In this document: positions 1 through 64,000 of the stretch, piece after piece
Layout: each line of letters opens with the position of its first letter
How positions within the stretch are numbered: position 1 is the first letter of the stretch
Assembly (NCBI RefSeq): GCF_001428305.1
Contig: NZ_LMRZ01000001.1
Coordinates: 744,289-808,288, forward strand
Length of the DNA: 64,000 nucleotides
From: Janibacter sp. Soil728
Lineage (GTDB): Bacteria > Actinomycetota > Actinomycetes > Actinomycetales > Dermatophilaceae
Reading direction: 5' to 3'
Position numbers and translations under genes: made by a program
The notes under the pieces: model-generated
The model's database searches: none
The model's input: the letters and a program-made list of their open reading frames with translations, nothing else
What the model was told of the DNA's origin: nothing

Positions 1-1
1 C

Positions 2-1093
2 TCCACCCTGCTCTCGCTCGTCATCCTCGTCGCCGTCTTCGGCTTCCAGGCGTGGAATGCCAACAAGGCGTCGACCTACGACCTCGCCGTCACCTCGCAG
101 TCACAGCAGATGGGCCAGGTCGTCGTCGATGCGGCACCCGGCATCGACGACAAGGTGACGGTCACGCTCGTCGACGTCGCTGACGACCAGTCAGCCAAGG
201 CCGCCGTCACCGATGAGTCCGCCGACGCCTGGCTGCACAGGACGAGTGACGGTTGGCAGCTCGTCGGCAAGTCGGACGTCAGCCCCGGCCTGCAGGACAT
301 CGCCACCCAGTCCATCGGCACCGCCGTCCTCGCGGCCAACGCGGACAAGGTCGGCACCGACGTGACGGCCCTGCAGAAGGGGACGGATGTCACCACCGAC
401 ATCCTCGACGGCGATGCGGAGCAGGCCGGCATCGCCAAGGCCGTCGGCTTCGGCATGGCGATCCTCTTCTACATGTCCGCAGCGATCTTCGGCATGTACC
501 TCGCGATGAGCGTCACCGAGGAGAAGCAGTCGCGGATCGTCGAGATCATCGCGACGTCCATCCCCCTTCGTCATCTGCTCTTCGGCAAGCTCATCGCGGC
601 CGTGGCTCTGGCCGTGGGACAGCTGCTCCTCTACGCGGCCGTGGCGATCGTCGGGGCGAGCTTCACGGAGTGGGGCGACATGCTTCCCGGCCTCACCTCC
701 GGGCTGATCTGGTTCATCGTCTTCTTCATCGCCGGCTTCACGATGATCGCGGCGCTCTACGCCGTGTCAGGCGCGCTTGCCTCGCGCCAGGAGGACATCC
801 AGTCCACGTCCTTCCCCGTGACGATGCTGCTCATGGTGATGTTCTTCGGGGCGATGTTCGCCAGCGGACCGATCGTCGACGTCCTCGCCTGGATCCCGCC
901 CTTCTCCGCGATCCTGCAGCCGATGCGGCTGGTGTCCGGTGAGGCGCAGTGGTGGGAGGCCCTGATCAGCCTCGGCATCCTCGCCGCGGTGACCGTCGGG
1001 GTCATCCTCGTCGCGGAGCGGATCTACCGCCGGGCGCTGATGCAGACCGGCGGCAAGCTGTCCTACAAGGACGCGTGGAACGCCGAGCTGTAG
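2..1093 (+). CDS. ABC-2 type transporter permease (NatB-like), 5' end cut by window
   Basis: This is the membrane subunit of an export-type ABC transporter; its ATPase must lie to the left of the window. The frame is open from base 2, so the start codon is missing; 363 residues are visible. A transmembrane stretch opens the fragment, an extracytoplasmic domain follows (about residues 20-145), and then come five or so hydrophobic helices. The segment EEKQSRIVEIIATSIPL, just after the second helix, is the hallmark of ABC2_membrane_3/NatB permeases. The substrate cannot be told from this part; NatB relatives export sodium, drugs or peptides. It ends 70 bases before convergent copA, with a shared hairpin between them. 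Confidence 0.85.
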   Translation, partial: STLLSLVILVAVFGFQAWNANKASTYDLAVTSQSQQMGQVVVDAAPGIDDKVTVTLVDVADDQSAKAAVTDESADAWLHRTSDGWQLVGKSDVSPGLQDIATQSIGTAVLAANADKVGTDVTALQKGTDVTTDILDGDAEQAGIAKAVGFGMAILFYMSAAIFGMYLAMSVTEEKQSRIVEIIATSIPLRHLLFGKLIAAVALAVGQLLLYAAVAIVGASFTEWGDMLPGLTSGLIWFIVFFIAGFTMIAALYAVSGALASRQEDIQSTSFPVTMLLMVMFFGAMFASGPIVDVLAWIPPFSAILQPMRLVSGEAQWWEALISLGILAAVTVGVILVAERIYRRALMQTGGKLSYKDAWNAEL

Positions 1094-1112
1094 GGCCGGC
1101 CCCAGAAACTGG

Positions 1113-1151
1113 ATCGGCCCGGGCGCCCGCAGGGGTGGTGCCCGGGCCGAT
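1113..1151. terminator. Bidirectional hairpin terminator between ABC permease and copA
   Basis: Perfect 12-bp stem ATCGGCCCGGGC / GCCCGGGCCGAT (1113-1124 and 1140-1151) with a 15-base loop, between two convergent genes. There is no U-tract, as is usual in high-GC actinobacteria. Confidence 0.75.
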
Positions 1152-1164
1152 CTGTGTCTGGCGG

Positions 1165-3366
1165 TCAGTCCTTGATGGCACCCCGCAGGCGAAGGGAGTT
1201 GAGCACCACGAGCACCGAGCTCAGAGCCATCGCGGCACCGGCGACCATCGGGTTGAGCAGGCCCGCCATCGCGAGCGGGATGGCGGCGATGTTGTAGCCG
1301 AAGGCCCAGCCCAAATTTTGCTTGATGACCTTGAGCGTCTCGCGGGAGAGGGCGATCGCGCGGGGCACGGACTCGAGGTCGGCGTGCACGAGGACGATGT
1401 CGGCGGACTCCATCGCGACATCGGTGCCGGTGCCCATCGCCATGCCCAGGTCGGCCTTGACGATCGCGGCCGCGTCGTTGACGCCGTCGCCGACCATGGC
1501 GACGACCCGGCCCTCCTCCTGGAGGCGCTCGATGACATCGTGCTTGTCCTGGGGACGCACATCGGCGATGACGTGCTCCGGGTCGATGCCCACCCGGGCG
1601 GCGATCGTCGTCGCGTTGTGCTCGTTGTCGCCGCTGAGCAGCCAGACCTGCAGGCCCTCGGCGCGCAGCGCACGGATGGCGTCACCGGAGGTGTCGCGCA
1701 CCTCGTCGGCGACGGTCAGAGCGCCTCGGGCGACGCCGCCCCAGCCGACGAAGACCGTGGTGCCGGCCCGCTCGAGCGTCGACAGCTCGGCCGGCACCTC
1801 GTCGAAGAGGTCCGCACGGCCCACGGTGACGCGCATGTCCTTGATCATCGCGACGGCACCGGAGCCGGGGAGGTTCTCGAAGTCGCGGATCGCCGGGATC
1901 TTGATGCCCTTGTCGAGTGCACGGCGCACGATGGCCCGGGCGATGGGGTGCTCGCTGCCGGACTCGACGGCCGCGGCAGCGGTGAGCACCGCCGCGGGGT
2001 GCAGGCCGGGGGAGGCGGCCAGGTCGGTGACCTGGGCGACACCGGTCGTGATCGTGCCGGTCTTGTCGAGCACGAGGGTGTCGATGCGCCTGGTGTCCTC
2101 GAGGACCTGCGGGCCCTTGATGAGCACGCCGCGCTGGGCGCCGCGGCTGGTGCCGACGAGCAGGGCCATCGGCGTGGCCAGGCCGAGCGCGCAGGGGCAG
2201 GCGATGATCAGGACGGTGACGGCGACGCCGATGGCGGTCGTGGCCGAGCCGGACCCGATCCACCAGCCGAGGAAGGTCAGCAGCGCCAGACCCAGGACGA
2301 CGGGGACGAAGACCGCGGAGACCCGGTCGGCGAGCCGCTGCACGTCGGCCTTGCCCGTCTGGGCCTGCTCGACGAGCCGGACGATCTGCGAGTAGGTGGT
2401 GTCGGTGCCGACGGCGGTCGCCTCGACGATCAGACGACCGGAGGTGTTGACCGTGCCGGCGTCGACCGTGTCGCCGGAGCGCACGTCGACCGGGACCGAC
2501 TCGCCCGTGACGAGCGAGGTGTCGATGGAGCTGGTGCCGTCGATGATCAGGCCGTCGGTGGCGACCTTCTCGCCGGGTCGCACGATGAAGTGATCACCGA
2601 CCTGCAGCTCGTCCAGGGGCAGGAGGACCTCGGTCGTCGCCCGGGTGCGGGAGTCGATCCGCTGGACGGCGACCCCCTTCGACCCCACGTCCATGAGGTC
2701 GGTGAGGGCGGAGCGGCCCTCGTCCTTGCTGCGGGCCTCCAGCCAGCGGCCACCGAGGAGGAAGGCGGTGATCACCGCGGCCGTCTCGAAGTAGTAGTGC
2801 CCGTCCTGGCCGCCGCCGGTGATGAGCGTGACGAAGGACCACAGGTAGGCAGCACTCACGCCGAGGCTGACGAGGGTGTCCATCGTCGAGGCCAGGTGGC
2901 GGGCGTTGAGATAGGCGGCGCGGTGGAAGGGCCACGCCGCCCACACGACGACGGGTGTGGTGAGCAGCCATTGCAACCACGGGTTGGCGGCGAAGTCCCA
3001 CGGACCCATGGCGAGGACGACCACGACGAGGGCGAGCCCGCCCGCGACGATCGCACGGCGCTGCAGGTCGAGCCGGGCGATCGGCGTGTGCGTCGGCGGG
3101 GCCAGGCGCGACTCGGGCTCGATGACCGTCGCGCCGTAGCCCGAGGACTCGATGGTCGCGATGAGCTCGTGGACGTCGACGGAGCCGGGGTGGCGGACCG
3201 TTGCCTTCTCCGTCGCGAGGTTGACGCTGGCCTCGACCCCCTCGATCTTGCCGAGGTTGCGCTCGATCCGCGCGCTGCAGGAGGCGCAGGTCATGCCGGT
3301 GATCGCCAGGTCGACGCTGTGCGCGTCGGCCTCGGTCTCGAGGAGGGGGTCGGTCGCGGTGCTCAT
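1165..3366 (-). CDS. copA: Copper-translocating P1B-type ATPase CopA
   Basis: Exports Cu(I) from the cytoplasm using ATP. The 733-residue protein has one N-terminal HMA domain with GMTCASC (Cys27, Cys30), eight predicted helices, the intramembrane CPC motif (CPCALGLATP, about residue 390), the phosphorylation motif DKTGT (about 433), the SEHP motif (about 474) and GDGVND (about 627). Cys-Pro-Cys plus the MTCASC domain is the P1B-1 (Cu+) pattern. The ATG at 3366 starts just before the HMA domain; the open frame continues upstream but reads as low-complexity Pro/Arg. It lies 70 bases downstream of csoR on the same strand, so the pair should be co-transcribed from the CsoR-controlled promoter. 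Confidence 0.95.
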   Translation of the reverse strand: MSTATDPLLETEADAHSVDLAITGMTCASCSARIERNLGKIEGVEASVNLATEKATVRHPGSVDVHELIATIESSGYGATVIEPESRLAPPTHTPIARLDLQRRAIVAGGLALVVVVLAMGPWDFAANPWLQWLLTTPVVVWAAWPFHRAAYLNARHLASTMDTLVSLGVSAAYLWSFVTLITGGGQDGHYYFETAAVITAFLLGGRWLEARSKDEGRSALTDLMDVGSKGVAVQRIDSRTRATTEVLLPLDELQVGDHFIVRPGEKVATDGLIIDGTSSIDTSLVTGESVPVDVRSGDTVDAGTVNTSGRLIVEATAVGTDTTYSQIVRLVEQAQTGKADVQRLADRVSAVFVPVVLGLALLTFLGWWIGSGSATTAIGVAVTVLIIACPCALGLATPMALLVGTSRGAQRGVLIKGPQVLEDTRRIDTLVLDKTGTITTGVAQVTDLAASPGLHPAAVLTAAAAVESGSEHPIARAIVRRALDKGIKIPAIRDFENLPGSGAVAMIKDMRVTVGRADLFDEVPAELSTLERAGTTVFVGWGGVARGALTVADEVRDTSGDAIRALRAEGLQVWLLSGDNEHNATTIAARVGIDPEHVIADVRPQDKHDVIERLQEEGRVVAMVGDGVNDAAAIVKADLGMAMGTGTDVAMESADIVLVHADLESVPRAIALSRETLKVIKQNLGWAFGYNIAAIPLAMAGLLNPMVAGAAMALSSVLVVLNSLRLRGAIKD

Positions 3367-3436
3367 GGGGCCATCATCTCGCGGACTCGCAGGGGTCTGT
3401 GGAGGCGAAGGGGGCGCGTCGAGCCCCCGGGAGGGG

Positions 3437-3718
3437 TCAGGATCGGACGAGCCGCGCGATGGCGGCGCTGGCCTCGGCGACCTTGGCCGAGGCGGCCTCG
3501 TCGGACTCACGGGCCGCGTCGACGACGCAGTGGCCGACGTGGTCCTCGAGCAGGCCGAGGCTCACGGCCTGCAGGGCCTTGGTCGCCGCGGAGACCTGGG
3601 TGAGGATGTCGATGCAGTAGGTGTCCTCCTCGACCATCCGCGAGATGCCGCGGATCTGGCCCTCGACGCGCTTGAGGCGCTTGAGGTAGTCGTCCTTGCT
3701 GCCGCTGTAGCCGGCCAT
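3437..3718 (-). CDS. csoR: Copper-sensing transcriptional repressor CsoR
   Basis: A small all-helical Cu(I)-responsive repressor of 93 residues, the normal family length. The Cys-His-Cys copper site is present as Cys35, His60 and Cys64 (in TYCID and LEDHVGHC). Cu(I) binding lowers DNA affinity and releases copA expression in characterised CsoR proteins. The start at 3718 has an AGGAGG ribosome-binding site five bases upstream. A perfect GC-rich palindrome lies 40 bases upstream, and copA is the next gene, so this is an autoregulated csoR-copA operon. Confidence 0.95.
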   Translation of the reverse strand: MAGYSGSKDDYLKRLKRVEGQIRGISRMVEEDTYCIDILTQVSAATKALQAVSLGLLEDHVGHCVVDAARESDEAASAKVAEASAAIARLVRS

Positions 3719-3757
3719 GGGTGCCTCCTGGTGGTGGTCGTCAACAGGCTCAACACC

Positions 3758-3775
3758 ATACCCCCCGGGGGGTAT
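3758..3775. promoter_or_regulatory. CsoR operator
   Basis: Perfect 18-bp palindrome ATACCCCCCGGGGGGTAT, 40 bases upstream of the csoR start. It matches the type of site bound by CsoR/RcnR repressors (GC tract flanked by AT ends). It should control csoR-copA only, since the upstream methyltransferase reads towards it. Confidence 0.85.
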
Positions 3776-3790
3776 TTCCGGCGTAGCTGG

Positions 3791-4597
3791 TCAGGCGTGC
3801 GTGGCGACGACGATGCTGGCCGACAGGCGACCGGTGAAGGGCTCGGGACCGAACCTCTCCTCGAGCACTCGTGCCACCTCGGACGTGGCGTGCGCCGGGT
3901 CCACCTGACGTTCCGCCAGGACATTGGCGATGGGCGTTCCCTGGCAGTGCGCGACGGCGATGTCCTGAGCGGACGTCGGCCTGCTGCGATGCTCCACCCA
4001 CCGGGCATCGACCGAGGCGAAGCCCGCGCCCTCCAGCTCCTCCCGGATGAGGTCCAGATCGGTGTACCCGAAGGGAGTCCGCCGCAGGAACTGGGGTGGG
4101 TCGTCGGGGAAGAGCACGGCGAGGGCCTCATCCACGGCCAGACTCGCCTCGTTGTCCTCGATCCGTCCCCAGCTGGCGAGGACGAATCGCCCACCGGGGC
4201 GCAGGACACGGTGCGCTTCGGCGTAAGCGCGCGGACGGTCCGGGAAGAACATGACGCCGAACTGGCACATGACCGCATCGAAGTCGGCGTCCTCGCAGGG
4301 GAGATCCTGTGCATCGGCGAGCATCCACCGCACCCGGTCGGACGGGGGCAGGACCTCTGCGGCGCGATCCAGCATGGGCGGGTTGAGGTCGGTGGCGGTG
4401 ATCTGGCCCGTGGGCAGGAGTCGGTGCAGGGCGCGGGTCACGGCTCCCGTCCCGGCCGCGATCTCGAGTACGTCGTGAGGCGTGGCCGCAGCGACGGCGG
4501 AGGCCACGTCCTCGGCATAGTCGAGGAACATCATCGGCACCAGGACGGTGTCGTACAGCTCGGGTATCGAGCCCGCGAATCTGCTGTCGGAGGACAT
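3791..4597 (-). CDS. Class I SAM-dependent methyltransferase
   Basis: A 268-residue Rossmann-fold methyltransferase. Motif I (LEIAAGTGAVT) begins near residue 43, motif II acidic residues follow in ATDLNPPML, and HRVLRPGGRFVLASWG is the Methyltransf_11/UbiE-like post-motif segment. It shows no membrane segments or other domains, and the substrate is unknown. It is upstream of csoR on the same strand, but the CsoR operator lies between them, so they are probably separate units. The start at 4597 (MSSDSRFAG) is the first in-frame ATG before the conserved region. Confidence 0.8.
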   Translation of the reverse strand: MSSDSRFAGSIPELYDTVLVPMMFLDYAEDVASAVAAATPHDVLEIAAGTGAVTRALHRLLPTGQITATDLNPPMLDRAAEVLPPSDRVRWMLADAQDLPCEDADFDAVMCQFGVMFFPDRPRAYAEAHRVLRPGGRFVLASWGRIEDNEASLAVDEALAVLFPDDPPQFLRRTPFGYTDLDLIREELEGAGFASVDARWVEHRSRPTSAQDIAVAHCQGTPIANVLAERQVDPAHATSEVARVLEERFGPEPFTGRLSASIVVATHA

Positions 4598-4649
4598 CTT
4601 CCGAGTATGTTCCTGCCGCGCCGGGATGGATAGGCCCCGGCGACGAGGC

Positions 4650-5900
4650 TCAGCCGATCAGGCGGAAGAGCGGGCTGTCCGTCGGGATCCGCTCGATGCC
4701 CAGCGGGGAGGCGTCCATGCGCGCCAGGAGCGGGACCAGCTCGTCGGGGTCGCCGAGCTCGAGACCCACGATGGCGGTGCCGGTGTCGCGGTTGTTGCGC
4801 TTGATGTAGTCGAAGAAGGTGATGTCGTCGTCCGGGCCGAGGACCTCGTCGAGGAATCGGCGCAGGGCGCCCGGCTCCTGGGGGAAGTCGACGGTGAAGT
4901 AGTGCTTGCGACCCTCGTGGATCAGCGCCTTCTCGACGATCTCGGCGTAGCGGGAGACGTCGTTGTTGCCTCCGGAGACGACGGCGACGACGGTCGATCC
5001 GGGCTCGATCCGCAGGTCGGCCAGCACCGTGGTCGCCAGGGCCCCCGCGGGCTCGGCGATGATCCCATCGGTCTGGTACATCGCGAGCATCTCGACGCAC
5101 AGCGCGCCCTCGGACACGGAGGTCAGGTGGGTGCCCGTGGCAGCGACGGCCGCGTGGGTGAGGGTGCCGGCCCGCCGGACCGCGGCACCATCGACGAAGG
5201 GGGAGACCTCGTCCAGGTCCACGGGGGCCCCTGCGGCGAGGGCGGCGGCCATCGAGGCGGCGCCCTCGGGCTCGACGCCGACGAGGCGGGTCGAGGAGGT
5301 GTGGGCGGCCATCCAGGTGGCCATCCCGCCGAGGAGCCCGCCACCACCGACGGGGACGGTGACGAGGTCGGGGATCTTGCCCAGCTGGTTGACGATCTCG
5401 ATGGCGACGGTGCCCTGCCCGGCCATGGTGTCGAGGGCGTCGAAGGCGGGGACGACGACGGCGCCGGTCCGCGCGGCGTCCTCGGCGGCGGCCTTGGCCG
5501 CGTCGTCGTAGACCTCGCCGGTGACGATGACCTCGACCAGCTCGCCACCGAGGACGGCCACGCGGTCACGCTTCTGGCGAGGAGTGTTGCGCGGCAGGTA
5601 GATCCGCGACCGCACGCCGAGGCGCTGACCGGCGAAGGCGACGCCCTGCGCGTGGTTGCCGGCAGAGGCGGCGACGACTCCCTTCGCCCGCTCCTCGTCG
5701 CTCAGGTTGGAGATGAAGTTGAAGGCGCCCCGCAGCTTGTAGGAGCGCACCGGCTGCAGGTCCTCGCGCTTGAGCCAGACCTCGGCGCCGGTCGCGGCGG
5801 ACAGGCGCTCGCTGCGGTGGAGCGGCGTCGGGGGCAGGACGTCGGCGAGGACCGTGGCGGCCGCGTCGACGGCGGAGGCGGTGAGGAGGGGGGCGGTCAC
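4650..5900 (-). CDS. ilvA: Threonine ammonia-lyase (threonine dehydratase)
   Basis: PLP enzyme converting L-threonine to 2-oxobutanoate and ammonia, the first step of isoleucine synthesis. The 416-residue chain has a catalytic PLP domain with the Schiff-base lysine in SYKLRGAFN and the phosphate loop GGGGLLGG. A single ACT-like regulatory domain follows (about 330-416, KHYFTVDFPQEPGALRRFL). One ACT-like module rather than two matches the shorter actinobacterial IlvA form and suggests isoleucine feedback. GTG at 5900 was chosen because it directly precedes the conserved N-terminus (TAPLLTASAVDAAAT); an upstream extension to 6011 looks non-coding. Confidence 0.92.
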   Translation of the reverse strand: MTAPLLTASAVDAAATVLADVLPPTPLHRSERLSAATGAEVWLKREDLQPVRSYKLRGAFNFISNLSDEERAKGVVAASAGNHAQGVAFAGQRLGVRSRIYLPRNTPRQKRDRVAVLGGELVEVIVTGEVYDDAAKAAAEDAARTGAVVVPAFDALDTMAGQGTVAIEIVNQLGKIPDLVTVPVGGGGLLGGMATWMAAHTSSTRLVGVEPEGAASMAAALAAGAPVDLDEVSPFVDGAAVRRAGTLTHAAVAATGTHLTSVSEGALCVEMLAMYQTDGIIAEPAGALATTVLADLRIEPGSTVVAVVSGGNNDVSRYAEIVEKALIHEGRKHYFTVDFPQEPGALRRFLDEVLGPDDDITFFDYIKRNNRDTGTAIVGLELGDPDELVPLLARMDASPLGIERIPTDSPLFRLIG

Positions 5901-5994
5901 CCGCCCACGGTAGTCCTCACGCCGGGGGTCCCACCGGGCCGACCCGGGGGCTGGACGCGCTCGCTCCATGGTCAGGACCGTGCCTGGCGTCGAT

Positions 5995-6036
5995 GTGCGG
6001 GCCTGGCCCACGCAATACCGTCAGCCAAGCCCGCAC
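5995..6036 (-). terminator. Hairpin terminator downstream of pgm
   Basis: Arms GTGCGGGC-c-TGGC and GCCA-a-GCCCGCAC (one mismatch) enclose an 18-base loop, 23 bases after the pgm stop on the minus strand. Confidence 0.55.
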
Positions 6037-6058
6037 AACGCCGCCACCCTTGCGCCGG

Positions 6059-7714
6059 TCACCCGCCCAGGGCGGCGTCGACGACTCCCTTGGCGTCCGC
6101 CTGCACCTGCGCGAGGTGCTCGGGCCCGCGGAAGGACTCGGCGTAGATCTTGTAGACGTCCTCGGTCCCTGAGGGGCGGGCGGCAAACCAGGCCGACTCG
6201 GTGACGACCTTGAGCCCGCCGATGGCCGCGCCGTTGCCGGGGGCTTGGGTGAGCTTGGCCGTGATCGGTTCTCCCGCAAGCTCGTCCGCGGTGACGGCGT
6301 CGGGGGTGAGTGCCTTGAGCGCAGCCTTCTGATCGCGGGTGGCCGGTGCGTCCACGCGGGCATAGGCGGGCTCGCCGTGCCGGGTCACGAGGTCTGCGTA
6401 GTGCTCGCTGGGGGAGCGGCCGGTCGTCGCGAGGATCTCGGAGGCGAGCAGCGCCAGGATGATGCCGTCCTTGTCGGTGGTCCACACGGACCCGTCGTGC
6501 CGCAGGAAGGACGCGCCCGCCGACTCCTCCCCGCCGAAGCCGACCGACCCGTCGAGCAGCCCGGGGACGAACCACTTGAACCCGACCGGCACCTCCCACA
6601 GCTCCTTGCCGAGGTCGGCGGCGACGCGGTCGATCATCGAGCTCGACACGAGCGTCTTGCCGATCCGCTCGCTCGACCACCCGGGCCGCGCGCCGCCGTA
6701 GAGGTACTGCAGCGCGACGGCGAGGTAGTGGTTGGGGTTCATCAGTCCGCCGTCCGGGGTGACGATCCCGTGCCGGTCGGAGTCGGCGTCGTTGCCGGTC
6801 GCGATGTCGTACCGGTCGCGCTGCTCGATGAGGCTCGCCATGGCTGCGGGCGAGCTGCAGTCCATCCGGATCTTGCCGTCCTTGTCGAGCGTCATGAAGC
6901 GCCACGTGGGGTCGACGAGCGGGTTGACGACGGTCAGGTCGAGGCCGTGGCGCTCGCCGATCTCGCCCCAGTAGTGCACGGCGGCGCCGCCCATCGGGTC
7001 GGCTCCGATCCGCACGCCTGCGTCCTTGATCCGTTGCAGGTCAACGACATCGGGCAGATCCGTGACGTAGGCGGCGAGGTAGTCGTGGTCGGTCGCGGCA
7101 GCCCGCGCCCGGGCGAAGGGGGTCCGCCGCACCTGCCGCAGTCCGTCCCGCAGGTGGGCGTTCGCAGCGTCGGCGATCGCGGTGGTCGCGTCGGTGTCGG
7201 CGGGGCCACCGTGGGGCGGGTTGTACTTGAAGCCGCCGTCGCTCGGCGGGTTGTGCGACGGGGTGACGACGATGCCGTCGGCCAGGCCCACCCCCTTCGC
7301 GCTGAGGTCCTTGCCACGGTTGGCCGTGAGGATCGCGTGCGAGATCGCAGGGGTCGGCGTGTAGCCGTCGCGGGAGTCGACGAGGACGGTCACGCCGCCC
7401 GCGACCAGCACCTCCAACGCACTCGTCCACGCGGGTTCGGACAGGGCGTGGGTGTCGCGTCCGAGGAAGAGCGGCCCGTCGATACCTGCGGCTCGACGGA
7501 AATCGACGATCGCCTGGGTGGTGGCGAGGATGTGCGCCTCGTTGAAGGACCCGTCCACCGACCGCCCACGGTGCCCGCTCGTGCCGAAGGCGACCTGCTG
7601 GTCGACATCGTCCGGGTCGGGCTGGACCGCGTAGTAGGCGGTGACGACGTGACTGACGTCGATGAGGTCCTCGGGCAGCGCGGGCGTCCCGGCACGATCA
7701 GCGGCTGAGCTCAT
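6059..7714 (-). CDS. pgm: Phosphoglucomutase (alpha-D-glucose phosphate-specific)
   Basis: Interconverts glucose 1-phosphate and glucose 6-phosphate, linking glycolysis to glycogen and cell-wall sugar synthesis. The 551 residues are the expected length for the Pgm (PGM1-like) type. Visible motifs are FGTSGHRG (about 43-50), the active-site phosphoserine loop [11 protein letters not shown] with Ser153, the Mg-binding DADSDRHG (about 311), the sugar-binding GGEESAG and the phosphate-binding RPSGTED near the C-terminus. It is monocistronic, with a hairpin after its stop and a repeat-rich spacer before its start. Confidence 0.95.
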
Positions 7715-7736
7715 GCTCCGACGCTACCGCCCAACC

Positions 7737-7816
7737 ACCGCTCCCTGAGGAGGTCGCCCCGCGAGGGCGCCCACCGCTCCCTGAGGAGGTCGCCCCGCGA
7801 CCGTCTCGAAGGGTCG
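7737..7816. repeat. Family B interspersed repeat, two adjacent copies (one truncated)
   Basis: Two copies sharing CGCTCCCTGAGGAGGTCGCC lie head to tail between pgm and the divergent YbaK gene. The second (7772-7816) is complete, ending in CCGTCTCGAAGGGTCG. The first (7737-7771) lacks the TCTCGAAGGG end. The full element folds as a hairpin (GGTCGC/GCGACC inside CCCT...AGGG ends). Related copies are at 15008, 46684 and 59147. Confidence 0.8.
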
Positions 7817-7833
7817 CCCGTATCGTCGGGACC

Positions 7834-8364
7834 ATGACCTCCGCAGCCGGCACCCTGACCTGGACCCCCGCGGCGCAGCGGCCCGATCTGCTCGCCGTCC
7901 CCGTGGCCGCAGCGATCGCGGCGCTGCCCTCCGCCCGCGTCGCCGAGATCGACCCGGAGCTGGCGGACACCGCCGCCTTCTGCGAGGCCTACGGGTCGCC
8001 GGCGGAGTTCTCCGCCAACTGCGTCGTCGTCGCCGGGCGAAGGGGAGGGGAGACCAAGCACGCTGCCGTCCTGGTCCTCGCGAGCGACCGGGCCGACATC
8101 AACGGCGTCGTGCGCCGTCACATCGACGCGCGCAAGATCTCCTTCGCGCCGATGGACGAGGCCGTCGAGATCACCGGCATGGAGTACGGCGGCATCACCC
8201 CGGTCGGCCTGCCCGCGGACTGGCCGGTCCTCATCGACGACGCCGTCCTGGCGGCCGGTGAGGTCGTCATCGGCTCCGGGGTCCGCGGGTCCAAGCTGCT
8301 CGTGGACGCGACCGAGCTGGCCGCGCTGCCGAGCGCCGAGGTGCTGGCGCTCGCGCAAGCCTGA
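7834..8364 (+). CDS. YbaK/EbsC-family aminoacyl-tRNA deacylase-like protein
   Basis: A 176-residue protein of the YbaK/ProX fold, whose members hydrolyse mischarged Cys-, Pro- or Ala-tRNA in trans. Conserved pieces are AEFSANCVVV, KHAAVLVLASDRADINGVVRRHI (the catalytic-lysine region of YbaK lies in the KIS/F part, ARKISFAP), the MEYGGITPVGLP loop and VIGSGVRGSKL near the C-terminus. The specificity (Cys-tRNAPro or other) cannot be told from sequence. It stands alone and ends two bases before a strong terminator shared with convergent rnj. Confidence 0.85.
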   Translation: MTSAAGTLTWTPAAQRPDLLAVPVAAAIAALPSARVAEIDPELADTAAFCEAYGSPAEFSANCVVVAGRRGGETKHAAVLVLASDRADINGVVRRHIDARKISFAPMDEAVEITGMEYGGITPVGLPADWPVLIDDAVLAAGEVVIGSGVRGSKLLVDATELAALPSAEVLALAQA

Positions 8365-8365
8365 G

Positions 8366-8399
8366 CTGCGCCTGCTGGGGCCAGCCCCAGCAGGCGCAG
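8366..8399. terminator. Bidirectional terminator between ybaK-like gene and rnj
   Basis: Perfect 15-bp stem CTGCGCCTGCTGGGG / CCCCAGCAGGCGCAG with a 4-base loop (CCAG), between convergent stop codons. Confidence 0.85.
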
Positions 8400-8403
8400 T
8401 CGA

Positions 8404-10089
8404 TCACGCCTCGACGACCACCGGGATGACCAGGGGGTTGCGGCGGTGCTTGCGGCCGGCCCACTGGGTGACGGCACGCCCGATCCGCTTCTCGAGGTCG
8501 ATCGGGTCACCCACCCCGTCTGATGCTGCGGCCGCGAGTGCCTTCTCGATGGACGGGATCGAGTCGTCGAAGAGGGAGTCGTCGGCGCCCAGGCCTCGGG
8601 TGAGGAACTCCGGCGGCTCGACCAGCTTGCCCGTGTCGATGTCGATCAGCGCGAGCACCGTGACGATGCCTTCCTGGCTCAAGGTGACCCGGTCGCGCAG
8701 GCTCTCCTCGGTCACGCCGCCGACATTGCCAGCGGAGACGTAGACGTACCCGGCGCGGACCTTGCCGACGACGTGCACCTCCCCGTCCTGCAGGTCGACC
8801 ACGACGCCGTCGTCGACGACCGGGACGTGCTCGGGGTCGAGGCCGGTGGCGATCGCCAGGTCGGCATTGGCCCGCAGGTGACGCCATTCGCCGTGGACCG
8901 GCATGACATTGCGCGGCTTGACGAGGTTGTAGCAGTAGACGAGCTCGCCCGCGCTGGCGTGGCCGGAGACGTGCACCTTGGCGTTGCCCTTGTGGACGAC
9001 ATTGGCGCCCCGCCGGGTCAGGCCGTTGATGACGCGCGAGATCGAGGTCTCGTTGCCGGGGATGAGCGAGGAGGCCAACAGCACCGTGTCGTTCTCGGCG
9101 ATACGGATCTGGTGGTCACCGCTGGCCATGCGGGACAGCGCGGCCATGGGCTCACCCTGGGAGCCGGTGCACACCAGGGTGACCTTGTTGTCGGGCATCT
9201 TGGACAGCTCCTTGGCGTCGACGACGAGCCCGCGGGGGACGTCGAGATAGCCGAGCTGTCGGGCGATGTCCATGTTGCGCACCATCGATCGGCCGACGAA
9301 GGCGACCTTGCGCTTGTGCCGGTGTGCCGAGTCCAGCACCTGCTGGATGCGGTGGACGTGACTGGCGAAGCTGGAGACGACGACTCGACCCGGGGCCGTG
9401 CGGAAGACGGTCTCGATGGCCGGCGCCAGGTCCTTCTCGGCGGTCGTGAAGCCGGGGACCTCCGCGTTGGTGGAGTCGGTGCAGAAGAGGTCGACGCCCT
9501 CGGCGCCCAGCCGAGCAAAGGCGGGCAGGTCGGTCAGCCGCTTGTCGAGCGGGAACTGGTCCATCTTGAAGTCGCCGGTGTGCAGCAGCAGGCCTGCCGT
9601 GGTGCGCACGGCGACGGCCAGCCCGTCGGGGATGGAGTGGTTGACCGCGATGAACTCGCACCCGAAGGGGCCCAGGTCGCGGTGGTCCCCCTCGACGACC
9701 TCGATTGTCGTGGGCTTGATCCGGTGCTCCTTGAGCTTCGCGGTGATCAGCGCCAGGGTGAGTCGCGACCCGATCAGCGGGATGTTGTTGCGCTGCTTCA
9801 GCAGGTAGGGGACGCCGCCGATGTGGTCCTCGTGCCCGTGGGTCAGGACGATGCCCACGATGTCGTTCATGCGGTCCTTCAGGTAGCTGAAGTCCGGCAG
9901 GATGACGTCGACGCCAGGCTGGTGCTCCTCGGGGAAGAGGACGCCGCAGTCGATCACCAGGATCTTGCCGCGGTGCTCCAGGACCATCATGTTGCGACCG
10001 ACCTCGCCGAGACCTCCCAAGGGGATGACTCGTAGGGCGTCCTTGGCCAGTGCGGGTGGGGAGCCCAGCTCGGGGTGCGGGTGGCTCAT
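8404..10089 (-). CDS. rnj: Ribonuclease J
   Basis: Metallo-beta-lactamase/beta-CASP nuclease with 5'-3' exo- and endonuclease activity in rRNA and mRNA processing. The 561-residue chain has the zinc motif LTHGHEDHIGG (about 83-93), the further ligand motif HTGDFK, the beta-CASP domain with the S..SHVHR and CTGSQGEPMAALSRM segments, and the HVSGHAS motif. The C-terminal about 110 residues form the RNase J dimerisation domain. The ATG at 10089 has AAGGAG six bases upstream. An 18-bp motif shared with the prfC promoter lies 57-74 bases before the start, immediately after merR. Confidence 0.95.
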   Translation of the reverse strand: MSHPHPELGSPPALAKDALRVIPLGGLGEVGRNMMVLEHRGKILVIDCGVLFPEEHQPGVDVILPDFSYLKDRMNDIVGIVLTHGHEDHIGGVPYLLKQRNNIPLIGSRLTLALITAKLKEHRIKPTTIEVVEGDHRDLGPFGCEFIAVNHSIPDGLAVAVRTTAGLLLHTGDFKMDQFPLDKRLTDLPAFARLGAEGVDLFCTDSTNAEVPGFTTAEKDLAPAIETVFRTAPGRVVVSSFASHVHRIQQVLDSAHRHKRKVAFVGRSMVRNMDIARQLGYLDVPRGLVVDAKELSKMPDNKVTLVCTGSQGEPMAALSRMASGDHQIRIAENDTVLLASSLIPGNETSISRVINGLTRRGANVVHKGNAKVHVSGHASAGELVYCYNLVKPRNVMPVHGEWRHLRANADLAIATGLDPEHVPVVDDGVVVDLQDGEVHVVGKVRAGYVYVSAGNVGGVTEESLRDRVTLSQEGIVTVLALIDIDTGKLVEPPEFLTRGLGADDSLFDDSIPSIEKALAAAASDGVGDPIDLEKRIGRAVTQWAGRKHRRNPLVIPVVVEA

Positions 10090-10145
10090 TGATCTCCTTG
10101 GTGTGGGTGTGCGTGCTCGGTGGGGTGTTGACTACTCATGACATT

Positions 10146-10163
10146 ACTCTTACGCAACGGCAG
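10146..10163 (-). promoter_or_regulatory. Shared motif upstream of rnj (candidate MerR site/promoter)
   Basis: The 18-mer ACTCTTACGCAACGGCAG (plus strand) matches ACTCTAACGTTGCGGCAG upstream of prfC at 14 of 18 positions. Read on the minus strand it contains TAAGAG/TTAGAG, which could be a -10 element. The merR gene sits between the two sites, so an autoregulated MerR operator is a plausible reading. Confidence 0.45.
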
Positions 10164-10168
10164 GTTTT

Positions 10169-10555
10169 TCAGCGTGAGATCTGCGCCAGCCGCTGGGTGA
10201 ACGACTCGGCTCGTGCGGTGGCGTCCTTCATCTCGGTCACCTTGGTGAGCGCGTCGTCGCGGATCGCGTCGACCTTCGCTCGGGCTGACGACGCGTCGGC
10301 CGCGTTTGCTGCAGGGTCACCGAGGACATCGAGAGCGTCCACGAGCAGCCGCATCTCCTCGATCGAGAAGCCGAGCGGCTTCATCGGCTTGATCAGCAGC
10401 AGGCGCTCGATGTCAGCGTCGTCGTAGAGGCGAAAGCCGCCATCGGTCCGTGACGAAGGGGTGAGCAGGCCCATCTCCTCGTAGTACCGCAGCGTGCGGT
10501 GCGAGAGTCCGGTGCGGGCGACCACCTCGCCGATCTGGACGGGGGGCTGGTTCAC
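10169..10555 (-). CDS. MerR-family transcriptional regulator
   Basis: 128 residues with an N-terminal winged helix (VQIGEVVARTGLSHRTLRYYEEMGLL, about 7-32), the second MerR helix pair (GGFRLYDDADIERL) and a long C-terminal coiled-coil helix (about 82-125) for dimerisation. There is no cysteine pattern for a metal ligand and no effector domain, so the signal is unknown. The GTG start at 10555 overlaps the prfC stop by four bases (GTGA), so translation is coupled. Matching 18-bp motifs flank the prfC-merR pair and precede rnj. Confidence 0.85.
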   Translation of the reverse strand: MNQPPVQIGEVVARTGLSHRTLRYYEEMGLLTPSSRTDGGFRLYDDADIERLLLIKPMKPLGFSIEEMRLLVDALDVLGDPAANAADASSARAKVDAIRDDALTKVTEMKDATARAESFTQRLAQISR

Positions 10556-12153
10556 GCCCCCACCTCGTCGTCGTCGACGGCGAAGATGGGCGGCAGGCTG
10601 CCGCCGGGCAGCCGCCCGGCGATGGCGTGCATCCGCCAGGTGTCGGCAAACAGCGCGACCACGACGCCGTCGGTCCGCTCGAGCACCTCTGCTCCGCGCT
10701 CGCGATCGACGATCGGCGCTGCCTCGGGAGTGACGCGGCTCGCGACGCTGTAGGCCAGGAGGTCCTGGCTGGCAGGCGCGCCGAACTCGTGCTCGAGACG
10801 GTGGGCCGCGACCTCGAACTGCATCGGCCCGACCGCGGCCAGGACCGGAGCCTGGACTCCGCGTCGGTCGGAGACGAGCACCTGGACGACGCCCTCCTGG
10901 TCGAGCAGCTCGATCCCGCGCCGGAACTGCTTGGCCCGACCCGTGTCGCGGGGCCTGAAGACGGCGAAGTGCTCCGGGGCGAAGCGCGGCAGGCCGGGGT
11001 AGGTGACCGGGCGGGAGTCGTAGAGGGTGTCGCCCACCTGGAGCGCCTGGGCATTGGTCAGGCCGACGACATCGCCGGGGTAGGCCTCGTCGATGGTCTC
11101 GCGCTCCCTGCCGAAGACCGACTGGGCGTACTTCGTCTGGAAGGGACGACCGCTGCGAGCCTGCGTGAGGACAGCGCCCCGCTCGAAGCGTCCGGAGCAC
11201 ACGCGCATGAAGGCCATGCGGTCCCGGTGGGAGGGGTCCATCCCGGTCTGGACCTTGAAGATGAACCCGGAGAAGGGCGCCTCGACCGGCCGCGGCTGCT
11301 TCTTGGTGTCGGTCCAGGCGCTCGGTGGCGGCGCGAGCTCGATCACGGTCTCGAGGAGCTCCGCGACCCCGAAGTTCGCGACCGCCGCGGCGAAGAGGAC
11401 GGGCGTGGTCCGGGCGGCGAGGAACTCGTCCTGGTCATGGGTCTGGCCGGATGCGGCGAGCAGCTCGAACTCCTCGCTGGCCCGCTCCCAGTCGACGCCG
11501 TGACGTTCGGCGGCCTCTGCGGCCGTGAGCGCTTCCCTGACCGCGATCGTGGCTCCGCCGGGCGTACGCGTGAACTCCGTCATCCCACCGGTCTCCGCGT
11601 TGGTCACCCCGCGGAAGTCCCCGGCGATCCCCACGGGCCAGTTCAGCGGCGTGGGCTGGATGCCGAGACGGTCACTGATCTCGTCAAGGAGCGCCAACGG
11701 CTCATGACCGGGCCGGTCCCACTTGTTGATCACCGTGATCACCGGGGTCGCCCGTGCACGGCAGGCCTCGAAGAGCTTGAGCGTCTGCGGCTCCAGCCCC
11801 TTGGCCGCGTCGAGGAGCATGACGGCGCAGTCGACGGCCGACAGGACGCGATAGGTGTCCTCGGAGAAGTCTGCGTGGCCGGGGGTGTCGAGCAGGTTGA
11901 TCACGACGTCCTGGACGCGGAACTGCAGCGCCGCAGACGTGATCGAGATCCCGCGCGCCTGCTCCATCTCGTTCCAGTCGGAGACCACGCCGCGACGCGA
12001 CCCCTTGCCGTGCACGGAGCCGGCCTGGGCGATCGCGTGGGCGTGCAGCGCGAGGGCCTCCGTGAGCGTGGACTTGCCAGCATCTGGGTGGCTGATCACC
12101 GCGAAGGTCCGGCGCCTCGACGCCTCGGTGATCAGGGCATCACTCATCTGCAC
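10552..12153 (-). CDS. prfC: Peptide chain release factor 3 (GTPase)
   Basis: RF3 recycles RF1/RF2 from the ribosome after termination. The 533-residue chain has the G-domain P-loop SHPDAGKSTLTEA (about 21-33), the switch segment with RGISITSAA, DTPGHADF, NKWDRPG, then domain II and the RF3 C-terminal domain (VGPMQFEVAAHRLEHEFGAP). The ATG at 12153 is preceded by GAGGAG. It overlaps merR by four bases. A conserved 18-bp motif embedded in an inverted repeat lies 51-75 bases upstream. Confidence 0.95.
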   Translation of the reverse strand: MQMSDALITEASRRRTFAVISHPDAGKSTLTEALALHAHAIAQAGSVHGKGSRRGVVSDWNEMEQARGISITSAALQFRVQDVVINLLDTPGHADFSEDTYRVLSAVDCAVMLLDAAKGLEPQTLKLFEACRARATPVITVINKWDRPGHEPLALLDEISDRLGIQPTPLNWPVGIAGDFRGVTNAETGGMTEFTRTPGGATIAVREALTAAEAAERHGVDWERASEEFELLAASGQTHDQDEFLAARTTPVLFAAAVANFGVAELLETVIELAPPPSAWTDTKKQPRPVEAPFSGFIFKVQTGMDPSHRDRMAFMRVCSGRFERGAVLTQARSGRPFQTKYAQSVFGRERETIDEAYPGDVVGLTNAQALQVGDTLYDSRPVTYPGLPRFAPEHFAVFRPRDTGRAKQFRRGIELLDQEGVVQVLVSDRRGVQAPVLAAVGPMQFEVAAHRLEHEFGAPASQDLLAYSVASRVTPEAAPIVDRERGAEVLERTDGVVVALFADTWRMHAIAGRLPGGSLPPIFAVDDDEVGA

Positions 12154-12203
12154 TCCTCGGCCGCGGCTCGGCGGCCCTGTCGGTGGTGGTCTGGAACCCA
12201 GCC

Positions 12204-12228
12204 ACTCTAACGTTGCGGCAGAGTTAGA
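12204..12228 (-). promoter_or_regulatory. Inverted-repeat operator/promoter upstream of prfC-merR
   Basis: Arms TCTAAC (12206-12211) and GTTAGA (12223-12228) are separated by 11 bases. The inner 18-mer ACTCTAACGTTGCGGCAG recurs upstream of rnj. The position suits a MerR-type site overlapping the promoter. Confidence 0.5.
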
Positions 12229-12255
12229 CCTGCGCCGCCCCCTTCGTCAGTGGAG

Positions 12256-12651
12256 TCAGCCGAGCGAGGCGAGCAGCTCACCGACGCGACGCTTGATCTC
12301 GTCCCGGATCGGCCGCACGGCTTCGACCCCCTGGCCGGCGGGGTCCTCGAGCTGCCAGTCCTCGTAGCGCTTGCCGGGGAAGATCGGGCAGGCGTCGCCG
12401 CACCCCATCGTGATGACGACGTCGCTGGCCTGCACGGCCTCGGTGGTCAGCACCTTGGGCGACTCGGCGGACAGGTCGATCCCGTCCTCGAGCATCGCGG
12501 CGTGGACCGCCGGGTTGATCGAGTCGGCCGGCGCGGAGCCGGCCGAGCGCACCTCGACGGCGCCCTCGGACAGCACACGGGTGTATGCGGCGGCCATCTG
12601 AGATCGGCCGGCGTTGTGCACGCAGACATAGAGGACGGACGGACGGCTCAT
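12256..12651 (-). CDS. arsC: Arsenate reductase, low-Mr phosphatase fold (mycothiol-type)
   Basis: Reduces As(V) to As(III). The 131-residue chain carries the PTPase loop CVHNAGRS with nucleophile Cys10 and Arg16, and a second Cys pair in GCGDACPIFPGK (Cys84, Cys88). Actinobacterial enzymes of this type use mycothiol/mycoredoxin; whether this one uses mycothiol or the Cys pair plus thioredoxin is inferred, not shown. The ATG at 12651 has AAGGAG upstream and overlaps the acr3 stop by four bases (ATGA). It is the last gene of the arsM-acr3-arsC operon. Confidence 0.9.
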   Translation of the reverse strand: MSRPSVLYVCVHNAGRSQMAAAYTRVLSEGAVEVRSAGSAPADSINPAVHAAMLEDGIDLSAESPKVLTTEAVQASDVVITMGCGDACPIFPGKRYEDWQLEDPAGQGVEAVRPIRDEIKRRVGELLASLG

Positions 12652-13745
12652 CGGTTGGCTCCTTGGTGTGTGGCCTCGACTGCGGACGAAGGGGGTGTGA
12701 ACCGTCGGCGCAGCGCGAGGCTGACGTAGACCAGGCCGACGAGGACGGGGACCTCGATGAGTGGTCCCACGACGCCGGCGAGGGCCTGGCCGCTCGTGGC
12801 GCCGAAGGTCGCGATCGCCACCGCGATCGCCAGCTCGAAGTTGTTGCCCGAGGCGGTGAAGGCGAGGGTCGTCGTGCGCTCGTAGGACATGCCGAGCAGC
12901 CGGCCGGTGGCGTAGCCGATGCCCCACATGATCGCGAAGTAGGCGAGCAGCGGCAGTGCGATCCGGGCGACGTCGCCGGGCTTGGAGGTGATCGCCTCAC
13001 CCTGCAGGGCGAAGAGCAGCACGATGGTGAAGAGCAGCCCGTAGAGGGCCCACGGGCCGATCTTGGGCAGGAAGGACTCCTCGTAGCGCTCACGGCCCCA
13101 TCGGCGCTCGCCGCCCCGACGGGTGAGGTACCCGGCGAGCAGCGGGACCCCGAGGAAGATCAGCACGGACTTGGCGATCTGCCACGCGGAGACGTCGAGG
13201 TCTGCCTGGGCCAGGCCGAGCCAGCCGGGCAGCACCGTGAGGTAGAACCAGCCGAGCGCGGCGAAGGCGACGACCTGGAAGAGCGAGTTGATCGCCACGA
13301 GCACGGCCGCGGCGTCGCGGTCACCGCAGGCCAGGTCGTTCCAGATGATCACCATGGCGATGCAGCGGGCGAGCCCGACGATGATCAGGCCGGTGCGGTA
13401 CTCGGGCAGGTCGGGCAGGAGCAGCCAGGCCAGGGCAAACATCAGGGCCGGGCCGACGATCCAGTTGAGGACGAGCGAGGAGCCGAGCAGGCGTCGGTCG
13501 CTCGTGACGGTGTCGAGCCGGTCGTAGCGGACCTTGGCGAGCACCGGGTACATCATCACGAGCAGACCGATGGCGATGGGCAGCGAGATGCCGTCGATCT
13601 CGATGGCGCTCAGGGCGGTGCCGAGCCCGGGGATGAGCCGGCCGAGGAGCAGCCCGGCGACCATGGCCAGGCCGATCCAGACGGGCAGCCAGCGGTCGAG
13701 GGTGGACAGCCGGGCCGGTGCCTGGGGCTGGGTGGCGGTGGTCAT
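12648..13745 (-). CDS. acr3: ACR3-family arsenite efflux permease
   Basis: Secondary transporter that expels As(III). The 365-residue chain contains about ten transmembrane helices and the conserved Acr3 helix GLARCIAMVIIWNDLACGD, whose cysteine is essential in characterised Acr3 proteins. A second signature, FTASGNNFELAIAVAIATFG, is near the C-terminus. The ATG at 13745 overlaps the arsM stop by one base (TGATG), and the stop overlaps the arsC start by four, so the three genes are tightly coupled. Confidence 0.93.
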   Translation of the reverse strand: MTTATQPQAPARLSTLDRWLPVWIGLAMVAGLLLGRLIPGLGTALSAIEIDGISLPIAIGLLVMMYPVLAKVRYDRLDTVTSDRRLLGSSLVLNWIVGPALMFALAWLLLPDLPEYRTGLIIVGLARCIAMVIIWNDLACGDRDAAAVLVAINSLFQVVAFAALGWFYLTVLPGWLGLAQADLDVSAWQIAKSVLIFLGVPLLAGYLTRRGGERRWGRERYEESFLPKIGPWALYGLLFTIVLLFALQGEAITSKPGDVARIALPLLAYFAIMWGIGYATGRLLGMSYERTTTLAFTASGNNFELAIAVAIATFGATSGQALAGVVGPLIEVPVLVGLVYVSLALRRRFTPPSSAVEATHQGANR

Positions 13746-14566
13746 CAGGCGGCCTTCCGTGCGCGGACGAAGGCGCTGGCGAAGGACCCGTCGAGCGCGT
13801 CGAGCACGCCCTCGAGGGTCCATCCCTGCGGTAGCTCGTCGCCGATGAGTCCGGACATGTCCTCCAGGTCGGTCCGCTCGAAGCGCCGGGTCACCTCGAC
13901 GCTCGCGTCGGCGAAGCCGGCAGCGGTGAGCTTGGTGACGTAGTCCGTGTCGAGCAGCGATCCGGAGACGCAGCCGGTCCACAGGCCGACGATCCCGCGC
14001 AGTGCGTCGGGGATCTCGCGCAGCAGCACGACATCGGAGACGGCGAAGCGGCCGCTCGGGCGCAGCACCCGGTGTGCCTCGCGGATCACGGCGTCCTTGT
14101 CGGGGGAGAGGTTGATGACGCAGTTGGAGATGACGACGTCGACGGACGCGTCCTCCATCGGGATCTCCTCGATCATGCCGCGCAGGAAGCTGGCGTTGTC
14201 GATGCCGGCCTCGGCCTGGTTGCGGCGGGCCAGCTCGAGCATCTCGTCGGTCATGTCGAGCCCGTAGGCGGTGCCGCCGGGCGCGACCCGTCGCGCGGAG
14301 AGCAGGACGTCGAGCCCGCCGCCGGAGCCGAGGTCGAGCACGTCCTCGCCGGGGGAGAGGTCGGCCAGGGCGGTCGGGTTGCCGCAGCCGAGCGAGGCGG
14401 CCAGCGCGGAGTCCGAAGGGGAGTCCGTCCCCTCGTAGAGCCCGATGGTGATCGGGTCGGTCGCGGTGTCACCGCAGCACGCGGAGGCCGTGTCGGGGTC
14501 GAGGGCAGCGCGGGCGGCGGTCGCGTAGCGATCGCGCACGGCGGCGTGGGTGTCCTGCTGGGCCAC
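13745..14566 (-). CDS. arsM: Arsenite S-adenosylmethionine methyltransferase
   Basis: Methylates As(III) to methylated, partly volatile forms. The 273-residue chain begins with a Cys pair (ASACCGD, Cys30-Cys31), has the SAM motif VLDLGSGGGLDVLL, the loop SNCVINLSPDK with a conserved Cys, and WTGCVSGSL with another. These are the four-cysteine positions typical of ArsM. It leads the arsM-acr3-arsC operon and is divergent from arsR, with the operator between them. Confidence 0.92.
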   Translation of the reverse strand: MAQQDTHAAVRDRYATAARAALDPDTASACCGDTATDPITIGLYEGTDSPSDSALAASLGCGNPTALADLSPGEDVLDLGSGGGLDVLLSARRVAPGGTAYGLDMTDEMLELARRNQAEAGIDNASFLRGMIEEIPMEDASVDVVISNCVINLSPDKDAVIREAHRVLRPSGRFAVSDVVLLREIPDALRGIVGLWTGCVSGSLLDTDYVTKLTAAGFADASVEVTRRFERTDLEDMSGLIGDELPQGWTLEGVLDALDGSFASAFVRARKAA

Positions 14567-14581
14567 GGGGTGACTCCTGGT

Positions 14582-14640
14582 TTGATGGTGATCGAATCAA
14601 TCTCGGGGCAAGCATGTCCCCCTGCTTTGACATGTGTCAA
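14582..14640. promoter_or_regulatory. ArsR operator region between arsM and arsR
   Basis: Two inverted repeats lie in the 83-base divergent spacer. One is TTGAT-N9-ATCAA (14582-14600), close to the arsM start. The other is TTGACA-TG-TGTCAA (14627-14640), nine bases before the arsR start, whose TTGACA could also be a -35 element. Both suit ArsR/SmtB-type dimer binding. Confidence 0.65.
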
Positions 14641-14649
14641 GATAGCGCA

Positions 14650-15015
14650 ATGAGCATCCTCGAGTCAGTCCCGCAGGAGCAGGCCGTGACCTGCTGCGGC
14701 CTGGCGACGTCGCCGGTCACGCAGGAGGACGCGGCCCGTCTGGCGCCGGTCTTCAAGGCGCTCGGCGATCCGGTCCGACTGCGCATGGCCAGCCTCATCG
14801 CCGCCCAGCCCGAGGTGTGCGTCTGCGACATCACCCCCGCCTTCGACCTGTCCTCAGGCACGATCTCCCACCACCTCAAGCAGCTGCGCGAGGCCGGCCT
14901 GGTCAGCTGTGAGCGGCGCGGGACCTATGTCTTCTACTGGATCAACCCCGAGGCCCTCGGCGCCCTGTCTGCCCTGCTCGCGGTCTCAGCCCCCGTCCCG
15001 GCCCACGTTCCCTGA
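14650..15015 (+). CDS. arsR: ArsR-family metalloregulator
   Basis: A winged-helix repressor of 121 residues that should release the divergent arsM-acr3-arsC operon when As(III) binds. The recognition region is DLSSGTISHHLKQLREAGLV. Candidate thiol ligands are the Cys pair in TCCGL near the N-terminus and CVCD at the start of the DNA-binding helix. ATG 14650 is preferred over one 36 bases upstream, because that one would place the operator inside the gene. The stop codon (TGA, 15013-15015) is part of a family B repeat (TCCCTGAGG), so the last residues may come from repeat insertion. Confidence 0.9.
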   Translation: MSILESVPQEQAVTCCGLATSPVTQEDAARLAPVFKALGDPVRLRMASLIAAQPEVCVCDITPAFDLSSGTISHHLKQLREAGLVSCERRGTYVFYWINPEALGALSALLAVSAPVPAHVP

Positions 15016-15047
15016 GGAGGCCGCCCGCGGCCGTCTCGAAGGGACGC
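15008..15047. repeat. Family B interspersed repeat overlapping arsR 3' end
   Basis: TTCCCTGAGGAGGCCGCC followed by CGCGGCCGTCTCGAAGGGAC: outer arms TCCCT/AGGGA and inner stem GGCCGC/GCGGCC. The arsR stop codon lies in its first ten bases. Confidence 0.8.
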
Positions 15048-15094
15048 ACCCCACCGCTTTGACGCAGTGCCCTCCGGCGCGGTCCCATGGGGAC

Positions 15095-15949
15095 ATGACC
15101 GACCTCGCGATCGTCGACGCCGCTTCCACCCCGCTCCAGGCCCGGGTGGGGACCAAGTTCGCCTACGGCACCCGCGGCGTCCGAGAGGCGCTGCTCTCCT
15201 TCGCCGTGTCCAACGCGCACGACATCCTCGAGGAGGAGATCCTCATCCATGCCGGCGGCAAGCAGGTCGAGGCTCGTGAGCTCGCCGGCAACCACGGCAC
15301 CCGACTGCACCTCGTCGAGGGCGTCGGCGACGGCTGGCTCGAGGTCACCTACTCCGCGCTCGTCGACATCACCCGCCCCACGGGCGACCAGGTCGGCCCC
15401 GAGATCGACTTCGACCGGTGGGTCTTCACCCGCCCGAGCCGCTACGCCGAGTCCGATCGGCTCGCGCCGATGGCGGCCCAGCTCTTCCCCGACCAGACCG
15501 GCTTCGAGCGGGTCAAGGCGGTGGCGCTCTGGGTCAACACCCACATGTCCTACATCTCGGGGGCGAGCCGCGGGACCGACGGTGCCGTCGACTCGATCCT
15601 GCAGGCGTCCGGCGTCTGCCGCGACTTCGCGCACGTCGTCGTGGCCCTGCTGCGCGCGCTCGGCACACCCGCGAGGCTGGTCTCGGTCTATGCCCCGGGT
15701 CTGCAGCCGATGGACTTCCACGCGGTGGCCGAGGTCTGGGTCGAGGGTGCGTGGCACATCGTCGACGCGACGAGCATGGCTCCGCGCGAGGCGATGGTCC
15801 GCATCGCGACGGGTCGCGATGCGGCGGACACCGCCTTCCTCACGACGCGAGGCGGCCTGACGACCTTCAACCGACAGCAGGTCACTGCGATCCTCACCGA
15901 GGGGCAGATGCCCCTCGAGGACTCGACCGCCCTGGTGCGCCTGGCCTGA
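15095..15949 (+). CDS. Transglutaminase-like cysteine protease-fold protein
   Basis: 284 residues, with an N-terminal beta-rich domain (about 1-110) and a transglutaminase-like core. The catalytic triad is visible as Cys175 (SGVCRDFAH), His209 (MDFHAVAEVW) and Asp224 (WHIVDAT). Such cytosolic proteins are often annotated as transglutaminase family proteins; they may be peptidases or amidases, and the substrate is unknown. It has no signal peptide. The ATG at 15095 directly precedes the conserved N-terminus. It is convergent with the prepilin peptidase, seven bases away. Confidence 0.85.
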   Translation: MTDLAIVDAASTPLQARVGTKFAYGTRGVREALLSFAVSNAHDILEEEILIHAGGKQVEARELAGNHGTRLHLVEGVGDGWLEVTYSALVDITRPTGDQVGPEIDFDRWVFTRPSRYAESDRLAPMAAQLFPDQTGFERVKAVALWVNTHMSYISGASRGTDGAVDSILQASGVCRDFAHVVVALLRALGTPARLVSVYAPGLQPMDFHAVAEVWVEGAWHIVDATSMAPREAMVRIATGRDAADTAFLTTRGGLTTFNRQQVTAILTEGQMPLEDSTALVRLA

Positions 15950-15956
15950 CCTCGGG

Positions 15957-16628
15957 TCAGAGCAGCTGCAGCGCGGCGGGGACGACGATCGCGCCGACGG
16001 CACCGATGATCATCGGCGGTCCGTAGGCGAACTCGTCGCGAGCGCCCTTGCGTCGCAACGCCATCAGGGCCGCAGCGATGACTCCGCCGAGGAGGAAGGT
16101 CGCGAGCGTCCCCTGCATCACGTGCGTCCACGAGAGCCACCCGAGGAGCATGCCGAGCAGGCCGGCAAGCTTGACGTCACCGAACCCGATGCCGCCCCCG
16201 GGGAGGAGCGCCAGCACGAGGTACAGGGCAAAGAGGGTCACCCCGGCGATCAACGACCGGGCGAAGGGGGTCCACTCACCGCTGGCGAGGCTGCACACCG
16301 CGAGCAGCACGACGAGCGTCGGGTAGGCCGGCAGCTGGATGCGATCAGGCAGTCGGTGGACGTCGATGTCGATCGCCATGAGGGCGACCAAGACGCACGT
16401 CGCGAGGACGTAGACGGCAGGCACGACGAACGGACGGTCGGGCGAGATCGCCCACCACACAAGGCCGCTCGCGATCGCGGTGGTCGGGATGGTCCACCAG
16501 GTCGTCAGTCGGGGGAGCGTGCCCTCGTCGGGTAGTCGGTACTCCCGGCGGCACAGTCGCAGGTGCAGTGTGACGCCAACCGCGAGGCCGACGAGGGCGG
16601 CCAGCAGGGCGGCGAAGGGGGCGGGCAT
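15957..16628 (-). CDS. tadV: Prepilin peptidase (A24 family, TadV/CpaA)
   Basis: Membrane aspartyl protease that cleaves the leader of Flp-type prepilins. The 223-residue chain has about seven helices and the two catalytic aspartates, one in AIDIDVHRLPD (Asp87/89) and one in the GxGD motif GFGDVKL (Asp151). It lacks the N-methyltransferase and zinc domain of full PilD enzymes, as TadV proteins do. It is divergent from flp with a 356-base spacer. Its substrates here are probably Flp and the pseudopilin-like TadE/TadG. Confidence 0.88.
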   Translation of the reverse strand: MPAPFAALLAALVGLAVGVTLHLRLCRREYRLPDEGTLPRLTTWWTIPTTAIASGLVWWAISPDRPFVVPAVYVLATCVLVALMAIDIDVHRLPDRIQLPAYPTLVVLLAVCSLASGEWTPFARSLIAGVTLFALYLVLALLPGGGIGFGDVKLAGLLGMLLGWLSWTHVMQGTLATFLLGGVIAAALMALRRKGARDEFAYGPPMIIGAVGAIVVPAALQLL

Positions 16629-16984
16629 GCGGGCACTGTATCCGGCTACCTGAGAGGTCGCTGAAAATTTTACTAACCAACCTCTGGTCAAATGCTTACC
16701 AAAGGCTTACGGTCATCTCACTGGGAACGAGCCCCGCGAGACCACACTTCGCGAGACGGCGGCCCGGGGGGTTTGTAGGCAGTCACGCCACCGATCGATC
16801 GACTGCCGAGCATCACGTCCTTGTGCCTCCTCACGGAGGCCATCTCAGCCATCACGGCGCACCTCAGGTTGCTACTCCTGAACCCGCACACCGTCGCCGA
16901 CGGTCCTGGCCCTTGGGCCAACCCTGTGCACTACCGCCACTCGGCGGACCACTGCGGTACCCGAAATGTCAAAGGAGACATCTC
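16629..16984. promoter_or_regulatory. Divergent tadV / flp promoter region and long flp leader
   Basis: This 356-base spacer is AT-richer near 16660-16720, with direct repeats GCTTACC and GCTTACG 11 bases apart, suggesting a regulator site or promoter. The part nearer flp is GC-rich and can form several short hairpins (for example GCCTCCTCACGGAGGC near 16828 and CCGCCACTCGGCGG near 16938), so flp probably has a structured 5' leader. I do not see a recognisable cyclic-di-GMP riboswitch core. Confidence 0.5.
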
Positions 16985-17179
16985 ATGCTCGAGCTTTACA
17001 TCAACGTCCTGCGTCACCGGATCCAAGCGATCTCAGAGATGAGGGAGAAGGGCGCCACCGCGGTTGAGTACGGAATCATGGTGGCTCTGATTGCTGCTGT
17101 CATCATCGGCATTGTGGCGACCATCGGGACCAAGTTGTCGACCGCCTTCACTACTGTTCGCGACGCCCTCCCCGTGTGA
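16985..17179 (+). CDS. flp: Flp/Fap-type pilin
   Basis: Major pilin of the Tad pilus: 64 residues with a short positively charged leader, then G-ATAVEYG at the processing site (cleavage expected after Gly23, Glu28 at +5, Tyr29) and one hydrophobic helix (IMVALIAAVIIGIVATIG). This is the standard Flp layout. The ATG at 16985 follows AAAGGAG. A strong hairpin follows the stop, before tadE. Confidence 0.93.
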   Translation: MLELYINVLRHRIQAISEMREKGATAVEYGIMVALIAAVIIGIVATIGTKLSTAFTTVRDALPV

Positions 17180-17193
17180 CCGAACCCACAATC

Positions 17194-17237
17194 TCCGTGG
17201 CGGGGGCGTCGATCCCCCTGTCCGCCCCCGTCACGGA
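17194..17237 (+). terminator. Terminator/attenuator between flp and the tad assembly genes
   Basis: Stem TCCGTG-g-CGGGGGCG / CGCCCCCG-t-CACGGA with a 14-base loop, 14 bases after the flp stop. It probably ends most flp transcripts and lets fewer continue into tadE onward. Confidence 0.7.
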
Positions 17238-17314
17238 TTCCCTCCTGCAGTAGCCCGGACCAGGCGGATGGTCCATCCCTGATACCTACTGTCGACCCGG
17301 CGCGAGGGGTGAGC

Positions 17315-17719
17315 ATGCGAAGCACGAGACGCCCCGGAGCAACTTGGCGCGAACGCGGCGCTGCCGCAGTCGAGATGGCCATCGTTCTGCCGCTGTTGTT
17401 GCTCGTCATCGCCGGCATCGTCGACTTCGGCCGGTTTTTCCTGACCGAGATCCAGTTGACCAATGCCGTCCGTGAGGGCGCGCGTGCTGCGGTCATCGGT
17501 GAGACACCCGCCAATATCATCTTGCGGACCCAGACGGCCGCACCCGTGGTCGCAGGCCTGGCCGTGACCACTCCTCAGTTGTGTCCTGGCACCGATGCCG
17601 AGGTCAGGGCTACTGCCGACTTCGACTGGATCCTTCTTGAACCGGCCATGAGCATGTTCGGCGCCGCCGGTGCGCTGCCCGAGGCCAAAGCTACGGCGGT
17701 GATGAGATGCGGTGGTTGA
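17315..17719 (+). CDS. tadE: TadE-like pilus assembly protein
   Basis: 134-residue minor pseudopilin. It has a basic N-terminus, RGAAAVEMAIVLPLLLLVIAG (TadE motif with Glu in the processing region) as its single transmembrane helix, and a short extracytoplasmic part. ATG 17315 is preferred to the GTG six bases upstream because GAGGGG is then correctly spaced. Its 3' end overlaps tadG by 13 bases. Confidence 0.85.
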   Translation: MRSTRRPGATWRERGAAAVEMAIVLPLLLLVIAGIVDFGRFFLTEIQLTNAVREGARAAVIGETPANIILRTQTAAPVVAGLAVTTPQLCPGTDAEVRATADFDWILLEPAMSMFGAAGALPEAKATAVMRCGG

Positions 17720-18993
17720 CCTGTTTGCTCGACCGACTGGCCCCTGGCGCTGACCGCGAGCGCGGCGCCACCGCGACGATCGTCGCGATCCTGCTCTCCG
17801 GCGGCGTCATCATGGGCATGCTCGCCGTGAGTGTCGACCTCGGCAACCTCACCTACGAGCGCCGCCAGGTCCAAAACGGCGCCGATGCAACGTCGATGGC
17901 CCTAGCCGCTGAGTGCGCGGGTGACAAGAGCCTGGGGCAGCCTGCGTGCGACCCCGACGAGGTCGATGACCTGCTCGGTGCCAACTCCCGCGACGGCCTG
18001 AGCCAGTATGACGCGCGGCCCGGTGTACCCGACGGGGCCTGTGCTCGTCCCGGCGTCGCTGGCACCGGCAGCCTGTCGAAGTGTCCGTCCACCGGTGCCA
18101 TCGACGATCTGGGAGAGTGCCCTCCACTGCCCGAGTGGCTCACCAACCAGCCGGCGATCCCTTATGTGGAGACCTACGCTGCGACCGAGGTCGCCGGGGG
18201 CGGGGACAAGCTCTTCCTCCCCTTCTCGCGGGTGCTCGCAGGCGGTGCCTCCGGTGATGCGGGCACGAGTGCTTGTGCACGGGCGGCCTGGGGGCAGCCT
18301 GCAAACTATTCCGCGACGGTCCCACTTACCTTTTCCTCCTGCGAATGGTGGTCGCAGACATCAAACGGAACCAACTACGTCGAAGACGGGCCCTCGGGAG
18401 CCCTGCCTGGTTATGGCGGTGCAGATCAGCCTGCGTGGCCCACGGGTAGAGAAGTCGCCATCCAGTTGCACGATCCAGGCAATGAGACCGAGGACTGCAC
18501 GTGGAATGGCAAGGACACTGCTGGAGGCTTCGGTTGGCTGGATGAGAAAAGCGACGACTGCCAAGCAGAGGTCACGGACAACGGATGGGCGCACACAGAT
18601 ACAGGCAACAACGTGCCGCAGCCGTGCAAGGACGTCCTGCCCACCCTGTGGAAGACCGTCATCGAGATCCCCGTCTTCGACTGCATCGTCGATTCGAAGG
18701 ATGAGCCGGCCTCCGTGCCGACCGACCCAGCAGCGTGTGATCCCACTCAGAAGCAGTCGAGCGGTAACAACACCTGGTACCACATCGAGGGTTGGGCGAA
18801 GTTCTACGTCAGTGGATACACCTTGCCCGGCGCCACTGAGTCCAGCGTGATGCCCGGCGGGCTGACCTGCGGAAGCGGCGGCAAGTGCATCACTGGTTGG
18901 TTCCTGACCGGGCAGCTTTCCGGTTCTCCAGATATCGCGCCACCGGGCAGCGGGACCGACTTTGGTACCTACGTCGTCAAGCCTGCGGGCTGA
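17707..18993 (+). CDS. tadG: TadG-like Tad pilus protein, Cys-rich ectodomain
   Basis: 428 residues. The N-terminal Tad module (DRERGATATIVAILLSGGVIMGMLAVSVDLG, split here only by the helix) anchors the protein, and YERRQVQNGADATSMALA is the typical TadG continuation. The remaining about 360 residues are extracytoplasmic and contain about 15 cysteines and many aromatic residues, unlike simple TadG proteins, suggesting a disulfide-stabilised surface domain. Codon use from about 18300 is a little less GC-rich than its neighbours. Possible role: pilus tip or adhesin; this is inference. Confidence 0.8.
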   Translation: MRWLTCLLDRLAPGADRERGATATIVAILLSGGVIMGMLAVSVDLGNLTYERRQVQNGADATSMALAAECAGDKSLGQPACDPDEVDDLLGANSRDGLSQYDARPGVPDGACARPGVAGTGSLSKCPSTGAIDDLGECPPLPEWLTNQPAIPYVETYAATEVAGGGDKLFLPFSRVLAGGASGDAGTSACARAAWGQPANYSATVPLTFSSCEWWSQTSNGTNYVEDGPSGALPGYGGADQPAWPTGREVAIQLHDPGNETEDCTWNGKDTAGGFGWLDEKSDDCQAEVTDNGWAHTDTGNNVPQPCKDVLPTLWKTVIEIPVFDCIVDSKDEPASVPTDPAACDPTQKQSSGNNTWYHIEGWAKFYVSGYTLPGATESSVMPGGLTCGSGGKCITGWFLTGQLSGSPDIAPPGSGTDFGTYVVKPAG

Positions 18994-19011
18994 TCAAGAA
19001 ATGAGTCACGC

Positions 19012-19836
19012 ATGAAGCGTCGCGTCATCGCCATCGTCGCCGCAGTCGCCCTGGCGATCGCGGGCGCCGGCCTGATCCTCGTCTACGTCAAGGGCGCGGA
19101 CTCCCGTGCCCTGGCCGGAGCCCAACCGGTCTACGTCTACGTCGCGGACAAGCTGGTCCCGGCGGGCACGACGCTCAAGGACGCGCAGCGCACCGAGCTG
19201 ATCTCCCGGACCAAGGTGGCCGAGGGTGCCCGCCCGGCAGGTGCGATCGATTGGGTGGGCCCGGACAACAACGCGCTCCTCGCGCTCAGCGACGTGCAGC
19301 CGGGCGAGTTCCTCATGGAGGCCCGATTTGGCACCACCCCCATCGGGGAGAAGGCGATCGAGGTCCCCGCTGGCAAGATCGCGATGTCCGTCGAGCTGTC
19401 CGACCCGGCGCGGGTCGGCGAGTTCGTCACCCCCGGCTCGCACATCGCCATCTATGCGACGCATAAGATCAAGCTCGTCGGTGAGGACAAGACGGTCAAG
19501 CAGCTCAATGAGCTCGACATCACTGGCACGAGCACCCTGCTGCCCGACGTCCAGGTCATCGCCATGGGCACCCAGCCGCTGGCGGCGCCGGTCAAGGCGC
19601 AAACCGATGAGGAGAAGTCCTCGGCCAACGGTGCCAACAACACGGCCGTGAGCTTCCTCGTCACCGTCGCGGTGACGCCAAAGGACGCGCCGCGTCTCGC
19701 CCATGGCATCACCGAGTACACCCTCTACGCCGGCCTGCGCGGTCCTGACGTCAAGATCTCCGAGGACGACGGTGCCAACGACCTCGATGTCTTCGGCAAG
19801 GACCCCGCCAGCCTGCTCAAGACGGTGCAGCAGTGA
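19012..19836 (+). CDS. cpaB: Flp pilus assembly protein CpaB (SAF domain)
   Basis: 274 residues: one N-terminal transmembrane helix, then an SAF/CpaB domain (VYVYVADKLVPAGTTLKD, about 43-60, continuing to about 105) and an RcpC-like domain (about 120-250) with AIYATHKIKLVG. It likely forms the periplasmic/wall-side channel part of the Tad system. Its stop overlaps the next gene by four bases (GTGA). Confidence 0.85.
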   Translation: MKRRVIAIVAAVALAIAGAGLILVYVKGADSRALAGAQPVYVYVADKLVPAGTTLKDAQRTELISRTKVAEGARPAGAIDWVGPDNNALLALSDVQPGEFLMEARFGTTPIGEKAIEVPAGKIAMSVELSDPARVGEFVTPGSHIAIYATHKIKLVGEDKTVKQLNELDITGTSTLLPDVQVIAMGTQPLAAPVKAQTDEEKSSANGANNTAVSFLVTVAVTPKDAPRLAHGITEYTLYAGLRGPDVKISEDDGANDLDVFGKDPASLLKTVQQ

Positions 19837-21002
19837 CGATCCTGTGGGACCTCGACCCCCACGCGCAGGAGCGCTACGGCTTCGCCCTCGGTGACCGGGT
19901 CGACCTGCACGCCCACGGTCCCCAGGTCCTGCGGGTCCTCGAGGGGGGCTCACGCCATCGCCTCGTCGTGATCGGCCCCGACATCCCCGTCGACTCGGCC
20001 TGCCAGCTCGCCGAGCGGTTGCGCGTCGACCGCCCCGAGGTCGGCGTGCTGCTCCTGCGGCACCGCCTCGACGTCACCGTCATGGGACTGGCACTGCGCA
20101 GCGGCATCCGCGAGGTCGTCCAGGCCGACGACCAGACCGCGCTCGCCGACGCGGTCCGCCGCAGCGAGCAGCTCGCCGCACAGCTCGTCGGTGAGACCGG
20201 CCGCGAGTCCCGGGGCAAGGTCATCACCGTCTTCAGTGCGAAGGGGGGAGTGGGCAAGACGACCGTTTCCACCAACATGGCCGCGCACCTCGCGTCCACC
20301 GGCGCCAAGACCCTGCTCGTCGACCTCGACCTGATGTTTGGCGACGTCGCGATCAGCCTGCAGCTCATCCCGCAGGGCACGGTCACGGACCTCGTGGCCA
20401 TGCGCGGTCACCTCGACCGGGCCGGTCTCGAGTCCGTCGTGGTCACCCACGAGCAGACCGGGCTCGATGTCGTCGCCCCCTCCAGTGACCCCGCCGACGC
20501 CGAGCGGATCCCCGCCGACGTCGTCCTCGAGCTGCTGCGCACGGCACGCGGCATCTACGACTACGTCGTCGTCGACACCCCGCCCGCCTTCACCGAGCAC
20601 GTGCTCACCGCCCTCGACGTCAGCGACCTGGCCGTCCTCATCACCACCCTGGACATCCCGGCGGTGAAGAACCTGCGGGTCGCGATGAACACGCTCGACA
20701 CCCTGGGCGGCTCGACGGACAACCGGGTCGTCGTGCTCAACAGGTCCGGGTTGAAGGTCGGCCTCGACTCCGGTGAGGTCGAGACCGCCCTCAAGCAGGC
20801 GATCGCCGTCAGCATCCCCAACAGCCTGAGCGTCCCCGCCGCGACCAACCGCGGCGTGCCGCTCGTCATGCACGACCCCAAAGACGCCGCGGCCATCGCG
20901 CTGCGCGAGCTCGCCGACCGTCAGGTGCGGGCCCGGTTCGGCGAGGTCATCCAGGAGACCCCCAGGCGCGGTGGCCTGGGCCGACGCAGGAGCCGGGTAT
21001 GA
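19833..21002 (+). CDS. cpaE: TadZ/CpaE-like ParA-family localisation ATPase
   Basis: 389 residues with an N-terminal receiver-like domain (about 1-120) and a MinD/ParA ATPase whose deviant Walker A is FSAKGGVGKTTVSTN (about 133-147). VDTPPAF is the Walker B region. TadZ proteins place the pilus machine at the cell pole. The GTG start overlaps cpaB, and its 3' end overlaps tadA by four bases. Confidence 0.87.
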   Translation: MTILWDLDPHAQERYGFALGDRVDLHAHGPQVLRVLEGGSRHRLVVIGPDIPVDSACQLAERLRVDRPEVGVLLLRHRLDVTVMGLALRSGIREVVQADDQTALADAVRRSEQLAAQLVGETGRESRGKVITVFSAKGGVGKTTVSTNMAAHLASTGAKTLLVDLDLMFGDVAISLQLIPQGTVTDLVAMRGHLDRAGLESVVVTHEQTGLDVVAPSSDPADAERIPADVVLELLRTARGIYDYVVVDTPPAFTEHVLTALDVSDLAVLITTLDIPAVKNLRVAMNTLDTLGGSTDNRVVVLNRSGLKVGLDSGEVETALKQAIAVSIPNSLSVPAATNRGVPLVMHDPKDAAAIALRELADRQVRARFGEVIQETPRRGGLGRRRSRV

Positions 21003-22372
21003 GCAATCTCGCCGACCGTCTGGACCGGGTACGGCAGGCCACCGAGGCGACCCCGGCCGCCAGCACCCGCCGAGCGGGCGGACCGCAGCGGCGGCGACAG
21101 GACCCCTTCGCCGAGGTCAAGGCCCGGGTGCACCACGAACTACTCACGACGCTCGGGCCGCGCCTCTACGACCCCAACATGTCCGAGCACGAGCTCGCCA
21201 CCCAGGTGCGCGCCACCCTGCAGTCCGTCCTCGAGGCGGAGGACACGCCGCTGTCGCAGTCGGACCGGACCCGGATCGCGCAGGACGTCTCCGACGACAT
21301 CCTCGGCCACGGCCCGCTCGAGCCCTATCTGCGCGACCCGGACGTCACCGAGATCATGGTCAACGGACCCGACGACATCTATGTCGAGCGCGGTGGCCGG
21401 ATCCACTCCGTCCCCGCACAGTTCGTCGACGACGCCCACCTACGTCGGACCATCGACAAGATCGTCTCCCGCGTGGGGCGGCGCGTCGACGAGTCGAGCC
21501 CGATGGTCGACGCGCGTCTGCCCGACGGCTCACGTGTCAACGCAGTGCTCCCGCCGGTGGCTATCGACGGGTCGATGCTGACGATCCGCAAGTTCGCCGC
21601 CGAGCCCTTCACCGACGACGACCTCATCGCCATGGGCACGATGTCGCCGATGGTGCGTGACTTCCTCTCGGCGTGCGTGCGGGGTCGGCGCAACATCGTC
21701 ATCTCGGGAGGCACCGGCTCGGGCAAGACGACGACGCTCAATGTCATCAGCGGGTTCCTCCCAGAGGACGAGCGCATCGTGACGATCGAGGACGCCGCCG
21801 AGCTGCAGCTGCACCAGCGCCACGTGCTGCGCATGGAGTCACGCCCGCCCAACATCGAGGCCCGCGGTGAGATATCCATCCGCGACCTCGTGCGCAACTC
21901 CCTCCGTATGCGCCCGGACCGGATCATCGTCGGTGAGGTCCGTGACGGGGCCGCCCTCGACATGCTCCAGGCGATGAACACCGGCCACGACGGCTCGCTG
22001 ACCACCATCCACGCCAACTCGCCCCGAGACAGCCTCTCTCGCCTCGAGACCATGGTGCTCATGGCCGGCATCGAGCTGCCCGTGCGCGCCATCCGCGAGC
22101 AGGTTGCCGGCGCCGTCGACCTCATCGTCCAGCAGAGCCGGCTCAAGGACGGCTCGCGCCGGATCGTCGCCATCACCGAGGTCATCGGGATGGAGGGCGA
22201 GATCGTCACCCTGCAGGACCTCTTCACCTTCGACTACGCCGCTGGCAGGGACGAGAGCGGCCGGTACCGCGGCACGATGATCCCGACCGGGATCCGACCC
22301 GCCTTCACCCAGGACCTGTCGGACCTGGGGGTCGAGCTGCCGATGCACCTCTTCGCCAGGATGTCGATGTGA
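20999..22372 (+). CDS. tadA: Secretion ATPase TadA/CpaF
   Basis: VirB11/PilT-type hexameric ATPase that powers Flp pilus assembly. 457 residues; Walker A GGTGSGKTTTLN (about 237-248), Asp box TIEDAAELQL, Walker B MRPDRIIVGEVRDGAA and the His box GHDGSLTTIHANS are all present. The start ATG overlaps the cpaE stop (ATGA), and the 3' end overlaps tadB (GTGA). Confidence 0.93.
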   Translation: MSNLADRLDRVRQATEATPAASTRRAGGPQRRRQDPFAEVKARVHHELLTTLGPRLYDPNMSEHELATQVRATLQSVLEAEDTPLSQSDRTRIAQDVSDDILGHGPLEPYLRDPDVTEIMVNGPDDIYVERGGRIHSVPAQFVDDAHLRRTIDKIVSRVGRRVDESSPMVDARLPDGSRVNAVLPPVAIDGSMLTIRKFAAEPFTDDDLIAMGTMSPMVRDFLSACVRGRRNIVISGGTGSGKTTTLNVISGFLPEDERIVTIEDAAELQLHQRHVLRMESRPPNIEARGEISIRDLVRNSLRMRPDRIIVGEVRDGAALDMLQAMNTGHDGSLTTIHANSPRDSLSRLETMVLMAGIELPVRAIREQVAGAVDLIVQQSRLKDGSRRIVAITEVIGMEGEIVTLQDLFTFDYAAGRDESGRYRGTMIPTGIRPAFTQDLSDLGVELPMHLFARMSM

Positions 22373-24324
22373 AGGGGGCGGGCCGACTGCTGGCGACGAT
22401 CGGCCTGGGTCTGGCCGTTGTCCTGCTCGGCGCGGCTCCGGCCGGTGCCGCGACCAAGGTGTCGATCAGTGACGTCGCGTCGGCCGGGCAGGACCTCACC
22501 GGTGTCCTCACCTTCCGCAGCGAGCAGGTCGTGCAGGTCGACAACGACAGCCTCAAGGCCACGGTCGACGGGGAGGACCGGCCCGCCAGCGTCTCCTCGT
22601 CCACGAGCATCAAGCGCACCGCCATGCTCGTCATCGACACCAGCGGCTCGATGGGCGCCGAGGGCATGACGACCGTGCGCGAGGCCACGCGCACCTATCT
22701 CGCCGAGGCGCCCGACGACGTGCGGGTCGGGGTGGCGACCTTCGCCGACACCGCCGGCGTCGACCTGGCGCCCACGACGGACCGGGCCAAGGCGCAGCGC
22801 GTCGTCGACGGTCTCGCCTCCCGGGGGGACACCAGCCTCTATGCCGGTGTCACCGCAGCGGCCAAGGTGCTCGGTGCCTCGGGCGACCGCAGCATGGTGC
22901 TGCTCAGCGACGGCGCCGACACGATCAGCACGGCCAAGGCCGCCGACCGCAAGCGCGCGACACAGGCGCTGCGCACGCAGGGCATCCGGGTCGACGTCGT
23001 CCGGTTCAAGACCGACGACCCCGACGCCAGCACTGCCCTGCGAGGCTTCGCCAGGGCCGGAGGTGGGTCGGTCATCGCCGCCGCCGACGCCCAGGCGGTC
23101 GGCGCGGCCTTCAAGACCTCGGCCCGTGCCCTGCGCTCCCAGGCGAAGTTCCTGATCACCACGCCCCAGCAGCTCACCGGGTCGCACCTGCTGCGCCTCG
23201 AGGGGACCACCGGGGGCACCCCCTTCGTCGTGGAGCAGACCGTCGACCTGGGAGGTGGCGGGGGCGCCGTCCAAGCCACCGGCGCCGTGGTCGACGGGCA
23301 GAGCGGGACCGACGCGGTCACGCCGATCGGTGCTGCCTCGCTCCTCGCCTCGCCGTGGCCCTGGCTGGGAGCCATGGCCGTCGCCGCAGCGGTCTTCCTC
23401 ATGTCGGCTGCGCTCTTCGTCCCCCGGGTGCAGACCCGACGCGAGCTGCGGGTGGCCGGGATCGAGGGCTACGTTCTGCCGAGCGTGGTGACCCGGGCCG
23501 ACAACCGGCGGTCAGCGACTCCCTTCAGCCAACGGCTCGTCGACGCCGGCGAGCGGCAGATGGAGGGGCGACGCTCGACCCCCCGCACCATGCAGCTCAT
23601 CGCCCGGGCCGACCTGCCGCTGCGCGCTGGCGAGTGGTTCGTCCTGTGCGCCCTGGCCGTGATCGTCGGGGTCATGCTCGGCCTCGTTCTCGTGCCCGGA
23701 CCGTGGCTGCTCGGTGCCGTCCTCGGGCTCGTCATCGGTATCTCCCTGCCGCAGCTCGTGCTGCGCTTCCTCGCGAGCCGACGGGCCAAGGCCTTCGAGC
23801 GAGTCCTCCCGCAGTCGCTGATCCTCGTCGCCACGACGCTCAAGAGTGGCTTCGGTCTGCCGCAGGCGCTCGCGGCGGTCGCGCAGGACTCGCCCGCCCC
23901 GGTCGACAAGGAGTTTTCGCGGGCCCTCGCCGAGACCCGGATCGGCACCGACATCGCCGATGCCCTCGAGCGGGTGGCCGAGCGGATGGGCAGCGACGCG
24001 ATGCACATGGCGATCATGGCCATCCGCATCCAGCGCGACGTCGGCGGCAACCTCGCCGAGACCATCGAGACGACCGCGCGGACCCTGCGTGATCGGGAGA
24101 TCCTGGAGCGACAGGTCGCGGCCCTCTCGGCAGAGGGGCGGCTGTCGGCGCAGATCCTCATCGCCCTGCCGATCTGCCTCTTCTTCTACATGCTGCTCGT
24201 CAACTACGACTACGTCTCGCTGCTGTGGACGACTACCCTGGGGATCCTCATGTCCGTCGGCGCGATCGTCATGCTGATCATCGGCGTCTTCTGGATGCGT
24301 CGCGTCATACGGATCGAGGTGTGA
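22369..24324 (+). CDS. tadB: TadB-like inner-membrane platform protein fused to an N-terminal vWA domain
   Basis: 651 residues. A signal-like helix (about 9-27) is followed by a vWA domain whose MIDAS is visible (DTSGSMG near residue 91, SDGAD near 180). A transmembrane helix follows (about 325-345), then the usual TadB half: two helices, the T2SS-F domain (about 480-610, containing LPQSLILVATTLKSGFGLPQAL) and two C-terminal helices. The vWA half would face outside the membrane. Classical TadB is about 300 residues without vWA. GTG start at 22369 overlaps tadA. Confidence 0.85.
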   Translation: MKGAGRLLATIGLGLAVVLLGAAPAGAATKVSISDVASAGQDLTGVLTFRSEQVVQVDNDSLKATVDGEDRPASVSSSTSIKRTAMLVIDTSGSMGAEGMTTVREATRTYLAEAPDDVRVGVATFADTAGVDLAPTTDRAKAQRVVDGLASRGDTSLYAGVTAAAKVLGASGDRSMVLLSDGADTISTAKAADRKRATQALRTQGIRVDVVRFKTDDPDASTALRGFARAGGGSVIAAADAQAVGAAFKTSARALRSQAKFLITTPQQLTGSHLLRLEGTTGGTPFVVEQTVDLGGGGGAVQATGAVVDGQSGTDAVTPIGAASLLASPWPWLGAMAVAAAVFLMSAALFVPRVQTRRELRVAGIEGYVLPSVVTRADNRRSATPFSQRLVDAGERQMEGRRSTPRTMQLIARADLPLRAGEWFVLCALAVIVGVMLGLVLVPGPWLLGAVLGLVIGISLPQLVLRFLASRRAKAFERVLPQSLILVATTLKSGFGLPQALAAVAQDSPAPVDKEFSRALAETRIGTDIADALERVAERMGSDAMHMAIMAIRIQRDVGGNLAETIETTARTLRDREILERQVAALSAEGRLSAQILIALPICLFFYMLLVNYDYVSLLWTTTLGILMSVGAIVMLIIGVFWMRRVIRIEV

Positions 24325-24325
24325 C

Positions 24326-25258
24326 ATGACTGCTCTGTACCTGGGTGTCGGACTCATCGCGCTGGCGGTGCTCGTCATCGCACTCGTCCTCGCCCTCGGG
24401 ATCGGCAGCCGCGAGCCGACGGGCGTCGCCAAGAGCCTGGCCCTCATCGACGGCTCGGTCGGCAGCCAGTACGTCGGGCGCAACGAGCTGCCGACCAAGG
24501 ACCGGTTCGTCACTCCCTTCATCGACGCGTGCCGACGACTCGCGGTGCGGCTCTCCCCTTCGGGGACCGTGGACCGGCTGACCCGCAGCCTGGACCGGGC
24601 CGGCAACCCGGCCCTGTGGACCGTCGACCGGATCATGGGGGTCAAGGGCCTTGCCCTCCTGCTGGGGGTGGCCCTCGGGTTCCTCTACGTGGGGCTCTCG
24701 CTGGCGGGTCTGCTCCTCGCGGTCGTCCTGGGCGCGGTGGGCCTCTTCGTCCCTGACCTGCTGCTCTACAACGCGGCGCTGCGCCGGCAGGAGAAGACGT
24801 CGAAGGGCCTCGCCGACACCCTCGACATCCTCACCGTGTGCGTCGAGGCCGGGCAGGGCTTCGACTCCGCCCTGCTGCGGGTCGCCCGTGAGGGCGAGGG
24901 GCCGATGGCGGACGAGTTCGCCCGGGTCCTGTCCGAGATGCAGCTCGGCACCTCCCGCGCAGACGCCTTCTCCGCCCTCGGCGAGCGGGTCTCCCTGCCC
25001 GAGGTGAAGAACTTCGTCTCCGCCATCGTCCAGGCCGACCGGCTCGGCATCCCGATCGCCAAAGTGCTGCGCGAGCAGACCTCGGCGATGCGCGTGACGC
25101 GACGGCAGAAGGGTGAGGAGAAGGCGCAGAAGGTGACGGTCAAGATCCTCTTCCCGCTGCTCTTCTGCATCTTCCCAGCACTCTTCGTCGTCATCATCGG
25201 TCCCGGCATGATCCGGATCATGACGAACCTCTTCGGCGCCGGCGGGCTTGGGGGATAA
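24326..25258 (+). CDS. tadC: TadC-like inner-membrane platform protein
   Basis: 310 residues, with one N-terminal helix, a helix pair (about 105-150), a T2SS-F domain (ADTLDILTVCVEAGQGFDSALLRVA, about 165-190) and a C-terminal helix. It pairs with TadB in the Tad platform. It follows tadB with one intervening base and ends the tad operon. Confidence 0.9.
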   Translation: MTALYLGVGLIALAVLVIALVLALGIGSREPTGVAKSLALIDGSVGSQYVGRNELPTKDRFVTPFIDACRRLAVRLSPSGTVDRLTRSLDRAGNPALWTVDRIMGVKGLALLLGVALGFLYVGLSLAGLLLAVVLGAVGLFVPDLLLYNAALRRQEKTSKGLADTLDILTVCVEAGQGFDSALLRVAREGEGPMADEFARVLSEMQLGTSRADAFSALGERVSLPEVKNFVSAIVQADRLGIPIAKVLREQTSAMRVTRRQKGEEKAQKVTVKILFPLLFCIFPALFVVIIGPGMIRIMTNLFGAGGLGG

Positions 25259-25377
25259 GGCGCACAGCGGAGAGGGCGAGGGGGGCCCCCTTCGTCGCAA
25301 GGCACCACGACCACCGGCCGAGGACTAGCCTCGGTCCACGTCCCGCTCACTGTCGAGCGGCACCGGGGAGGAACATC

Positions 25378-26451
25378 ATGCGAGCTCGTCGTCGTCTGTC
25401 CATCGCCATCACGTCTGTGGCCGTCGGTCTGGCCGGGATCGGGCTGACCGCCCCGTCCGCCACGTCGGCGCCGCCCCTGCAGTACGTCACCCTCGGTGAC
25501 TCGTACTCGGCGGGCAACGGCTCGGGGGAGTACACCGAGACCACCTGCTGGCGCTCCCCGCAGACCTACGGCGCGCGCGTCGCCGCCCACGACGGGGCGC
25601 AGCACATCAACGCCGCGTGCAGCGGTGGCGTCGTCGCCGACATCCTCAACCCGAGGACCATCGGCACCGCGACGACGGCGACCGCCACCTACGAGGTCGC
25701 CGGCAACGAGCGGGTCCGTCAGGACAAGTGGCTGGTCCAAGCGCGGTCGCAGGAGCTGTGCGGCACGACGACCCAGCCGGACTTCAGCTACGCCATGGCC
25801 ATCACGGCGAGCTCGACCGCGGGCAAGTCGCTGGCCGCCACGGTCTCCTGCCAGCTGACCATCGCCCCGCAGATCGACTCGGTCGACCAGGACACCGACG
25901 CCGTCTTCCTCACCGTCGGCGGCAACGACATCGGCTTCTCCAACATCGTGGCGATGTGCCTGGTGCTGCGCAACGCCGCCGGGTGCCAGGGCACGATCGC
26001 GCAGGCCAACAGCAAGGCGCCCGCGATGGTCGAGGCGACGCAGCAGGCGCTGCAGGCCGTGCACGAGCGCTCGCGCGGCAATGCCGAGATCTATCTGGTC
26101 GGCTACCCCAACCTGATCAACACCGACAGCTACTCGATCCCCGAGGCCGCTCAGACCTTCGACGCCGGCGCTGCGCTGCACGCGATGCAGGCTCGTGGCG
26201 ACGAGCTGCAGTCCGCGGGGATGGCGGCGCTGGACGCGCAGGCCACGGGGCCGCACGGGTACACCTTCGTCGACGTCAAGCCGGCCTGGGGCGGGATGGC
26301 CCACGGCCTCGACCCGCACATGACCCCGGACAACAGCGAGGCGTGGCTGGTCCCGGCACTGGCGCCCGGACGGCAGGTGCCCGAGTGGGTGCACCCCACG
26401 CCGGAGGGATACGCGGCCACCGCCTCGGCCGTGATCGGGGCGATGCGCTGA
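25378..26451 (+). CDS. Secreted SGNH/GDSL hydrolase (SEST-like esterase)
   Basis: 357 residues. The Sec signal peptide (RARRRLSIAITSVAVGLAG..., cleavage near Ala31) is followed by the SGNH fold: GDSYSAGNG with nucleophile Ser42, Gly/Asn in VGGNDIGFSN, and WVHPTPEGY with the catalytic His near 339. Six cysteines follow the pattern of the Streptomyces scabies esterase group, which forms three disulfides. Likely an extracellular lipase or esterase. GGGGAGG precedes the ATG. Confidence 0.88.
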   Translation: MRARRRLSIAITSVAVGLAGIGLTAPSATSAPPLQYVTLGDSYSAGNGSGEYTETTCWRSPQTYGARVAAHDGAQHINAACSGGVVADILNPRTIGTATTATATYEVAGNERVRQDKWLVQARSQELCGTTTQPDFSYAMAITASSTAGKSLAATVSCQLTIAPQIDSVDQDTDAVFLTVGGNDIGFSNIVAMCLVLRNAAGCQGTIAQANSKAPAMVEATQQALQAVHERSRGNAEIYLVGYPNLINTDSYSIPEAAQTFDAGAALHAMQARGDELQSAGMAALDAQATGPHGYTFVDVKPAWGGMAHGLDPHMTPDNSEAWLVPALAPGRQVPEWVHPTPEGYAATASAVIGAMR

Positions 26452-26497
26452 GGCATTCCGTCGGGGGCGTCCTGACGCTGGGGCCCTGACGGCTGGC

Positions 26498-26550
26498 CCG
26501 GGTGGATGCCAACTCGCTGGTGAATCGTCCGCGCGCACACCTCCACCCGG
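26498..26550. repeat. Family C interspersed repeat, copy 1
   Basis: Terminal arms CCGGGTGGA (26498-26506) and TCCACCCGG (26542-26550) enclose GCCAACTCGCTGGTGAATCG, plus a GC-rich part. Two related copies lie after the next gene (28758 and 28821). Confidence 0.8.
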
Positions 26551-26567
26551 CCGGTGTCCATCTGTAC

Positions 26568-26584
26568 AACCTTCGTATAAGGTT
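26568..26584. promoter_or_regulatory. Operator-like palindrome just before the first MMPL gene
   Basis: AACCTT-CGTAT-AAGGTT, a perfect inverted repeat ending five bases before the ATG. It includes TATAAG, which could be a -10 element of a leaderless transcript, so a bound regulator would block both transcription and translation. No regulator gene is adjacent. Confidence 0.55.
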
Positions 26585-26589
26585 TGGTC

Positions 26590-28731
26590 ATGGTCTCTCC
26601 CGCACGCTCCGGCTCCCGTGTACGGGTCATCGCCGGCATCGTCGTCCTCCTCTGGTTTGCCCTCGCCGGGATCGGCGGCCCGCTCGTCGGGCAGCTGTCC
26701 AGCGTGCAGAACAACGACCAGGCGTCCTTCCTCCCGCAGTCGGCGGAGTCCACTCGCGTGGCCGAGCAGCTCCCGGGCTTCGACGCCGACGCGACCCTGC
26801 CGCTGATCCTCACCGTGGAGAGCGACGGGGAGCTGTCGCCGGCGGCGCTCGGAGAGCTGCAGTCGTGGGCCAAGCAGCTCCCCAGTCAGTCGGCCGAGGG
26901 AGTGCCCGGCACCGTGGCCGACTACCTGACCGCGCAACGCATCCCGGTCATCCCGTCGCAGGATGGTCAGGCGGCGATCGCCGTCGTCAGCCTCGACGCC
27001 AAGGCCGTCGAGCAGACCGTCGACGAGACGAGCATCTCCAACCTGCTCGTCGAGGACCTGCGCGCCGACCTCGGTCCGGAGGTCTCGGGGGCGAGCGTCA
27101 TGGTGACCGGCCCGGCAGGGTTCGCCGCGGACCTCGGTGAAGCCTTCGCCGGTATCGACGGCCTGCTGCTGCTCGTGACGCTGGCCGTCGTCCTGATCAT
27201 CCTGCTCGTCGTCTACCGCAGCCCGGTGCTCCCCTTCGTCGTGCTGCTCACGAGCATCTTCGGACTGTCTCTCGCCGCGGTCCTCATCTATCCGATGGCC
27301 AGCGCCAACTGGATCCAGCTGTCGGGGCAGAGCCAAGGGATCCTCTTCATCCTCGTCGTCGGTGCCGCGACCGACTACTCACTGCTGCTCGTCGCTCGCT
27401 ATCGCGAAGAGCTGCACTCACGCGACCCGATGCCGGCGCTCGCGATCGCGTGGCGTCAGACGCTCGGTCCGGTCCTCGCCAGCGGCGGGACGGTCATCGC
27501 CGGGCTGCTCTGCCTGCTGCTGTCGGACCTCGGCAACATCTCCGGGCTCGGCCCCGTGGGGGCCCTGGGCATCCTCGGTGCCATGGTCGCCTCGCTGACC
27601 CTCCTCCCGGCCGCGCTCGCCCTGCTCGGTCGGGCCGCCTTCTGGCCGTCGGTGCCCAAGCGCGGGACGCAACCGCAGCACCGCTTCTGGTCCTCCGTCG
27701 CTCGCCGCGTCACGCGACGACCGCGCCTGACCTGGGTCGTCACCACCGCGGTGCTGCTCGTGGCCGCTGCGGCAGCGCTGACCTTCCCCACCTCGGGGAT
27801 CACCCAGGCGCAGTTCTTCACCACCCAGGTCGAGTCGGTCGACGGCCAAGAGGTCCTCGACCGGCACTTCGACGGTGGTGACCAGCAGCCGGTGCGGGTG
27901 ATCGTGCCCAATGACGTCGTGGAGGAGGCCACGGGAGTGCTCACCGACAACGCGGACGTCACCGAGCGGATCGAGGCCAAGGAGTCGACGACCGGGGCCG
28001 GCACGACGCTCCTGTCGGCGACGCTCACCGTGGGCTCGGAGTCCGAGGAGGCCCGCGATGTCGTGCGCGACCTGCGCACCCAGCTGCAGGAGGTCGACGC
28101 GGGGATCCTCGTCGGCGGATCGACGGCGACGACCGTCGACACCGACGACGCGAGCACCCGTGACTACCGAGTCGTCGTGCCCGCGATCCTGCTCGTCGTC
28201 ACGCTGATCCTCATGGCCCTGCTGCGATCCGTCACTGCCGCAGTGCTGCTCGTGGCGGTCAACGTGCTGACCTTCGCCGCGACGCTCGGCGTCTCAGCGG
28301 TGCTCTTCACCAAGGTCCTCGACCAGCCGGGAGCCGACCCGTCGACGCCCGTGCTCGGCTTCGTCTTCCTCGTCGCGCTCGCGGTCGACTACTCGATCTT
28401 CCTCATGACGCGGGCCCGCGAGGAGTCCCTGCAGGTCGGGACACGGCGCGGTATCCGGCGCGCGGTGGCCGTCACGGGTGGCGTCATCACCAGTGCCGGG
28501 GTCGTGCTCGCCGCGACCTTTTCCGCGCTGTGGGTGATCCCGCTGCTCTTCCTCGCGCAGATCGCATTCATCGTCGCCTTCGGCGTCCTGCTCGACACGA
28601 TCGTGACTCGCTCGATCCTCGTGCCGGCGATCGCCGCGGACCTGGGCAACCGCATCTGGTGGCCGCAGGCCGGCCGGATGGCGCCGGACGACGAGGTTGC
28701 CGACGCTGGGGTGACGGGGCGCGAGGACTGA
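26590..28731 (+). CDS. MMPL/RND-family membrane transporter (YdfJ-like)
   Basis: 713 residues, about 12 helices in two repeats, each with a large extracytoplasmic loop after the first helix (about 35-195 and 405-530). The MMPL signature ATDYSLLLVARYREEL lies in the first half and AVDYSIFLMTRAREE in the second; the paired GxxxDY aspartates are the proton relay. Actinobacterial members export lipids or drugs; the substrate is unknown. ATG 26590 is preferred to the TTG six bases upstream. It is bracketed by family C repeats. Confidence 0.87.
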   Translation: MVSPARSGSRVRVIAGIVVLLWFALAGIGGPLVGQLSSVQNNDQASFLPQSAESTRVAEQLPGFDADATLPLILTVESDGELSPAALGELQSWAKQLPSQSAEGVPGTVADYLTAQRIPVIPSQDGQAAIAVVSLDAKAVEQTVDETSISNLLVEDLRADLGPEVSGASVMVTGPAGFAADLGEAFAGIDGLLLLVTLAVVLIILLVVYRSPVLPFVVLLTSIFGLSLAAVLIYPMASANWIQLSGQSQGILFILVVGAATDYSLLLVARYREELHSRDPMPALAIAWRQTLGPVLASGGTVIAGLLCLLLSDLGNISGLGPVGALGILGAMVASLTLLPAALALLGRAAFWPSVPKRGTQPQHRFWSSVARRVTRRPRLTWVVTTAVLLVAAAAALTFPTSGITQAQFFTTQVESVDGQEVLDRHFDGGDQQPVRVIVPNDVVEEATGVLTDNADVTERIEAKESTTGAGTTLLSATLTVGSESEEARDVVRDLRTQLQEVDAGILVGGSTATTVDTDDASTRDYRVVVPAILLVVTLILMALLRSVTAAVLLVAVNVLTFAATLGVSAVLFTKVLDQPGADPSTPVLGFVFLVALAVDYSIFLMTRAREESLQVGTRRGIRRAVAVTGGVITSAGVVLAATFSALWVIPLLFLAQIAFIVAFGVLLDTIVTRSILVPAIAADLGNRIWWPQAGRMAPDDEVADAGVTGRED

Positions 28732-28757
28732 GGGTCCACCCTTCGCCCCCGCCAGCT

Positions 28758-28872
28758 GAGTGGAGGTAAACGCGCGGGTGAATCGCCCGCGTGTCTGAGT
28801 CCACCGGCGAGGTGGGCCGCTCGGGTGGATGCCAACTCGCCGATGAATCGTCCGCGGGTATACCTCCACCCG
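28758..28872. repeat. Family C interspersed repeats, copies 2 (inverted) and 3
   Basis: Copy 2 (28758-28807) runs GAGTGGAGGTAAACGCGCGG to GTCCACCGG in the opposite orientation to copy 1 and has an inner stem GCGGG/CCCGC around TGAATCG. Copy 3 (28821-28872) is in the same orientation as copy 1, with TCGGGTGGATGCCAACTCGC and CCTCCACCCGG ends. Both lie between convergent MMPL and purB. Confidence 0.8.
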
Positions 28873-28910
28873 GGTGCGGGGCCCCCCGGCTGCTGCGCGG
28901 GCGCGGCGGC

Positions 28911-30320
28911 TCAGTCGAGCAGGTCGACCAGCTGCGGCGCGACGCCGATGTAGGTGGCGGGGGTCATCGCGGCGACGCGCTCCTCGACATCCGCCGGCAG
29001 GCCCAGGCCCTTGACGAACTCGACGAGCTCCGGCTGACCGATGCGACGACCGCGGGTGAGCTCCTTGAGGCGCTCGTAGGGCTCGTCCATGCCCTCGACA
29101 CCGCGAGCGCCGAGCGCGCGCATGACCGACTGGATCGGCTCGCCGAGCACCTCCCAGTTGCGGTCGAGGTCGGCGGCCATGACCGCGGGGACCGCGTCGA
29201 GGCCGGCGAGCCCGCGGCCCGCGTTGTCGATGGCGAGGAGCGAGTGGCCCAGCGCCGTGCCGATGTTGCGCTGCATCGAGCTGTCGGTGAGGTCGCGCTG
29301 CAGGCGGGAGGTGACGAGCGTCGAGGCGAGGACGTCGAGGAGGGCATTGCTGACCTCGAGGTTGGCCTCGGCGTTCTCAAAACGGATCGGGTTGACCTTG
29401 TGCGGCATCGTGCTCGACCCGACGGTGCCCTGACCGCGGACCTGCGCGAAGTACCCCATCGAGATGTAGGACCACAGGTCGGTGCACAGGTTGTGCAGCA
29501 CGCGGTTGTAGCGCGCGATGTCGGCGTAGATCTCGGCCTGCCAGTCGTGCGACTCGATCTGGGTGGTCAGGGGGTTCCACGTCAGACCGAGGCCCTCGAC
29601 GAAGCTGCGCGAGATCTCGACCCAGTCGGCCTCGGGCACGGCAGCGAGGTGCGCACCAAAGGTGCCGGTCGCGCCGTTGAGCTTGCCCAGGTACTCGTCG
29701 GTCTGGATGCGGCGCAGCTGGCGCATCAGGCGGTGGGCCAGGACCGCGAGCTCCTTGCCCATGGTCGTCGGCGTCGCCGGCTGACCGTGGGTGTGGGCGA
29801 GCAGCGGCACCTCGCGCAGCTCGTCGGCCATCGTCGCGACGGCCTCGGCGAGGGCGTCGGCGCGGGGGAGCCAGACCTGCTCGACGGCGCCCTGGACCAT
29901 CAGGGCGTAGGAGAGGTTGTTGATGTCCTCGCTGGTGCAGCAGAAGTGGATCAGCTCCGACAGGCCGGCGTCCTCGGGAGCCGGCGCGATCTTGCGCAGC
30001 CGCTCCTTCAGGTAGTACTCGACCGCCTTGACGTCGTGCTGGGTGACCTTCTCGGTCGCCGCCAGCTCGGCGATGTCCTCGGGGCCGAAGTCCTCGACGG
30101 CCTGGCGCAGCGCCGCCTGCTCGCTCTCGGTGAGCGAGCGCACGCCCGGCACGACCTGCTGGGTCGTCAGGTGGATCAGCCACTCGACCTCGACATGCAC
30201 GCGCATGCGGTTGAGCGCGGGCTCGCTCAGGTGGTCGATGAGCGGGGAGACGGCAGGACGGTAGCGACCGTCGAGCGCGCCGAGGGCGATCTGGGGCGTG
30301 GCGTCAGCGAGGCTCTGCAT
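28911..30320 (-). CDS. purB: Adenylosuccinate lyase
   Basis: Acts twice in purine synthesis: SAICAR to AICAR, and adenylosuccinate to AMP. 469 residues; the fumarase-superfamily signature GSSTMPHKVNP is near residue 300, and the other active-site regions TSEDINNLSYALM and LLAHTHGQPATPTTMGKE are present. ATG 30320 was chosen over the GTG six bases upstream because GGGAGG is then eight bases away. Confidence 0.95.
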   Translation of the reverse strand: MQSLADATPQIALGALDGRYRPAVSPLIDHLSEPALNRMRVHVEVEWLIHLTTQQVVPGVRSLTESEQAALRQAVEDFGPEDIAELAATEKVTQHDVKAVEYYLKERLRKIAPAPEDAGLSELIHFCCTSEDINNLSYALMVQGAVEQVWLPRADALAEAVATMADELREVPLLAHTHGQPATPTTMGKELAVLAHRLMRQLRRIQTDEYLGKLNGATGTFGAHLAAVPEADWVEISRSFVEGLGLTWNPLTTQIESHDWQAEIYADIARYNRVLHNLCTDLWSYISMGYFAQVRGQGTVGSSTMPHKVNPIRFENAEANLEVSNALLDVLASTLVTSRLQRDLTDSSMQRNIGTALGHSLLAIDNAGRGLAGLDAVPAVMAADLDRNWEVLGEPIQSVMRALGARGVEGMDEPYERLKELTRGRRIGQPELVEFVKGLGLPADVEERVAAMTPATYIGVAPQLVDLLD

Positions 30321-30484
30321 GGGCACATCCTCCCATCAGGCGAAGGGAGGCGGCTCCCGTGTCCGAGGTGGCCCACGGCCCCCGCCCGAGGCGGCCCACG
30401 GTCCCCGCCCGAGGCGGCGGACCTCCCCCTTCGCGCCGTTATCGATTTGAGATCTTGGGTGTACCTGTGCTTACCGTGGAGCAT

Positions 30485-30523
30485 CCCCGGCAGCAGGATC
30501 GCCGGGGAGACCGATGCGGTCTC
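30485..30523 (+). promoter_or_regulatory. Structured leader upstream of the rpf gene
   Basis: Two consecutive hairpins, CCCCGGC-N9-GCCGGGG (30485-30507) and GAGACC-N5-GGTCTC (30507-30523), lie about 50-90 bases before the rpf start, with a GC-rich third stem at about 30530-30545. Some actinobacterial rpf genes have a cyclic-di-AMP (ydaO) riboswitch here. I cannot match its conserved core by eye, so the identity is open. Confidence 0.35.
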
Positions 30524-30572
30524 GAACCGCTCGCGGCCCCGGCCGCGTACCTATCGACGAGGAGGAGTCCCC

Positions 30573-31241
30573 ATGACATCCACCACCCGTCAGAGCACCA
30601 CCCGCCGCGCCGCCCAGACGCTTGCCGTCGCTGGGCTGCTGAGTCTCGCCGGCACCACGACCGCGATGGCGGCCCCCGGAGCGGGCCCCGCCGCCGAGCA
30701 CGCCAGTGAGCAGGCCCAGCCCTCCGGCGAGGCCAAGGGCCTCACCGGCCTGCCCACCGACCGCGGTCAGGGCGCGGATCACGCCTCCGAGCGCGCCCTC
30801 GAGCAGGCCTCGGACAACAGCTCGCTGAAGCGTGACGCGGCCCCGGCCCAGAGCGCGCCGGAGGAGGCCCCGGCCACGGAGACGACGACCACCGACGCCA
30901 CCACGGCCGACACCTCCACCGAGACGACGACGGACACCACGACCACGGACACGGCCGACAGCACGACCGCCGGTAGCTACCCGTCCGTCTGGGACTCCGT
31001 CGCCGAGTGCGAGTCCGGCGGTGACTGGGACATCAACACGGGCAACGGCTACTACGGCGGCCTGCAGTTCAGCTACGACACATGGCTCGCCTACGGCGGC
31101 GACCAGTACGCCCCGACGGCTGACCAGGCGACCACGGCCCAGCAGGTCGAGATCGCGCAGAAGGTCCTCGAGGGCCAGGGCCCGGGCGCCTGGCCCGTCT
31201 GCTCGCAGGAGGCCGGTCTCACCACGACCAACGGCGCCTGA
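30573..31241 (+). CDS. rpf: Resuscitation-promoting factor-type transglycosylase
   Basis: Secreted muralytic enzyme, 222 residues. A signal peptide (cleavage near Ala34) is followed by a low-complexity Ala/Glu/Thr linker (about 40-133, with a Thr/Asp/Glu-rich stretch) and the Rpf domain (about 137-212). The domain has WDSVAECESGGDWDINTGNG, catalytic Glu147 and the conserved Cys146 that would pair with the Cys in WPVCS. There is no LysM or G5 domain, so wall attachment is not evident. GAGGAG precedes the ATG. Unlinked to other wall genes. Confidence 0.92.
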   Translation: MTSTTRQSTTRRAAQTLAVAGLLSLAGTTTAMAAPGAGPAAEHASEQAQPSGEAKGLTGLPTDRGQGADHASERALEQASDNSSLKRDAAPAQSAPEEAPATETTTTDATTADTSTETTTDTTTTDTADSTTAGSYPSVWDSVAECESGGDWDINTGNGYYGGLQFSYDTWLAYGGDQYAPTADQATTAQQVEIAQKVLEGQGPGAWPVCSQEAGLTTTNGA

Positions 31242-31259
31242 CGTAGCACCCATATGCCC

Positions 31260-31299
31260 GACGGGCGGCCGGCTCTCAGGGGAGAGCGGGTCGCCCGTC
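31260..31299 (+). terminator. Terminator after rpf
   Basis: Nested stem: GACGGGCG / CGCCCGTC outside and GCTCTC / GAGAGC inside, 19 bases after the rpf stop and before the convergent phosphatase. Confidence 0.75.
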
Positions 31300-31325
31300 G
31301 TCATGTCCGGGGCGGACGCGGTGGG

Positions 31326-31823
31326 CTACTCCTCCAGCTGGCGTCGAACGTGCTCCACGACCCCGTCTGCGGCGGCCGTGATCTCGGCGTAGGTCTGGTC
31401 GAATGACGTGTCGTCGCCGTACCAGGGGTCGTCGATGGCGAGGTCGCTTCCCTTGAGCCCGGCCGGGTCGAAGGAGCGGATCATCGTGACCCGGTCCTTG
31501 GCCTCGTCGGTGGCCGCGAGGCGGCGCAGCACCGTGTGGTGCCCGTGATCGGCGACGAGGATCAGGTCGCGGTCCTCGAACCACCGCCTGTCGAAGACTC
31601 TCGCCCGGTGACCGGAGTAGTCCCCGGTGTGCCCGTGGCGCTGCATCGCGGCGATGGTCCGGTCGTCGGCAGGGTTGCCTTCTTCCCAGGCCGTGGTGCC
31701 GGCGGAGTCGATGACCACCCGGTCGCCGAGCCCCGCGGCCTCGAAGCGCTCACGCAGCACCCACTCGGTCATGGGAGAGCGGCAGATGTTGCCGGTGCAG
31801 ACCACCGTGATCCGATATGTCAT
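31326..31823 (-). CDS. Low-molecular-weight protein tyrosine phosphatase
   Basis: 165 residues with the P-loop CTGNICRS (Cys9, Arg15) at the N-terminus and the general-acid motif DDPWYG (Asp131/132), the pattern of true phosphatases rather than arsenate reductases. Actinobacterial homologues (PtpA type) act on phosphotyrosine proteins; the target is unknown. Its ATG overlaps the stop of the BioD-like gene by four bases (ATGA), so the two proteins are made together. Confidence 0.88.
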   Translation of the reverse strand: MTYRITVVCTGNICRSPMTEWVLRERFEAAGLGDRVVIDSAGTTAWEEGNPADDRTIAAMQRHGHTGDYSGHRARVFDRRWFEDRDLILVADHGHHTVLRRLAATDEAKDRVTMIRSFDPAGLKGSDLAIDDPWYGDDTSFDQTYAEITAAADGVVEHVRRQLEE

Positions 31824-32404
31824 GGCGTCATCGTCGCCCACGAGTCCGAGGAGAAGGCGGGAGCAGCCTGTGAGCCGAGTGACGACGGGTCGTCGCTCGC
31901 GAGGTCGCCGGGCAGCACGGCGAGCAGCGGCGCCCCTGCGGCAGCAACCAACCGGGCCGGGCTCGTCACCTCGCCGTCTGCGTGCGCGGCGCGCACGACG
32001 ACGACGCCGATGACGGGCAGCTCGCGTCGGGTCAGGGCCTCTGCGCTGAGCGCGAGGACATTGGGCGCGGCGAGCCCACCGGTCGTCACGAGGACCGCGC
32101 CGGTGGAGATCCCCTTGTAGCGAAGGGCGGTGCCCACGTCGGCGAGCGTCCCACCTCGCTCGTCGAGCGGGACGAGCAGGCCGGCGGCGGCGTCGATGAT
32201 GAGCACGTCGTGGTCGCCGCCCACCGCTGTGACGGCCTGACGGACGACGGGAGCGCTCCCTGCCGAGAGCCGGAGGGAGCCGACGGCCGTGCCGGTGGCG
32301 GCGAGCACCGCGGTGAGGGCGACCGCCGCGAGTCCTGCATCGGCGCCGTCCGTGTCGGCGACGAGCACCGCGCGGGGGAGCGAGAGCTCCTCGAGGGTGC
32401 TCAC
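31820..32404 (-). CDS. BioD-like protein with degenerate P-loop
   Basis: 194 residues resembling dethiobiotin synthetase in layout: an N-terminal strand-loop-helix (AVLVADTDGADAGLAAVALT), then IIDAAAGLLVPLDERGGTLADV, which matches the BioD EGAGGLLVPL segment, and VLVTTGGLAAPNVLALSAEAL, matching its LGTINH segment. The Walker A G-x-x-x-GKT is replaced by GADAGLA, so the lysine and threonine are gone, and the acid in EGAGG is also changed. It is unlikely to be an active ligase. Four-base overlaps couple it to panE upstream and to the phosphatase downstream. Confidence 0.6.
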   Translation of the reverse strand: MSTLEELSLPRAVLVADTDGADAGLAAVALTAVLAATGTAVGSLRLSAGSAPVVRQAVTAVGGDHDVLIIDAAAGLLVPLDERGGTLADVGTALRYKGISTGAVLVTTGGLAAPNVLALSAEALTRRELPVIGVVVVRAAHADGEVTSPARLVAAAGAPLLAVLPGDLASDDPSSLGSQAAPAFSSDSWATMTP

Positions 32405-33447
32405 AGGCCCACCGCCCGTCGCAGCTGCGCGCCGCTCCAGCGCTGCCGGTCGGCTCCAGCCGCCTCGGCCTCGCGCACGAGCTCGACGATGCGCGCGCAG
32501 ACGGGTGTCGGGACACCGTGGTCCCTCGCGAAGTGGACGACCGCACCCTGCAGCTCGTCGATCTCGGTCGCTCTCCCGGCGTCGAGGTCGTCGGCCATCG
32601 ACGAGCGCGCGGTCGGCGACACCTTGAGCGCGGAGCGCGAGAGGTTGGTGAAGACCGGGGTGGGGGAGCGCAGCAGGGCCGGCATCGCGGCCGGGGGTAG
32701 CGGCGTGAGCCGGGCGGGAGTGATCGAGAGCCGTCGCGCCAGGGCGAGCGCCTCCTCCTGGCAGGCCGCCAGGACCACCCGGCAGTCCCGGTCGCGCAGC
32801 TCGACCGCCAGCGGCAGCCCCGTCAGGGCGTTGATCGCGTTGTTGAGGTTGAGCAGGAGCTTGCCGAAGAGGACCGAGCGCATGTCGGGCTCGACGTCGA
32901 TGTGCAGCCCACCACCAAGGGCCGCGCGGACGAAGGGGTCGACCCGTGGGTGGTCCTTGACCTTGAGCCGGCCCACGGTGGCCTGGGTCCAGTGGCTGTC
33001 GTCGGAGCGCACGACGTTGAAGGGGACCATCCCGGACAGCACGAGCGGTCGCGAGGCCCGGCTGGGGAAGGCCGAGGCGAGCGCGTCGTCGATCTGCGAG
33101 GCATTGCGCAGACCATTTTGGAAGGAGATGACGATCGAGTCGTGCTGCAGGTAGGGCGCGATCTGGCGTACGGCCTGAGCGGTGGCGAGGGTCTTGGTCG
33201 TCAGCAGCACGTAGTGGGCGCCCTCCACCGCGCTGGCGTCCGTCGCCAGCGTCAGCCCCTCGGGGCGCACGGTCCGGGTGCGGCCGCGCAGATCGGTGAC
33301 GGTGAGCCCGTCACGCTGCACGGCGTCGATCAGTGAGGGGCGACCGACGAGCGTCACGTCAGCAGCAGCGGCCAACCAGCCGCCGAGGTGGCAACCGACG
33401 CTGCCCGCACCCATGATGGCCACTCTCGTGCGATCCACCCTCGTCAC
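32401..33447 (-). CDS. panE: 2-dehydropantoate 2-reductase family protein
   Basis: Ketopantoate reductase of pantothenate/CoA synthesis: NADPH-dependent reduction of 2-dehydropantoate. 348 residues; Rossmann motif GAGSVGCHLGG (about 13-23), the catalytic-lysine helix LFGKLLLNLNNAINALTG, and SSMADDLDAGRATEIDELQG in the C-terminal ApbA domain. GTG 33447 and an in-frame GTG nine bases downstream are both possible starts. The stop overlaps the BioD-like start by four bases. Its true substrate could be another 2-oxo acid. Confidence 0.85.
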   Translation of the reverse strand: MTRVDRTRVAIMGAGSVGCHLGGWLAAAADVTLVGRPSLIDAVQRDGLTVTDLRGRTRTVRPEGLTLATDASAVEGAHYVLLTTKTLATAQAVRQIAPYLQHDSIVISFQNGLRNASQIDDALASAFPSRASRPLVLSGMVPFNVVRSDDSHWTQATVGRLKVKDHPRVDPFVRAALGGGLHIDVEPDMRSVLFGKLLLNLNNAINALTGLPLAVELRDRDCRVVLAACQEEALALARRLSITPARLTPLPPAAMPALLRSPTPVFTNLSRSALKVSPTARSSMADDLDAGRATEIDELQGAVVHFARDHGVPTPVCARIVELVREAEAAGADRQRWSGAQLRRAVGL

Positions 33448-33547
33448 CCCTTGCGCGAGTCGGTCCGGACCGGTCGTGCCCGGTGTCGCGATCCTATGTC
33501 GTTCACCGGGAGGTGAGCAGACCCGCCGCTGCGGTGCACGCCGATGG

Positions 33548-33574
33548 CCGCATCTCCTTGAGGTCGTGCGGTTC
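33548..33574. repeat. Family D interspersed repeat, isolated copy
   Basis: Contains CATCTCCTTGAGGTCGTG with flanking CG...CG, the same 22-base core found twice at the start of cydC (42261 and 42291). It is an imperfect palindrome (CGCA...TGCG outside, CCT-TG-AGG inside). Confidence 0.75.
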
Positions 33575-33583
33575 TCGAGATGA

Positions 33584-33619
33584 CGAAGGGGGTCCGACCA
33601 GCTGGCCGGACCCCCTTCG
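33584..33619. terminator. Hairpin terminator downstream of the second MMPL gene
   Basis: Perfect 13-bp stem CGAAGGGGGTCCG / CGGACCCCCTTCG with a 10-base loop, 12 bases after the MMPL stop on the minus strand. Uses the CGAAGGG arm seen in other terminators here. Confidence 0.8.
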
Positions 33620-33630
33620 CTCTCGTGGTG

Positions 33631-35931
33631 TCAGCCCGCCGGGACCAGCTCCTCCGCGTCGGTGGCGGAGGTGTGCCTGGTGAGTGCCTCGCCCTCGACG
33701 TCGACATTGGGCAGGAGCTTGTCGAGCCAGCGGGGCATCGACCAGGCCGTGTCGCCGAGCAGGTACATCAGGGCGGGGATGAGCAGCATCCGCACGACGA
33801 AGGCGTCCAGCAGGACGGCCGCGGCCAGCGCGAAGCCCATCGACTTGATGAGGTTGTCCGGCTGCAGCATGAAGGCGGCGAAGACCGAGATCATGATGGC
33901 CGCGGCAGCGGTGACCACGCGGGCGCCGTGGCGGAACCCGTCGACGATGGCCTCGCGAGCGCTGTCCCCGTGGATGTAGGCCTCACGCATCCGGGTCACG
34001 AGGAAGACCTGGTAGTCCATCGCGAGGCCGAAGACGATCCCGATCATGAGGATCGGCAGGAAGCTGACGAGTGGTGCCCCGTCGACCAGCCCGAAGGCGC
34101 CCTGTTGGAAGATCGCGACCGTGGCGCCGATGGTGGCCAGCGTCGACAGCACGAAGCCCAGCGTCGCGGTGAGCGGCACGAGGACCGAGCGGAAGACGAG
34201 CATGAGCAGGATGAAGGCCAGGCCGACGACCACCGCGAGGTAGGGGAGCAGCGCGTCCTGCAACTTCTGCGACACGTCGGTCTGGATCGCGGTGAGGCCG
34301 GTGACGCCGATGGTCGTGCTCGACGCCTCCTCCTGCGCGGGGATCCCGTCGCGGATGGTGTGGAGCAGGTCCTCGGTGGCCGCGTCGCTCGCGCCGGTGG
34401 TCGGGGTGACCATCAGCTGGGCGCCGGTGCCGTCCTTGTTCATCCCGACGACCTGGGCGTTGGCGACACCGTCGAGTCCGCCGAGCCAGGTGGTGACCTC
34501 GCCGTAGGCAGCCGGGGCCTGGCGCGGGTCCGTGATCTCGCGACCGTCGACGACGACGATCATCCGGGCCTCCTGACCGGGGCCGAAGCCGTCGGAGATG
34601 AGGTCGGCGGCCTTGCGCTGCGAGGTGTCCGCCGAGGCGGTGGAGTCGCTGGGCAGGGCGAGGTGGAGGTCCTTGGCCGGGATGGCCAGGGCGCCCAGGG
34701 CGATGACCGCGATGAGCGCCGCGATCACCGGGTGGGAGCCGACCATGCGGGCCCAGCGGGTGCCGCCGTTGTCGATGCGCTGTCCCTCGTCGACGGAGCG
34801 GTCCCCCCGGATCTGCCCCGCGAAGGCCCGCTTGCCGAGCGCTCCGAGGATGGCCGGGAGCAGGGTGAGGGCGACGAGGACGGCGACCAGGACGGTGCCG
34901 GCGGCAGCCAGGCCCATCGCGGTGAGGAAGGGGATCTTGACGACGGACAGCGCGACGAGCGCGATGATCACGGTCAGCCCGGCGAAGACGACGGCGGACC
35001 CGGCGCGGCCCACGGCCAGACCGATCGCGTGGCCTCGGTCGGAGGTGTGCCGCAGCTCGGTGCGGTAGCGGGAGAGGATGAAGAGGGCGTAGTCGATCCC
35101 GACGGCCAGACCGAGCATCGAGGCGAGGATCGGGGTCGTCGTGCCGAGGTCGAAGAAGGCCGTCGAGGCGGTGATGCCCGTGATGCCGATGCCCACACCG
35201 ACGAGCGCGGTGAGGATCGGCAGGCCGGCCGCGACGAGCGAGCCGAAGGTCAGGACGAGGACGAGCAGCGCGATGGCGACACCGATGAGCTCGCTCGTCA
35301 TCCCCATCTCGGGCATGCCCTGCATGCCGCTGCCGGAGACCTCGACGGTCAGGCCGGAGTCGCGGGCGTCGTCGACGGCCTTGACGACGGCGTCACGGGT
35401 GGGCTGCTCGACATCGGTGATGGTGGGGACGTCGAAGGTCCACTGGATCAACCCGGTGCGTCCGTCTGCGGTGAGCGGGGAGACCGCGGCCGCGTTGGCC
35501 TTGGCGACGGCGGCGGGCTGGTCGTTCTTCGTGGCGTTGTCGAGATAGGTCTTCTCCACCCCCTTCGCGGCGTCGACGGGGTTGACGAACTGCTCGGGGT
35601 CGCCGACCTGCGGGACCTTGCGCAGGTTCGTCAGCAGATCGTTGACGGCTGCGGTGTTGTCCGGGTCAGCGAGCACTTCGCCCTTCGGTGCCTGGACGAC
35701 GACCGTGGCGGTGGCCTGGTCGAAGGCGTCCTGGGTGCCGGGGAAGAGTTCCTGCTGCAGGTTCTGGGCCTGCTCGGACTCGATGCCGGGGATGGAGAAC
35801 TTGTCGCTGAGCGGCTTGGAGAGGGTGCCGGCGGCGGCACCGACCCCGATGAGGACGATCAACCAACCGACGAGGAAGGCGGGCCAGCGCCGGTGCGCGA
35901 GCCGGCCGAGCCGGTAGAGGGCGTGAGCCAT
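33631..35931 (-). CDS. MMPL/RND-family membrane transporter, second copy
   Basis: 766 residues, about 12 helices with two large extracytoplasmic loops. The proton-relay signatures AVGIDYALFILSRYRTEL and GLAMDYQVFLVTRMREAY are both present. It follows tetR on the same strand at 102 bases, so it is probably co-transcribed with and repressed by that regulator. The substrate is unknown (lipid or drug). It is clearly diverged from the first MMPL at 26590, so this is not a recent duplication. Confidence 0.9.
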   Translation of the reverse strand: MAHALYRLGRLAHRRWPAFLVGWLIVLIGVGAAAGTLSKPLSDKFSIPGIESEQAQNLQQELFPGTQDAFDQATATVVVQAPKGEVLADPDNTAAVNDLLTNLRKVPQVGDPEQFVNPVDAAKGVEKTYLDNATKNDQPAAVAKANAAAVSPLTADGRTGLIQWTFDVPTITDVEQPTRDAVVKAVDDARDSGLTVEVSGSGMQGMPEMGMTSELIGVAIALLVLVLTFGSLVAAGLPILTALVGVGIGITGITASTAFFDLGTTTPILASMLGLAVGIDYALFILSRYRTELRHTSDRGHAIGLAVGRAGSAVVFAGLTVIIALVALSVVKIPFLTAMGLAAAGTVLVAVLVALTLLPAILGALGKRAFAGQIRGDRSVDEGQRIDNGGTRWARMVGSHPVIAALIAVIALGALAIPAKDLHLALPSDSTASADTSQRKAADLISDGFGPGQEARMIVVVDGREITDPRQAPAAYGEVTTWLGGLDGVANAQVVGMNKDGTGAQLMVTPTTGASDAATEDLLHTIRDGIPAQEEASSTTIGVTGLTAIQTDVSQKLQDALLPYLAVVVGLAFILLMLVFRSVLVPLTATLGFVLSTLATIGATVAIFQQGAFGLVDGAPLVSFLPILMIGIVFGLAMDYQVFLVTRMREAYIHGDSAREAIVDGFRHGARVVTAAAAIMISVFAAFMLQPDNLIKSMGFALAAAVLLDAFVVRMLLIPALMYLLGDTAWSMPRWLDKLLPNVDVEGEALTRHTSATDAEELVPAG

Positions 35932-36033
35932 GTCAGGTGCCTTTCGAGGCGTCGTGGTGGTCGGCCGCGTCGTCGGGACCGGTGGTGCTTGAGGCGAAGC
36001 GCTGTTGGGGCGAGCGCTGTGCGGCGAAGGGGG

Positions 36034-36636
36034 TCACCCCCGGGCGGTGAGGATCTCCCGGGCGAGCGTGAGGTTGGCCTGGATGCGTTGCTGGAGAGGG
36101 CCCCTGGTGGGGTCGGTGATGCACTCCTCGACGGAGCGCTGGACGATGCCACCGACGAGGGTGAGCGCCATCCGGGCCCGGGTCGGGTCCACGCCGTCGC
36201 GGGTCGACAGGTGGGTGACGATCTCCTCGGCGAGCTCCTCGACGTGGGTCTTGACCCGGATGAAGAGCTCGGGGTTGCGCTCGATGACGTGGTGCAGCTG
36301 CTGCCAGTCGTCGAGGTTGTCCTCCTCGGCGCGCAGGCACTGCAGGGTCGTGATGAGCAGGTCCTCGAAGGGGTCTCCCGTCGGCCCGCCGCTGCGCAGG
36401 GTCTCGGCCTGCTCGTCGGTGAGGACCGGCAGGACGCCGAGGACGGCTTCTTCCTTGGAGGTCACGTGGTTGAAGAGAGTGCGACGCGAGACGCCGACGG
36501 CCGAGGCGAGGTCCTCGACGGTGAACCCGGAGTACCCGCAGCTGATCGACAGGCGCTGCGCGGCCGCGACGATCGCGTCGCGGCGGCTTCCGCCGGCCCG
36601 AGGCGCGGCGGCACTGGTGGTTGCACTATTGATCAC
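36034..36636 (-). CDS. TetR-family transcriptional regulator
   Basis: 200 residues. The N-terminal helix-turn-helix is at about 18-62 (FTVEDLASAVGVSRRTLFNHVTSKEEAVLG), followed by an all-helical ligand domain. The GTG start at 36636 lies inside a pair of perfect operator-like repeats, so the transcript is probably leaderless or nearly so. Likely ligand: a substrate of the MMPL pump encoded next. Confidence 0.88.
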   Translation of the reverse strand: MINSATTSAAAPRAGGSRRDAIVAAAQRLSISCGYSGFTVEDLASAVGVSRRTLFNHVTSKEEAVLGVLPVLTDEQAETLRSGGPTGDPFEDLLITTLQCLRAEEDNLDDWQQLHHVIERNPELFIRVKTHVEELAEEIVTHLSTRDGVDPTRARMALTLVGGIVQRSVEECITDPTRGPLQQRIQANLTLAREILTARG

Positions 36637-36671
36637 GAAGTGCAGTTTTGCACTATCTCGCGTTCAGTGCA
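36622..36671. promoter_or_regulatory. Tandem TetR operators
   Basis: Two identical-architecture sites, TGCACT-N11-AGTGCA, at 36622-36644 and 36649-36671, separated by GTTT. The inner half-sites also form AGTGCA-GTTT-TGCACT. The first site covers the tetR start codon. Confidence 0.8.
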
Positions 36672-36683
36672 AAACATAGGGAC

Positions 36684-36707
36684 CTGCATTGCCCTATGGC
36701 AATGCAG
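36684..36707. repeat. Family A palindrome upstream of tetR
   Basis: CT-GCATTGCCCTATGGCAATGC-AG, a perfect palindrome with arms of ten bases around CTAT, 13 bases beyond the operator pair. Same family as the cydC and cydD copies. Confidence 0.85.
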
Positions 36708-36720
36708 ACGAGCGGTACGA

Positions 36721-36765
36721 CGAAGGGGGCCGGCCGTCCGCTCTCGCGGTGGCCGGCCCCCTTCG
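36721..36765. terminator. Hairpin terminator after FMN reductase
   Basis: 15-bp stem CGAAGGGGGCCGGCC / GGCCGGCCCCCTTCG with a 15-base loop, 17 bases after the reductase stop on the minus strand. Confidence 0.8.
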
Positions 36766-36781
36766 GGCTGTTGCGTGTGGC

Positions 36782-37318
36782 TCAGGCGTGGACCGGCGCC
36801 AGACGGCCGACGAGTGCGCGAAGGGAGGCGTCGGCCTCCTCGTCGACGAGCCGGCCCTCGGCGAAGGCCTCGAAGGAGGAGCCCAGGCCGAAGGTGTCCT
36901 CGACGACGTCGGCGCCGGCGATCTTGAGGGTGCGCACGGCGTCCTGGCGGGCCCACTCGGCGGCGCGCGGGGAGCCGGAGGCGGCCATGACGACGGCCGG
37001 GGTGCCCGTGATCGATGCGACGCCGTAGGGGCGGGAGGCCCAGTCGATGGTGTTCTTGACGACGCTGGAGAGCGTGCCGTTGTACTCGGGGGTGACGACG
37101 ATCAGCCCGTCGGCAGCGGCGACGGCGGCGCGCAGCTCGGCGGCGACCTCGGGCAGCTGGCCCTCGAGGTCGAGGTCCTCGGAGTAGTGGGGCAGCTCCG
37201 CGCCGCGGTCGAAGACGCTCGCGGTGCAACCCTCGGGCAGGTGGGCGACGGCCGCGTCGGCGAGCGCGCGGTTGGTGGAGCCTGCACGCAGGCTGCCGAG
37301 GAGGACGAGGACGTTCAT
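36782..37318 (-). CDS. NADPH-dependent FMN reductase-family oxidoreductase
   Basis: 178 residues, flavodoxin-like fold. GSLRAGSTNRALA binds the FMN phosphate, TPEYNGTLSSVVKNTIDW is the family signature (about 76-93), and ASGSPRAAEWARQ follows. Such enzymes reduce quinones, azo compounds or flavins under stress. It is divergent from marR with two MarR-type palindromes between them, so it is probably the regulator's target. Confidence 0.88.
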   Translation of the reverse strand: MNVLVLLGSLRAGSTNRALADAAVAHLPEGCTASVFDRGAELPHYSEDLDLEGQLPEVAAELRAAVAAADGLIVVTPEYNGTLSSVVKNTIDWASRPYGVASITGTPAVVMAASGSPRAAEWARQDAVRTLKIAGADVVEDTFGLGSSFEAFAEGRLVDEEADASLRALVGRLAPVHA

Positions 37319-37340
37319 GAGGGGACTCCAGACGAGGTAT

Positions 37341-37396
37341 TGGTCAAGTGCTTGACCATGGTGCGCGCCATGAATTGTCAAAGTCAAGTCCTTGAC
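37341..37396. promoter_or_regulatory. Two MarR-type operators between FMN reductase and marR
   Basis: Perfect palindrome TGGTCAAGTGCTTGACCA (37341-37358) and a second GTCAAG-TC-CTTGAC (37383-37396). Both share TCAAG-N2-CTTGA at a spacing of four turns. Confidence 0.8.
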
Positions 37397-37417
37397 CAAT
37401 GCCTTACGATGAGGGGC

Positions 37418-37912
37418 ATGACCACGCCCATGCCGCCGAGCGTCGACGCCTTCACTGGTGGCGACGCCTGCACCGGCGCCGACGGGCAGCCGCCGCTGGT
37501 CAACCTGCTTGCGCGGGCCCAGGCGAGCTTCGTCGCCGACTTCGAGGCCCGGCTGCGTGCCTCCGAGATCGACGGGCTCTCCCTCGCGCACTCCACCAAT
37601 GTGCTGCGCCACCTGTCCGAGGGGCCACGCCGGGCGCGCGACATCGTCGATCGCTGCGGCGTGACCAAGCAGGCCGTGAGCCAGCAGATCGCGCACCTGG
37701 AGCGCAATGGCTTCGTCGCCGTCGGGCGGGACGAGGACGACCAGCGCGCCCGCATCGTCAGCCTCACGACGAAGGGGGAGTGCGCCCAGGTCGTCGTCGG
37801 CCGCCTCTTCACGCAGGTCGAGCACGACTGGGCCGAGCGGATCGGCGCGGAGTCGGTCGCCGCCGTGCGTCAGGCCCTCACCGAGCTCCTCGGCGAGGGC
37901 ACCGCTTGCTGA
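37418..37912 (+). CDS. MarR-family transcriptional regulator
   Basis: 164 residues with a winged helix (LSEGPRRARDIVDRCGVTKQAVSQQIAHLERNGFV, here in two parts around residues 68-100) and the wing DEDDQRARIVSLT. No ligand-sensing cysteine stands out apart from Cys in DRCGV. ATG 37418 is the likely start; an in-frame ATG nine bases upstream is also possible, with a leaderless mRNA. It probably represses itself and the divergent reductase. Confidence 0.85.
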   Translation: MTTPMPPSVDAFTGGDACTGADGQPPLVNLLARAQASFVADFEARLRASEIDGLSLAHSTNVLRHLSEGPRRARDIVDRCGVTKQAVSQQIAHLERNGFVAVGRDEDDQRARIVSLTTKGECAQVVVGRLFTQVEHDWAERIGAESVAAVRQALTELLGEGTAC

Positions 37913-37938
37913 TCGGTCGGTGACCGCGAGCGTCGGCG

Positions 37939-38211
37939 TCAGGCGCTCGTGAGGGTCCCGGTCGTCTGGCCGTGCTTCTTGCAGGTCGCGGTCCAGTCGG
38001 ACCCGGACCGGTCCACCGCGAGCGTGCGGCGGCAGGTCGTGCAGTGGATGGGCGGCTCGGTGGCGAGCTGCTGCCGGCACAGGACGTGGTTGCCCTTGCT
38101 GGCGGAGGTGCCGCAGCGGGCGCAGTAGGTCATCGCGATGACGGGCGGGATCGCGCCGAGGGTGTCGGGGTCGCTCCAGCCGGAGTCGCCAGCGGTGGGC
38201 AGGTCAGTCAT
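37939..38211 (-). CDS. bsaP: Small Cys-rich protein resembling biotin synthase auxiliary protein BsaP
   Basis: 90 residues. The C-terminal two-thirds reads YCARCG, NHVLCR, LATEPPIHCTTCRR, SGSDWTATCKKHG: six cysteines and a histidine spaced as in actinobacterial BsaP, which supplies or protects the iron-sulfur cluster of biotin synthase BioB. No bioB lies nearby, so it is an orphan here. The ATG at 38211 is preferred; an upstream extension adds unconserved residues. A simple zinc-ribbon role is the alternative. Confidence 0.6.
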   Translation of the reverse strand: MTDLPTAGDSGWSDPDTLGAIPPVIAMTYCARCGTSASKGNHVLCRQQLATEPPIHCTTCRRTLAVDRSGSDWTATCKKHGQTTGTLTSA

Positions 38212-38293
38212 GTGTTGATTGTCGCCCATGCCACGCCCGCCCTCCACCGTGGCCCCGTCCGGCGCCCTCGGTGCTCCCTGCCTCGCGCTGCCG

Positions 38294-38406
38294 ACTTGCT
38301 ACGCGCGGGTACGACGTGCAGTTGCGGGGAGCCGCGTGGGTGGTTCCCCGGAAATTCAAGGGTCGACCGCGCCCAACCGCGGCAGCTGCACGTCGTACCC
38401 GCAAGT
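38294..38406. repeat. Long inverted repeat upstream of bsaP
   Basis: Arms GCGGGTACGACGTGCA (38305-38320) and TGCACGTCGTACCCGC (38387-38402) match perfectly. The match extends outward to ACTTGC/GCAAGT, with a seven-base interruption on the left arm, and inward loosely. The 113-base unit resembles a small miniature inverted-repeat element; no coding sequence is inside. It fills most of the 277-base gap before the AIM24 gene. Confidence 0.75.
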
Positions 38407-38488
38407 AACAAATGGTTGGAGTCACGACACAGGTCGGCTGTCGATCACGCCCTCGGCGCCCTCAGCTCCCGGCCACCGCCGCCGACGG

Positions 38489-39214
38489 TCAGCCACCCAG
38501 GAGATCTGCGATGCCGCCGCCGCTGCGGCCCTGGGCCTGGTGACCGCCGTCGACCACCGACTCGGCCGGCTGGACCAGCACGTATCCCTGGCCGCCGAAG
38601 GCCATCTGGAAGGTCTCGCCGGTGCCACCGCGCACGAGCGACTTCAGGCCGCCGGTGTCGACCTTGATGTCCATCCGCACCCCACCGGTCCACATGACGA
38701 CGGCCTGCGCGTCACCGAAGGTCGGTGCGCTCGCCACGTCGAGGGCGACGGGCTCTCCCTTCGTCGTGATGGCGACGTAGCCGCTGCCCCGCAGGACAAC
38801 GTTGTAGAGGCCGCCGGTCATCGCCGCGCCGCGCGCCTGGATGCGGTGGATGTCCCAGTCGATGGAGGCGGAAAAGGCCAGGATGTTGTTGCCGTTGACC
38901 GAGATCATGTCGTTCTCCAGGTACATGATCTGGATCTCCTGGGCGTCGTCGGCGACGAAGAGCTCGCCCTGGCCGGAGCAGGTCATCATCTTGACGCCCT
39001 CGCCGGTCGTGGCCTGCTTGAGGAACTTGCCGACCCCGCCGGAGCCTTGGTTCTCGAAGCGGACATCGCCCTGGTAAGCGACCATCGAGCCCGTCCGCGC
39101 CATGACCGGGCCGTGCCCCATCTGGACCTTGAGCAACTTCTTGTTCTGCAGCGAGAACTGGTCGGAGGTCTGCTCTTCCTTGAAGTCGGTGAAGAGGGAT
39201 CCGTGGATCGGCAT
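38489..39214 (-). CDS. AIM24-family protein
   Basis: 241 residues of the AIM24 (double-psi/beta-prism) fold: GPVMARTGSMVAYQGDVRFE, TGEGVKMMTCSGQGELFVAD and a glycine-rich C-terminus. Bacterial homologues are of unknown function; the yeast namesake is a mitochondrial inner-membrane organiser. No signal peptide or transmembrane helix. Apparently monocistronic. Confidence 0.85.
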   Translation of the reverse strand: MPIHGSLFTDFKEEQTSDQFSLQNKKLLKVQMGHGPVMARTGSMVAYQGDVRFENQGSGGVGKFLKQATTGEGVKMMTCSGQGELFVADDAQEIQIMYLENDMISVNGNNILAFSASIDWDIHRIQARGAAMTGGLYNVVLRGSGYVAITTKGEPVALDVASAPTFGDAQAVVMWTGGVRMDIKVDTGGLKSLVRGGTGETFQMAFGGQGYVLVQPAESVVDGGHQAQGRSGGGIADLLGG

Positions 39215-39282
39215 GTCGTGCGCCCTTCTGCGTGGCCGCCCCCCGCGGGCGCCGGTTGGCCCAACACTAGAGAGCGCTCCCG

Positions 39283-39299
39283 CCCCCCGGCTAGGGGGG
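39283..39299 (-). terminator. Possible terminator after the M56 gene
   Basis: CCCCCC-GGCTA-GGGGGG, about 34 bases beyond the M56 stop on the minus strand and upstream of AIM24. Short stem, so only a candidate. Confidence 0.4.
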
Positions 39300-39332
39300 T
39301 GAGCACCCCGATGACGAAGGGGGATTCCCCGG

Positions 39333-40184
39333 TCAGCGCACGACGACGGTCACGAGGGTCGGCGGCACGACGAGAGCGGCAGCACAGATGACGTAGAGGA
39401 CGAGCGTCTGCCAGGGCGCCGGGTCGTCGGCGACGAGCAGGCGGATGCGGGTGGCCGCTGCCCCCGTGCCGGCGGAGACCCCCGGCGTCAGGTCGGTCCG
39501 AGCGGCGGCCTCGGACAGCGAGACGATGGCTCGTCCGAGCGCGACCTCACCCACGTCTTCGCGGGCGGCGCGGTCGGCGAGGACCTCGACGAGCAGGGCG
39601 ACCTCGCGCAGGGCGGCGTCGGTGCGCAGCGGTCGCGGGGTCGCGGTGTGCAGGACGGTGAAGAACTCCAGGACGAGGTCGTGGCGCTCGCGCAGGTGCG
39701 CCTCCTCGTGGGCGACGACGGCCGCCAGCTGGTCGCCGGGCAGCGCGGTCAGCGCCGCCTCGGTGATGACGAGCCGCGAGCCTGCGCCGGGGACGCAGTA
39801 GGCGGACAGTCGCTCCGAGGGGAGCACCCGGGTGTGTGCGCCCTCGTGCCGGCCGACGAGGTCGACGAGCTGGCGGTGCTCGTCGCGGGCGGCCCGGATC
39901 CGGCGACCGACGTTGTGCCCGTTGATGAGCAGCCGCGCGAGGACCCCGATCGAGGCGATCGTCGCGACGACGAGGACGAGCGCCTCAGGCACGCTTGGCA
40001 GAGGGCGGGGTCGCAGCCAGGCGATCGGGGCCGCGGTCAGCAGGCACAGGACGGCGGACGACGAGAGCGCCTGCCAGACGAAGAGCGCCGCCCGCGGGCT
40101 GCGGCGCAGTCGCTCGATCCGCACGAGGACGTGCGGCGCGGTGAGGAGTGCTGCCGCGCAGAGCAGCAGCAGTGCGGCTATCAC
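39333..40184 (-). CDS. M56-family (BlaR1-like) membrane metallopeptidase
   Basis: 283 residues: three or four helices, then the zinc motif HEEAH (about 157-161) on the cytoplasmic side, and two C-terminal helices. There is no extracellular penicillin-binding sensor domain, so it differs from BlaR1/MecR1 in sensing. It likely cleaves the partner BlaI, whose gene overlaps it by four bases. Confidence 0.85.
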   Translation of the reverse strand: MIAALLLLCAAALLTAPHVLVRIERLRRSPRAALFVWQALSSSAVLCLLTAAPIAWLRPRPLPSVPEALVLVVATIASIGVLARLLINGHNVGRRIRAARDEHRQLVDLVGRHEGAHTRVLPSERLSAYCVPGAGSRLVITEAALTALPGDQLAAVVAHEEAHLRERHDLVLEFFTVLHTATPRPLRTDAALREVALLVEVLADRAAREDVGEVALGRAIVSLSEAAARTDLTPGVSAGTGAAATRIRLLVADDPAPWQTLVLYVICAAALVVPPTLVTVVVR

Positions 40185-40609
40185 CCGGTGGAGTCTGCCG
40201 CACCCCGTCCGCGACGACGGCGGGGACGGTCTCCCTTCGCCTCGACGTCGGCCATCGCGGTCCGGACGGCGTCGAGGTCGTCGGCGCTCGCCTCGGAGAG
40301 GAAGTGCAGGATCGCGGCCTGCCGGTCCGCGCTGCTCAGGTCGTGAAGCGGGCTGCGCATGGCCTGCGCGGTGAGGGACTCACGAGTGGACGCCGGCCGG
40401 TAGCGCCAGGCGCGCCCGTCGCGCTCGCGGGTCGTCACTCCCTTGACCTCGAGGCGGGAGAGCACGGTCATGACGGTCGTGTAGGCGAGGTCGCGGCCGG
40501 TGAGCCGGTCGGAGACCTCGCGGACGGTCAGTCCGGTGCCGGCCTCGTCGGCCCACAGCACGTCCATGATCGCCTGCTCGAGGTCACCCAGCGATGCTTT
40601 GGTGGGCAC
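40181..40609 (-). CDS. blaI: BlaI/MecI/CopY-family repressor
   Basis: 142 residues. Winged helix LGDLEQAIMDVLWADEAG...TVREVSDRL, then AYTTVMTVLSRLEVKGVTTRERDGRAWRY in the recognition part, and a C-terminal dimerisation helix. A basic tail (RPRRRRGRG) is unusual. The GTG start at 40609 lies 26 bases inside the end of cydC, with AAGGAG nine bases upstream. M. tuberculosis BlaI is reported to control energy genes besides blaC, so linkage to cyd is not absurd. Confidence 0.88.
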   Translation of the reverse strand: MPTKASLGDLEQAIMDVLWADEAGTGLTVREVSDRLTGRDLAYTTVMTVLSRLEVKGVTTRERDGRAWRYRPASTRESLTAQAMRSPLHDLSSADRQAAILHFLSEASADDLDAVRTAMADVEAKGDRPRRRRGRGAADSTG

Positions 40610-42320
40610 GGTGGCTCGCTCCTTCCTTCTCGATCGTCACGATGCGGTCCATGCGGTCCAGGCCGACCCCGTGGTGGGTCACCATGATCACCGACCGGTC
40701 GCCGGCGTGCTGCAGCAGGTCGGTGATGACGGCCTCGGCGGTCGGGTGGTCGAGGTGCGCGACCGGCTCGTCGAGCAGGATCACCGGCCGTCCGCTGGCG
40801 ATCGCGCGGGCGATGGACAGCCGGGCCCGCTCGCCCCCCGAGATGCCCAGGCCGCCAGACCCCAGACGACTGTCGAGACCGTGTGGGAGTCCGGCGAACC
40901 ACGTGCCCAGCCCCGCCCGACGAAGGGAGTCGACCAGCCCCTCGTCGTCGGCCTCCGGTGCGGCGAGGGCCAGGTTGGCGCGCAGGGTCGCGGCGAGGAC
41001 GTGCGGCTCGTCGTCCACGATGGCGAAGAGCGCACGCACGTCGGTCAGGTCGCGGTCGGTGACGTCGGTGCCGTCGATCGTGTAGCTCCCACCGCTCGGG
41101 TCGAGGTGCCGGGCGAGGACGGCGAGGGCGGTCGACTTGCCGCTGCCGTTGGGGCCGACGAGCGCGATCCGGGCGCCCGGATCGACGGCCAGGTCGAGGG
41201 GGCCGAGGTCGGTGCGCCCGGGGAGCCAGCCGGCGGTGAGGCCGCGCAGCTCCAGCCGCGGCGCGTGGTCCAGACCCTGCATTGCCCTAGGGCAATGCAC
41301 ACCTGGCGAGGCCGAAGGGGGGATCCCCCCGGCTACTCCGTGGGCGACGGCCAGCTCCTGGTCGAGCAGCTCGTCAAGGCGCTGCTGGCAGGCGCGGGCC
41401 CGGGCGTGGGCGCGGGTGGCGTCGGTGAGGACTCCGAGGGTTTCGCCGGTCGCGACGGGGGCGAGGACGAGCAGGGCCATGACGGGGGTGCTCGCGCCGG
41501 AGGTGGCGGCGAGGGCTGCAGAGACGAGAGCGCCGACGCCGGTGATGATGAGCACCGCTGCGGCAGAGATGGATCGGCCGCGCGCCTGGCGAGTGACTGT
41601 GGCATGCAGCGTGTCGTGGGCGGTGGTCAACCACCCGGTGGCCGTCGCCGTGCCCCCGATGGAGCGCAGCTCGTCTGCGTGGTCGGCGCTCAGCTGGGCG
41701 ATGCGGGCGACCTCGGCGCGGGCCGCGAGCACCTCGGTCTGTGCGTGTGACTCGAGGCGGTCGGCGAAGGCGGCGACCACGGCGGTGGCGGCGAGCATGC
41801 CTGCGATGACCAGACCGACCCTCGGGTCGACGAGCGCGGTGAGGGCGGCGGAGGTGATGCCGGCGAGGAGTGCGGCGATCGCCGGGACCGTGACCCTGAC
41901 CGATGCTTCGACGACGTCGGTCAGGTCGTCGACGACGCCGGTGAGCAGGTCGGCGCGGCCACGGGAGCCGAGCCTGGCCGGGGTGAGGGGGACGAGGGCG
42001 GCATAGGTCCGGGTGCGCCGCTCGGCGAGGTCGCCGAGGGCGACGTCGTGGCTGCGCAGGCGCTCCCAGTAGCGGAAGAGGGGACGTGCGAGACCGAAGG
42101 TGCGCACGGCGACGATCGTCGTCAGCAGCAGCATGATCTGCGGGCGCTGGTCGGCGCGGACGATGAGCCAGCCCGAGGTCGTCGTCAGGGCGATGCCTGA
42201 GGCGGTCGCGATCCCACCGAGAAGACCGGCCATGATCAGCCCGCGGCTGAGTCCCAGAAGCCGCATCTCCTTGAGGTCGTGCGCACCCGGACGCATCTCC
42301 TTGAGGTCGTGCGCACTCAT
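40584..42320 (-). CDS. cydC: Thiol reductant ABC exporter subunit CydC, with repeat-derived segments
   Basis: Half of the CydDC heterodimer that exports cysteine/glutathione and is needed for bd oxidase maturation. 578 residues: a six-helix membrane domain (about 22-310), then an ATPase domain with Walker A GPNGSGKST (about 388), signature LGISGGERARLS and Walker B VILLDEP. The first 20 residues are two family D repeat units (AHDLKEMR twice), and GVHCPRAMQ (about 340-348) is a family A palindrome in the inter-domain linker. The ATG overlaps the cydD stop by four bases. Confidence 0.9.
   Translation of the reverse strand: MSAHDLKEMRPGAHDLKEMRLLGLSRGLIMAGLLGGIATASGIALTTTSGWLIVRADQRPQIMLLLTTIVAVRTFGLARPLFRYWERLRSHDVALGDLAERRTRTYAALVPLTPARLGSRGRADLLTGVVDDLTDVVEASVRVTVPAIAALLAGITSAALTALVDPRVGLVIAGMLAATAVVAAFADRLESHAQTEVLAARAEVARIAQLSADHADELRSIGGTATATGWLTTAHDTLHATVTRQARGRSISAAAVLIITGVGALVSAALAATSGASTPVMALLVLAPVATGETLGVLTDATRAHARARACQQRLDELLDQELAVAHGVAGGIPPSASPGVHCPRAMQGLDHAPRLELRGLTAGWLPGRTDLGPLDLAVDPGARIALVGPNGSGKSTALAVLARHLDPSGGSYTIDGTDVTDRDLTDVRALFAIVDDEPHVLAATLRANLALAAPEADDEGLVDSLRRAGLGTWFAGLPHGLDSRLGSGGLGISGGERARLSIARAIASGRPVILLDEPVAHLDHPTAEAVITDLLQHAGDRSVIMVTHHGVGLDRMDRIVTIEKEGASHRAHQSIAG
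41278..41299. repeat. Family A palindrome inside cydC linker
   Basis: T-GCATTGCCCTAGGGCAATGC-A, a perfect palindrome read in frame as HCPRAMQ on the gene's strand. Eighteen bases further on, a GGGGGGATCCCCCC palindrome (41317-41330) follows in the same linker. Confidence 0.9.
42261..42317. repeat. Family D repeats, two tandem units forming the cydC N-terminus
   Basis: Two 27-base units at 42261-42287 and 42291-42317, period 30, each with CATCTCCTTGAGGTCGTG. Read from the minus strand they encode AHDLKEMR twice. The same core occurs at 33548 outside any gene. Confidence 0.9.
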
Positions 42321-44038
42321 CGGGTCACCGCCTGCTGGCCGAGGCGGACGTGGTGGTTGGCCCGAGCCGCGAGGTCGGGCTGGTGGCTGACCGCGATGAC
42401 CGTGCGGGTGGCGGCGAGGCGGGTGATGGTGTCTCCGATCGTGGCCGCCGACTCCGGGTCGACGTGGGCGGTCGGTTCGTCGAGCAGGACCACGGGCGAA
42501 GGGGAGAGCAGCGCCCGGGCGAGGACGAGCCGGGCGCGCTGGCCGGCTGACAGTCCGAAGCCGTCGTCGCCGAGGGGGCTGTCGACGCCCAGGGGGAGCG
42601 TGGCGATGGCCTCATGGAGTCCGACCTCGCGCAGCGCCTGCCAGACATCGGTGGACTCGGCCGGGCCGGCGATCGTCAGGTTGGCGCGCAGGGTGCCGGC
42701 GCCGAGGAAGGGGCGCTGCGTCACCAGGTGCACCTCGGGTGCGCTGACCTCTCCACGGTCGGGTCGGCGGATACCGGCGATGACCTCGAGCAGGGTGGTC
42801 TTGCCGCACCCCGACGGCCCGGTGATGACGGTCAGCCCGCGGCCGGCGACGAGGTCGACGCCCGCCAGGACCGTCCGCTCCGTGCCGGGATAGCTGTAGT
42901 CCACCCCGGCGAGCGAGACGGTGCCGGGCAGGCCGAAGGGGGCACCCCCCTTCGCTCCCTGCATTGCCATAGGGGAATGCACGTTCTCTTGCATTGCCAT
43001 AGGGGAATGCACGTCTTCTTGCATTGCCATAGGGGAATGCGCGTCTTCCTGCATTGCCATAGGGGAATGCGGGTCGAGGTCGGCAAGGATCTCGTCGAGG
43101 GCGGCGGCCCCGTCTGCGGCGGAGTGGAACTCGGTGCCCACCCGGCGGATCGGCCAGTACGCCTCGGGCGCGAGCAGGATCGCGGTGAGCCCGATGAGCA
43201 GGTCCATCGACCCGGTGGTCAGGCGCAGGCCGACGACCACGGCGACGATCGCGACCGAGATCGTCGCGAGCAGCTCGAGGGCCGCAGCGGACATGAAGGC
43301 GAGTCGCAGCGTGCGCATCGTCGCCCGGCGATGACGCTGGCTGACCTCGCCGATGACCTCGACCTGGCGCTCGGCCCGGCCGTAGCTGACGAGCGTCGGC
43401 AGTCCGCGCATGACGTCGAGGAAGTGACCCGACAGATCGCGAAGGGAGTCCCACCGCCGCTCCGTGTCCTCTTGCGTCGTCGCCCCGATGAGTGCGGCAA
43501 AGAGCGGGAGGAGCGGCACGGTGAGGATCACGACGAGCGCGCTCGGCCAGTCCACGACGAGCAGGCAGGCGATGGCCAGCGGCGGGACCACGGCGGCCGA
43601 GACGAGCGCCGGCAGGTACTTCGCGACATAGGGCTCGACCGCACTCGTGCCCTGCGTCGCGAGGGTGAGCGCCCTGTCGCGAGAGGGCGGTGTCCTGAGG
43701 TGCGACGAAGGAGCCTCGAAGGGGCGTTGGTGGATCGTGCGCTGTGACCACGCCGCGATCAGCTGCTCGCGCAGGTGGGTTGCCACCACCGTGCCGGCGC
43801 GGGCCGCGATGGCTTCCGAGGCCGCCCCGAGCAGGGCGCGCACCGCGAAGAGGCCACCCGTCCAGACCATCGGTGCGACCAGGTCCTGGCCGCGCACCAC
43901 GGACACCACGAGGACCGCCAGGGCGAAGGCGGTCCCGATCGTCGCTATCCCTTGGGCCACACCGATGCCCGCGAGGGCCGCGACCGGCCTGCGGGTGGCT
44001 GGGACCACCCGCAGGATGCGCGGATCGAAGGGCCTCAT
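42317..44038 (-). CDS. cydD: Thiol reductant ABC exporter subunit CydD, with in-frame repeat array
   Basis: 573 residues: a six-helix membrane domain (about 10-310), then an ATPase domain with Walker A GPSGCGKTT (about 407), signature FGLSAGQRARLV and Walker B VVLLDEPTAHVD. Residues about 322-360 are four 10-residue units (HSPMAMQED and variants) coded by a tandem family A array, followed by a CGAAGGGGG/CCCCCTTCG hairpin. ATG 44038 is two bases after the cydB stop. Confidence 0.9.
   Translation of the reverse strand: MRPFDPRILRVVPATRRPVAALAGIGVAQGIATIGTAFALAVLVVSVVRGQDLVAPMVWTGGLFAVRALLGAASEAIAARAGTVVATHLREQLIAAWSQRTIHQRPFEAPSSHLRTPPSRDRALTLATQGTSAVEPYVAKYLPALVSAAVVPPLAIACLLVVDWPSALVVILTVPLLPLFAALIGATTQEDTERRWDSLRDLSGHFLDVMRGLPTLVSYGRAERQVEVIGEVSQRHRRATMRTLRLAFMSAAALELLATISVAIVAVVVGLRLTTGSMDLLIGLTAILLAPEAYWPIRRVGTEFHSAADGAAALDEILADLDPHSPMAMQEDAHSPMAMQEDVHSPMAMQENVHSPMAMQGAKGGAPFGLPGTVSLAGVDYSYPGTERTVLAGVDLVAGRGLTVITGPSGCGKTTLLEVIAGIRRPDRGEVSAPEVHLVTQRPFLGAGTLRANLTIAGPAESTDVWQALREVGLHEAIATLPLGVDSPLGDDGFGLSAGQRARLVLARALLSPSPVVLLDEPTAHVDPESAATIGDTITRLAATRTVIAVSHQPDLAARANHHVRLGQQAVTR
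42960..43071. repeat. Four-copy family A tandem array in cydD
   Basis: Four units of GCATTGCCATAGGGGAATGC (at 42960, 42990, 43020, 43050) at a 30-base period, so each adds ten residues without breaking the frame. The eight-base joins (ACGTTCTCT, ACGTCTTCT and similar) are nearly identical. Confidence 0.95.
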
Positions 44039-44040
44039 CG

Positions 44041-45147
44041 TCAGTGCGCCTCCGCCGACGCCTGCGCGCCGGCCTCGGCCTCGGCGTCGGCCTTGACGTC
44101 GGCCTTGACCGCGTGCCGCTGCGGCAGGTGCTCCACCGACAGCCGACGGCGGAAGATCCAGTAGCTCCAGAGCGTGTACCCGATCATGATCGGGGTGAAG
44201 ACCGCCGCCGCCCACGTCATGATCGTGAGCGTCATCGGTGAGCTGGCCGCGGCGGCGAGGGTGAGGTCCGCGCTGTCCCCACGGCCGTTGATGGCATTGG
44301 GCGAGAGCATGAGGAAGTAGCTGACCACCGTCAGGCCGATCGTCGCGGAGGTGCCGATGAAGGCCCGGCCTTCCGCTCCCTTCGCATTGGCGGCGATCGC
44401 AGCGAGAAGGGCGACGGCAGCGACGGCCATGACCACCCACGCGGCAGGCGTGCCGCGCTGCATCCCGAGCGAGACGAAGAGAGTGACGGCCAGGACGGCC
44501 GAGACCAGGCCGGCTGTGGTCGCGATGCGCCGGGCCTGCTCGCGGATCTCACCGGTGGTCTTCAGCGCGAGGAAGTGCGCGCCGTGGGCCAGGCAGAGGA
44601 CGGTGACGGTGAGCCCGCCGAGCAGCGCGACCGGCGTGAGCAGGCTGAGCAGCGACCCGTCGAACTCGGTGTACTTCGTCGTGCCCATGGTGTGCTCGGT
44701 CATCGGCAGTCCGGCCACGAGGTTGGTCAGCGCGACACCGACGAGGAAGGGGGCGATGAAGGACCCGCCGACGATCGCCAGGTCCCAGCGGCGCACCCAC
44801 AGCCGATCGGTGCGCTTGTGCCGGTACTCCAACCCCATGTTGCGCAGGATGAGCGTGACGAGCAGGAGCAGCAGCGCCAGGTACATGCCGGAGAACATCG
44901 TGGCGTACCAGTGGGGGAAGGCGGCGAAGGTCGCGCCGCCCGCGGTGAGCAGCCACACCTCGTTGCCGTCCCAGTGCGGGCCGATGGTCGTGAGCATCGT
45001 GCGGCGCTTGTCGTCGCGCTCCACCTCGCTGCCCTTGCCCTCGAGCACCGGCAGCAGCATCCCGACACCGAAGTCGAAGCCTTCGAGGACGAGGTAGCCG
45101 GTCCACAGGACGGCCAGCAGGACGAACCAGACGGTGATGAGATCCAT
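44041..45147 (-). CDS. cydB: Cytochrome bd ubiquinol oxidase subunit II
   Basis: Membrane subunit of bd quinol oxidase, which reduces oxygen with high affinity. 368 residues, about eight helices; GFDFGVG and GPHWDGNEVWLLTAGG are family landmarks. The C-terminal 20 residues are a charged Ala/Asp/Glu/Lys tail not typical of the family. Fifteen bases after cydA, two before cydD. Confidence 0.95.
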   Translation of the reverse strand: MDLITVWFVLLAVLWTGYLVLEGFDFGVGMLLPVLEGKGSEVERDDKRRTMLTTIGPHWDGNEVWLLTAGGATFAAFPHWYATMFSGMYLALLLLLVTLILRNMGLEYRHKRTDRLWVRRWDLAIVGGSFIAPFLVGVALTNLVAGLPMTEHTMGTTKYTEFDGSLLSLLTPVALLGGLTVTVLCLAHGAHFLALKTTGEIREQARRIATTAGLVSAVLAVTLFVSLGMQRGTPAAWVVMAVAAVALLAAIAANAKGAEGRAFIGTSATIGLTVVSYFLMLSPNAINGRGDSADLTLAAAASSPMTLTIMTWAAAVFTPIMIGYTLWSYWIFRRRLSVEHLPQRHAVKADVKADAEAEAGAQASAEAH

Positions 45148-45162
45148 GTCAGTGCTCCCCGA

Positions 45163-46602
45163 TCAGTACGAGAACTCGAGCGGCTGGTCGTCCTCGACGA
45201 GACGCGGGGCCTCGAAGGGTTCGGCGCCGCGGCGGATGTAGTCGAGCAGGAGGCGGACCTCGACGACGGCGAGCCCGCCGTAGAGGGCCGTGAAGACGAG
45301 CATCGAGGTCCACACGTCGGCGGTCCCCACGCTCGGGGAGACCGCGGTGTGTGTCGCCATCTCGCCGAAGACGACCCAGGGCTGGCGGCCGACCTCGGTG
45401 AAGATCCAGCCGAAGCTGTGGCCCAGCACGGTCGCGATCGGGGTGAGCACGATGAGCCCGAAGACCCACCGCTGCATGGGGATCCGGTCCTTGCGCGTCG
45501 CCCAGAGGACCCAGGCGCCGACGGCCATGGCGAAGAAGCCCGTGGCCATCATCAGGCGGAAGTTCCAGTAGGTCATCGCGATCGGCGGGACGTAGGTGTC
45601 TGCCTGCGTCAGCTCGCCGTCGCCGAAGCTCTCGCGGTACTCCGCCTCGAGGTCGGCGATGCCGCGCACCTGCCCGTCGAAGCTGCCGGTGCCCAGGAAG
45701 GAGAGCAGGCAGGGGATCTCGATGACGTGCTTGGGGTTCTCCCCACCGAGGCCGGCGATGGTCAGGACGGAGAAGGGGGCGCACTCACCGGCGGGCGGGG
45801 TGTCGTACAGGGCCTCGGCGGCCGCCATCTTCATCGGCTGGACCTCGGTCATCACCTTGCCCTGCAGGTCACCGCTGATGGCCACACCCATCCCCGCGAC
45901 GAGGACGACGACGGCACCCAAGCGGGCCGCGTGGCGGTACATCCTGCGATCGGCGGAGGGACCTCCCTTCGCCGTGCCCTGGCGCAGCTTGTGCAGGCCG
46001 ACGGCCATGACGAGGGCGCCACCGACGAGGTAGCAGGCGGTGATGACGTGGGGGAAGGCGACGAGTTGGACCGGGTTGGTGAGCACCGCCCAGAAGTCGG
46101 CCATCTCGGCACGCCCGGTCACCGGGTTGATCCGGTAGCCGACGGGGTGCTGCATGAAGGAGTTGGCGGCGAGGATGAAGTAGGCCGACAGCAGGGTGCC
46201 GATGTGCACGATCCACATGGTCGCCGCGTGCAGCCGCTCGGGGATGCGACCCCAGCCGAAGATCCACAGGCCGAGGAAGGTCGACTCGAGGAAGAAGGCG
46301 AGCAGCGCCTCGAGGGCGAGCGGTGCGCCGAAGATGTCGCCGACGAAGCGGGAGTAGGTCGACCAGTTCATCCCGAACTGGAACTCCTGGACGATGCCCG
46401 TGACGAGCCCGAGCGCGAAGTTGATCGTGAAGAGCTTGCCGAGGAACTTCGCCATCCGCAGGTGGTCCTCGTTGCGCGTGCGGATCCACCGTGAGTGGTA
46501 CCAGGCGACGATGGCCGACAGCCCGATCGTGACCGGCACGAAGAAGAAGTGGTACACGGTGGTGATCGCGAACTGCCACCGAGCGAGATCGAGCACGTCC
46601 AT
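45163..46602 (-). CDS. cydA: Cytochrome bd ubiquinol oxidase subunit I
   Basis: Haem-bearing subunit. 479 residues; ARWQFAITTVYHFFFVPVTIGL holds the haem b595 His, GRIPERLH is the helix-end landmark, and GEMATHTAV near the C-terminus is typical of the short Q-loop form. The ATG at 46602 has TAGGAG upstream. A large inverted repeat overlaps the ribosome-binding site region, so expression is probably regulated there. It leads the cydABDC-blaI-M56 unit. Confidence 0.95.
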   Translation of the reverse strand: MDVLDLARWQFAITTVYHFFFVPVTIGLSAIVAWYHSRWIRTRNEDHLRMAKFLGKLFTINFALGLVTGIVQEFQFGMNWSTYSRFVGDIFGAPLALEALLAFFLESTFLGLWIFGWGRIPERLHAATMWIVHIGTLLSAYFILAANSFMQHPVGYRINPVTGRAEMADFWAVLTNPVQLVAFPHVITACYLVGGALVMAVGLHKLRQGTAKGGPSADRRMYRHAARLGAVVVLVAGMGVAISGDLQGKVMTEVQPMKMAAAEALYDTPPAGECAPFSVLTIAGLGGENPKHVIEIPCLLSFLGTGSFDGQVRGIADLEAEYRESFGDGELTQADTYVPPIAMTYWNFRLMMATGFFAMAVGAWVLWATRKDRIPMQRWVFGLIVLTPIATVLGHSFGWIFTEVGRQPWVVFGEMATHTAVSPSVGTADVWTSMLVFTALYGGLAVVEVRLLLDYIRRGAEPFEAPRLVEDDQPLEFSY

Positions 46603-46610
46603 CGTATCTC

Positions 46611-46641
46611 CTACGACGTCTAGTACTACATGACGTCGTAG
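46611..46641. promoter_or_regulatory. Inverted repeat at the cydA start, candidate operator
   Basis: Arms CTACGACGTC (46611-46620) and GACGTCGTAG (46632-46641) around TAGTACTACAT. The centre also holds the palindrome TAGTACTA (46621-46628). It ends about nine bases before the cydA start. TACTACA resembles half-sites of BlaI/MecI operators, and blaI is encoded at the end of the same unit. Confidence 0.7.
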
Positions 46642-46683
46642 ACGCTACTCCGGTCCGCGGTGGCTGCCAAACCGGATGGTGCC

Positions 46684-46723
46684 CGCTCCCTGAGGAGCTT
46701 GCGCAGCAAGCGTCTCGAAGGGA
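46684..46723. repeat. Family B interspersed repeat downstream of the MFS gene
   Basis: CGCTCCCTGAGGAGCTTGCG, then CAGCAAGCGTCTCGAAGGGA: outer arms TCCCT/AGGGA and inner GCTTGC/GCAAGC. It lies eight bases after the MFS stop. Confidence 0.85.
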
Positions 46724-46730
46724 TCGCTGC

Positions 46731-48002
46731 TCAGGCCCTCGCCACCCGGTACCGCACGAAGGCCGGGCTCACCGCGGTCGCGACGAGCGTCAGCACGATG
46801 ACCAGGACACCACCGCCGATCGTCGTCACTGCCGTGCCGAGCTCGCCGGCGACCAGCCCGTGGAGGACATCGGCGACTCGTGGACCGCCAGCGACGATGA
46901 CGATGAAGACGCCCTGCAGGCGGCCGCGCATCGCGTCGGTCGCGGCCGTCATGAGCATCGTCGAGCGGAAGGCCGCCGAGACCGTGTCCGCAGCGCCGCC
47001 GATCGCGAAGAAGACGCAGGCGATCCCCAGCCACGGCACGAGCAGCCCGTCCGCGAAGGCGATCGCGACACCGAAGCCGACGATCGCCCCACCCCACACG
47101 AGGATCGCGGCGGTGACCGCGAGGCCCTGCCGCTCCACCCGCGAGACCCATCCCGACACCACGCCGCCGAGGAAGGCGCCGATCGGCATGGCGGCGAAGA
47201 GCAGGGCGAAGGCCAGACCACCCTCGGCCGGCCCGCCGAAGTCGACGTGCGCCATCTCGGGGATGAGCGCGCGCGGCATGCCGAAGACCATCGCGATCAG
47301 GTCGACGACGAAGGACATGAGCAGCACCGGCTGGGTCGCGAGGTAGACGAAGCCGTCGATGACCGAGCGCAGGCCGGGGGAGGAGCCGGCGATGACCGTG
47401 ACCGGCAGCGGGGGAAGGGAGATGACCGCCCAGAGCGTCGCGAAGAGGAAGAGGGTGTCGACGAGGTAGAGCCACGAGAACCCGAGAAGGGGGATGAGTG
47501 CGCCGCCGATGAGCGGCCCGGCGATCGCGCCGCCGGTGAAGACGGTCATGTTGAGCGTGTTGGCCGCGGGCAGCAGGTTGGCCGGCACGATCCGGGGGAG
47601 GACGGCCGAGCGAGTGGGCTGGTTGACCCCGAAGAAGGCCTGCTGCATCGAGAAGATCGCCAGCAGCAGCCAGACATTGGTGTTGCCGAGTGCCGCCTGG
47701 ACGAAGAAGATCGCCGAGGTGAGGATCAGGCCCCACGTCGTGACCGTCAGCAGCCGCCGCCGGTCGAAGTGGTCGGCCAGCGACCCGCCGTAGAGGCCGA
47801 AGATCACCAGTGGCACGAGGCCGAAGAGGCCGGTCAGCCCGACATAGGCGCTCGACCCGGTCATCGAGTAGATCTGGGCCGGGACGGTCACGACCGTCAG
47901 CTGTGCCCCGATGACCGTGACGATCTGGGCGGTGAAGAGACGTCGGTAGGCCGGAACCTTCAGAGGGCGAGTGTCGGCCAGCAGGCCCCGGAGGCGACGC
48001 AC
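46731..48002 (-). CDS. MFS transporter (EntS-like)
   Basis: 423 residues, 12 helices with the motif A region GGSLADHFDRRR and PTRSAVLPRIVP typical of the EntS/MFS_3 group, some of which export siderophores or macrolides. Substrate unknown. Start is GTG 48002; no close ribosome-binding site is seen, so another start is possible. Runs against cyd with a repeat in between. Confidence 0.82.
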   Translation of the reverse strand: MRRLRGLLADTRPLKVPAYRRLFTAQIVTVIGAQLTVVTVPAQIYSMTGSSAYVGLTGLFGLVPLVIFGLYGGSLADHFDRRRLLTVTTWGLILTSAIFFVQAALGNTNVWLLLAIFSMQQAFFGVNQPTRSAVLPRIVPANLLPAANTLNMTVFTGGAIAGPLIGGALIPLLGFSWLYLVDTLFLFATLWAVISLPPLPVTVIAGSSPGLRSVIDGFVYLATQPVLLMSFVVDLIAMVFGMPRALIPEMAHVDFGGPAEGGLAFALLFAAMPIGAFLGGVVSGWVSRVERQGLAVTAAILVWGGAIVGFGVAIAFADGLLVPWLGIACVFFAIGGAADTVSAAFRSTMLMTAATDAMRGRLQGVFIVIVAGGPRVADVLHGLVAGELGTAVTTIGGGVLVIVLTLVATAVSPAFVRYRVARA

Positions 48003-48022
48003 CGCGTCACCCTACGCCGATG

Positions 48023-48562
48023 TCAGTAGCCGGTCTGCCCGTCGACCGCCTCGCGCAGCAGGTCCATGTGGCCCAGGTGGCGGGCGTACTCCTCGATCAG
48101 ATGGGTGAGGATCCAGCGCAGGTTGAGCTGCTGGCCGCGACGCCGGCCCACCACCGCGCCGTCGAGGTCGCTCCACCCGGCCAGCGCGGCCCGTGAGGCG
48201 GCGAGCTCCTGCTCGTAGGCCTCGATCGACTCGGCCGCGTTGTCGGCGGTGGCGCCGACGAGGTCGGCGTCGCGATCCCCCTTCGTCGACCAGCGGGCGA
48301 CCACGTCCTCGCCGAGCAGCACGGTCCGCAGCCAGTAGGTCTCGACCTCGGTGAGGTGGCGCACCACCCCCGCCAGGCTCAGGGACGAAGGGGGGACCGC
48401 CCGGCTCGCGAGCTGGTCACCGCTCAGCCCGGCGACCTTGAGGAAGACCGTCTCGCGGTACAGGTCCAGCCAGTGCTCGAGGACCTCGCGCTCACCGCCC
48501 AGCATCGGGCCGTCGCTGCGGGTGTCGGGTCGCTCGCGCACGATGACGGTCGGGTCGGACAT
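48023..48562 (-). CDS. DinB-family protein (DUF664)
   Basis: 179 residues, four-helix DinB fold. The metal-triad candidates are His69 (VVRHLTEVE), His154 (LTHLIEEY) and His162 (ARHLGHMD). Relatives act as mycothiol- or bacillithiol-linked enzymes; the reaction is unknown. Separated by 20 bases from the MFS gene downstream. Confidence 0.82.
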   Translation of the reverse strand: MSDPTVIVRERPDTRSDGPMLGGEREVLEHWLDLYRETVFLKVAGLSGDQLASRAVPPSSLSLAGVVRHLTEVETYWLRTVLLGEDVVARWSTKGDRDADLVGATADNAAESIEAYEQELAASRAALAGWSDLDGAVVGRRRGQQLNLRWILTHLIEEYARHLGHMDLLREAVDGQTGY

Positions 48563-48611
48563 GCCCCCACCCTCACACAACCATCTCCCACCGAGCGGAA
48601 GGGGAAGGGCG

Positions 48612-49433
48612 TCAGACCAGGTCGGCAGCGGCCTCGGCGACCCGCTCGTGCTCGGAGCGCAGCCGCTTGAGGAAGTCGCGGGTCCGGGCGTGCTGCGGGT
48701 GGTTGATGACCTCGCTCGGCTTGCCCTGCTCGACGACGACGCCGCCGTCCATGAAGACGACCCGGTCGGCGACATCCCGCGCAAAGGCCATCTCGTGGGT
48801 CACGACGATCATCGTCATGCCCTGGCCGGCGAGGTCGCGCATGACCTCGAGGACCTCACCGACGAGCTCCGGGTCGAGCGCGGAGGTCGGCTCGTCGAAG
48901 AGCATCAGCTTGGGCTGCATCGCCAGCGCCCGCGCGATGGCGACCCGCTGCTGCTGGCCACCCGAGAGCTGGTTGGGGTAGGCGCTCGCCTTGTCGCCCA
49001 GACCGACCTTCTCCAGCAAGGCGTCGGCCTCGGTGCGCACCTCGGCCTTGCGGCGGCCCTGCACCTTGATCGGTGCCTCCATGATGTTTTCGCGAGCCGT
49101 CATGTGGGGGAAGAGGTTGAAGCGCTGGAAGACCATGCCGATCTCGCGGCGCTGGGCAGCGATCTCCTTGTCCTTCAGGCGGTGGAGCTTCGACGCCCCC
49201 GGGGATCCTTGGTCGCGGTAGCCCATGAGGTCACCGTCGACCCAGATCCTCCCCGCCTGGATGTCCTCGAGCTGGTTGATGCACCGCAGGAAGGTCGTCT
49301 TGCCCGAGCCGGACGGCCCGAGCAGGCAGACGACCTCGCCGGCCGCGACATCCATGTCGATGCCCTTGAGGACCTCGTTGCTGCCGTAGGACTTGCGGAC
49401 CTGCACCGCGTGGACGAGTGGCATGCCGCTCAC
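48612..49433 (-). CDS. Amino-acid ABC transporter ATP-binding protein
   Basis: 273 residues. Walker [11 protein letters not shown], signature [11 protein letters not shown] and Walker [15 protein letters not shown] are standard for the GlnQ/HisP group. GTG 49433 has GGAGG six bases upstream and overlaps the permease stop by four bases; ATG 49424 is the alternative. It lies after its permease and binding protein, completing the polar amino-acid importer. Confidence 0.9.
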
Positions 49434-50443
49434 TTGCCGCCTCCGATCGTCAGACCCATCAGGCGGGTCTTCGTGGTGTCGGTCTTGGTCTGCACGGACG
49501 TGTTGCCGTAGCCGCGACCGAAGTGCCGCTCGAGGAAGTACTGCCCGACCATGAGCACCGAGGTGATCACGAGGTACCACATGCAGGCCGCCATGAGGGT
49601 TGGCATGATCTTCAGCGTCCGGTTGCCGATGGCCTGGGCCTGGAAGAAGAGCTCGGTGCTCAGCGGCAGTGCCATGAGGAGCGAGGTGTCCTTGAGCATC
49701 GCGATCGTCTCGTTGCCCGTCGGCGGGATGATGACCCGCATCGCCTGCGGCAGGATCACCCGACGCATCGACAGGCTCGGCTTCATGCCCAGCGCGGAGG
49801 CGGCCTCACGCTGGCCGTTGTCGACCGACATGATGCCGGCGCGCGCGATCTCGGCCATGTACGCCGCCTCGGAGAGGCCCATCGCGATGATGCCCCAGAT
49901 GAGCGTGCTGCTGATCTGGTTGACGTTGAAGGTGAAGAGCGTCAGGTCGCTGCTCATCCCCAGCCACCCGGCGAGCTGCTGGCTGAAGGGGAAGGGCCCG
50001 ATGTCGAACTTCGGGTAGAGGTAGCCGATGCCGGTGCCGAAGAGCACGACGAGCACCAGGCGGGGGATCCCGCGGAAGAACCAGGTGTAGAGGAACCCGA
50101 CGAACTTCAGCACCGGGTTGTCCGACAGCCGCATGACGCCGATGACCACACCGAGGCCGACGCCGATGATCATCGAGCCGATCGTCGCGAGGATGGTGCC
50201 CTTGAGCAGGCCCTCGAGGACGGGGGAGTAGTTCATCACCTGGAAGGCGAAGGGCCAGTCCCAGCGCTCGTTGGTGACGAAGCTGGAGATGACCATCGCG
50301 AAGAAGATCGCGATGATGACGAGTGCGACCCAGCGCCCCGGGTGACGCACCGGGACAGCCTTGATGGGGCCGGTGTCGGACAGGGGAGCCGACCCCCCTT
50401 CGACGGTCGAAGGGGGGATCGCCGCACCGCTGCCGGTGGTCAT
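49430..50443 (-). CDS. Amino-acid ABC transporter permease
   Basis: 337 residues, HisM/GlnP-type, about five or six helices; the EAA loop [29 protein letters not shown] (about 200-228, given in parts) contacts the ATPase. The N-terminal 40 residues include the hairpin-coded stretch [13 protein letters not shown] overlap with the binding-protein gene; GTGA overlap with the ATPase gene. Confidence 0.9.
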
Positions 50444-51336
50444 CAGGGGTTGACCGCGAAGGAGTCGATGCCGCCCGACTCGTTACCCCAGTTCTTCAGG
50501 ATGGCGTCGTAGCTGCCGTCCTTCTTCATGCTCTCGAAGGCGGCGGCGATGGCCTCACCGAACTTCGTCTGGTCCTTGGGGACGACGATGCCGTAGGGGG
50601 CGGAGTCGTAGGTGTCGCCGAGCGCCTCGAGCTCGTCACCCTGCTGCTTGACGGCGTAGAGGCTGATGGGGGAGTCGGCGGCCATGGCCTCGGTCTTGCC
50701 CGAGACGAGGCTCGCGGTGACCTTGGACTGCTCGCCCTCGACGACGAGCTTCATCTTCTGGTCGCACTTCTTGTTGAGGGCGGTCAGCTCGTCGAGCTGG
50801 ACGGTGCCCTTCTGCACGCCGACCGTCTTGCCGCAGGGGTCCTTGGGGTCGACCTTGCCGGGGTTGCCCTTCGTCGTCACCCACTGCGTGCCGGCGTTGA
50901 AGTAGCTGATCATCGAGACCTGCTTCTTGCGCTCGTCGTTGATCGTGAAGGAGCTGACCGCGACGTCGTACTTGTTGGAGTCCACACCGAGGATCAGCCC
51001 GTCGAAGGGGGCGTTCTTCCACGTCGTCTTCAGGCCCATCTTGGCGGCGGCACCCGTGAAGAGGTCGACGTCCATGCCCTCGACGGTCTTGCCGTCGTCT
51101 CCGAGGAACTCGTTGGGGGCGTAGGAGGCGTCGGAGCCGATGCTGAGCGTGCCCTTGCTCTTGATGTCGGCGGGGACGAGCTCCGCGACGGCGTCGTCGA
51201 CCTTCACGTCGGCGGCTGCGGTGGGGGCGTCACTGCCGCTGGACCCGCTGCCCTCCAGGGTGTCGGAACCGCAGGCGGACAGAGCGCCGGCACTGACGGC
51301 GAGCGAGACGAAGAGAGCGACGTGGGCACGGCGCAT
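50443..51336 (-). CDS. Amino-acid ABC transporter substrate-binding lipoprotein
   Basis: 297 residues with a lipoprotein signal ending LSAC (Cys22), then an SBP_bac_3 domain (GTLSIGSDASYAPNEF to KNWG). Solute: a polar amino acid by family; which one is not evident. GGAGG precedes ATG 51336. First gene of the importer operon. Confidence 0.9.
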   Translation of the reverse strand: MRRAHVALFVSLAVSAGALSACGSDTLEGSGSSGSDAPTAAADVKVDDAVAELVPADIKSKGTLSIGSDASYAPNEFLGDDGKTVEGMDVDLFTGAAAKMGLKTTWKNAPFDGLILGVDSNKYDVAVSSFTINDERKKQVSMISYFNAGTQWVTTKGNPGKVDPKDPCGKTVGVQKGTVQLDELTALNKKCDQKMKLVVEGEQSKVTASLVSGKTEAMAADSPISLYAVKQQGDELEALGDTYDSAPYGIVVPKDQTKFGEAIAAAFESMKKDGSYDAILKNWGNESGGIDSFAVNP

Positions 51337-51428
51337 GGTGGTCCTCCAGATGCACGTTGGGGCACTGGAAGCGTGCCCGGTGCGCGCCATCGTGCCACCG
51401 CGCCGGGCAGTGCGGGGACATCCACGCC

Positions 51429-51456
51429 GCGACCGTCACGACATCGTGACGGTCGC
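51429..51456 (-). terminator. Hairpin terminator after the vWA substrate-binding gene
   Basis: Perfect 13-bp stem GCGACCGTCACGA / TCGTGACGGTCGC with a two-base loop, 15 bases after the stop on the minus strand. Confidence 0.8.
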
Positions 51457-51470
51457 CCCCTTCGCCCCGG

Positions 51471-53234
51471 TCAGCGTCCGCTGCGCGCCAGCAGTGCCTG
51501 GACGAAGACCCGCTCGATGTCGTCGGGCGTCTCGGCGATGTAGCTCGTGCCGCCCGTCTCGTCGGAGATCTTCTGCAGCGCGGTCGGGTTGGCCTCGCCC
51601 ATGCCGATGGTGATGACGCGCACCGGCTTCTTCGAGTCGTAGGCGTCGTCGAGCTTCGTGAGCAGCTGCTTCAGGGTCAGGCCACCGTTGGGGTCGTCGT
51701 TCTCGCCGTCGGTGAAGACGACGATCGAGTTGACGTACTCGGGGTCGTACTCCTTGACCATCTTCTGGTGTGCGGCCCAGATCGAGTCGTAGAGCGCGGT
51801 GTCGCCGCCGAGGTACTGGTCGCTGCCCTCGATGAGCTTGCCCAGCTTGTCGCGGTGGCTGCCCGCGCCGTCGGCACTGTCCAGTCGCTTGACCGGCGAG
51901 ATCTGACGGTAGTCCTTGCCCTTGGACTGATCGGTGCTGAAGATCCACGCACCGACCTCGCTGCCGGCCGGCAGGATGCTGGCGCCCTTGCTGAGCGCTC
52001 CCTTGGTGACCTCCCAGCGCGTCATGCCGGGGGTCGGGCTGGGTCGCTCCATCGAGCCGGACGCGTCGACGACGGCGAGCATGCGCATGTCCGTGCGCAT
52101 CTTGTCCCACTGATCGACGGCGGCGATGCGCTCGTCGCGGTCCAGCGACTCGAGCTCGACCAGCTTGGCCGCGGGCTGCCCGGCGACCTCCGGCCCACCC
52201 GAGCCGTTGGACTCGCGGAAGCCGGCCTGGGTCAGCGCCTCGCGCATCGTGAGGGTGCCGAGCTCGGTCCGTGCGCTGTCGGCGGTCTTGAGCACCTCGC
52301 CGCTCAGCTCGGGGTTCATGATCCACGGGTAGTCCAGCGACAGCGTTCCCTTGGCCGGCATCACCGCGCGAAGGGGGGTGACGTCCGGGTTGTCCTCGTT
52401 GTAGGCAGCGATCTGCTGCTCGGACGCGGGGAAGGGCTGGGTCTTCTTCTGGTCCGCGGTGTAGTCGGCGAACAGCTTGGTGAGCGACGGCGCCGCGAAG
52501 CGCGACATGAAGATCAGGCGGGAGCCGGTCTCGAGGCCGATCCGGTCCGGCTGCCCGATTCGGCTGGCGTGGAAGGCGAGTCGGCTGGCCGTGTCGGTGT
52601 CGGGGTTGGCCATCCGCAGACCGCCGTCCTTGTTGACGAGGGTGCCCCAGGACGGGAAGTCCATGACCTTCTTGGTCTGGTCGGCGCCGCTGGCCAGCAC
52701 GACGGGGGAGGAGGCGATCGACTGGCCCTCGATCCACTGACCCTTGGTCTTGCTCGCGTCGATCGCGTCGATCCAGGTCGAGCTGTCCGGGATCCAGATG
52801 TCAGGGGCCTGGCCCTCGTTGATGTTCTTCGCGGCGTCGGCGGCCGAGGTGGGGGTGACGTCGAAGGCCGCGCACTGGTTGCTCTCCTTGACCTTGGCGA
52901 GAGCCTCCTCGAGCGGACCAGCGATCTCGGGGGTGGCGGCGACGGTGATCGCCCGGTCACCGCAGGCGGAATCGGTGCTGTCGTCGCCCCCCAACGCGGC
53001 GAAGGCGCCGACGCCGCAGAGGGCGAGCACGAGGAGCGCGGCGAGGGCGAGGAGCAAGACGGGGCGCTTCTTGCCCTCCTTCTCACGCCGGCGGGAGCGG
53101 CGCGAGGGTGGGGAGTCGGCGTCCTCCCCCTTCGTCACGGGGGTGGCTGTTGCTGCTGTGGGGGTCTCGGTGCCCTCGGGACCTTCGTCGTCCCAGAGGT
53201 CGCGTCGCCGTGAGGGTCGGCTGTCGCCGCTCAT
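51471..53234 (-). CDS. Membrane-anchored substrate-binding and vWA domain protein
   Basis: 587 residues. A basic cytoplasmic N-terminus leads to one helix (about 56-80), then an extracytoplasmic SBP-like domain (about 90-330) and a C-terminal vWA domain (about 383-580) whose MIDAS is DASGSM (about 388). Both domain types bind ligands or metal; the family is common in actinobacteria and of unknown function. AAGGAG precedes ATG 53234. The vWA domain resembles the one fused to TadB in function class only. Confidence 0.82.
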   Translation of the reverse strand: MSGDSRPSRRRDLWDDEGPEGTETPTAATATPVTKGEDADSPPSRRSRRREKEGKKRPVLLLALAALLVLALCGVGAFAALGGDDSTDSACGDRAITVAATPEIAGPLEEALAKVKESNQCAAFDVTPTSAADAAKNINEGQAPDIWIPDSSTWIDAIDASKTKGQWIEGQSIASSPVVLASGADQTKKVMDFPSWGTLVNKDGGLRMANPDTDTASRLAFHASRIGQPDRIGLETGSRLIFMSRFAAPSLTKLFADYTADQKKTQPFPASEQQIAAYNEDNPDVTPLRAVMPAKGTLSLDYPWIMNPELSGEVLKTADSARTELGTLTMREALTQAGFRESNGSGGPEVAGQPAAKLVELESLDRDERIAAVDQWDKMRTDMRMLAVVDASGSMERPSPTPGMTRWEVTKGALSKGASILPAGSEVGAWIFSTDQSKGKDYRQISPVKRLDSADGAGSHRDKLGKLIEGSDQYLGGDTALYDSIWAAHQKMVKEYDPEYVNSIVVFTDGENDDPNGGLTLKQLLTKLDDAYDSKKPVRVITIGMGEANPTALQKISDETGGTSYIAETPDDIERVFVQALLARSGR

Positions 53235-53364
53235 CAATTTCTCCTTCGCCGCGGGCGCGCCATCGCTGCCCCCCGCTCAATCATGACCCACCAGAGGACC
53301 ACACAGACCCCGCAGCGCGGGCGATCCTGTGCGGACGATCACGCCGGGTGGTTAAGGTGCGCGC

Positions 53365-54438
53365 ATGGACACCCCACGGCTGCGCTCGGCCCTCGACCAG
53401 GTTCCCGCCTACGTTGCTGGCAAGCCGCCGGTTCCTCGCGAAGGCCTCACGGTCTACAAGGTCTCGTCCAACGAGAACCCCAACCCGCCGCTCCCTTCGG
53501 TCCTCGAGGTCATCCGCGAGGCGGCAGGTCAGGTCAACCGGTACCCCGACATGGGCGTCACCGGCCTGACCGACGCTCTCGCCGAGTACCTCGACGTGCC
53601 CCGCGAGCAGATCGCGACCGGCACCGGCTCCGTCGGCGTTCTCGCCCAGGTCATCCAGTCGACCTGCGACCCGGGCGACGAGGTCGTCTACGCCTGGCGT
53701 TCCTTCGAGGCCTACCCGATCGTCGTCGCGATCGCTGGTGCGAGGTCCGTGCAGATCCCACTCACCTCTGACCACCGCCACGACCTCGACGCGATGGCCG
53801 CGGCGATCACCGACCGCACCCGCGTCGTCCTCGTGTGCACCCCCAACAACCCGACCGGGCCGGCCGTCAAGCACGCCGAGCTCGAGGACTTCATCGCCAA
53901 GGTGCCGCGCGATGTCCTGATCGTCGTCGACGAGGCCTACCTCGAGTTCGTCGAGGGCGAAGGGGAGGTCGACGGGCTCTCCCTTCGCCGCCAGCACGAC
54001 AACGTCATGCTGCTGCGCACCTTCTCCAAGGCGTACGGCTTGGCCGGTCTGCGCGTGGGCTACGCCATCGCACCCGAGCCGGTGGCCGAGGCGCTGCGCA
54101 AGACGGCCACCCCCTTCGGCGTCAACCTCATCGCCCAGGCCGCGGCGATCGCCTCACTCGACGCCAAGGACGAGCTCGACGTGCGGGTCAAGGACATCGT
54201 CGCGGAGCGCGCGCGGGTCCTCGCGGGGTTGCGGGAGGCGGGCTGGGAGATGACCGACAGCCAGGCCAACTTCGTGTGGTTCCCGCTCGGCGAGCGCACG
54301 GGCGACTTCGTCGCGGCCTGCGCCGACGCCGGTCTGTCCGTGCGGCCCTACGGCACGGACGGCGTGCGCGTCAGCATCGGCGAGACCGAGGCCAACGACC
54401 GGCTCCTCGACGTGGCGCGGGAGTTCGCGCGCGCCTGA
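53365..54438 (+). CDS. hisC: HisC-type aminotransferase (histidinol-phosphate or aromatic)
   Basis: 357 residues, class I/II PLP fold. PLP lysine Lys222 in [13 protein letters not shown], Asn161 (CTPNNPTG), Asp189 and Tyr192 in VVDEAYLEF are in place. No other his genes are near, so it may instead be the aromatic amino-acid aminotransferase (Pat) found in actinobacteria. A hairpin with CGAAGGG/CCCTTCG arms is in its coding sequence at 53956-53989. Confidence 0.85.
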
Positions 54439-54452
54439 CGGCCCCAACCCCC

Positions 54453-54518
54453 TGCATTGCCCTATGGCAATGCACGCGGCCCCCCGACCGTTCGTCTGCA
54501 TTCCCCTATGGCAATGCA
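54453..54518. repeat. Family A palindromes, pair at the 3' side of the AbiEi/DUF559 gene
   Basis: GCATTGCCCTATGGCAATGC core at 54453-54474 and GCATTCCCCTATGGCAATGC core at 54497-54518, 22 bases apart. The second is preceded by GACCGTTCGTCT, also found before the copy at 55617. Confidence 0.9.
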
Positions 54519-54562
54519 GACGCGGCCGGGAGCGTGGTCGGCGCGGCCGTGGCGAAGGGGGG

Positions 54563-55510
54563 TCAGGCAGCTGCGCGGACCTCGTCGACGGCCGCGCGGA
54601 TCTGGTCGAGGATGATCGAGTCCTCCGTGAGGTCCGCCCACACGAAGTGGAGGACGATCCAGCCCTCCGCGCGCAGGTCCGCGTCGCGGGCGAGCTGTCT
54701 GGCCATCACCTCGGGCCCCGTGTACTTCACCTCGCCGTCGAACTCGATGGCGATCTTGTACTCCCTCAGGGCGAAGTCCACCCGGTAGTTGTGGCCGCGT
54801 GCGCGCGCCCGGACCTGCGGGTCGAACTCCCACGGACCGTTGCGCAGGATGGCGGCCGTCAGCGTCTCGCCGGGTGACTCGTGGCGTCCCTCGACATGCT
54901 CGAGGGCTCGTCGGGCCGCGGCAATGCCCCGCGAACCGGTCCGCGATGCCACAGCGCGGCTGAGGTCTTCGGTCGTGCACACCTCGAGCCGCAGGGCATG
55001 GTCGGCCGCAACCAACCCGGCCATGGGGTTGTTGCTCATCGCGGTGCCGACGATCGCGGTGACGGGGTCGACGACTCGCACGGTGGCATCGACCAAGGGG
55101 ACGTGGACGTCGACGCACTCCACCCCCTTCGCCGCGAACTCGCTCACGCGCACGCCCCGCCGCGTCCGGCCATGGCTGACGCCCACCGTCGCGATCTCCA
55201 CCGTCGAGAGGTCGCACCGTGCCACAGGCAGTCCGTGGAGCAGCGCTGCCGAGACGCGGCAGGCCGCAGCGCCGTCGCCGAGGAGGCGAAGGTTGGCGAC
55301 GGTCCGCAGGATGTGGCGCTCGTCCTCCGTCGCGTCGGGACGGCACGAGTACCACCCCTGCGCGGCTCGCCAGATCAGCCGCTGCCGCACGAGAAGTGCC
55401 AGGTCGTGCCCTGAGATGCCGTCGGCGCGAGCCTGCTCGGTGCTGAAGAGCGGCAGGTCACGGAAGGCGGCGACGTGGCGGCGCAGTCTCGATGCTCTGG
55501 TCATGGTCAT
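54563..55510 (-). CDS. AbiEi-like winged helix plus DUF559 (PD-(D/E)XK-like) protein
   Basis: 315 residues. The N-terminal part (about 15-60) is the AbiEi antitoxin winged-helix module. The C-terminal part (about 205-305) resembles DUF559/Vsr-like nucleases: Glu211/Glu215, Asp245 (YRVDFAL), Glu256-x-Asp258 (IEFDGEVKY), Lys262 and HFVWADL. No AbiEii-type toxin follows. Common in actinobacteria and unassigned; defence or repair is guesswork. Family A palindrome pairs stand on both sides. Second in-frame ATG at 55504. Confidence 0.75.
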   Translation of the reverse strand: MTMTRASRLRRHVAAFRDLPLFSTEQARADGISGHDLALLVRQRLIWRAAQGWYSCRPDATEDERHILRTVANLRLLGDGAAACRVSAALLHGLPVARCDLSTVEIATVGVSHGRTRRGVRVSEFAAKGVECVDVHVPLVDATVRVVDPVTAIVGTAMSNNPMAGLVAADHALRLEVCTTEDLSRAVASRTGSRGIAAARRALEHVEGRHESPGETLTAAILRNGPWEFDPQVRARARGHNYRVDFALREYKIAIEFDGEVKYTGPEVMARQLARDADLRAEGWIVLHFVWADLTEDSIILDQIRAAVDEVRAAA

Positions 55511-55573
55511 GGCGCAACCGTGGCCGAAATCGGCCCGCGAACCGCGAGGTTTTCCACAACGAGACGAGGGCGG

Positions 55574-55638
55574 TGCATTCCCCTATGGCAATGCGCGATT
55601 CCCTCGACCGTTCGTCTGCATTGCCATAGGGCAATGCA
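55574..55638. repeat. Family A palindromes, pair at the 5' side of the AbiEi/DUF559 gene
   Basis: GCATTCCCCTATGGCAATGC core at 55574-55595 and GCATTGCCATAGGGCAATGC core at 55617-55638, again about 21 bases apart and with GACCGTTCGTCT before the second. Confidence 0.9.
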
Positions 55639-55655
55639 GAGTCAGGGGTGAGTGG

Positions 55656-56054
55656 TCAGCGGTCGAGGTCTTCCTTCTCCGGCAGGACCCAGTTGAGGAC
55701 CATCGAGACCAGAGTGATGACCAGTGCGCCGATGACGGCGTCCCACCAGAACTTCGTGATCCCGAAGCTCAGGCCGAGGGGGCCCGAGATCCACTCGGTG
55801 ATCTGCAGGAGGAAGGCGTTCACGACGAAGGTGAAGAGCCCGAGCGTGAGGACGATCGCGGGGAAGGCGAGCACCTTGGCGATCGGCTTCACGATCGCGT
55901 TGACCACGCCGAAGATCAGCGCGACGAGGATGACGGTCGTGAACTTCGAGGCAAAGGTCGTGTCGTTGTCGGCGAGGACGATGCCGTCGATCAGCCACGC
56001 GGCCACCCACAGGGCGACGGCGTTGACTCCGGTCCGGATCAAGAAGTTCGTCAT
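55656..56054 (-). CDS. Phage holin family membrane protein (DUF360)
   Basis: 132 residues, four helices in the pattern of the superfamily IV holins (VNAIVKPIAKVLAFPAIVLTLGLF is the core). Such chromosomal proteins are widespread and not evidence of a prophage. Function unknown. Confidence 0.85.
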   Translation of the reverse strand: MTNFLIRTGVNAVALWVAAWLIDGIVLADNDTTFASKFTTVILVALIFGVVNAIVKPIAKVLAFPAIVLTLGLFTFVVNAFLLQITEWISGPLGLSFGITKFWWDAVIGALVITLVSMVLNWVLPEKEDLDR

Positions 56055-56084
56055 GGGCTCAGCATGTCAGCCCGACCGCTCACC

Positions 56085-56106
56085 TGCATTGCCCTAGGGC
56101 AATGCA
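56085..56106. repeat. Family A palindrome upstream of the holin-like gene
   Basis: T-GCATTGCCCTAGGGCAATGC-A, perfect palindrome, 30 bases before the holin-like start and 180 bases before the E1alpha start. Confidence 0.9.
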
Positions 56107-56143
56107 GGTCCCGGTTTGGGCGTCCACCTGCTGAGACGCTAGG

Positions 56144-56157
56144 TTGGCTCACGCCAA
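56144..56157. promoter_or_regulatory. Candidate operator upstream of the 2-oxoacid dehydrogenase operon
   Basis: TTGGC-TCAC-GCCAA, a perfect inverted repeat 111 bases before the E1alpha start. No regulator gene is adjacent. Confidence 0.5.
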
Positions 56158-56267
56158 TGAACTGTGGCTCGGGTCACAAGCCCGCCGCAGCCGATCGAGG
56201 CGTCAGACGACGCCCTCCGTGGCCGCGGGCGGGGCGATCCCCTGAGCCGAGGCCGAAGGGAGCAGCA

Positions 56268-57509
56268 GTGAGCGACAGCGACGTCGCCGGCCACGCCGGG
56301 ACCCGAGGACGTATGGCAGGGGCCTTCGAGCCCTCGCCCGAGATGGGGCCCACGCCCCCTTCGCAGATCTCGGGGCACTTCTCCGACGACAACCCGGAGA
56401 TGGTCCAGTTCGTCGACGCGGACGGCAACCGTCTGGCGACCAACGAGACCAATGCCCCGTACGCCCAGATCGTCGAGGACATGACGAGCGAGGACGCGCG
56501 GACGATCTACCGCGACCTCGTGCTCGTGCGCCGCATCGACGCCGAGGGCTTCGCCCTCCAGCGCCAGGGTGAGCTCGGCCTGTGGCCGAGCCTCTTCGGC
56601 CAGGAGGCCGCGCAGGTCGGCGCCGGTCGCGCGCTGCGCGCGCAGGACTACGCCTTCCCCGGCTACCGCGAGCACGGCGTCGCGTGGTGTCGCGGGGTCG
56701 ACCCGGTGAGCCTCTTCGGCATGTTCCGCGGGGTCAACCACGGTGGGTGGGACTCCAACGAGAACAACTTCCACCTCTACACGATCGTCATCGGCAACCA
56801 GATGCTCCACGCGGTCGGGTACGGCATGGGCATCGCGGCCGACGGCGACATGGGCACCGGCGACCCGGAGCGCGACGCGGCCGTCATGGCCTTCACCGGT
56901 GACGGTGGCACGAGCCAGGGCGACTTCAACGAGGCCCTCGTCTTCGCGGCCGTGACCAACGCCCCGGTCGTCTTCTTCGTGCAGAACAACCAGTGGGCCA
57001 TCTCCGAGCCCAACGACAAGCAGTTCATCATCCCGCCCTACCAGCGCGCCCGCGGCTTCGGCTTCCCCGGCGTGCTCGTCGACGGCAACGACCCGCTCGC
57101 GTCCTACGCCGTCGCCAAGGACGCGCTCGACAAGGCGCGCAGCGGCCAGGGCCCCACCCTCATCGAGGCCTACACCTACCGGATGGGCGCGCACACGACC
57201 TCCGACGACCCGACGAAGTACCGCAGCGATGCCGAGGTCGAGATCTGGAAGCACAAGGACCCGATCAAGCGCATGCGCGGCTTCATGCAGGAGCGCGGTC
57301 ACGCCGACCCCGAGTTCTTCGCCGCCGTCGACGCGGAGGCCGATGAGGTCGCCGCTCGCATCCGCAAGGCCTGCCAGGAGATGCCCGACCCGGAGCTGCC
57401 GACGATGTTCGACAACCAGTACACCGAGCCACACCCCTTGGTGGAGGCCGAGCGCGAGGAGTTCCTCGCCTACCACGCCGGCTTCGCCGAGGAAGGGGGC
57501 CAGGCATGA
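56268..57509 (+). CDS. bkdA: 2-oxoacid dehydrogenase E1 component, alpha subunit (branched-chain or pyruvate)
   Basis: 413 residues; thiamine-diphosphate motif GDGGTSQGDFNEAL (about 207-220) followed by FVQNNQWAIS. LWPSLFGQEAAQVGAGRAL and YRMGAHTTSDDPTKYR fit the alpha subunit. The set resembles both M. tuberculosis BkdABC and PdhABC-type complexes; specificity cannot be settled by eye. GTG 56268 has GGGAG upstream. The stop overlaps the beta-subunit start by four bases. Confidence 0.88.
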   Translation: MSDSDVAGHAGTRGRMAGAFEPSPEMGPTPPSQISGHFSDDNPEMVQFVDADGNRLATNETNAPYAQIVEDMTSEDARTIYRDLVLVRRIDAEGFALQRQGELGLWPSLFGQEAAQVGAGRALRAQDYAFPGYREHGVAWCRGVDPVSLFGMFRGVNHGGWDSNENNFHLYTIVIGNQMLHAVGYGMGIAADGDMGTGDPERDAAVMAFTGDGGTSQGDFNEALVFAAVTNAPVVFFVQNNQWAISEPNDKQFIIPPYQRARGFGFPGVLVDGNDPLASYAVAKDALDKARSGQGPTLIEAYTYRMGAHTTSDDPTKYRSDAEVEIWKHKDPIKRMRGFMQERGHADPEFFAAVDAEADEVAARIRKACQEMPDPELPTMFDNQYTEPHPLVEAEREEFLAYHAGFAEEGGQA

Positions 57510-58495
57510 GCGGCACCCGACTCTCCCTCGCCAAGGGGCTGAACGCCGGCCTGCGCAAGGCGATGGACAAGGACCCCAAGGTCGTCCTCATGGGCGAGGA
57601 CGTCGGCAAGCTCGGCGGCGTGTTCCGCATCACCGAGGGCCTGCAGAAGGACTTCGGTGACCACCGCGTCATCGACACCCCGCTCGCCGAGTCCGGCATC
57701 GTCGGCACCGCGGTCGGGCTGGCACTGCGCGGCTACCGCCCCGTCGTCGAGATCCAGTTCGACGGCTTCGTCTACCCGGCCTTCGACCAGATCGTCAGCC
57801 AGGTCGCCAAGATGCACGCCCGCTCCCTCGGCCACCTCAAGATGCCGATGGTCATCCGCATCCCCTGCGGTGGCGGCATCGGCGCGGTCGAGCACCACAG
57901 CGAGTCCAACGAGGCCTACTTCGCGCACACCGCCGGCCTGCGGGTCGTCTCGTGCAGCAACGCAGCGGACGCCTACTGGATGATCCAGCAGGCCATCGAG
58001 ACCGACGACCCGGTGGTCTTCTTCGAGCCGAAGCGTCGGTACCACGAGCGGGGCGAGACCGAGATCGACGAAGGGGGTTCCCCTGACCTTGGTTTGTACG
58101 ACGCCCGTGTGGCCAAGGAGGGCAGCGACCTCACGTTGCTCTGCTACGGACCCATGGTCAAGACCTGCCTCCAGGCCGCCGCGGCGGCACAGGAGGAGGG
58201 CCGCAACCTCGAGGTCATCGACCTGCGCTCGCTCAGCCCCCTCGACCTGCCGACGATCACGTCGTCGGTGAAGAAGACCGGTCGGGCGGTCATCGTCCAC
58301 GAGGCGCAGACCTTCGTCAGCCTCGGTGCGGAGATCGCCGCCCGGGTCCAGGAGGAGTGCTTCTACCACCTCGAGGCGCCGGTGCTGCGGGTCGGGGGAT
58401 ACAACATCCCCTACCCGCCCAGCCGCTTCGAGGAGGAGTACCTCCCCACCCTCGACCGCGTCCTCGACGCCGTCGACCGCTCTTTCGCGCACTGA
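57506..58495 (+). CDS. bkdB: 2-oxoacid dehydrogenase E1 component, beta subunit
   Basis: 329 residues, transketolase-fold beta subunit: GEDVGKLGGVFR, DTPLAESGIVGTAVGLAL, the conserved GGGIGAVEHHSESNEAYFAHT segment (partly shown), and FEPKRRY. Forms a heterotetramer with the alpha subunit. ATGA overlap with it; 12 bases before E2, which has an AGGAGG site. Confidence 0.9.
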   Translation: MSGTRLSLAKGLNAGLRKAMDKDPKVVLMGEDVGKLGGVFRITEGLQKDFGDHRVIDTPLAESGIVGTAVGLALRGYRPVVEIQFDGFVYPAFDQIVSQVAKMHARSLGHLKMPMVIRIPCGGGIGAVEHHSESNEAYFAHTAGLRVVSCSNAADAYWMIQQAIETDDPVVFFEPKRRYHERGETEIDEGGSPDLGLYDARVAKEGSDLTLLCYGPMVKTCLQAAAAAQEEGRNLEVIDLRSLSPLDLPTITSSVKKTGRAVIVHEAQTFVSLGAEIAARVQEECFYHLEAPVLRVGGYNIPYPPSRFEEEYLPTLDRVLDAVDRSFAH

Positions 58496-58507
58496 CCAGG
58501 AGGACAC

Positions 58508-59926
58508 GTGGCCGTCAAGAACTTCAACCTGCCCGACCCCGGTGAGGGCCTGACCGAGGCCGAGATCACGACGTGGAAGGTCAAGGTCGGCGACGAGGTC
58601 GCCGTCAACGACATCGTCATCGAGGTCGAGACCGCCAAGTCGCTCGTCGAGCTGCCGATCCCCTTCGCGGGCAAGGTCGTCCAGCTCCTCGCCGCCGAGG
58701 GCGACACCGTCGACGTGGGCGCCCCGATCATCGCCGTCGAGGTCGCCGGCTCCGACCCCGAGCCGGCTACCCCGGCTGCGCCCGCCGCCGACGAGGGGGA
58801 CGAGGCCAGCGGCCCCAACCTCGTGGGCTACGGCGCCAAGGCCGGCAGCACCCGTCGTCGCGCCCGCAAGGGTGGGACGCCTACCCCCGCATCGGCACCG
58901 GCCGCTGCGGTCTCGACACCAGCCCCGGCCCCGACCCCCGCGGCTCCCGCGGCTCCCGCGGCCGAGCCGCTGACGCCCGAGCGCACCCGCGCCCTGGCCA
59001 AGCCGCCGGTGCGCAAGCTCGCCAAGGACCTGGGCCTGGACCTGCAGTCGATCACCCCGAGCGGCGAGGGTGGCATCGTCACCCGCGCCGACGTCGAGGC
59101 GGCGTCGTCGGGTACGGCGCCGACCACGGCGACCTCGGCGGCTCCTGCCCTTCGAGGCTCGGGCGCTGGCGCCCTCGCACCTCAGGGAGCGGGAGCCCCC
59201 TTCGCCGCAGCAGCGGACGTGCGCGTCCCGATCAAGGGTGTGCGCAAGGCGACCGCCGCGGCGATGGTCTCCTCGGCCTTCACCGCACCCCACGTCACGG
59301 AGTTCGTCACCGTCGACGTCACCGCGATGATGGAGATGGTCGAGCGGCTCAAGAAGGACCGTGCCTTCAAGGACGTCAAGGTCACGCCGCTGCTGATCGT
59401 GGCCAAGGCGTTCTGCCTCGCGCTGCGGCGTCACCACGAGGCCAACGCGAGCTGGGACGAGGCAGCGCAGGAGATCGTGCTGCGTGGCAGCGTCAACCTC
59501 GGCATCGCTGCGGCGACGCCGCGCGGCCTGCTCGTGCCCAACATCAAGGCTGCCGACCAGCTCTCGTTGCACGATCTCGCGGGAGCCCTCGGCGGTCTCG
59601 TGGCCACGGCCCGTGAGGGTCGCACCCAGCCCGCGGACCTGTCCGGCGGCACCGCGACGATCACCAATGTCGGCGTCTTCGGCGTCGACACCGGCACCCC
59701 GATCCTCAACCCGGGGGAGGCGACGATCCTCGCCTTCGGTGCGGTCCGCCGCATGCCGTGGGTCGTGACGGCGGCCGACGGCAGCGAGTCGATCGAGCCG
59801 CGCTGGGTCACCCAGCTCGCGCTCTCCTTCGACCACCGGCTCGTCGACGGCGAGCTCGGCTCCAAGCTGCTCGCCGACGTGGCCGCGCTGCTCCACGACC
59901 CGGGCACGGCCTTCCTCTGGGCCTGA
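58508..59926 (+). CDS. bkdC: 2-oxoacid dehydrogenase E2 component (dihydrolipoamide acyltransferase), repeat in linker
   Basis: 472 residues: one lipoyl domain (about 3-78, lipoyl Lys44 in VETAKSLVE), an Ala/Pro linker, a peripheral-subunit-binding domain (about 165-200, RALAKPPVRKLAKDLG), a second linker and the catalytic domain (about 240-472) with DHRLVDGE (His443). Residues about 214-229 (RGSGAGALAPQGAG) come from a family B repeat inserted in frame. GTG 58508 follows AGGAGG. E3 is not in the window. Confidence 0.92.
   Translation: MAVKNFNLPDPGEGLTEAEITTWKVKVGDEVAVNDIVIEVETAKSLVELPIPFAGKVVQLLAAEGDTVDVGAPIIAVEVAGSDPEPATPAAPAADEGDEASGPNLVGYGAKAGSTRRRARKGGTPTPASAPAAAVSTPAPAPTPAAPAAPAAEPLTPERTRALAKPPVRKLAKDLGLDLQSITPSGEGGIVTRADVEAASSGTAPTTATSAAPALRGSGAGALAPQGAGAPFAAAADVRVPIKGVRKATAAAMVSSAFTAPHVTEFVTVDVTAMMEMVERLKKDRAFKDVKVTPLLIVAKAFCLALRRHHEANASWDEAAQEIVLRGSVNLGIAAATPRGLLVPNIKAADQLSLHDLAGALGGLVATAREGRTQPADLSGGTATITNVGVFGVDTGTPILNPGEATILAFGAVRRMPWVVTAADGSESIEPRWVTQLALSFDHRLVDGELGSKLLADVAALLHDPGTAFLWA
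59147..59193. repeat. Family B repeat inside the E2 coding sequence
   Basis: CCCTTCGAGG...GGGCGC-TG-GCGCCC...CCTCAGGGAGC: the reverse complement of the intergenic family B pattern, read in frame in an inter-domain linker. Confidence 0.85.
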
Positions 59927-59940
59927 GCCGAGACCGTACG

Positions 59941-59983
59941 ACGAAGGGCGGACCTCACCGCATCGGTGAGGTCCGCCCTTCGT
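59941..59983. terminator. Strong terminator after the E1-E2 operon
   Basis: 20-bp perfect stem beginning ACGAAGGGCGGACC, with a three-base CAT loop, between E2 and the convergent MarR gene. Confidence 0.9.
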
Positions 59984-60019
59984 GCCGGGCTCGGCAGTGC
60001 GCCCGGTGATGGTGCCGGG

Positions 60020-60463
60020 TCAGCGCTGGTGCCGCTCGTCGGCGGCCACCGAGTCGCAGAAGCGGTCGACGTAGGAGACGAACGCGGCGATGTCCTCCTC
60101 GCTCCAGTCCGCGAGGAGCTCGGCGTACCAGGCCTCACGGCGCTCGACGAGCGCGTCGAGCAGGGCGACGCCCTCGTCGGTCAGCGCGACGAGCTGGGCG
60201 CGGCCGTCGTCGGGGTCGGGGACCTTGTGGAGGAACCCGAGAGAGGTCAGGTGGCTCACCTGGCGGCTGACGGTGGAGGCGTCGGAGAGGTTGCGCTCGG
60301 CGATGTCGCCGACGCGGCTGGGCTGGTCGCGCACGGCGACGAGCACGGAGTGGTGGCTGACCTCGACGCCCGGGTGGACTCGCGGCGCCCGGGCGCGGGT
60401 GGCATGGAGCGTGCGCAGCATGCGAAGGACGCTGGTGCTGAGCTGACGGGCTGTGGCAGGCAC
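60020..60463 (-). CDS. MarR-family transcriptional regulator
   Basis: 147 residues; winged helix (RVGDIAERNLSDASTVSRQVSHLTSLGFL, about 50-78) and wing PDPDDGRAQLVALT. GTG start at 60463 with AGGAAA upstream. It is divergent from copD-ctaG, which it may regulate; no clear palindrome stands in the 76-base spacer apart from TTGG...CCAA near 60478-60507. Confidence 0.85.
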   Translation of the reverse strand: MPATARQLSTSVLRMLRTLHATRARAPRVHPGVEVSHHSVLVAVRDQPSRVGDIAERNLSDASTVSRQVSHLTSLGFLHKVPDPDDGRAQLVALTDEGVALLDALVERREAWYAELLADWSEEDIAAFVSYVDRFCDSVAADERHQR

Positions 60464-60539
60464 GGCGTTTCCTCGTTTGGTGATGGTTCCCGCGCAGGCG
60501 ATGCCAACGTCAGGGGTGTTGGTGCCTAGATTAGAGGGC

Positions 60540-62516
60540 ATGTCCACCACCTCGAGCATCGGCCGCACCTCCTCATCGCCGCTCGGGGTCCTCGGTCTCG
60601 TGTCGATCGTCGTCGTCCTGGCCGCGACCGCCTTCGGCGGGGGCGCTGCAGCGCTCGAGCTCGGCGACCCCGGCCCCCTGGTGCGATGGTCGCTCCCGAT
60701 CCTGCGGACCCTCCACGACGCAGCTGCTGCCGTCACCGTCGGCGCCCTGGTCATCGGCGCCTTCCTCGTGCCCGAGACCACGCGCACCACGCGCCGGGAG
60801 ACGCTCGCCCGGCTCGCCGGGGGAGCGGCGATCGTGTGGTTCCTCGCCGGTCTCGGACGCATGCTCACCGACTTCGCGTCGCTCGCGGGCATCCCGCTCA
60901 CCGATCCGCAGTACCTCTCCCAGCTCGTGGCCTTCGTCTGGGACCTCGACAGCACCCGCACCGCGGTGATCTCCTCGGTCATCGTCGCGGTGATCGCCGT
61001 GACGGTGCCCCTGGCCCAGAGCAAGGGCGCCCTGGCCTGGGCGGCGGCAGCCTCGATCGTGGCGCTGCTGCCCCTGGCTCTGGCCGGCCACTCGGCCTCG
61101 AGCCTGGACCACATGAGCGGCGTCAACGCACTCGCCTTCCACCTCGTCTCGGCGACGGTGTGGATCGGGGGACTGGTGGCGCTGCTCGTGGTCCGCCCGT
61201 CGCTCGGCACCCATCTGGCGGTCACCACGCGGCGCTACTCGAGCATCGCGGCCTGGTGCTTCGTCCTGCTCGTGGCCTCGGGGCTGCTCGCGAGCTGGAT
61301 CAACATCGGTGGCCTCTCCGGACTCGACTCGCGTTACGGCGTCCTGCTCATCCTCAAGTCCGTCGCGGCCGTCGTGCTCGGGGCCTTCGGCTGGTGGCAC
61401 CGCTCCCGCACCATCGCGGGGCTGGAGGCAGGCGCGAAGGGGGCCGCCCCCTTCGTCCGTCTGGCCGTCGGTGAGGTGGCAGTCATGGCCGCTGCCATGG
61501 GGTTGGGCGTGGCCGTCAGCCGTACGCCGACCCCCGACAGCGCGCAGGTGGCGCCGCAGAACGCGATCGTCTACGACCTGTCCGGCTACCCGGACCCCGG
61601 CCCGCCGAGCTCCACGAGCTGGCTGACCACGTGGCAGATCGACTGGCTCTGGCTCGCGGTGTCGGTCATCGCGATCGTCGTGTACGTCCGGTGGGCACTG
61701 CGCCTGCGCGCTCGCGGCGATCACTGGTCGGCGCTGCGCACGATCAGCTGGGTTCTCGGCTGGGTGGTCTTCTTCTACTTCACCTCGGCCGGTCCCGGCG
61801 TATACGGCAAGGTCCTCTTCAGCTGGCACATGATCGAGCACATGGGGGTGGCGATGATCGCGCCGCTGCTCATGGTGCCCGGCGCGCCGATCACGCTCGC
61901 CCTGCGGGCCATGCGGGCACGCAAGGACAAGACCCTCGGTCCGAGGGAGGTCATCCTCGCGATCGTCCACTCGAGCTATTTGCGAGTGCTCGCCAACCCG
62001 GCCGTCGCGGCCTCGCTGTTCTTCTTCAGCCTGGCGATCTTCTACTACAGCCCGCTCTTCGAGCTGGCCATGCGCACCCACACCGGGCACGTGCTGATGA
62101 TGGCCCACTTCCTGGCCTCGGGCTACATGTTCGTCTGGGTGCTCATCGGGATCGACCCGGGGCCCAAGCGGTGGCCCCCGCTGGCGCTCTTCGTCGTGCT
62201 GCTCGCCACGATCAGCTTCCATGCCTTCTTCGGCGTCATCCTCACGCAGTCGACCGAGCTCCTCGCGCCGGACTACTTCGGCCGGCTCGACCTGCAGTGG
62301 ATGACCGACCCGGTCGCGGACCAGCGCAAGGGCGGAGCCATCGCCTGGGGCGTCGGCGAGGCGCCGACACTGGTCCTCGCGATGGCCGTGGCCTGGCAGT
62401 GGATGCGCAGCGACGACCGCGAGACCACCCGTCGCGACCGGAAGGTCGATCGGGACGGCGATGCCGAGCTCGACGCCTACAACCGGCACCTCGCCGAGCT
62501 CGGCCGCGAGCACTGA
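60540..62516 (+). CDS. CopD-CtaG fusion: copper-handling / cytochrome oxidase assembly membrane protein
   Basis: 658 residues, about 15 helices. The N-terminal half has CopD features (HLVSATVWIGGLVALLVV, about 195-212), and the C-terminal half has the CtaG (caa3 assembly) pattern SWHMIEHMGVAMIAPLLMVPGAP, HFLASGYMFVWVLIG and FHAFFGVIL. The fusion is common in actinobacteria and is linked to copper delivery to oxidases. A perfect palindrome CGAAGGGGGC-c-GCCCCCTTCG (61435-61455) is in frame between the halves. -10-like TAGATT stands eight bases before the ATG. Confidence 0.9.
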   Translation: MSTTSSIGRTSSSPLGVLGLVSIVVVLAATAFGGGAAALELGDPGPLVRWSLPILRTLHDAAAAVTVGALVIGAFLVPETTRTTRRETLARLAGGAAIVWFLAGLGRMLTDFASLAGIPLTDPQYLSQLVAFVWDLDSTRTAVISSVIVAVIAVTVPLAQSKGALAWAAAASIVALLPLALAGHSASSLDHMSGVNALAFHLVSATVWIGGLVALLVVRPSLGTHLAVTTRRYSSIAAWCFVLLVASGLLASWINIGGLSGLDSRYGVLLILKSVAAVVLGAFGWWHRSRTIAGLEAGAKGAAPFVRLAVGEVAVMAAAMGLGVAVSRTPTPDSAQVAPQNAIVYDLSGYPDPGPPSSTSWLTTWQIDWLWLAVSVIAIVVYVRWALRLRARGDHWSALRTISWVLGWVVFFYFTSAGPGVYGKVLFSWHMIEHMGVAMIAPLLMVPGAPITLALRAMRARKDKTLGPREVILAIVHSSYLRVLANPAVAASLFFFSLAIFYYSPLFELAMRTHTGHVLMMAHFLASGYMFVWVLIGIDPGPKRWPPLALFVVLLATISFHAFFGVILTQSTELLAPDYFGRLDLQWMTDPVADQRKGGAIAWGVGEAPTLVLAMAVAWQWMRSDDRETTRRDRKVDRDGDAELDAYNRHLAELGREH

Positions 62517-62594
62517 GCCGACTGGGATCGCAGCCCTGCTCAGCCGCAGAGGGTGCGGCATACTCGAGATGACACGACGATCGAAGGAGACGGC

Positions 62595-62795
62595 ATGAGC
62601 GGCGAGGCGCTGTTTTGGATCTTCATCATCATCTTCAGCGTGCTGATGGTGATCGGCTTCCTGCTCCTCGACCGTCCGCGCAAGTCGCCCGGCATCCAGA
62701 CCCACCTCGGGGTTCGTGGTGACCCCAAGGAGCCCCGCGGACGCCATCTTCCGGTCGAGCGTGCAGACCCCACCCAGACCGACAGCCGGCTCTGA
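62595..62795 (+). CDS. Small single-helix membrane protein
   Basis: 66 residues: one N-terminal helix (ALFWIFIIIFSVLMVIGFLLL) and a charged tail. No family recognised. AAGGAG six bases before the ATG makes it a real gene. Followed at 21 bases by another small membrane protein, likely one transcript. Confidence 0.7.
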   Translation: MSGEALFWIFIIIFSVLMVIGFLLLDRPRKSPGIQTHLGVRGDPKEPRGRHLPVERADPTQTDSRL

Positions 62796-62816
62796 GCCGG
62801 AGACAAGGAGCGACAC

Positions 62817-63020
62817 ATGTACATCGGAGCAGGCATCCTGCTACTCCTCATCGGCCTCGTCATCGTCTTCGCCTACAACGGCGACATGTCGATCGCGGGC
62901 CTGGACCTCGCAGCCATCGGCTGGATCGCCATCATCCTGGGCGCCCTGGCCATCGTCCTGAGCTTGATCGTCGACCGTCGCCGTCGAGAGACCATCGTTC
63001 GCGACGACCGTCGCCTCTGA
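62817..63020 (+). CDS. Small two-helix membrane protein (DUF6458-like)
   Basis: 67 residues with two helices (YIGAGILLLLIGLVIVFAY and IGWIAIILGALAIVLSLIV) and a basic tail RRRRETIVRDDRR. Layout resembles the actinobacterial DUF6458 family; assignment by memory of pattern only. AAGGAG precedes the ATG. A terminator follows at once. Confidence 0.75.
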   Translation: MYIGAGILLLLIGLVIVFAYNGDMSIAGLDLAAIGWIAIILGALAIVLSLIVDRRRRETIVRDDRRL

Positions 63021-63027
63021 ACCGTAC

Positions 63028-63076
63028 GACGAAGGGGGGTTCCCGCCAGATCAACTGGTGGGGACCCCCCTTCGTC
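63028..63076. terminator. Bidirectional terminator between small membrane protein and acyl-CoA dehydrogenase
   Basis: Stem GACGAAGGGGGGT / ACCCCCCTTCGTC extended by TCCC/GGGG and CCA/TGG, between convergent genes. Confidence 0.85.
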
Positions 63077-63100
63077 AGGTGGTGCGGTGGTGAGCCGTGA

Positions 63101-64000
63101 TCAGAAGGCCGACTCCGGCACATCCATCAGGGTGTTGTCCGTCGCCTCGGCGATGGCCTTCTCGGAGGCCAGACGCGGCAGGACGTTCTTCGCGAAGAAG
63201 CTCGCCGCAGCGATCTTGCCGGTGTAGAAGTCCTTGTCCTTGCCGCTCGCGCCGGCCTCGAGGGCCTCGGTGGCGACGGCGGCCTGGCGCAGGAGCAGCC
63301 AGCCGACGACGAGGTCACCGGCGCCGAGGAGCAGGCGCGAGGTGTTCTGGCCGACCTTGTAGATGTTGGTGATGTCCGCCCCGTCCTGCTTGGGGTCGGA
63401 GGCCATGAGCGCCTGGAACATCGCACCGAGGATGCCCTGGACGTTCTCGAGGCCCTTGCCGAGCAGCTCGCGCTCCGCCGTGAGCTTGCCGCCCTGGGCG
63501 TCGACGTCCTGCGCGAACTCCTGGATCTGCATCGCGAGGTGACCCAGCGCCTGGCCGTTGTCACGCACGATCTTGCGGAAGAAGAAGTCCATGCCCTGGA
63601 TCGCCGTCGTGCCCTCGTAGAGGGTGTCGATCTTGGCGTCGCGGACGTACTGCTCGATGGGGTACTCCTGCAGGAAGCCGGAGCCGCCGAAGGTCTGCAG
63701 GGACTCGGTGCCCAGGAGGGTCCAGGCGCGCTCGGAGCCCAGTCCCTTGACGATGGGCAGGAGCAGGTCGTTGACCCGGTTGGCCATCGCGGCGGGGGAG
63801 TCCTCGGCGATCGTCTCGGAGCCGGTGGACCGCTGCTCGATGTCGACGGTGTCCTGCTGGCTCGTGGTGAAGAAGACGAGTGCGCGCAGGCCCTCGGCGT
63901 AGGACTTCTGCAGCATGAGGCTGCGTCGCACGTCGGGGTGGTGCGTGATCGTCACGCGCGGGGCGTCCTTGGCGGGCGTGGTGAGGTCGGCGCCCTGGAC
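63101..64000 (-). CDS. Acyl-CoA dehydrogenase (FadE5-like), 5' end cut by window
   Basis: Flavoenzyme of fatty-acid beta-oxidation. 299 residues visible, C-terminal part only: the frame stays open to base 64000, so the N-terminus is outside. [33 protein letters not shown] holds the catalytic-Glu region (YEGT; quoted in parts as residues about 145-178), and the extra C-terminal helical domain (about 200-290) matches the larger FadE5 group with the acetyl-CoA dehydrogenase-like tail. Convergent with the small membrane proteins. Confidence 0.9.

Follow-up and report, generated by a model that had tools for sequence, protein, structure and literature searches.

The DNA analysed, hereafter the window, is a stretch of 64,000 nucleotides from Janibacter sp. 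Soil728. Its minus strand carries the cydD coding sequence (42317..44038), whose 573-residue product matches TIGR02857 with an E value of 1.2e-139. Within cydD, at 42961..43070 (minus strand), a scan of the window located four tandem units of 20 bp each, which start at 42961, 42991, 43021 and 43051 and therefore have a period of 30. All four are exact copies of GCATTGCCATAGGGGAATGC, an imperfect palindrome with 8 of its 10 pairs matching that belongs to the family termed type A below. No match to GCATTGCCATAGGGGAATGC with up to 3 mismatches was obtained in 100 dinucleotide shuffles of the window. The array is read in frame as four HSPMAMQ motifs (residues 324–360) and sits between the ABC_membrane (30–279) and ABC_tran (402–524) domains. 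The solved CydD chain 8ipq_B aligns to residues 32–328 and 399–567, on either side of the array, and has 22 residues between its two aligned stretches. The in-frame tandem palindromes that a preliminary description had placed in the CydD inter-domain linker are thus confirmed as exact copies at a period of 30.

A second in-frame insertion is located elsewhere in CydD, at window positions 43673–43726 (residues about 105–122), with the motif RPFEAPSSHLRTPPSRDR at 43689–43722. It is missing from most relatives aligned, and J. anophelis has a similar, shifted one. The 16-bp core of RPFEAPSSHLRTPPSRDR recurs in stretches L090 (three times), L091 and L261, and the motif probably represents another repeat family.

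The cydC coding sequence (40584..42320, minus strand, 578 residues, TIGR02868) contains one type A unit in its linker (41279..41298, minus strand), read in frame as HCPRAMQ at residue 342. At the CydC N-terminus, two units of a different palindrome, type C (GCATCTCCTTGAGGTCGTGC, period 30), start at 42263 and 42293 (42263..42312, minus strand) and are read in frame as HDLKEMR twice. Neither the CydC linker unit nor these type C units were part of the preliminary description. In the relative G061, the stretch matching the CydC N-terminus has five type C units (up to 3 mismatches). The CydC linker of G061 (L195, opposite window 41279) has an unrelated tandem repeat of the GAGGAGGTC type, compared with the one type A unit here. 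Another type C unit (33550..33569, plus strand) lies shortly 5' of a CGAAGGGGG..CCCCCTTCG inverted repeat. Inverted repeats of CGAAGGGGG and CCCCCTTCG recur beside arrays in several species (in the window at 33580–33620 and 42930–42955) and also enclose the G064 palindrome at their centre; they are perhaps terminator stems. Rfam models gave no match to the window at gathering scores.

Type A also occurs outside genes in the window, as had been described: single intergenic copies were found by the window scan at 36686..36705 and 56086..56105, and pairs lie at 54454..54517 (spacing 44, between convergent genes) and 55575..55637 (spacing 43). No type A copy was seen at 56086 in the relatives compared there. 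Altogether, the window has 11 palindrome places when up to 3 mismatches to the relaxed core are allowed, and 16 strand matches in the type A scan.

Copy number within the genome and the genus

The whole genome contains about 147 type A copies at up to 2 mismatches, and the reversed control pattern yields 0. Type A was found in 9 of 16 Janibacter genomes, with 145, 103, 92, 23, 14, 6, 4, 2 and 1 copies, and in none of 170 other genomes of the family; the repetition and the restriction to the genus are thus directly visible. Genome contigs held at least 76 stretches with the exact type A pattern. Among the matches listed, 66 stretches are in J. terrae, J. indicus and J. anophelis, and 10 further ones are in unrelated bacteria, one site each.

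Samples of 29–100 kb from nine relatives revealed that some of those poor in type A, or lacking it, have 20-bp palindromes or quasi-palindromes of their own. These are GCATCTCCTTAAGGTCGTGC in G061, GCAACTGCTTAGGCTCCTGC in G064 and GCARRACCCTAGGGTYTTGC in G063, with further ones in G058 and G053; the samples of G052, G055, G056 and G057 showed no prominent one. The pattern common to the families is GCANNNSCNTANGSNNNTGC, a relaxed form of the symmetry. Its matches number 144 (this genome), 177, 170, 128, 115, 88, 72, 66, 48, 28, 16, 11, 9 and 8 in 14 Janibacter genomes, and 2 and 1 in the remaining two, G055 and G056, counts that leave out palindromes with other centres such as CCGG. G060, a close relative of this genome, has 8 matches, G057 has 66 and G052 has 11, many of those listed for the latter two being of the G064 type. 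Elsewhere, GCANNNSCNTANGSNNNTGC matches 0–4 times in the 170 other family genomes and 0–6 times in another 362 genomes from the order.

Janibacter genomes appear to have been colonised by a family of very small symmetric DNA elements, of which many species have a version of their own. In a title-level search of the open-access literature, no such elements were found described for Janibacter or the order to which it belongs. The preliminary description had suggested that the palindrome is mobile or amplifying and that flexible linkers tolerate it. The range of type A from 0 to 145 copies within the genus and the unit numbers that vary between species support that suggestion, and it is from this distribution that movement of the palindromes may be deduced.

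Unit structure, spacing and placement

Each unit is a dyad-symmetric site of 20 bp, GCA-N3-SC-(4 bp)-GS-N3-TGC, in some cases flanked by arms of about 11 bp; with complementary arms it extends to at most about 54 bp. Computed fold energies are −12.6 kcal/mol for the perfect type A 20-mer, −8.0 for the CydD unit and −57.5 for one copy with 17-bp arms. The G061 unit folds weakly (−4.5 kcal/mol), yet beats most shuffles (z −2.7), and shuffles of the G064 unit fold as well as the unit itself (z 0.05). Thus, hairpin stability is not common to all families; what they have in common is dyad symmetry at the ends and centre. Flank complementarity exceeded that of permutations, with a mean arm of 3.8 bp versus 1.9 bp for 28 single copies (largest of 500 permutations, 3.1) and of 2.2 versus 1.2 for 110 array copies (largest permutation, 1.6). 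Simple insertion into pre-existing hairpins was considered and rejected, because the empty sites in the relatives compared are without the same arms.

Neighbouring units are regularly spaced. Over all species and families, 119 of 206 spacings are 30–32 bp and 65 are 41–43 bp, the remainder being 40 or 44–46 (10), 27–28 (2), 33–39 (2), 51–55 (3) and 62–63 bp (5). With each value counted once per array (n = 148), the Rayleigh R is 0.81 at 10.5 bp, compared with 0.24 or less in 5000 smoothed nulls, and R peaks at a period of 10.9 bp (0.82). Intergenic spacings alone (n = 126) yield R values of 0.795 at 10.5 bp and 0.801 at 11 bp, with class means of 31.3, 42.2, 52.7 and 62.3; 6 of the 126 exceed 46 bp. 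The spacing is quantised whatever the sequence of the palindrome, in a test whose null addresses clustering and does not imply the helix as its cause. Helical phase fits the spacing, as would be expected of a protein that contacts duplex DNA from one side. Arms of a fixed 11 bp fit it too: because the best period is 10.9 bp and the intergenic value at 11 bp is slightly above that at 10.5 bp, such arms could alone give 31 and 42 bp. Spacers of 41–44 bp exceed their shuffles in self-complementarity in J. terrae, J. indicus and G063, but not in this genome or G064.

Fifty-seven of 75 arrays were called intergenic using gene calls from a home-made codon score rather than a standard gene finder. 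This tally includes one coding array (as '++'), since the codon score missed the coding array of L111. Twelve of the 75 overlap a predicted gene end and were counted neither way. Convergent gaps hold 34 of the 57 intergenic arrays, compared with 19 of 85 background gaps (Fisher 9e-6), and divergent gaps hold 2 of 57, compared with 22 of 85 (Fisher 4e-4), where the background gaps come from the window and four stretches picked for holding copies. Gene 3' ends are where the site is mostly located.

Larger blocks are associated with some copies. In L233, positions 9423–15658 (G000 C6:51422-57657) comprise a 6.2-kb metabolic gene block that is unmatched there in the six relatives compared and has a palindrome copy at each end, set within similar direct flanks. 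The ORFs of this insert, between the copies C6:51402 and C6:57658, were named by eye as AraC-type, oxidoreductase, TauD-like, BKACE-like, MFS and hydrolase; no transposase was seen by eye among the called ORFs, and the insert, considered as a parent element, was set aside. At 17612–17735 of the same stretch, about 110 bp has repeated matches, at about 75–85% identity, in several Janibacter genomes searched.

Seven of the 75 arrays read (138 type A copies) lie in frame in proteins, namely CydD, CydC, a 4'-phosphopantetheinyl transferase (PF01648), SelB, HrpB, a NadB-like flavoprotein and the C-terminus of an IucA/IucC-FhuF protein. The phosphopantetheinyl transferase array has the same design as that of CydD, with four units at period 30. 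All seven use one frame, HxPxxM, and have spacings of 30 or 42; the coding arrays of other species are spaced by 30, 42 and, in one case (J. indicus), 45. No coding array was found among 30 J. terrae arrays scanned, and the SelB of this species carries one. Seven single coding matches with up to 4–5 mismatches (for example EYYLKERL and GVELKEME; five from G061, one from G064 and one from G053) were dropped by eye as ordinary coding sequence.

Palindromes at common sites in relatives

The CydD site was aligned in 14 relatives. A clear unit, mostly of another family, is found in seven, two (G060 and G057) have a degenerate-looking unit, and none was recognised in five (G052 with its two cydD genes, G053, G055, G056 and J. 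terrae). The linker units are HDLKEMR in G061, of HLPGEMR type in J. anophelis, of QNPRVLQ type in G063 and of HLP type, one each, in G064 and G058; those of J. indicus (HCPTAMQ/HCRTAMR) and G062 (HCPRAMQ) are both type A. Residues 326–361 have no counterpart in G060, where the flanks align at 94% and 90% identity. The linker thus differs among the 14 relatives, and unit number differs between species both here and in the NadB-like gene (3/1/0). The inference of the preliminary description is supported by these differences; the site is, however, not a simple case of empty versus filled.

The SelB linker contains type A in this genome and J. terrae, HLPRQMQ in G061 and G060, several HFPREMR-type units in G058, HDLKEMR in J. 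indicus and two kinds within one linker in G063 and J. anophelis. No units were seen in G052, G055, G056, G057 and G062; G053 is divergent, and the alignment left out G064, where the match was split, and G065, which gave none. Different families at common sites, and sequences specific to a lineage, are therefore observed directly.

Intergenic sites present the same picture. Thirteen sites of this genome have both flanks in the G061 DNA compared (80–98% identical): seven hold type C, one holds the same type A copy, one another tandem repeat and four neither. The occupancy of 7/13 by the family of G061 itself has a rough binomial chance of 3.5e-5, with the gap density borrowed from this genome. 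Window sites 54454, 55575 and 56086, in a rearranged part, were left out, and many sites of this genome are without counterpart in the G061 DNA compared. The 500 kb of G061 read contains 27 arrays or singles, some of them chance matches. The site at 36686 is occupied by type A with other arms in J. terrae, by a family of its own in G064, and by type C together with a 1.5-kb insertion in G061. This insertion lies at the centre of the type C palindrome (L194, about 17641–19214) and has an apparent 8-bp duplication, CCTTAAGG, reminiscent of ISL3-type elements, which make 8-bp duplications. Sites common to this genome, J. terrae, J. indicus and J. anophelis differ in unit number and arms, and other sites of this genome are empty in one or more relatives.

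The cleanest case of unit gain and expansion, judged from the aligned genes, is the NadB-like flavoprotein gene (PF00890/PF02910, named by eye), where both are seen directly. In this genome it holds three units spaced by 42 bp; G061 has a single, slightly decayed unit in the same codons and 12 other relatives have none, G058 being kept among the 12 and G053 (divergent) and G065 (incomplete) left out. The initial gain amounts to a net 18 nt, with the neighbouring sequence changed and no clean target duplication at the site; the expansion resembles tandem duplication of 42 bp. In G058 (L273), the assembly has a frame change just after the linker of this gene.

Relation to known repeats and possible origin

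The palindromes resemble several known repeat systems. The part of PMC3733652 that treats GTAG REPs with RAYT transposases describes abundant palindromes of 20–40 bp, many of them near one another and oppositely oriented, which lie chiefly between genes that are unidirectional or convergent and occasionally inside genes. The Janibacter palindromes match that description in size class, copy number, mostly intergenic placement and some intragenic copies. However, a Y1 (PF01797) transposase was detected at E ≤ 0.001 in 0 of 16 Janibacter genomes by a search that was positive in 5 of 14 control genomes, and GTAG does not figure among the 12 tag positions found most often in 276 flanks. They also differ from GTAG REPs in being spaced in steps of about 10.5–11 bp and in the different families that related species have at the same sites.

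The CGTC-tagged REPs, as presented in the relevant part of the same source, include Rickettsia RPE-4 and RPE-6, have no known dedicated transposase and include intragenic copies; the repeats are named there in five phyla, Actinobacteria not among them (PMC3733652). Size class and intragenic copies agree with those described for CGTC REPs. Of 276 flanks in this genome, 42 (about 15%) have a CGTC that stops one base ahead of the core, and CGTC is absent from the flank consensus of J. terrae, J. indicus, G061, G064, G063 and G058. The commonest triplets at the other end, where CGTC REPs have a short unpaired tail of CCA type, are AGG (79/276 flank instances) and AGA (63/276).

Rickettsia palindromic elements are characterised, in the portion of PMC2229807 that covers them, as in-frame palindromic inserts of 105–146 bp in unrelated conserved proteins. 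The preliminary description drew this parallel, and it stands for behaviour, the palindromes being in frame in several unrelated protein genes, but not for membership: the unit is 20 bp, arrayed at fixed steps and differs between species of one genus. PARCEL repeats, according to the corresponding part of PMC2996958, are tandem palindromic DNA repeats read in frame, with a 25-residue amphipathic motif, that spread between clades. The coding arrays found here are likewise tandem palindromes read in frame, whereas they repeat every 10 or 14 residues, or every 15 in one J. indicus array, and the elements are mostly non-coding and belong to one genus. Of the features of MITEs, a target-site duplication was not found in clean form at the NadB-like site, and no transposase as in a parent transposon was seen by eye in the 6.2-kb insert. 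The palindromes behave like REP or RPE repeats and are placed with the REP kind; they are not assigned to a known system, because they failed the enzyme and tag tests for REP/RAYT and the length test for RPE.

We consider it moderately probable that the CydD array represents passenger copies of a REP-like repeat that is confined to the genus, non-autonomous, spread in trans by a putative protein and tolerated in linkers; that the passengers are compatible with the reading frame is directly evident. This reading draws on the copy number compared with the reversed control, the restriction to the genus, the gain and expansion in the NadB-like gene, the other families at the same places, the quantised spacing and the single frame of the coding arrays. 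A trans-acting protein, other than a Y1 transposase and probably duplex-binding, would recognise the dyad and drive the formation of copies both at new sites and next to those already present. A shift in its sequence preference would let a new family replace the old one. Copies landing in domain linkers would persist because the HxPxxM frame is open and steps of 30 and 42 bp keep the frame. No mobilising protein or parent element was identified among the genomes searched. Recognition of the duplex is argued mainly from one family, the G064 unit folding like its shuffles, as the G061 unit beats most shuffles and type A folds well. Against this reading, the NadB-like gain shows no clean target duplication, 11-bp arms could account for the spacing, and some sites common to several species also fit old inheritance with selection. 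Use by the host as a terminator or binding site alongside the spread is possible. More tentatively, and with a lesser chance of being correct, the elements may constitute previously undescribed selfish DNA, made of 20-bp duplex sites, that a sequence-specific protein spreads, measuring helical turns and converting old sites to its current sequence, so that each lineage rewrites the same positions in a dialect of its own, even inside proteins.

Selection on host sites would offer a different origin. Operator-like or nucleoid-protein sites with a spacing fixed for cooperative binding, and with coding copies as by-products, would explain why dyad symmetry is kept while sequence changes, why spacing steps are near helical turns across families and why copies occupy orthologous sites in several species. 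We nonetheless consider such sites unlikely, since copies of the relaxed pattern number only 2, 1 and 8 in G055, G056 and G060, arrays in SelB, the NadB-like protein, HrpB and the phosphopantetheinyl transferase have no obvious regulatory logic, and only 2 of 57 intergenic arrays are between divergent genes. That same divergent deficit (2/57 versus 22/85), together with the convergent excess (34/57 versus 19/85) and the strong folds of the perfect type A 20-mer and of the copy with 17-bp arms, is what bidirectional terminators or 3'-end mRNA stabilisers, copied as insulators of convergent genes, would produce. Such a role would not call for some 145 nearly identical copies or for a sequence particular to each species, the fold of the G064 unit is like that of its shuffles and coding copies are no terminators; as the origin of the repeats it is quite improbable.

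Two further explanations were weighed. A DNA-uptake preference combined with transformation could drive species-specific dialects of uptake-signal-like sequences, in agreement with the high copy number, the sequence differences between species, the positions at gene ends and the open frame of coding copies. However, whole 20-bp units in arrays of fixed spacing, with no drift-in by point changes, are not what this process predicts, and a title-level literature search found no paper on uptake-sequence dialects in this group, leaving it very unlikely. Ordinary evolution in place, by which an old CydD linker repeat diverged through substitution and slippage with no movement between loci, draws on the clear unit at the CydD site in 7 of 14 relatives and the degenerate-looking one in two. 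It is contradicted by the identity of the CydD unit to copies elsewhere in the genome; moreover, the units of this genome and G061 differ at 7–8 of 20 positions despite flanks that are 93–94% identical, and the NadB-like gene has new units at a place that is empty in 12 relatives. We regard it as extremely improbable.

What is new here is that relatives have different palindromes, often at the same intergenic sites and in the same CydD and SelB linkers, with spacings of about 31, 42 and, in a few cases, 52 or 62 bp. Sites that are the same but differ in palindrome or unit number form a natural series, in which insertion, expansion and replacement can be traced inside housekeeping proteins. Because no Y1 transposase was detected and the spacing is fixed, propagation by a route other than RAYT is indicated. 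The spread of REPs without a dedicated transposase thereby becomes directly testable, in a genus that has cultured type strains.
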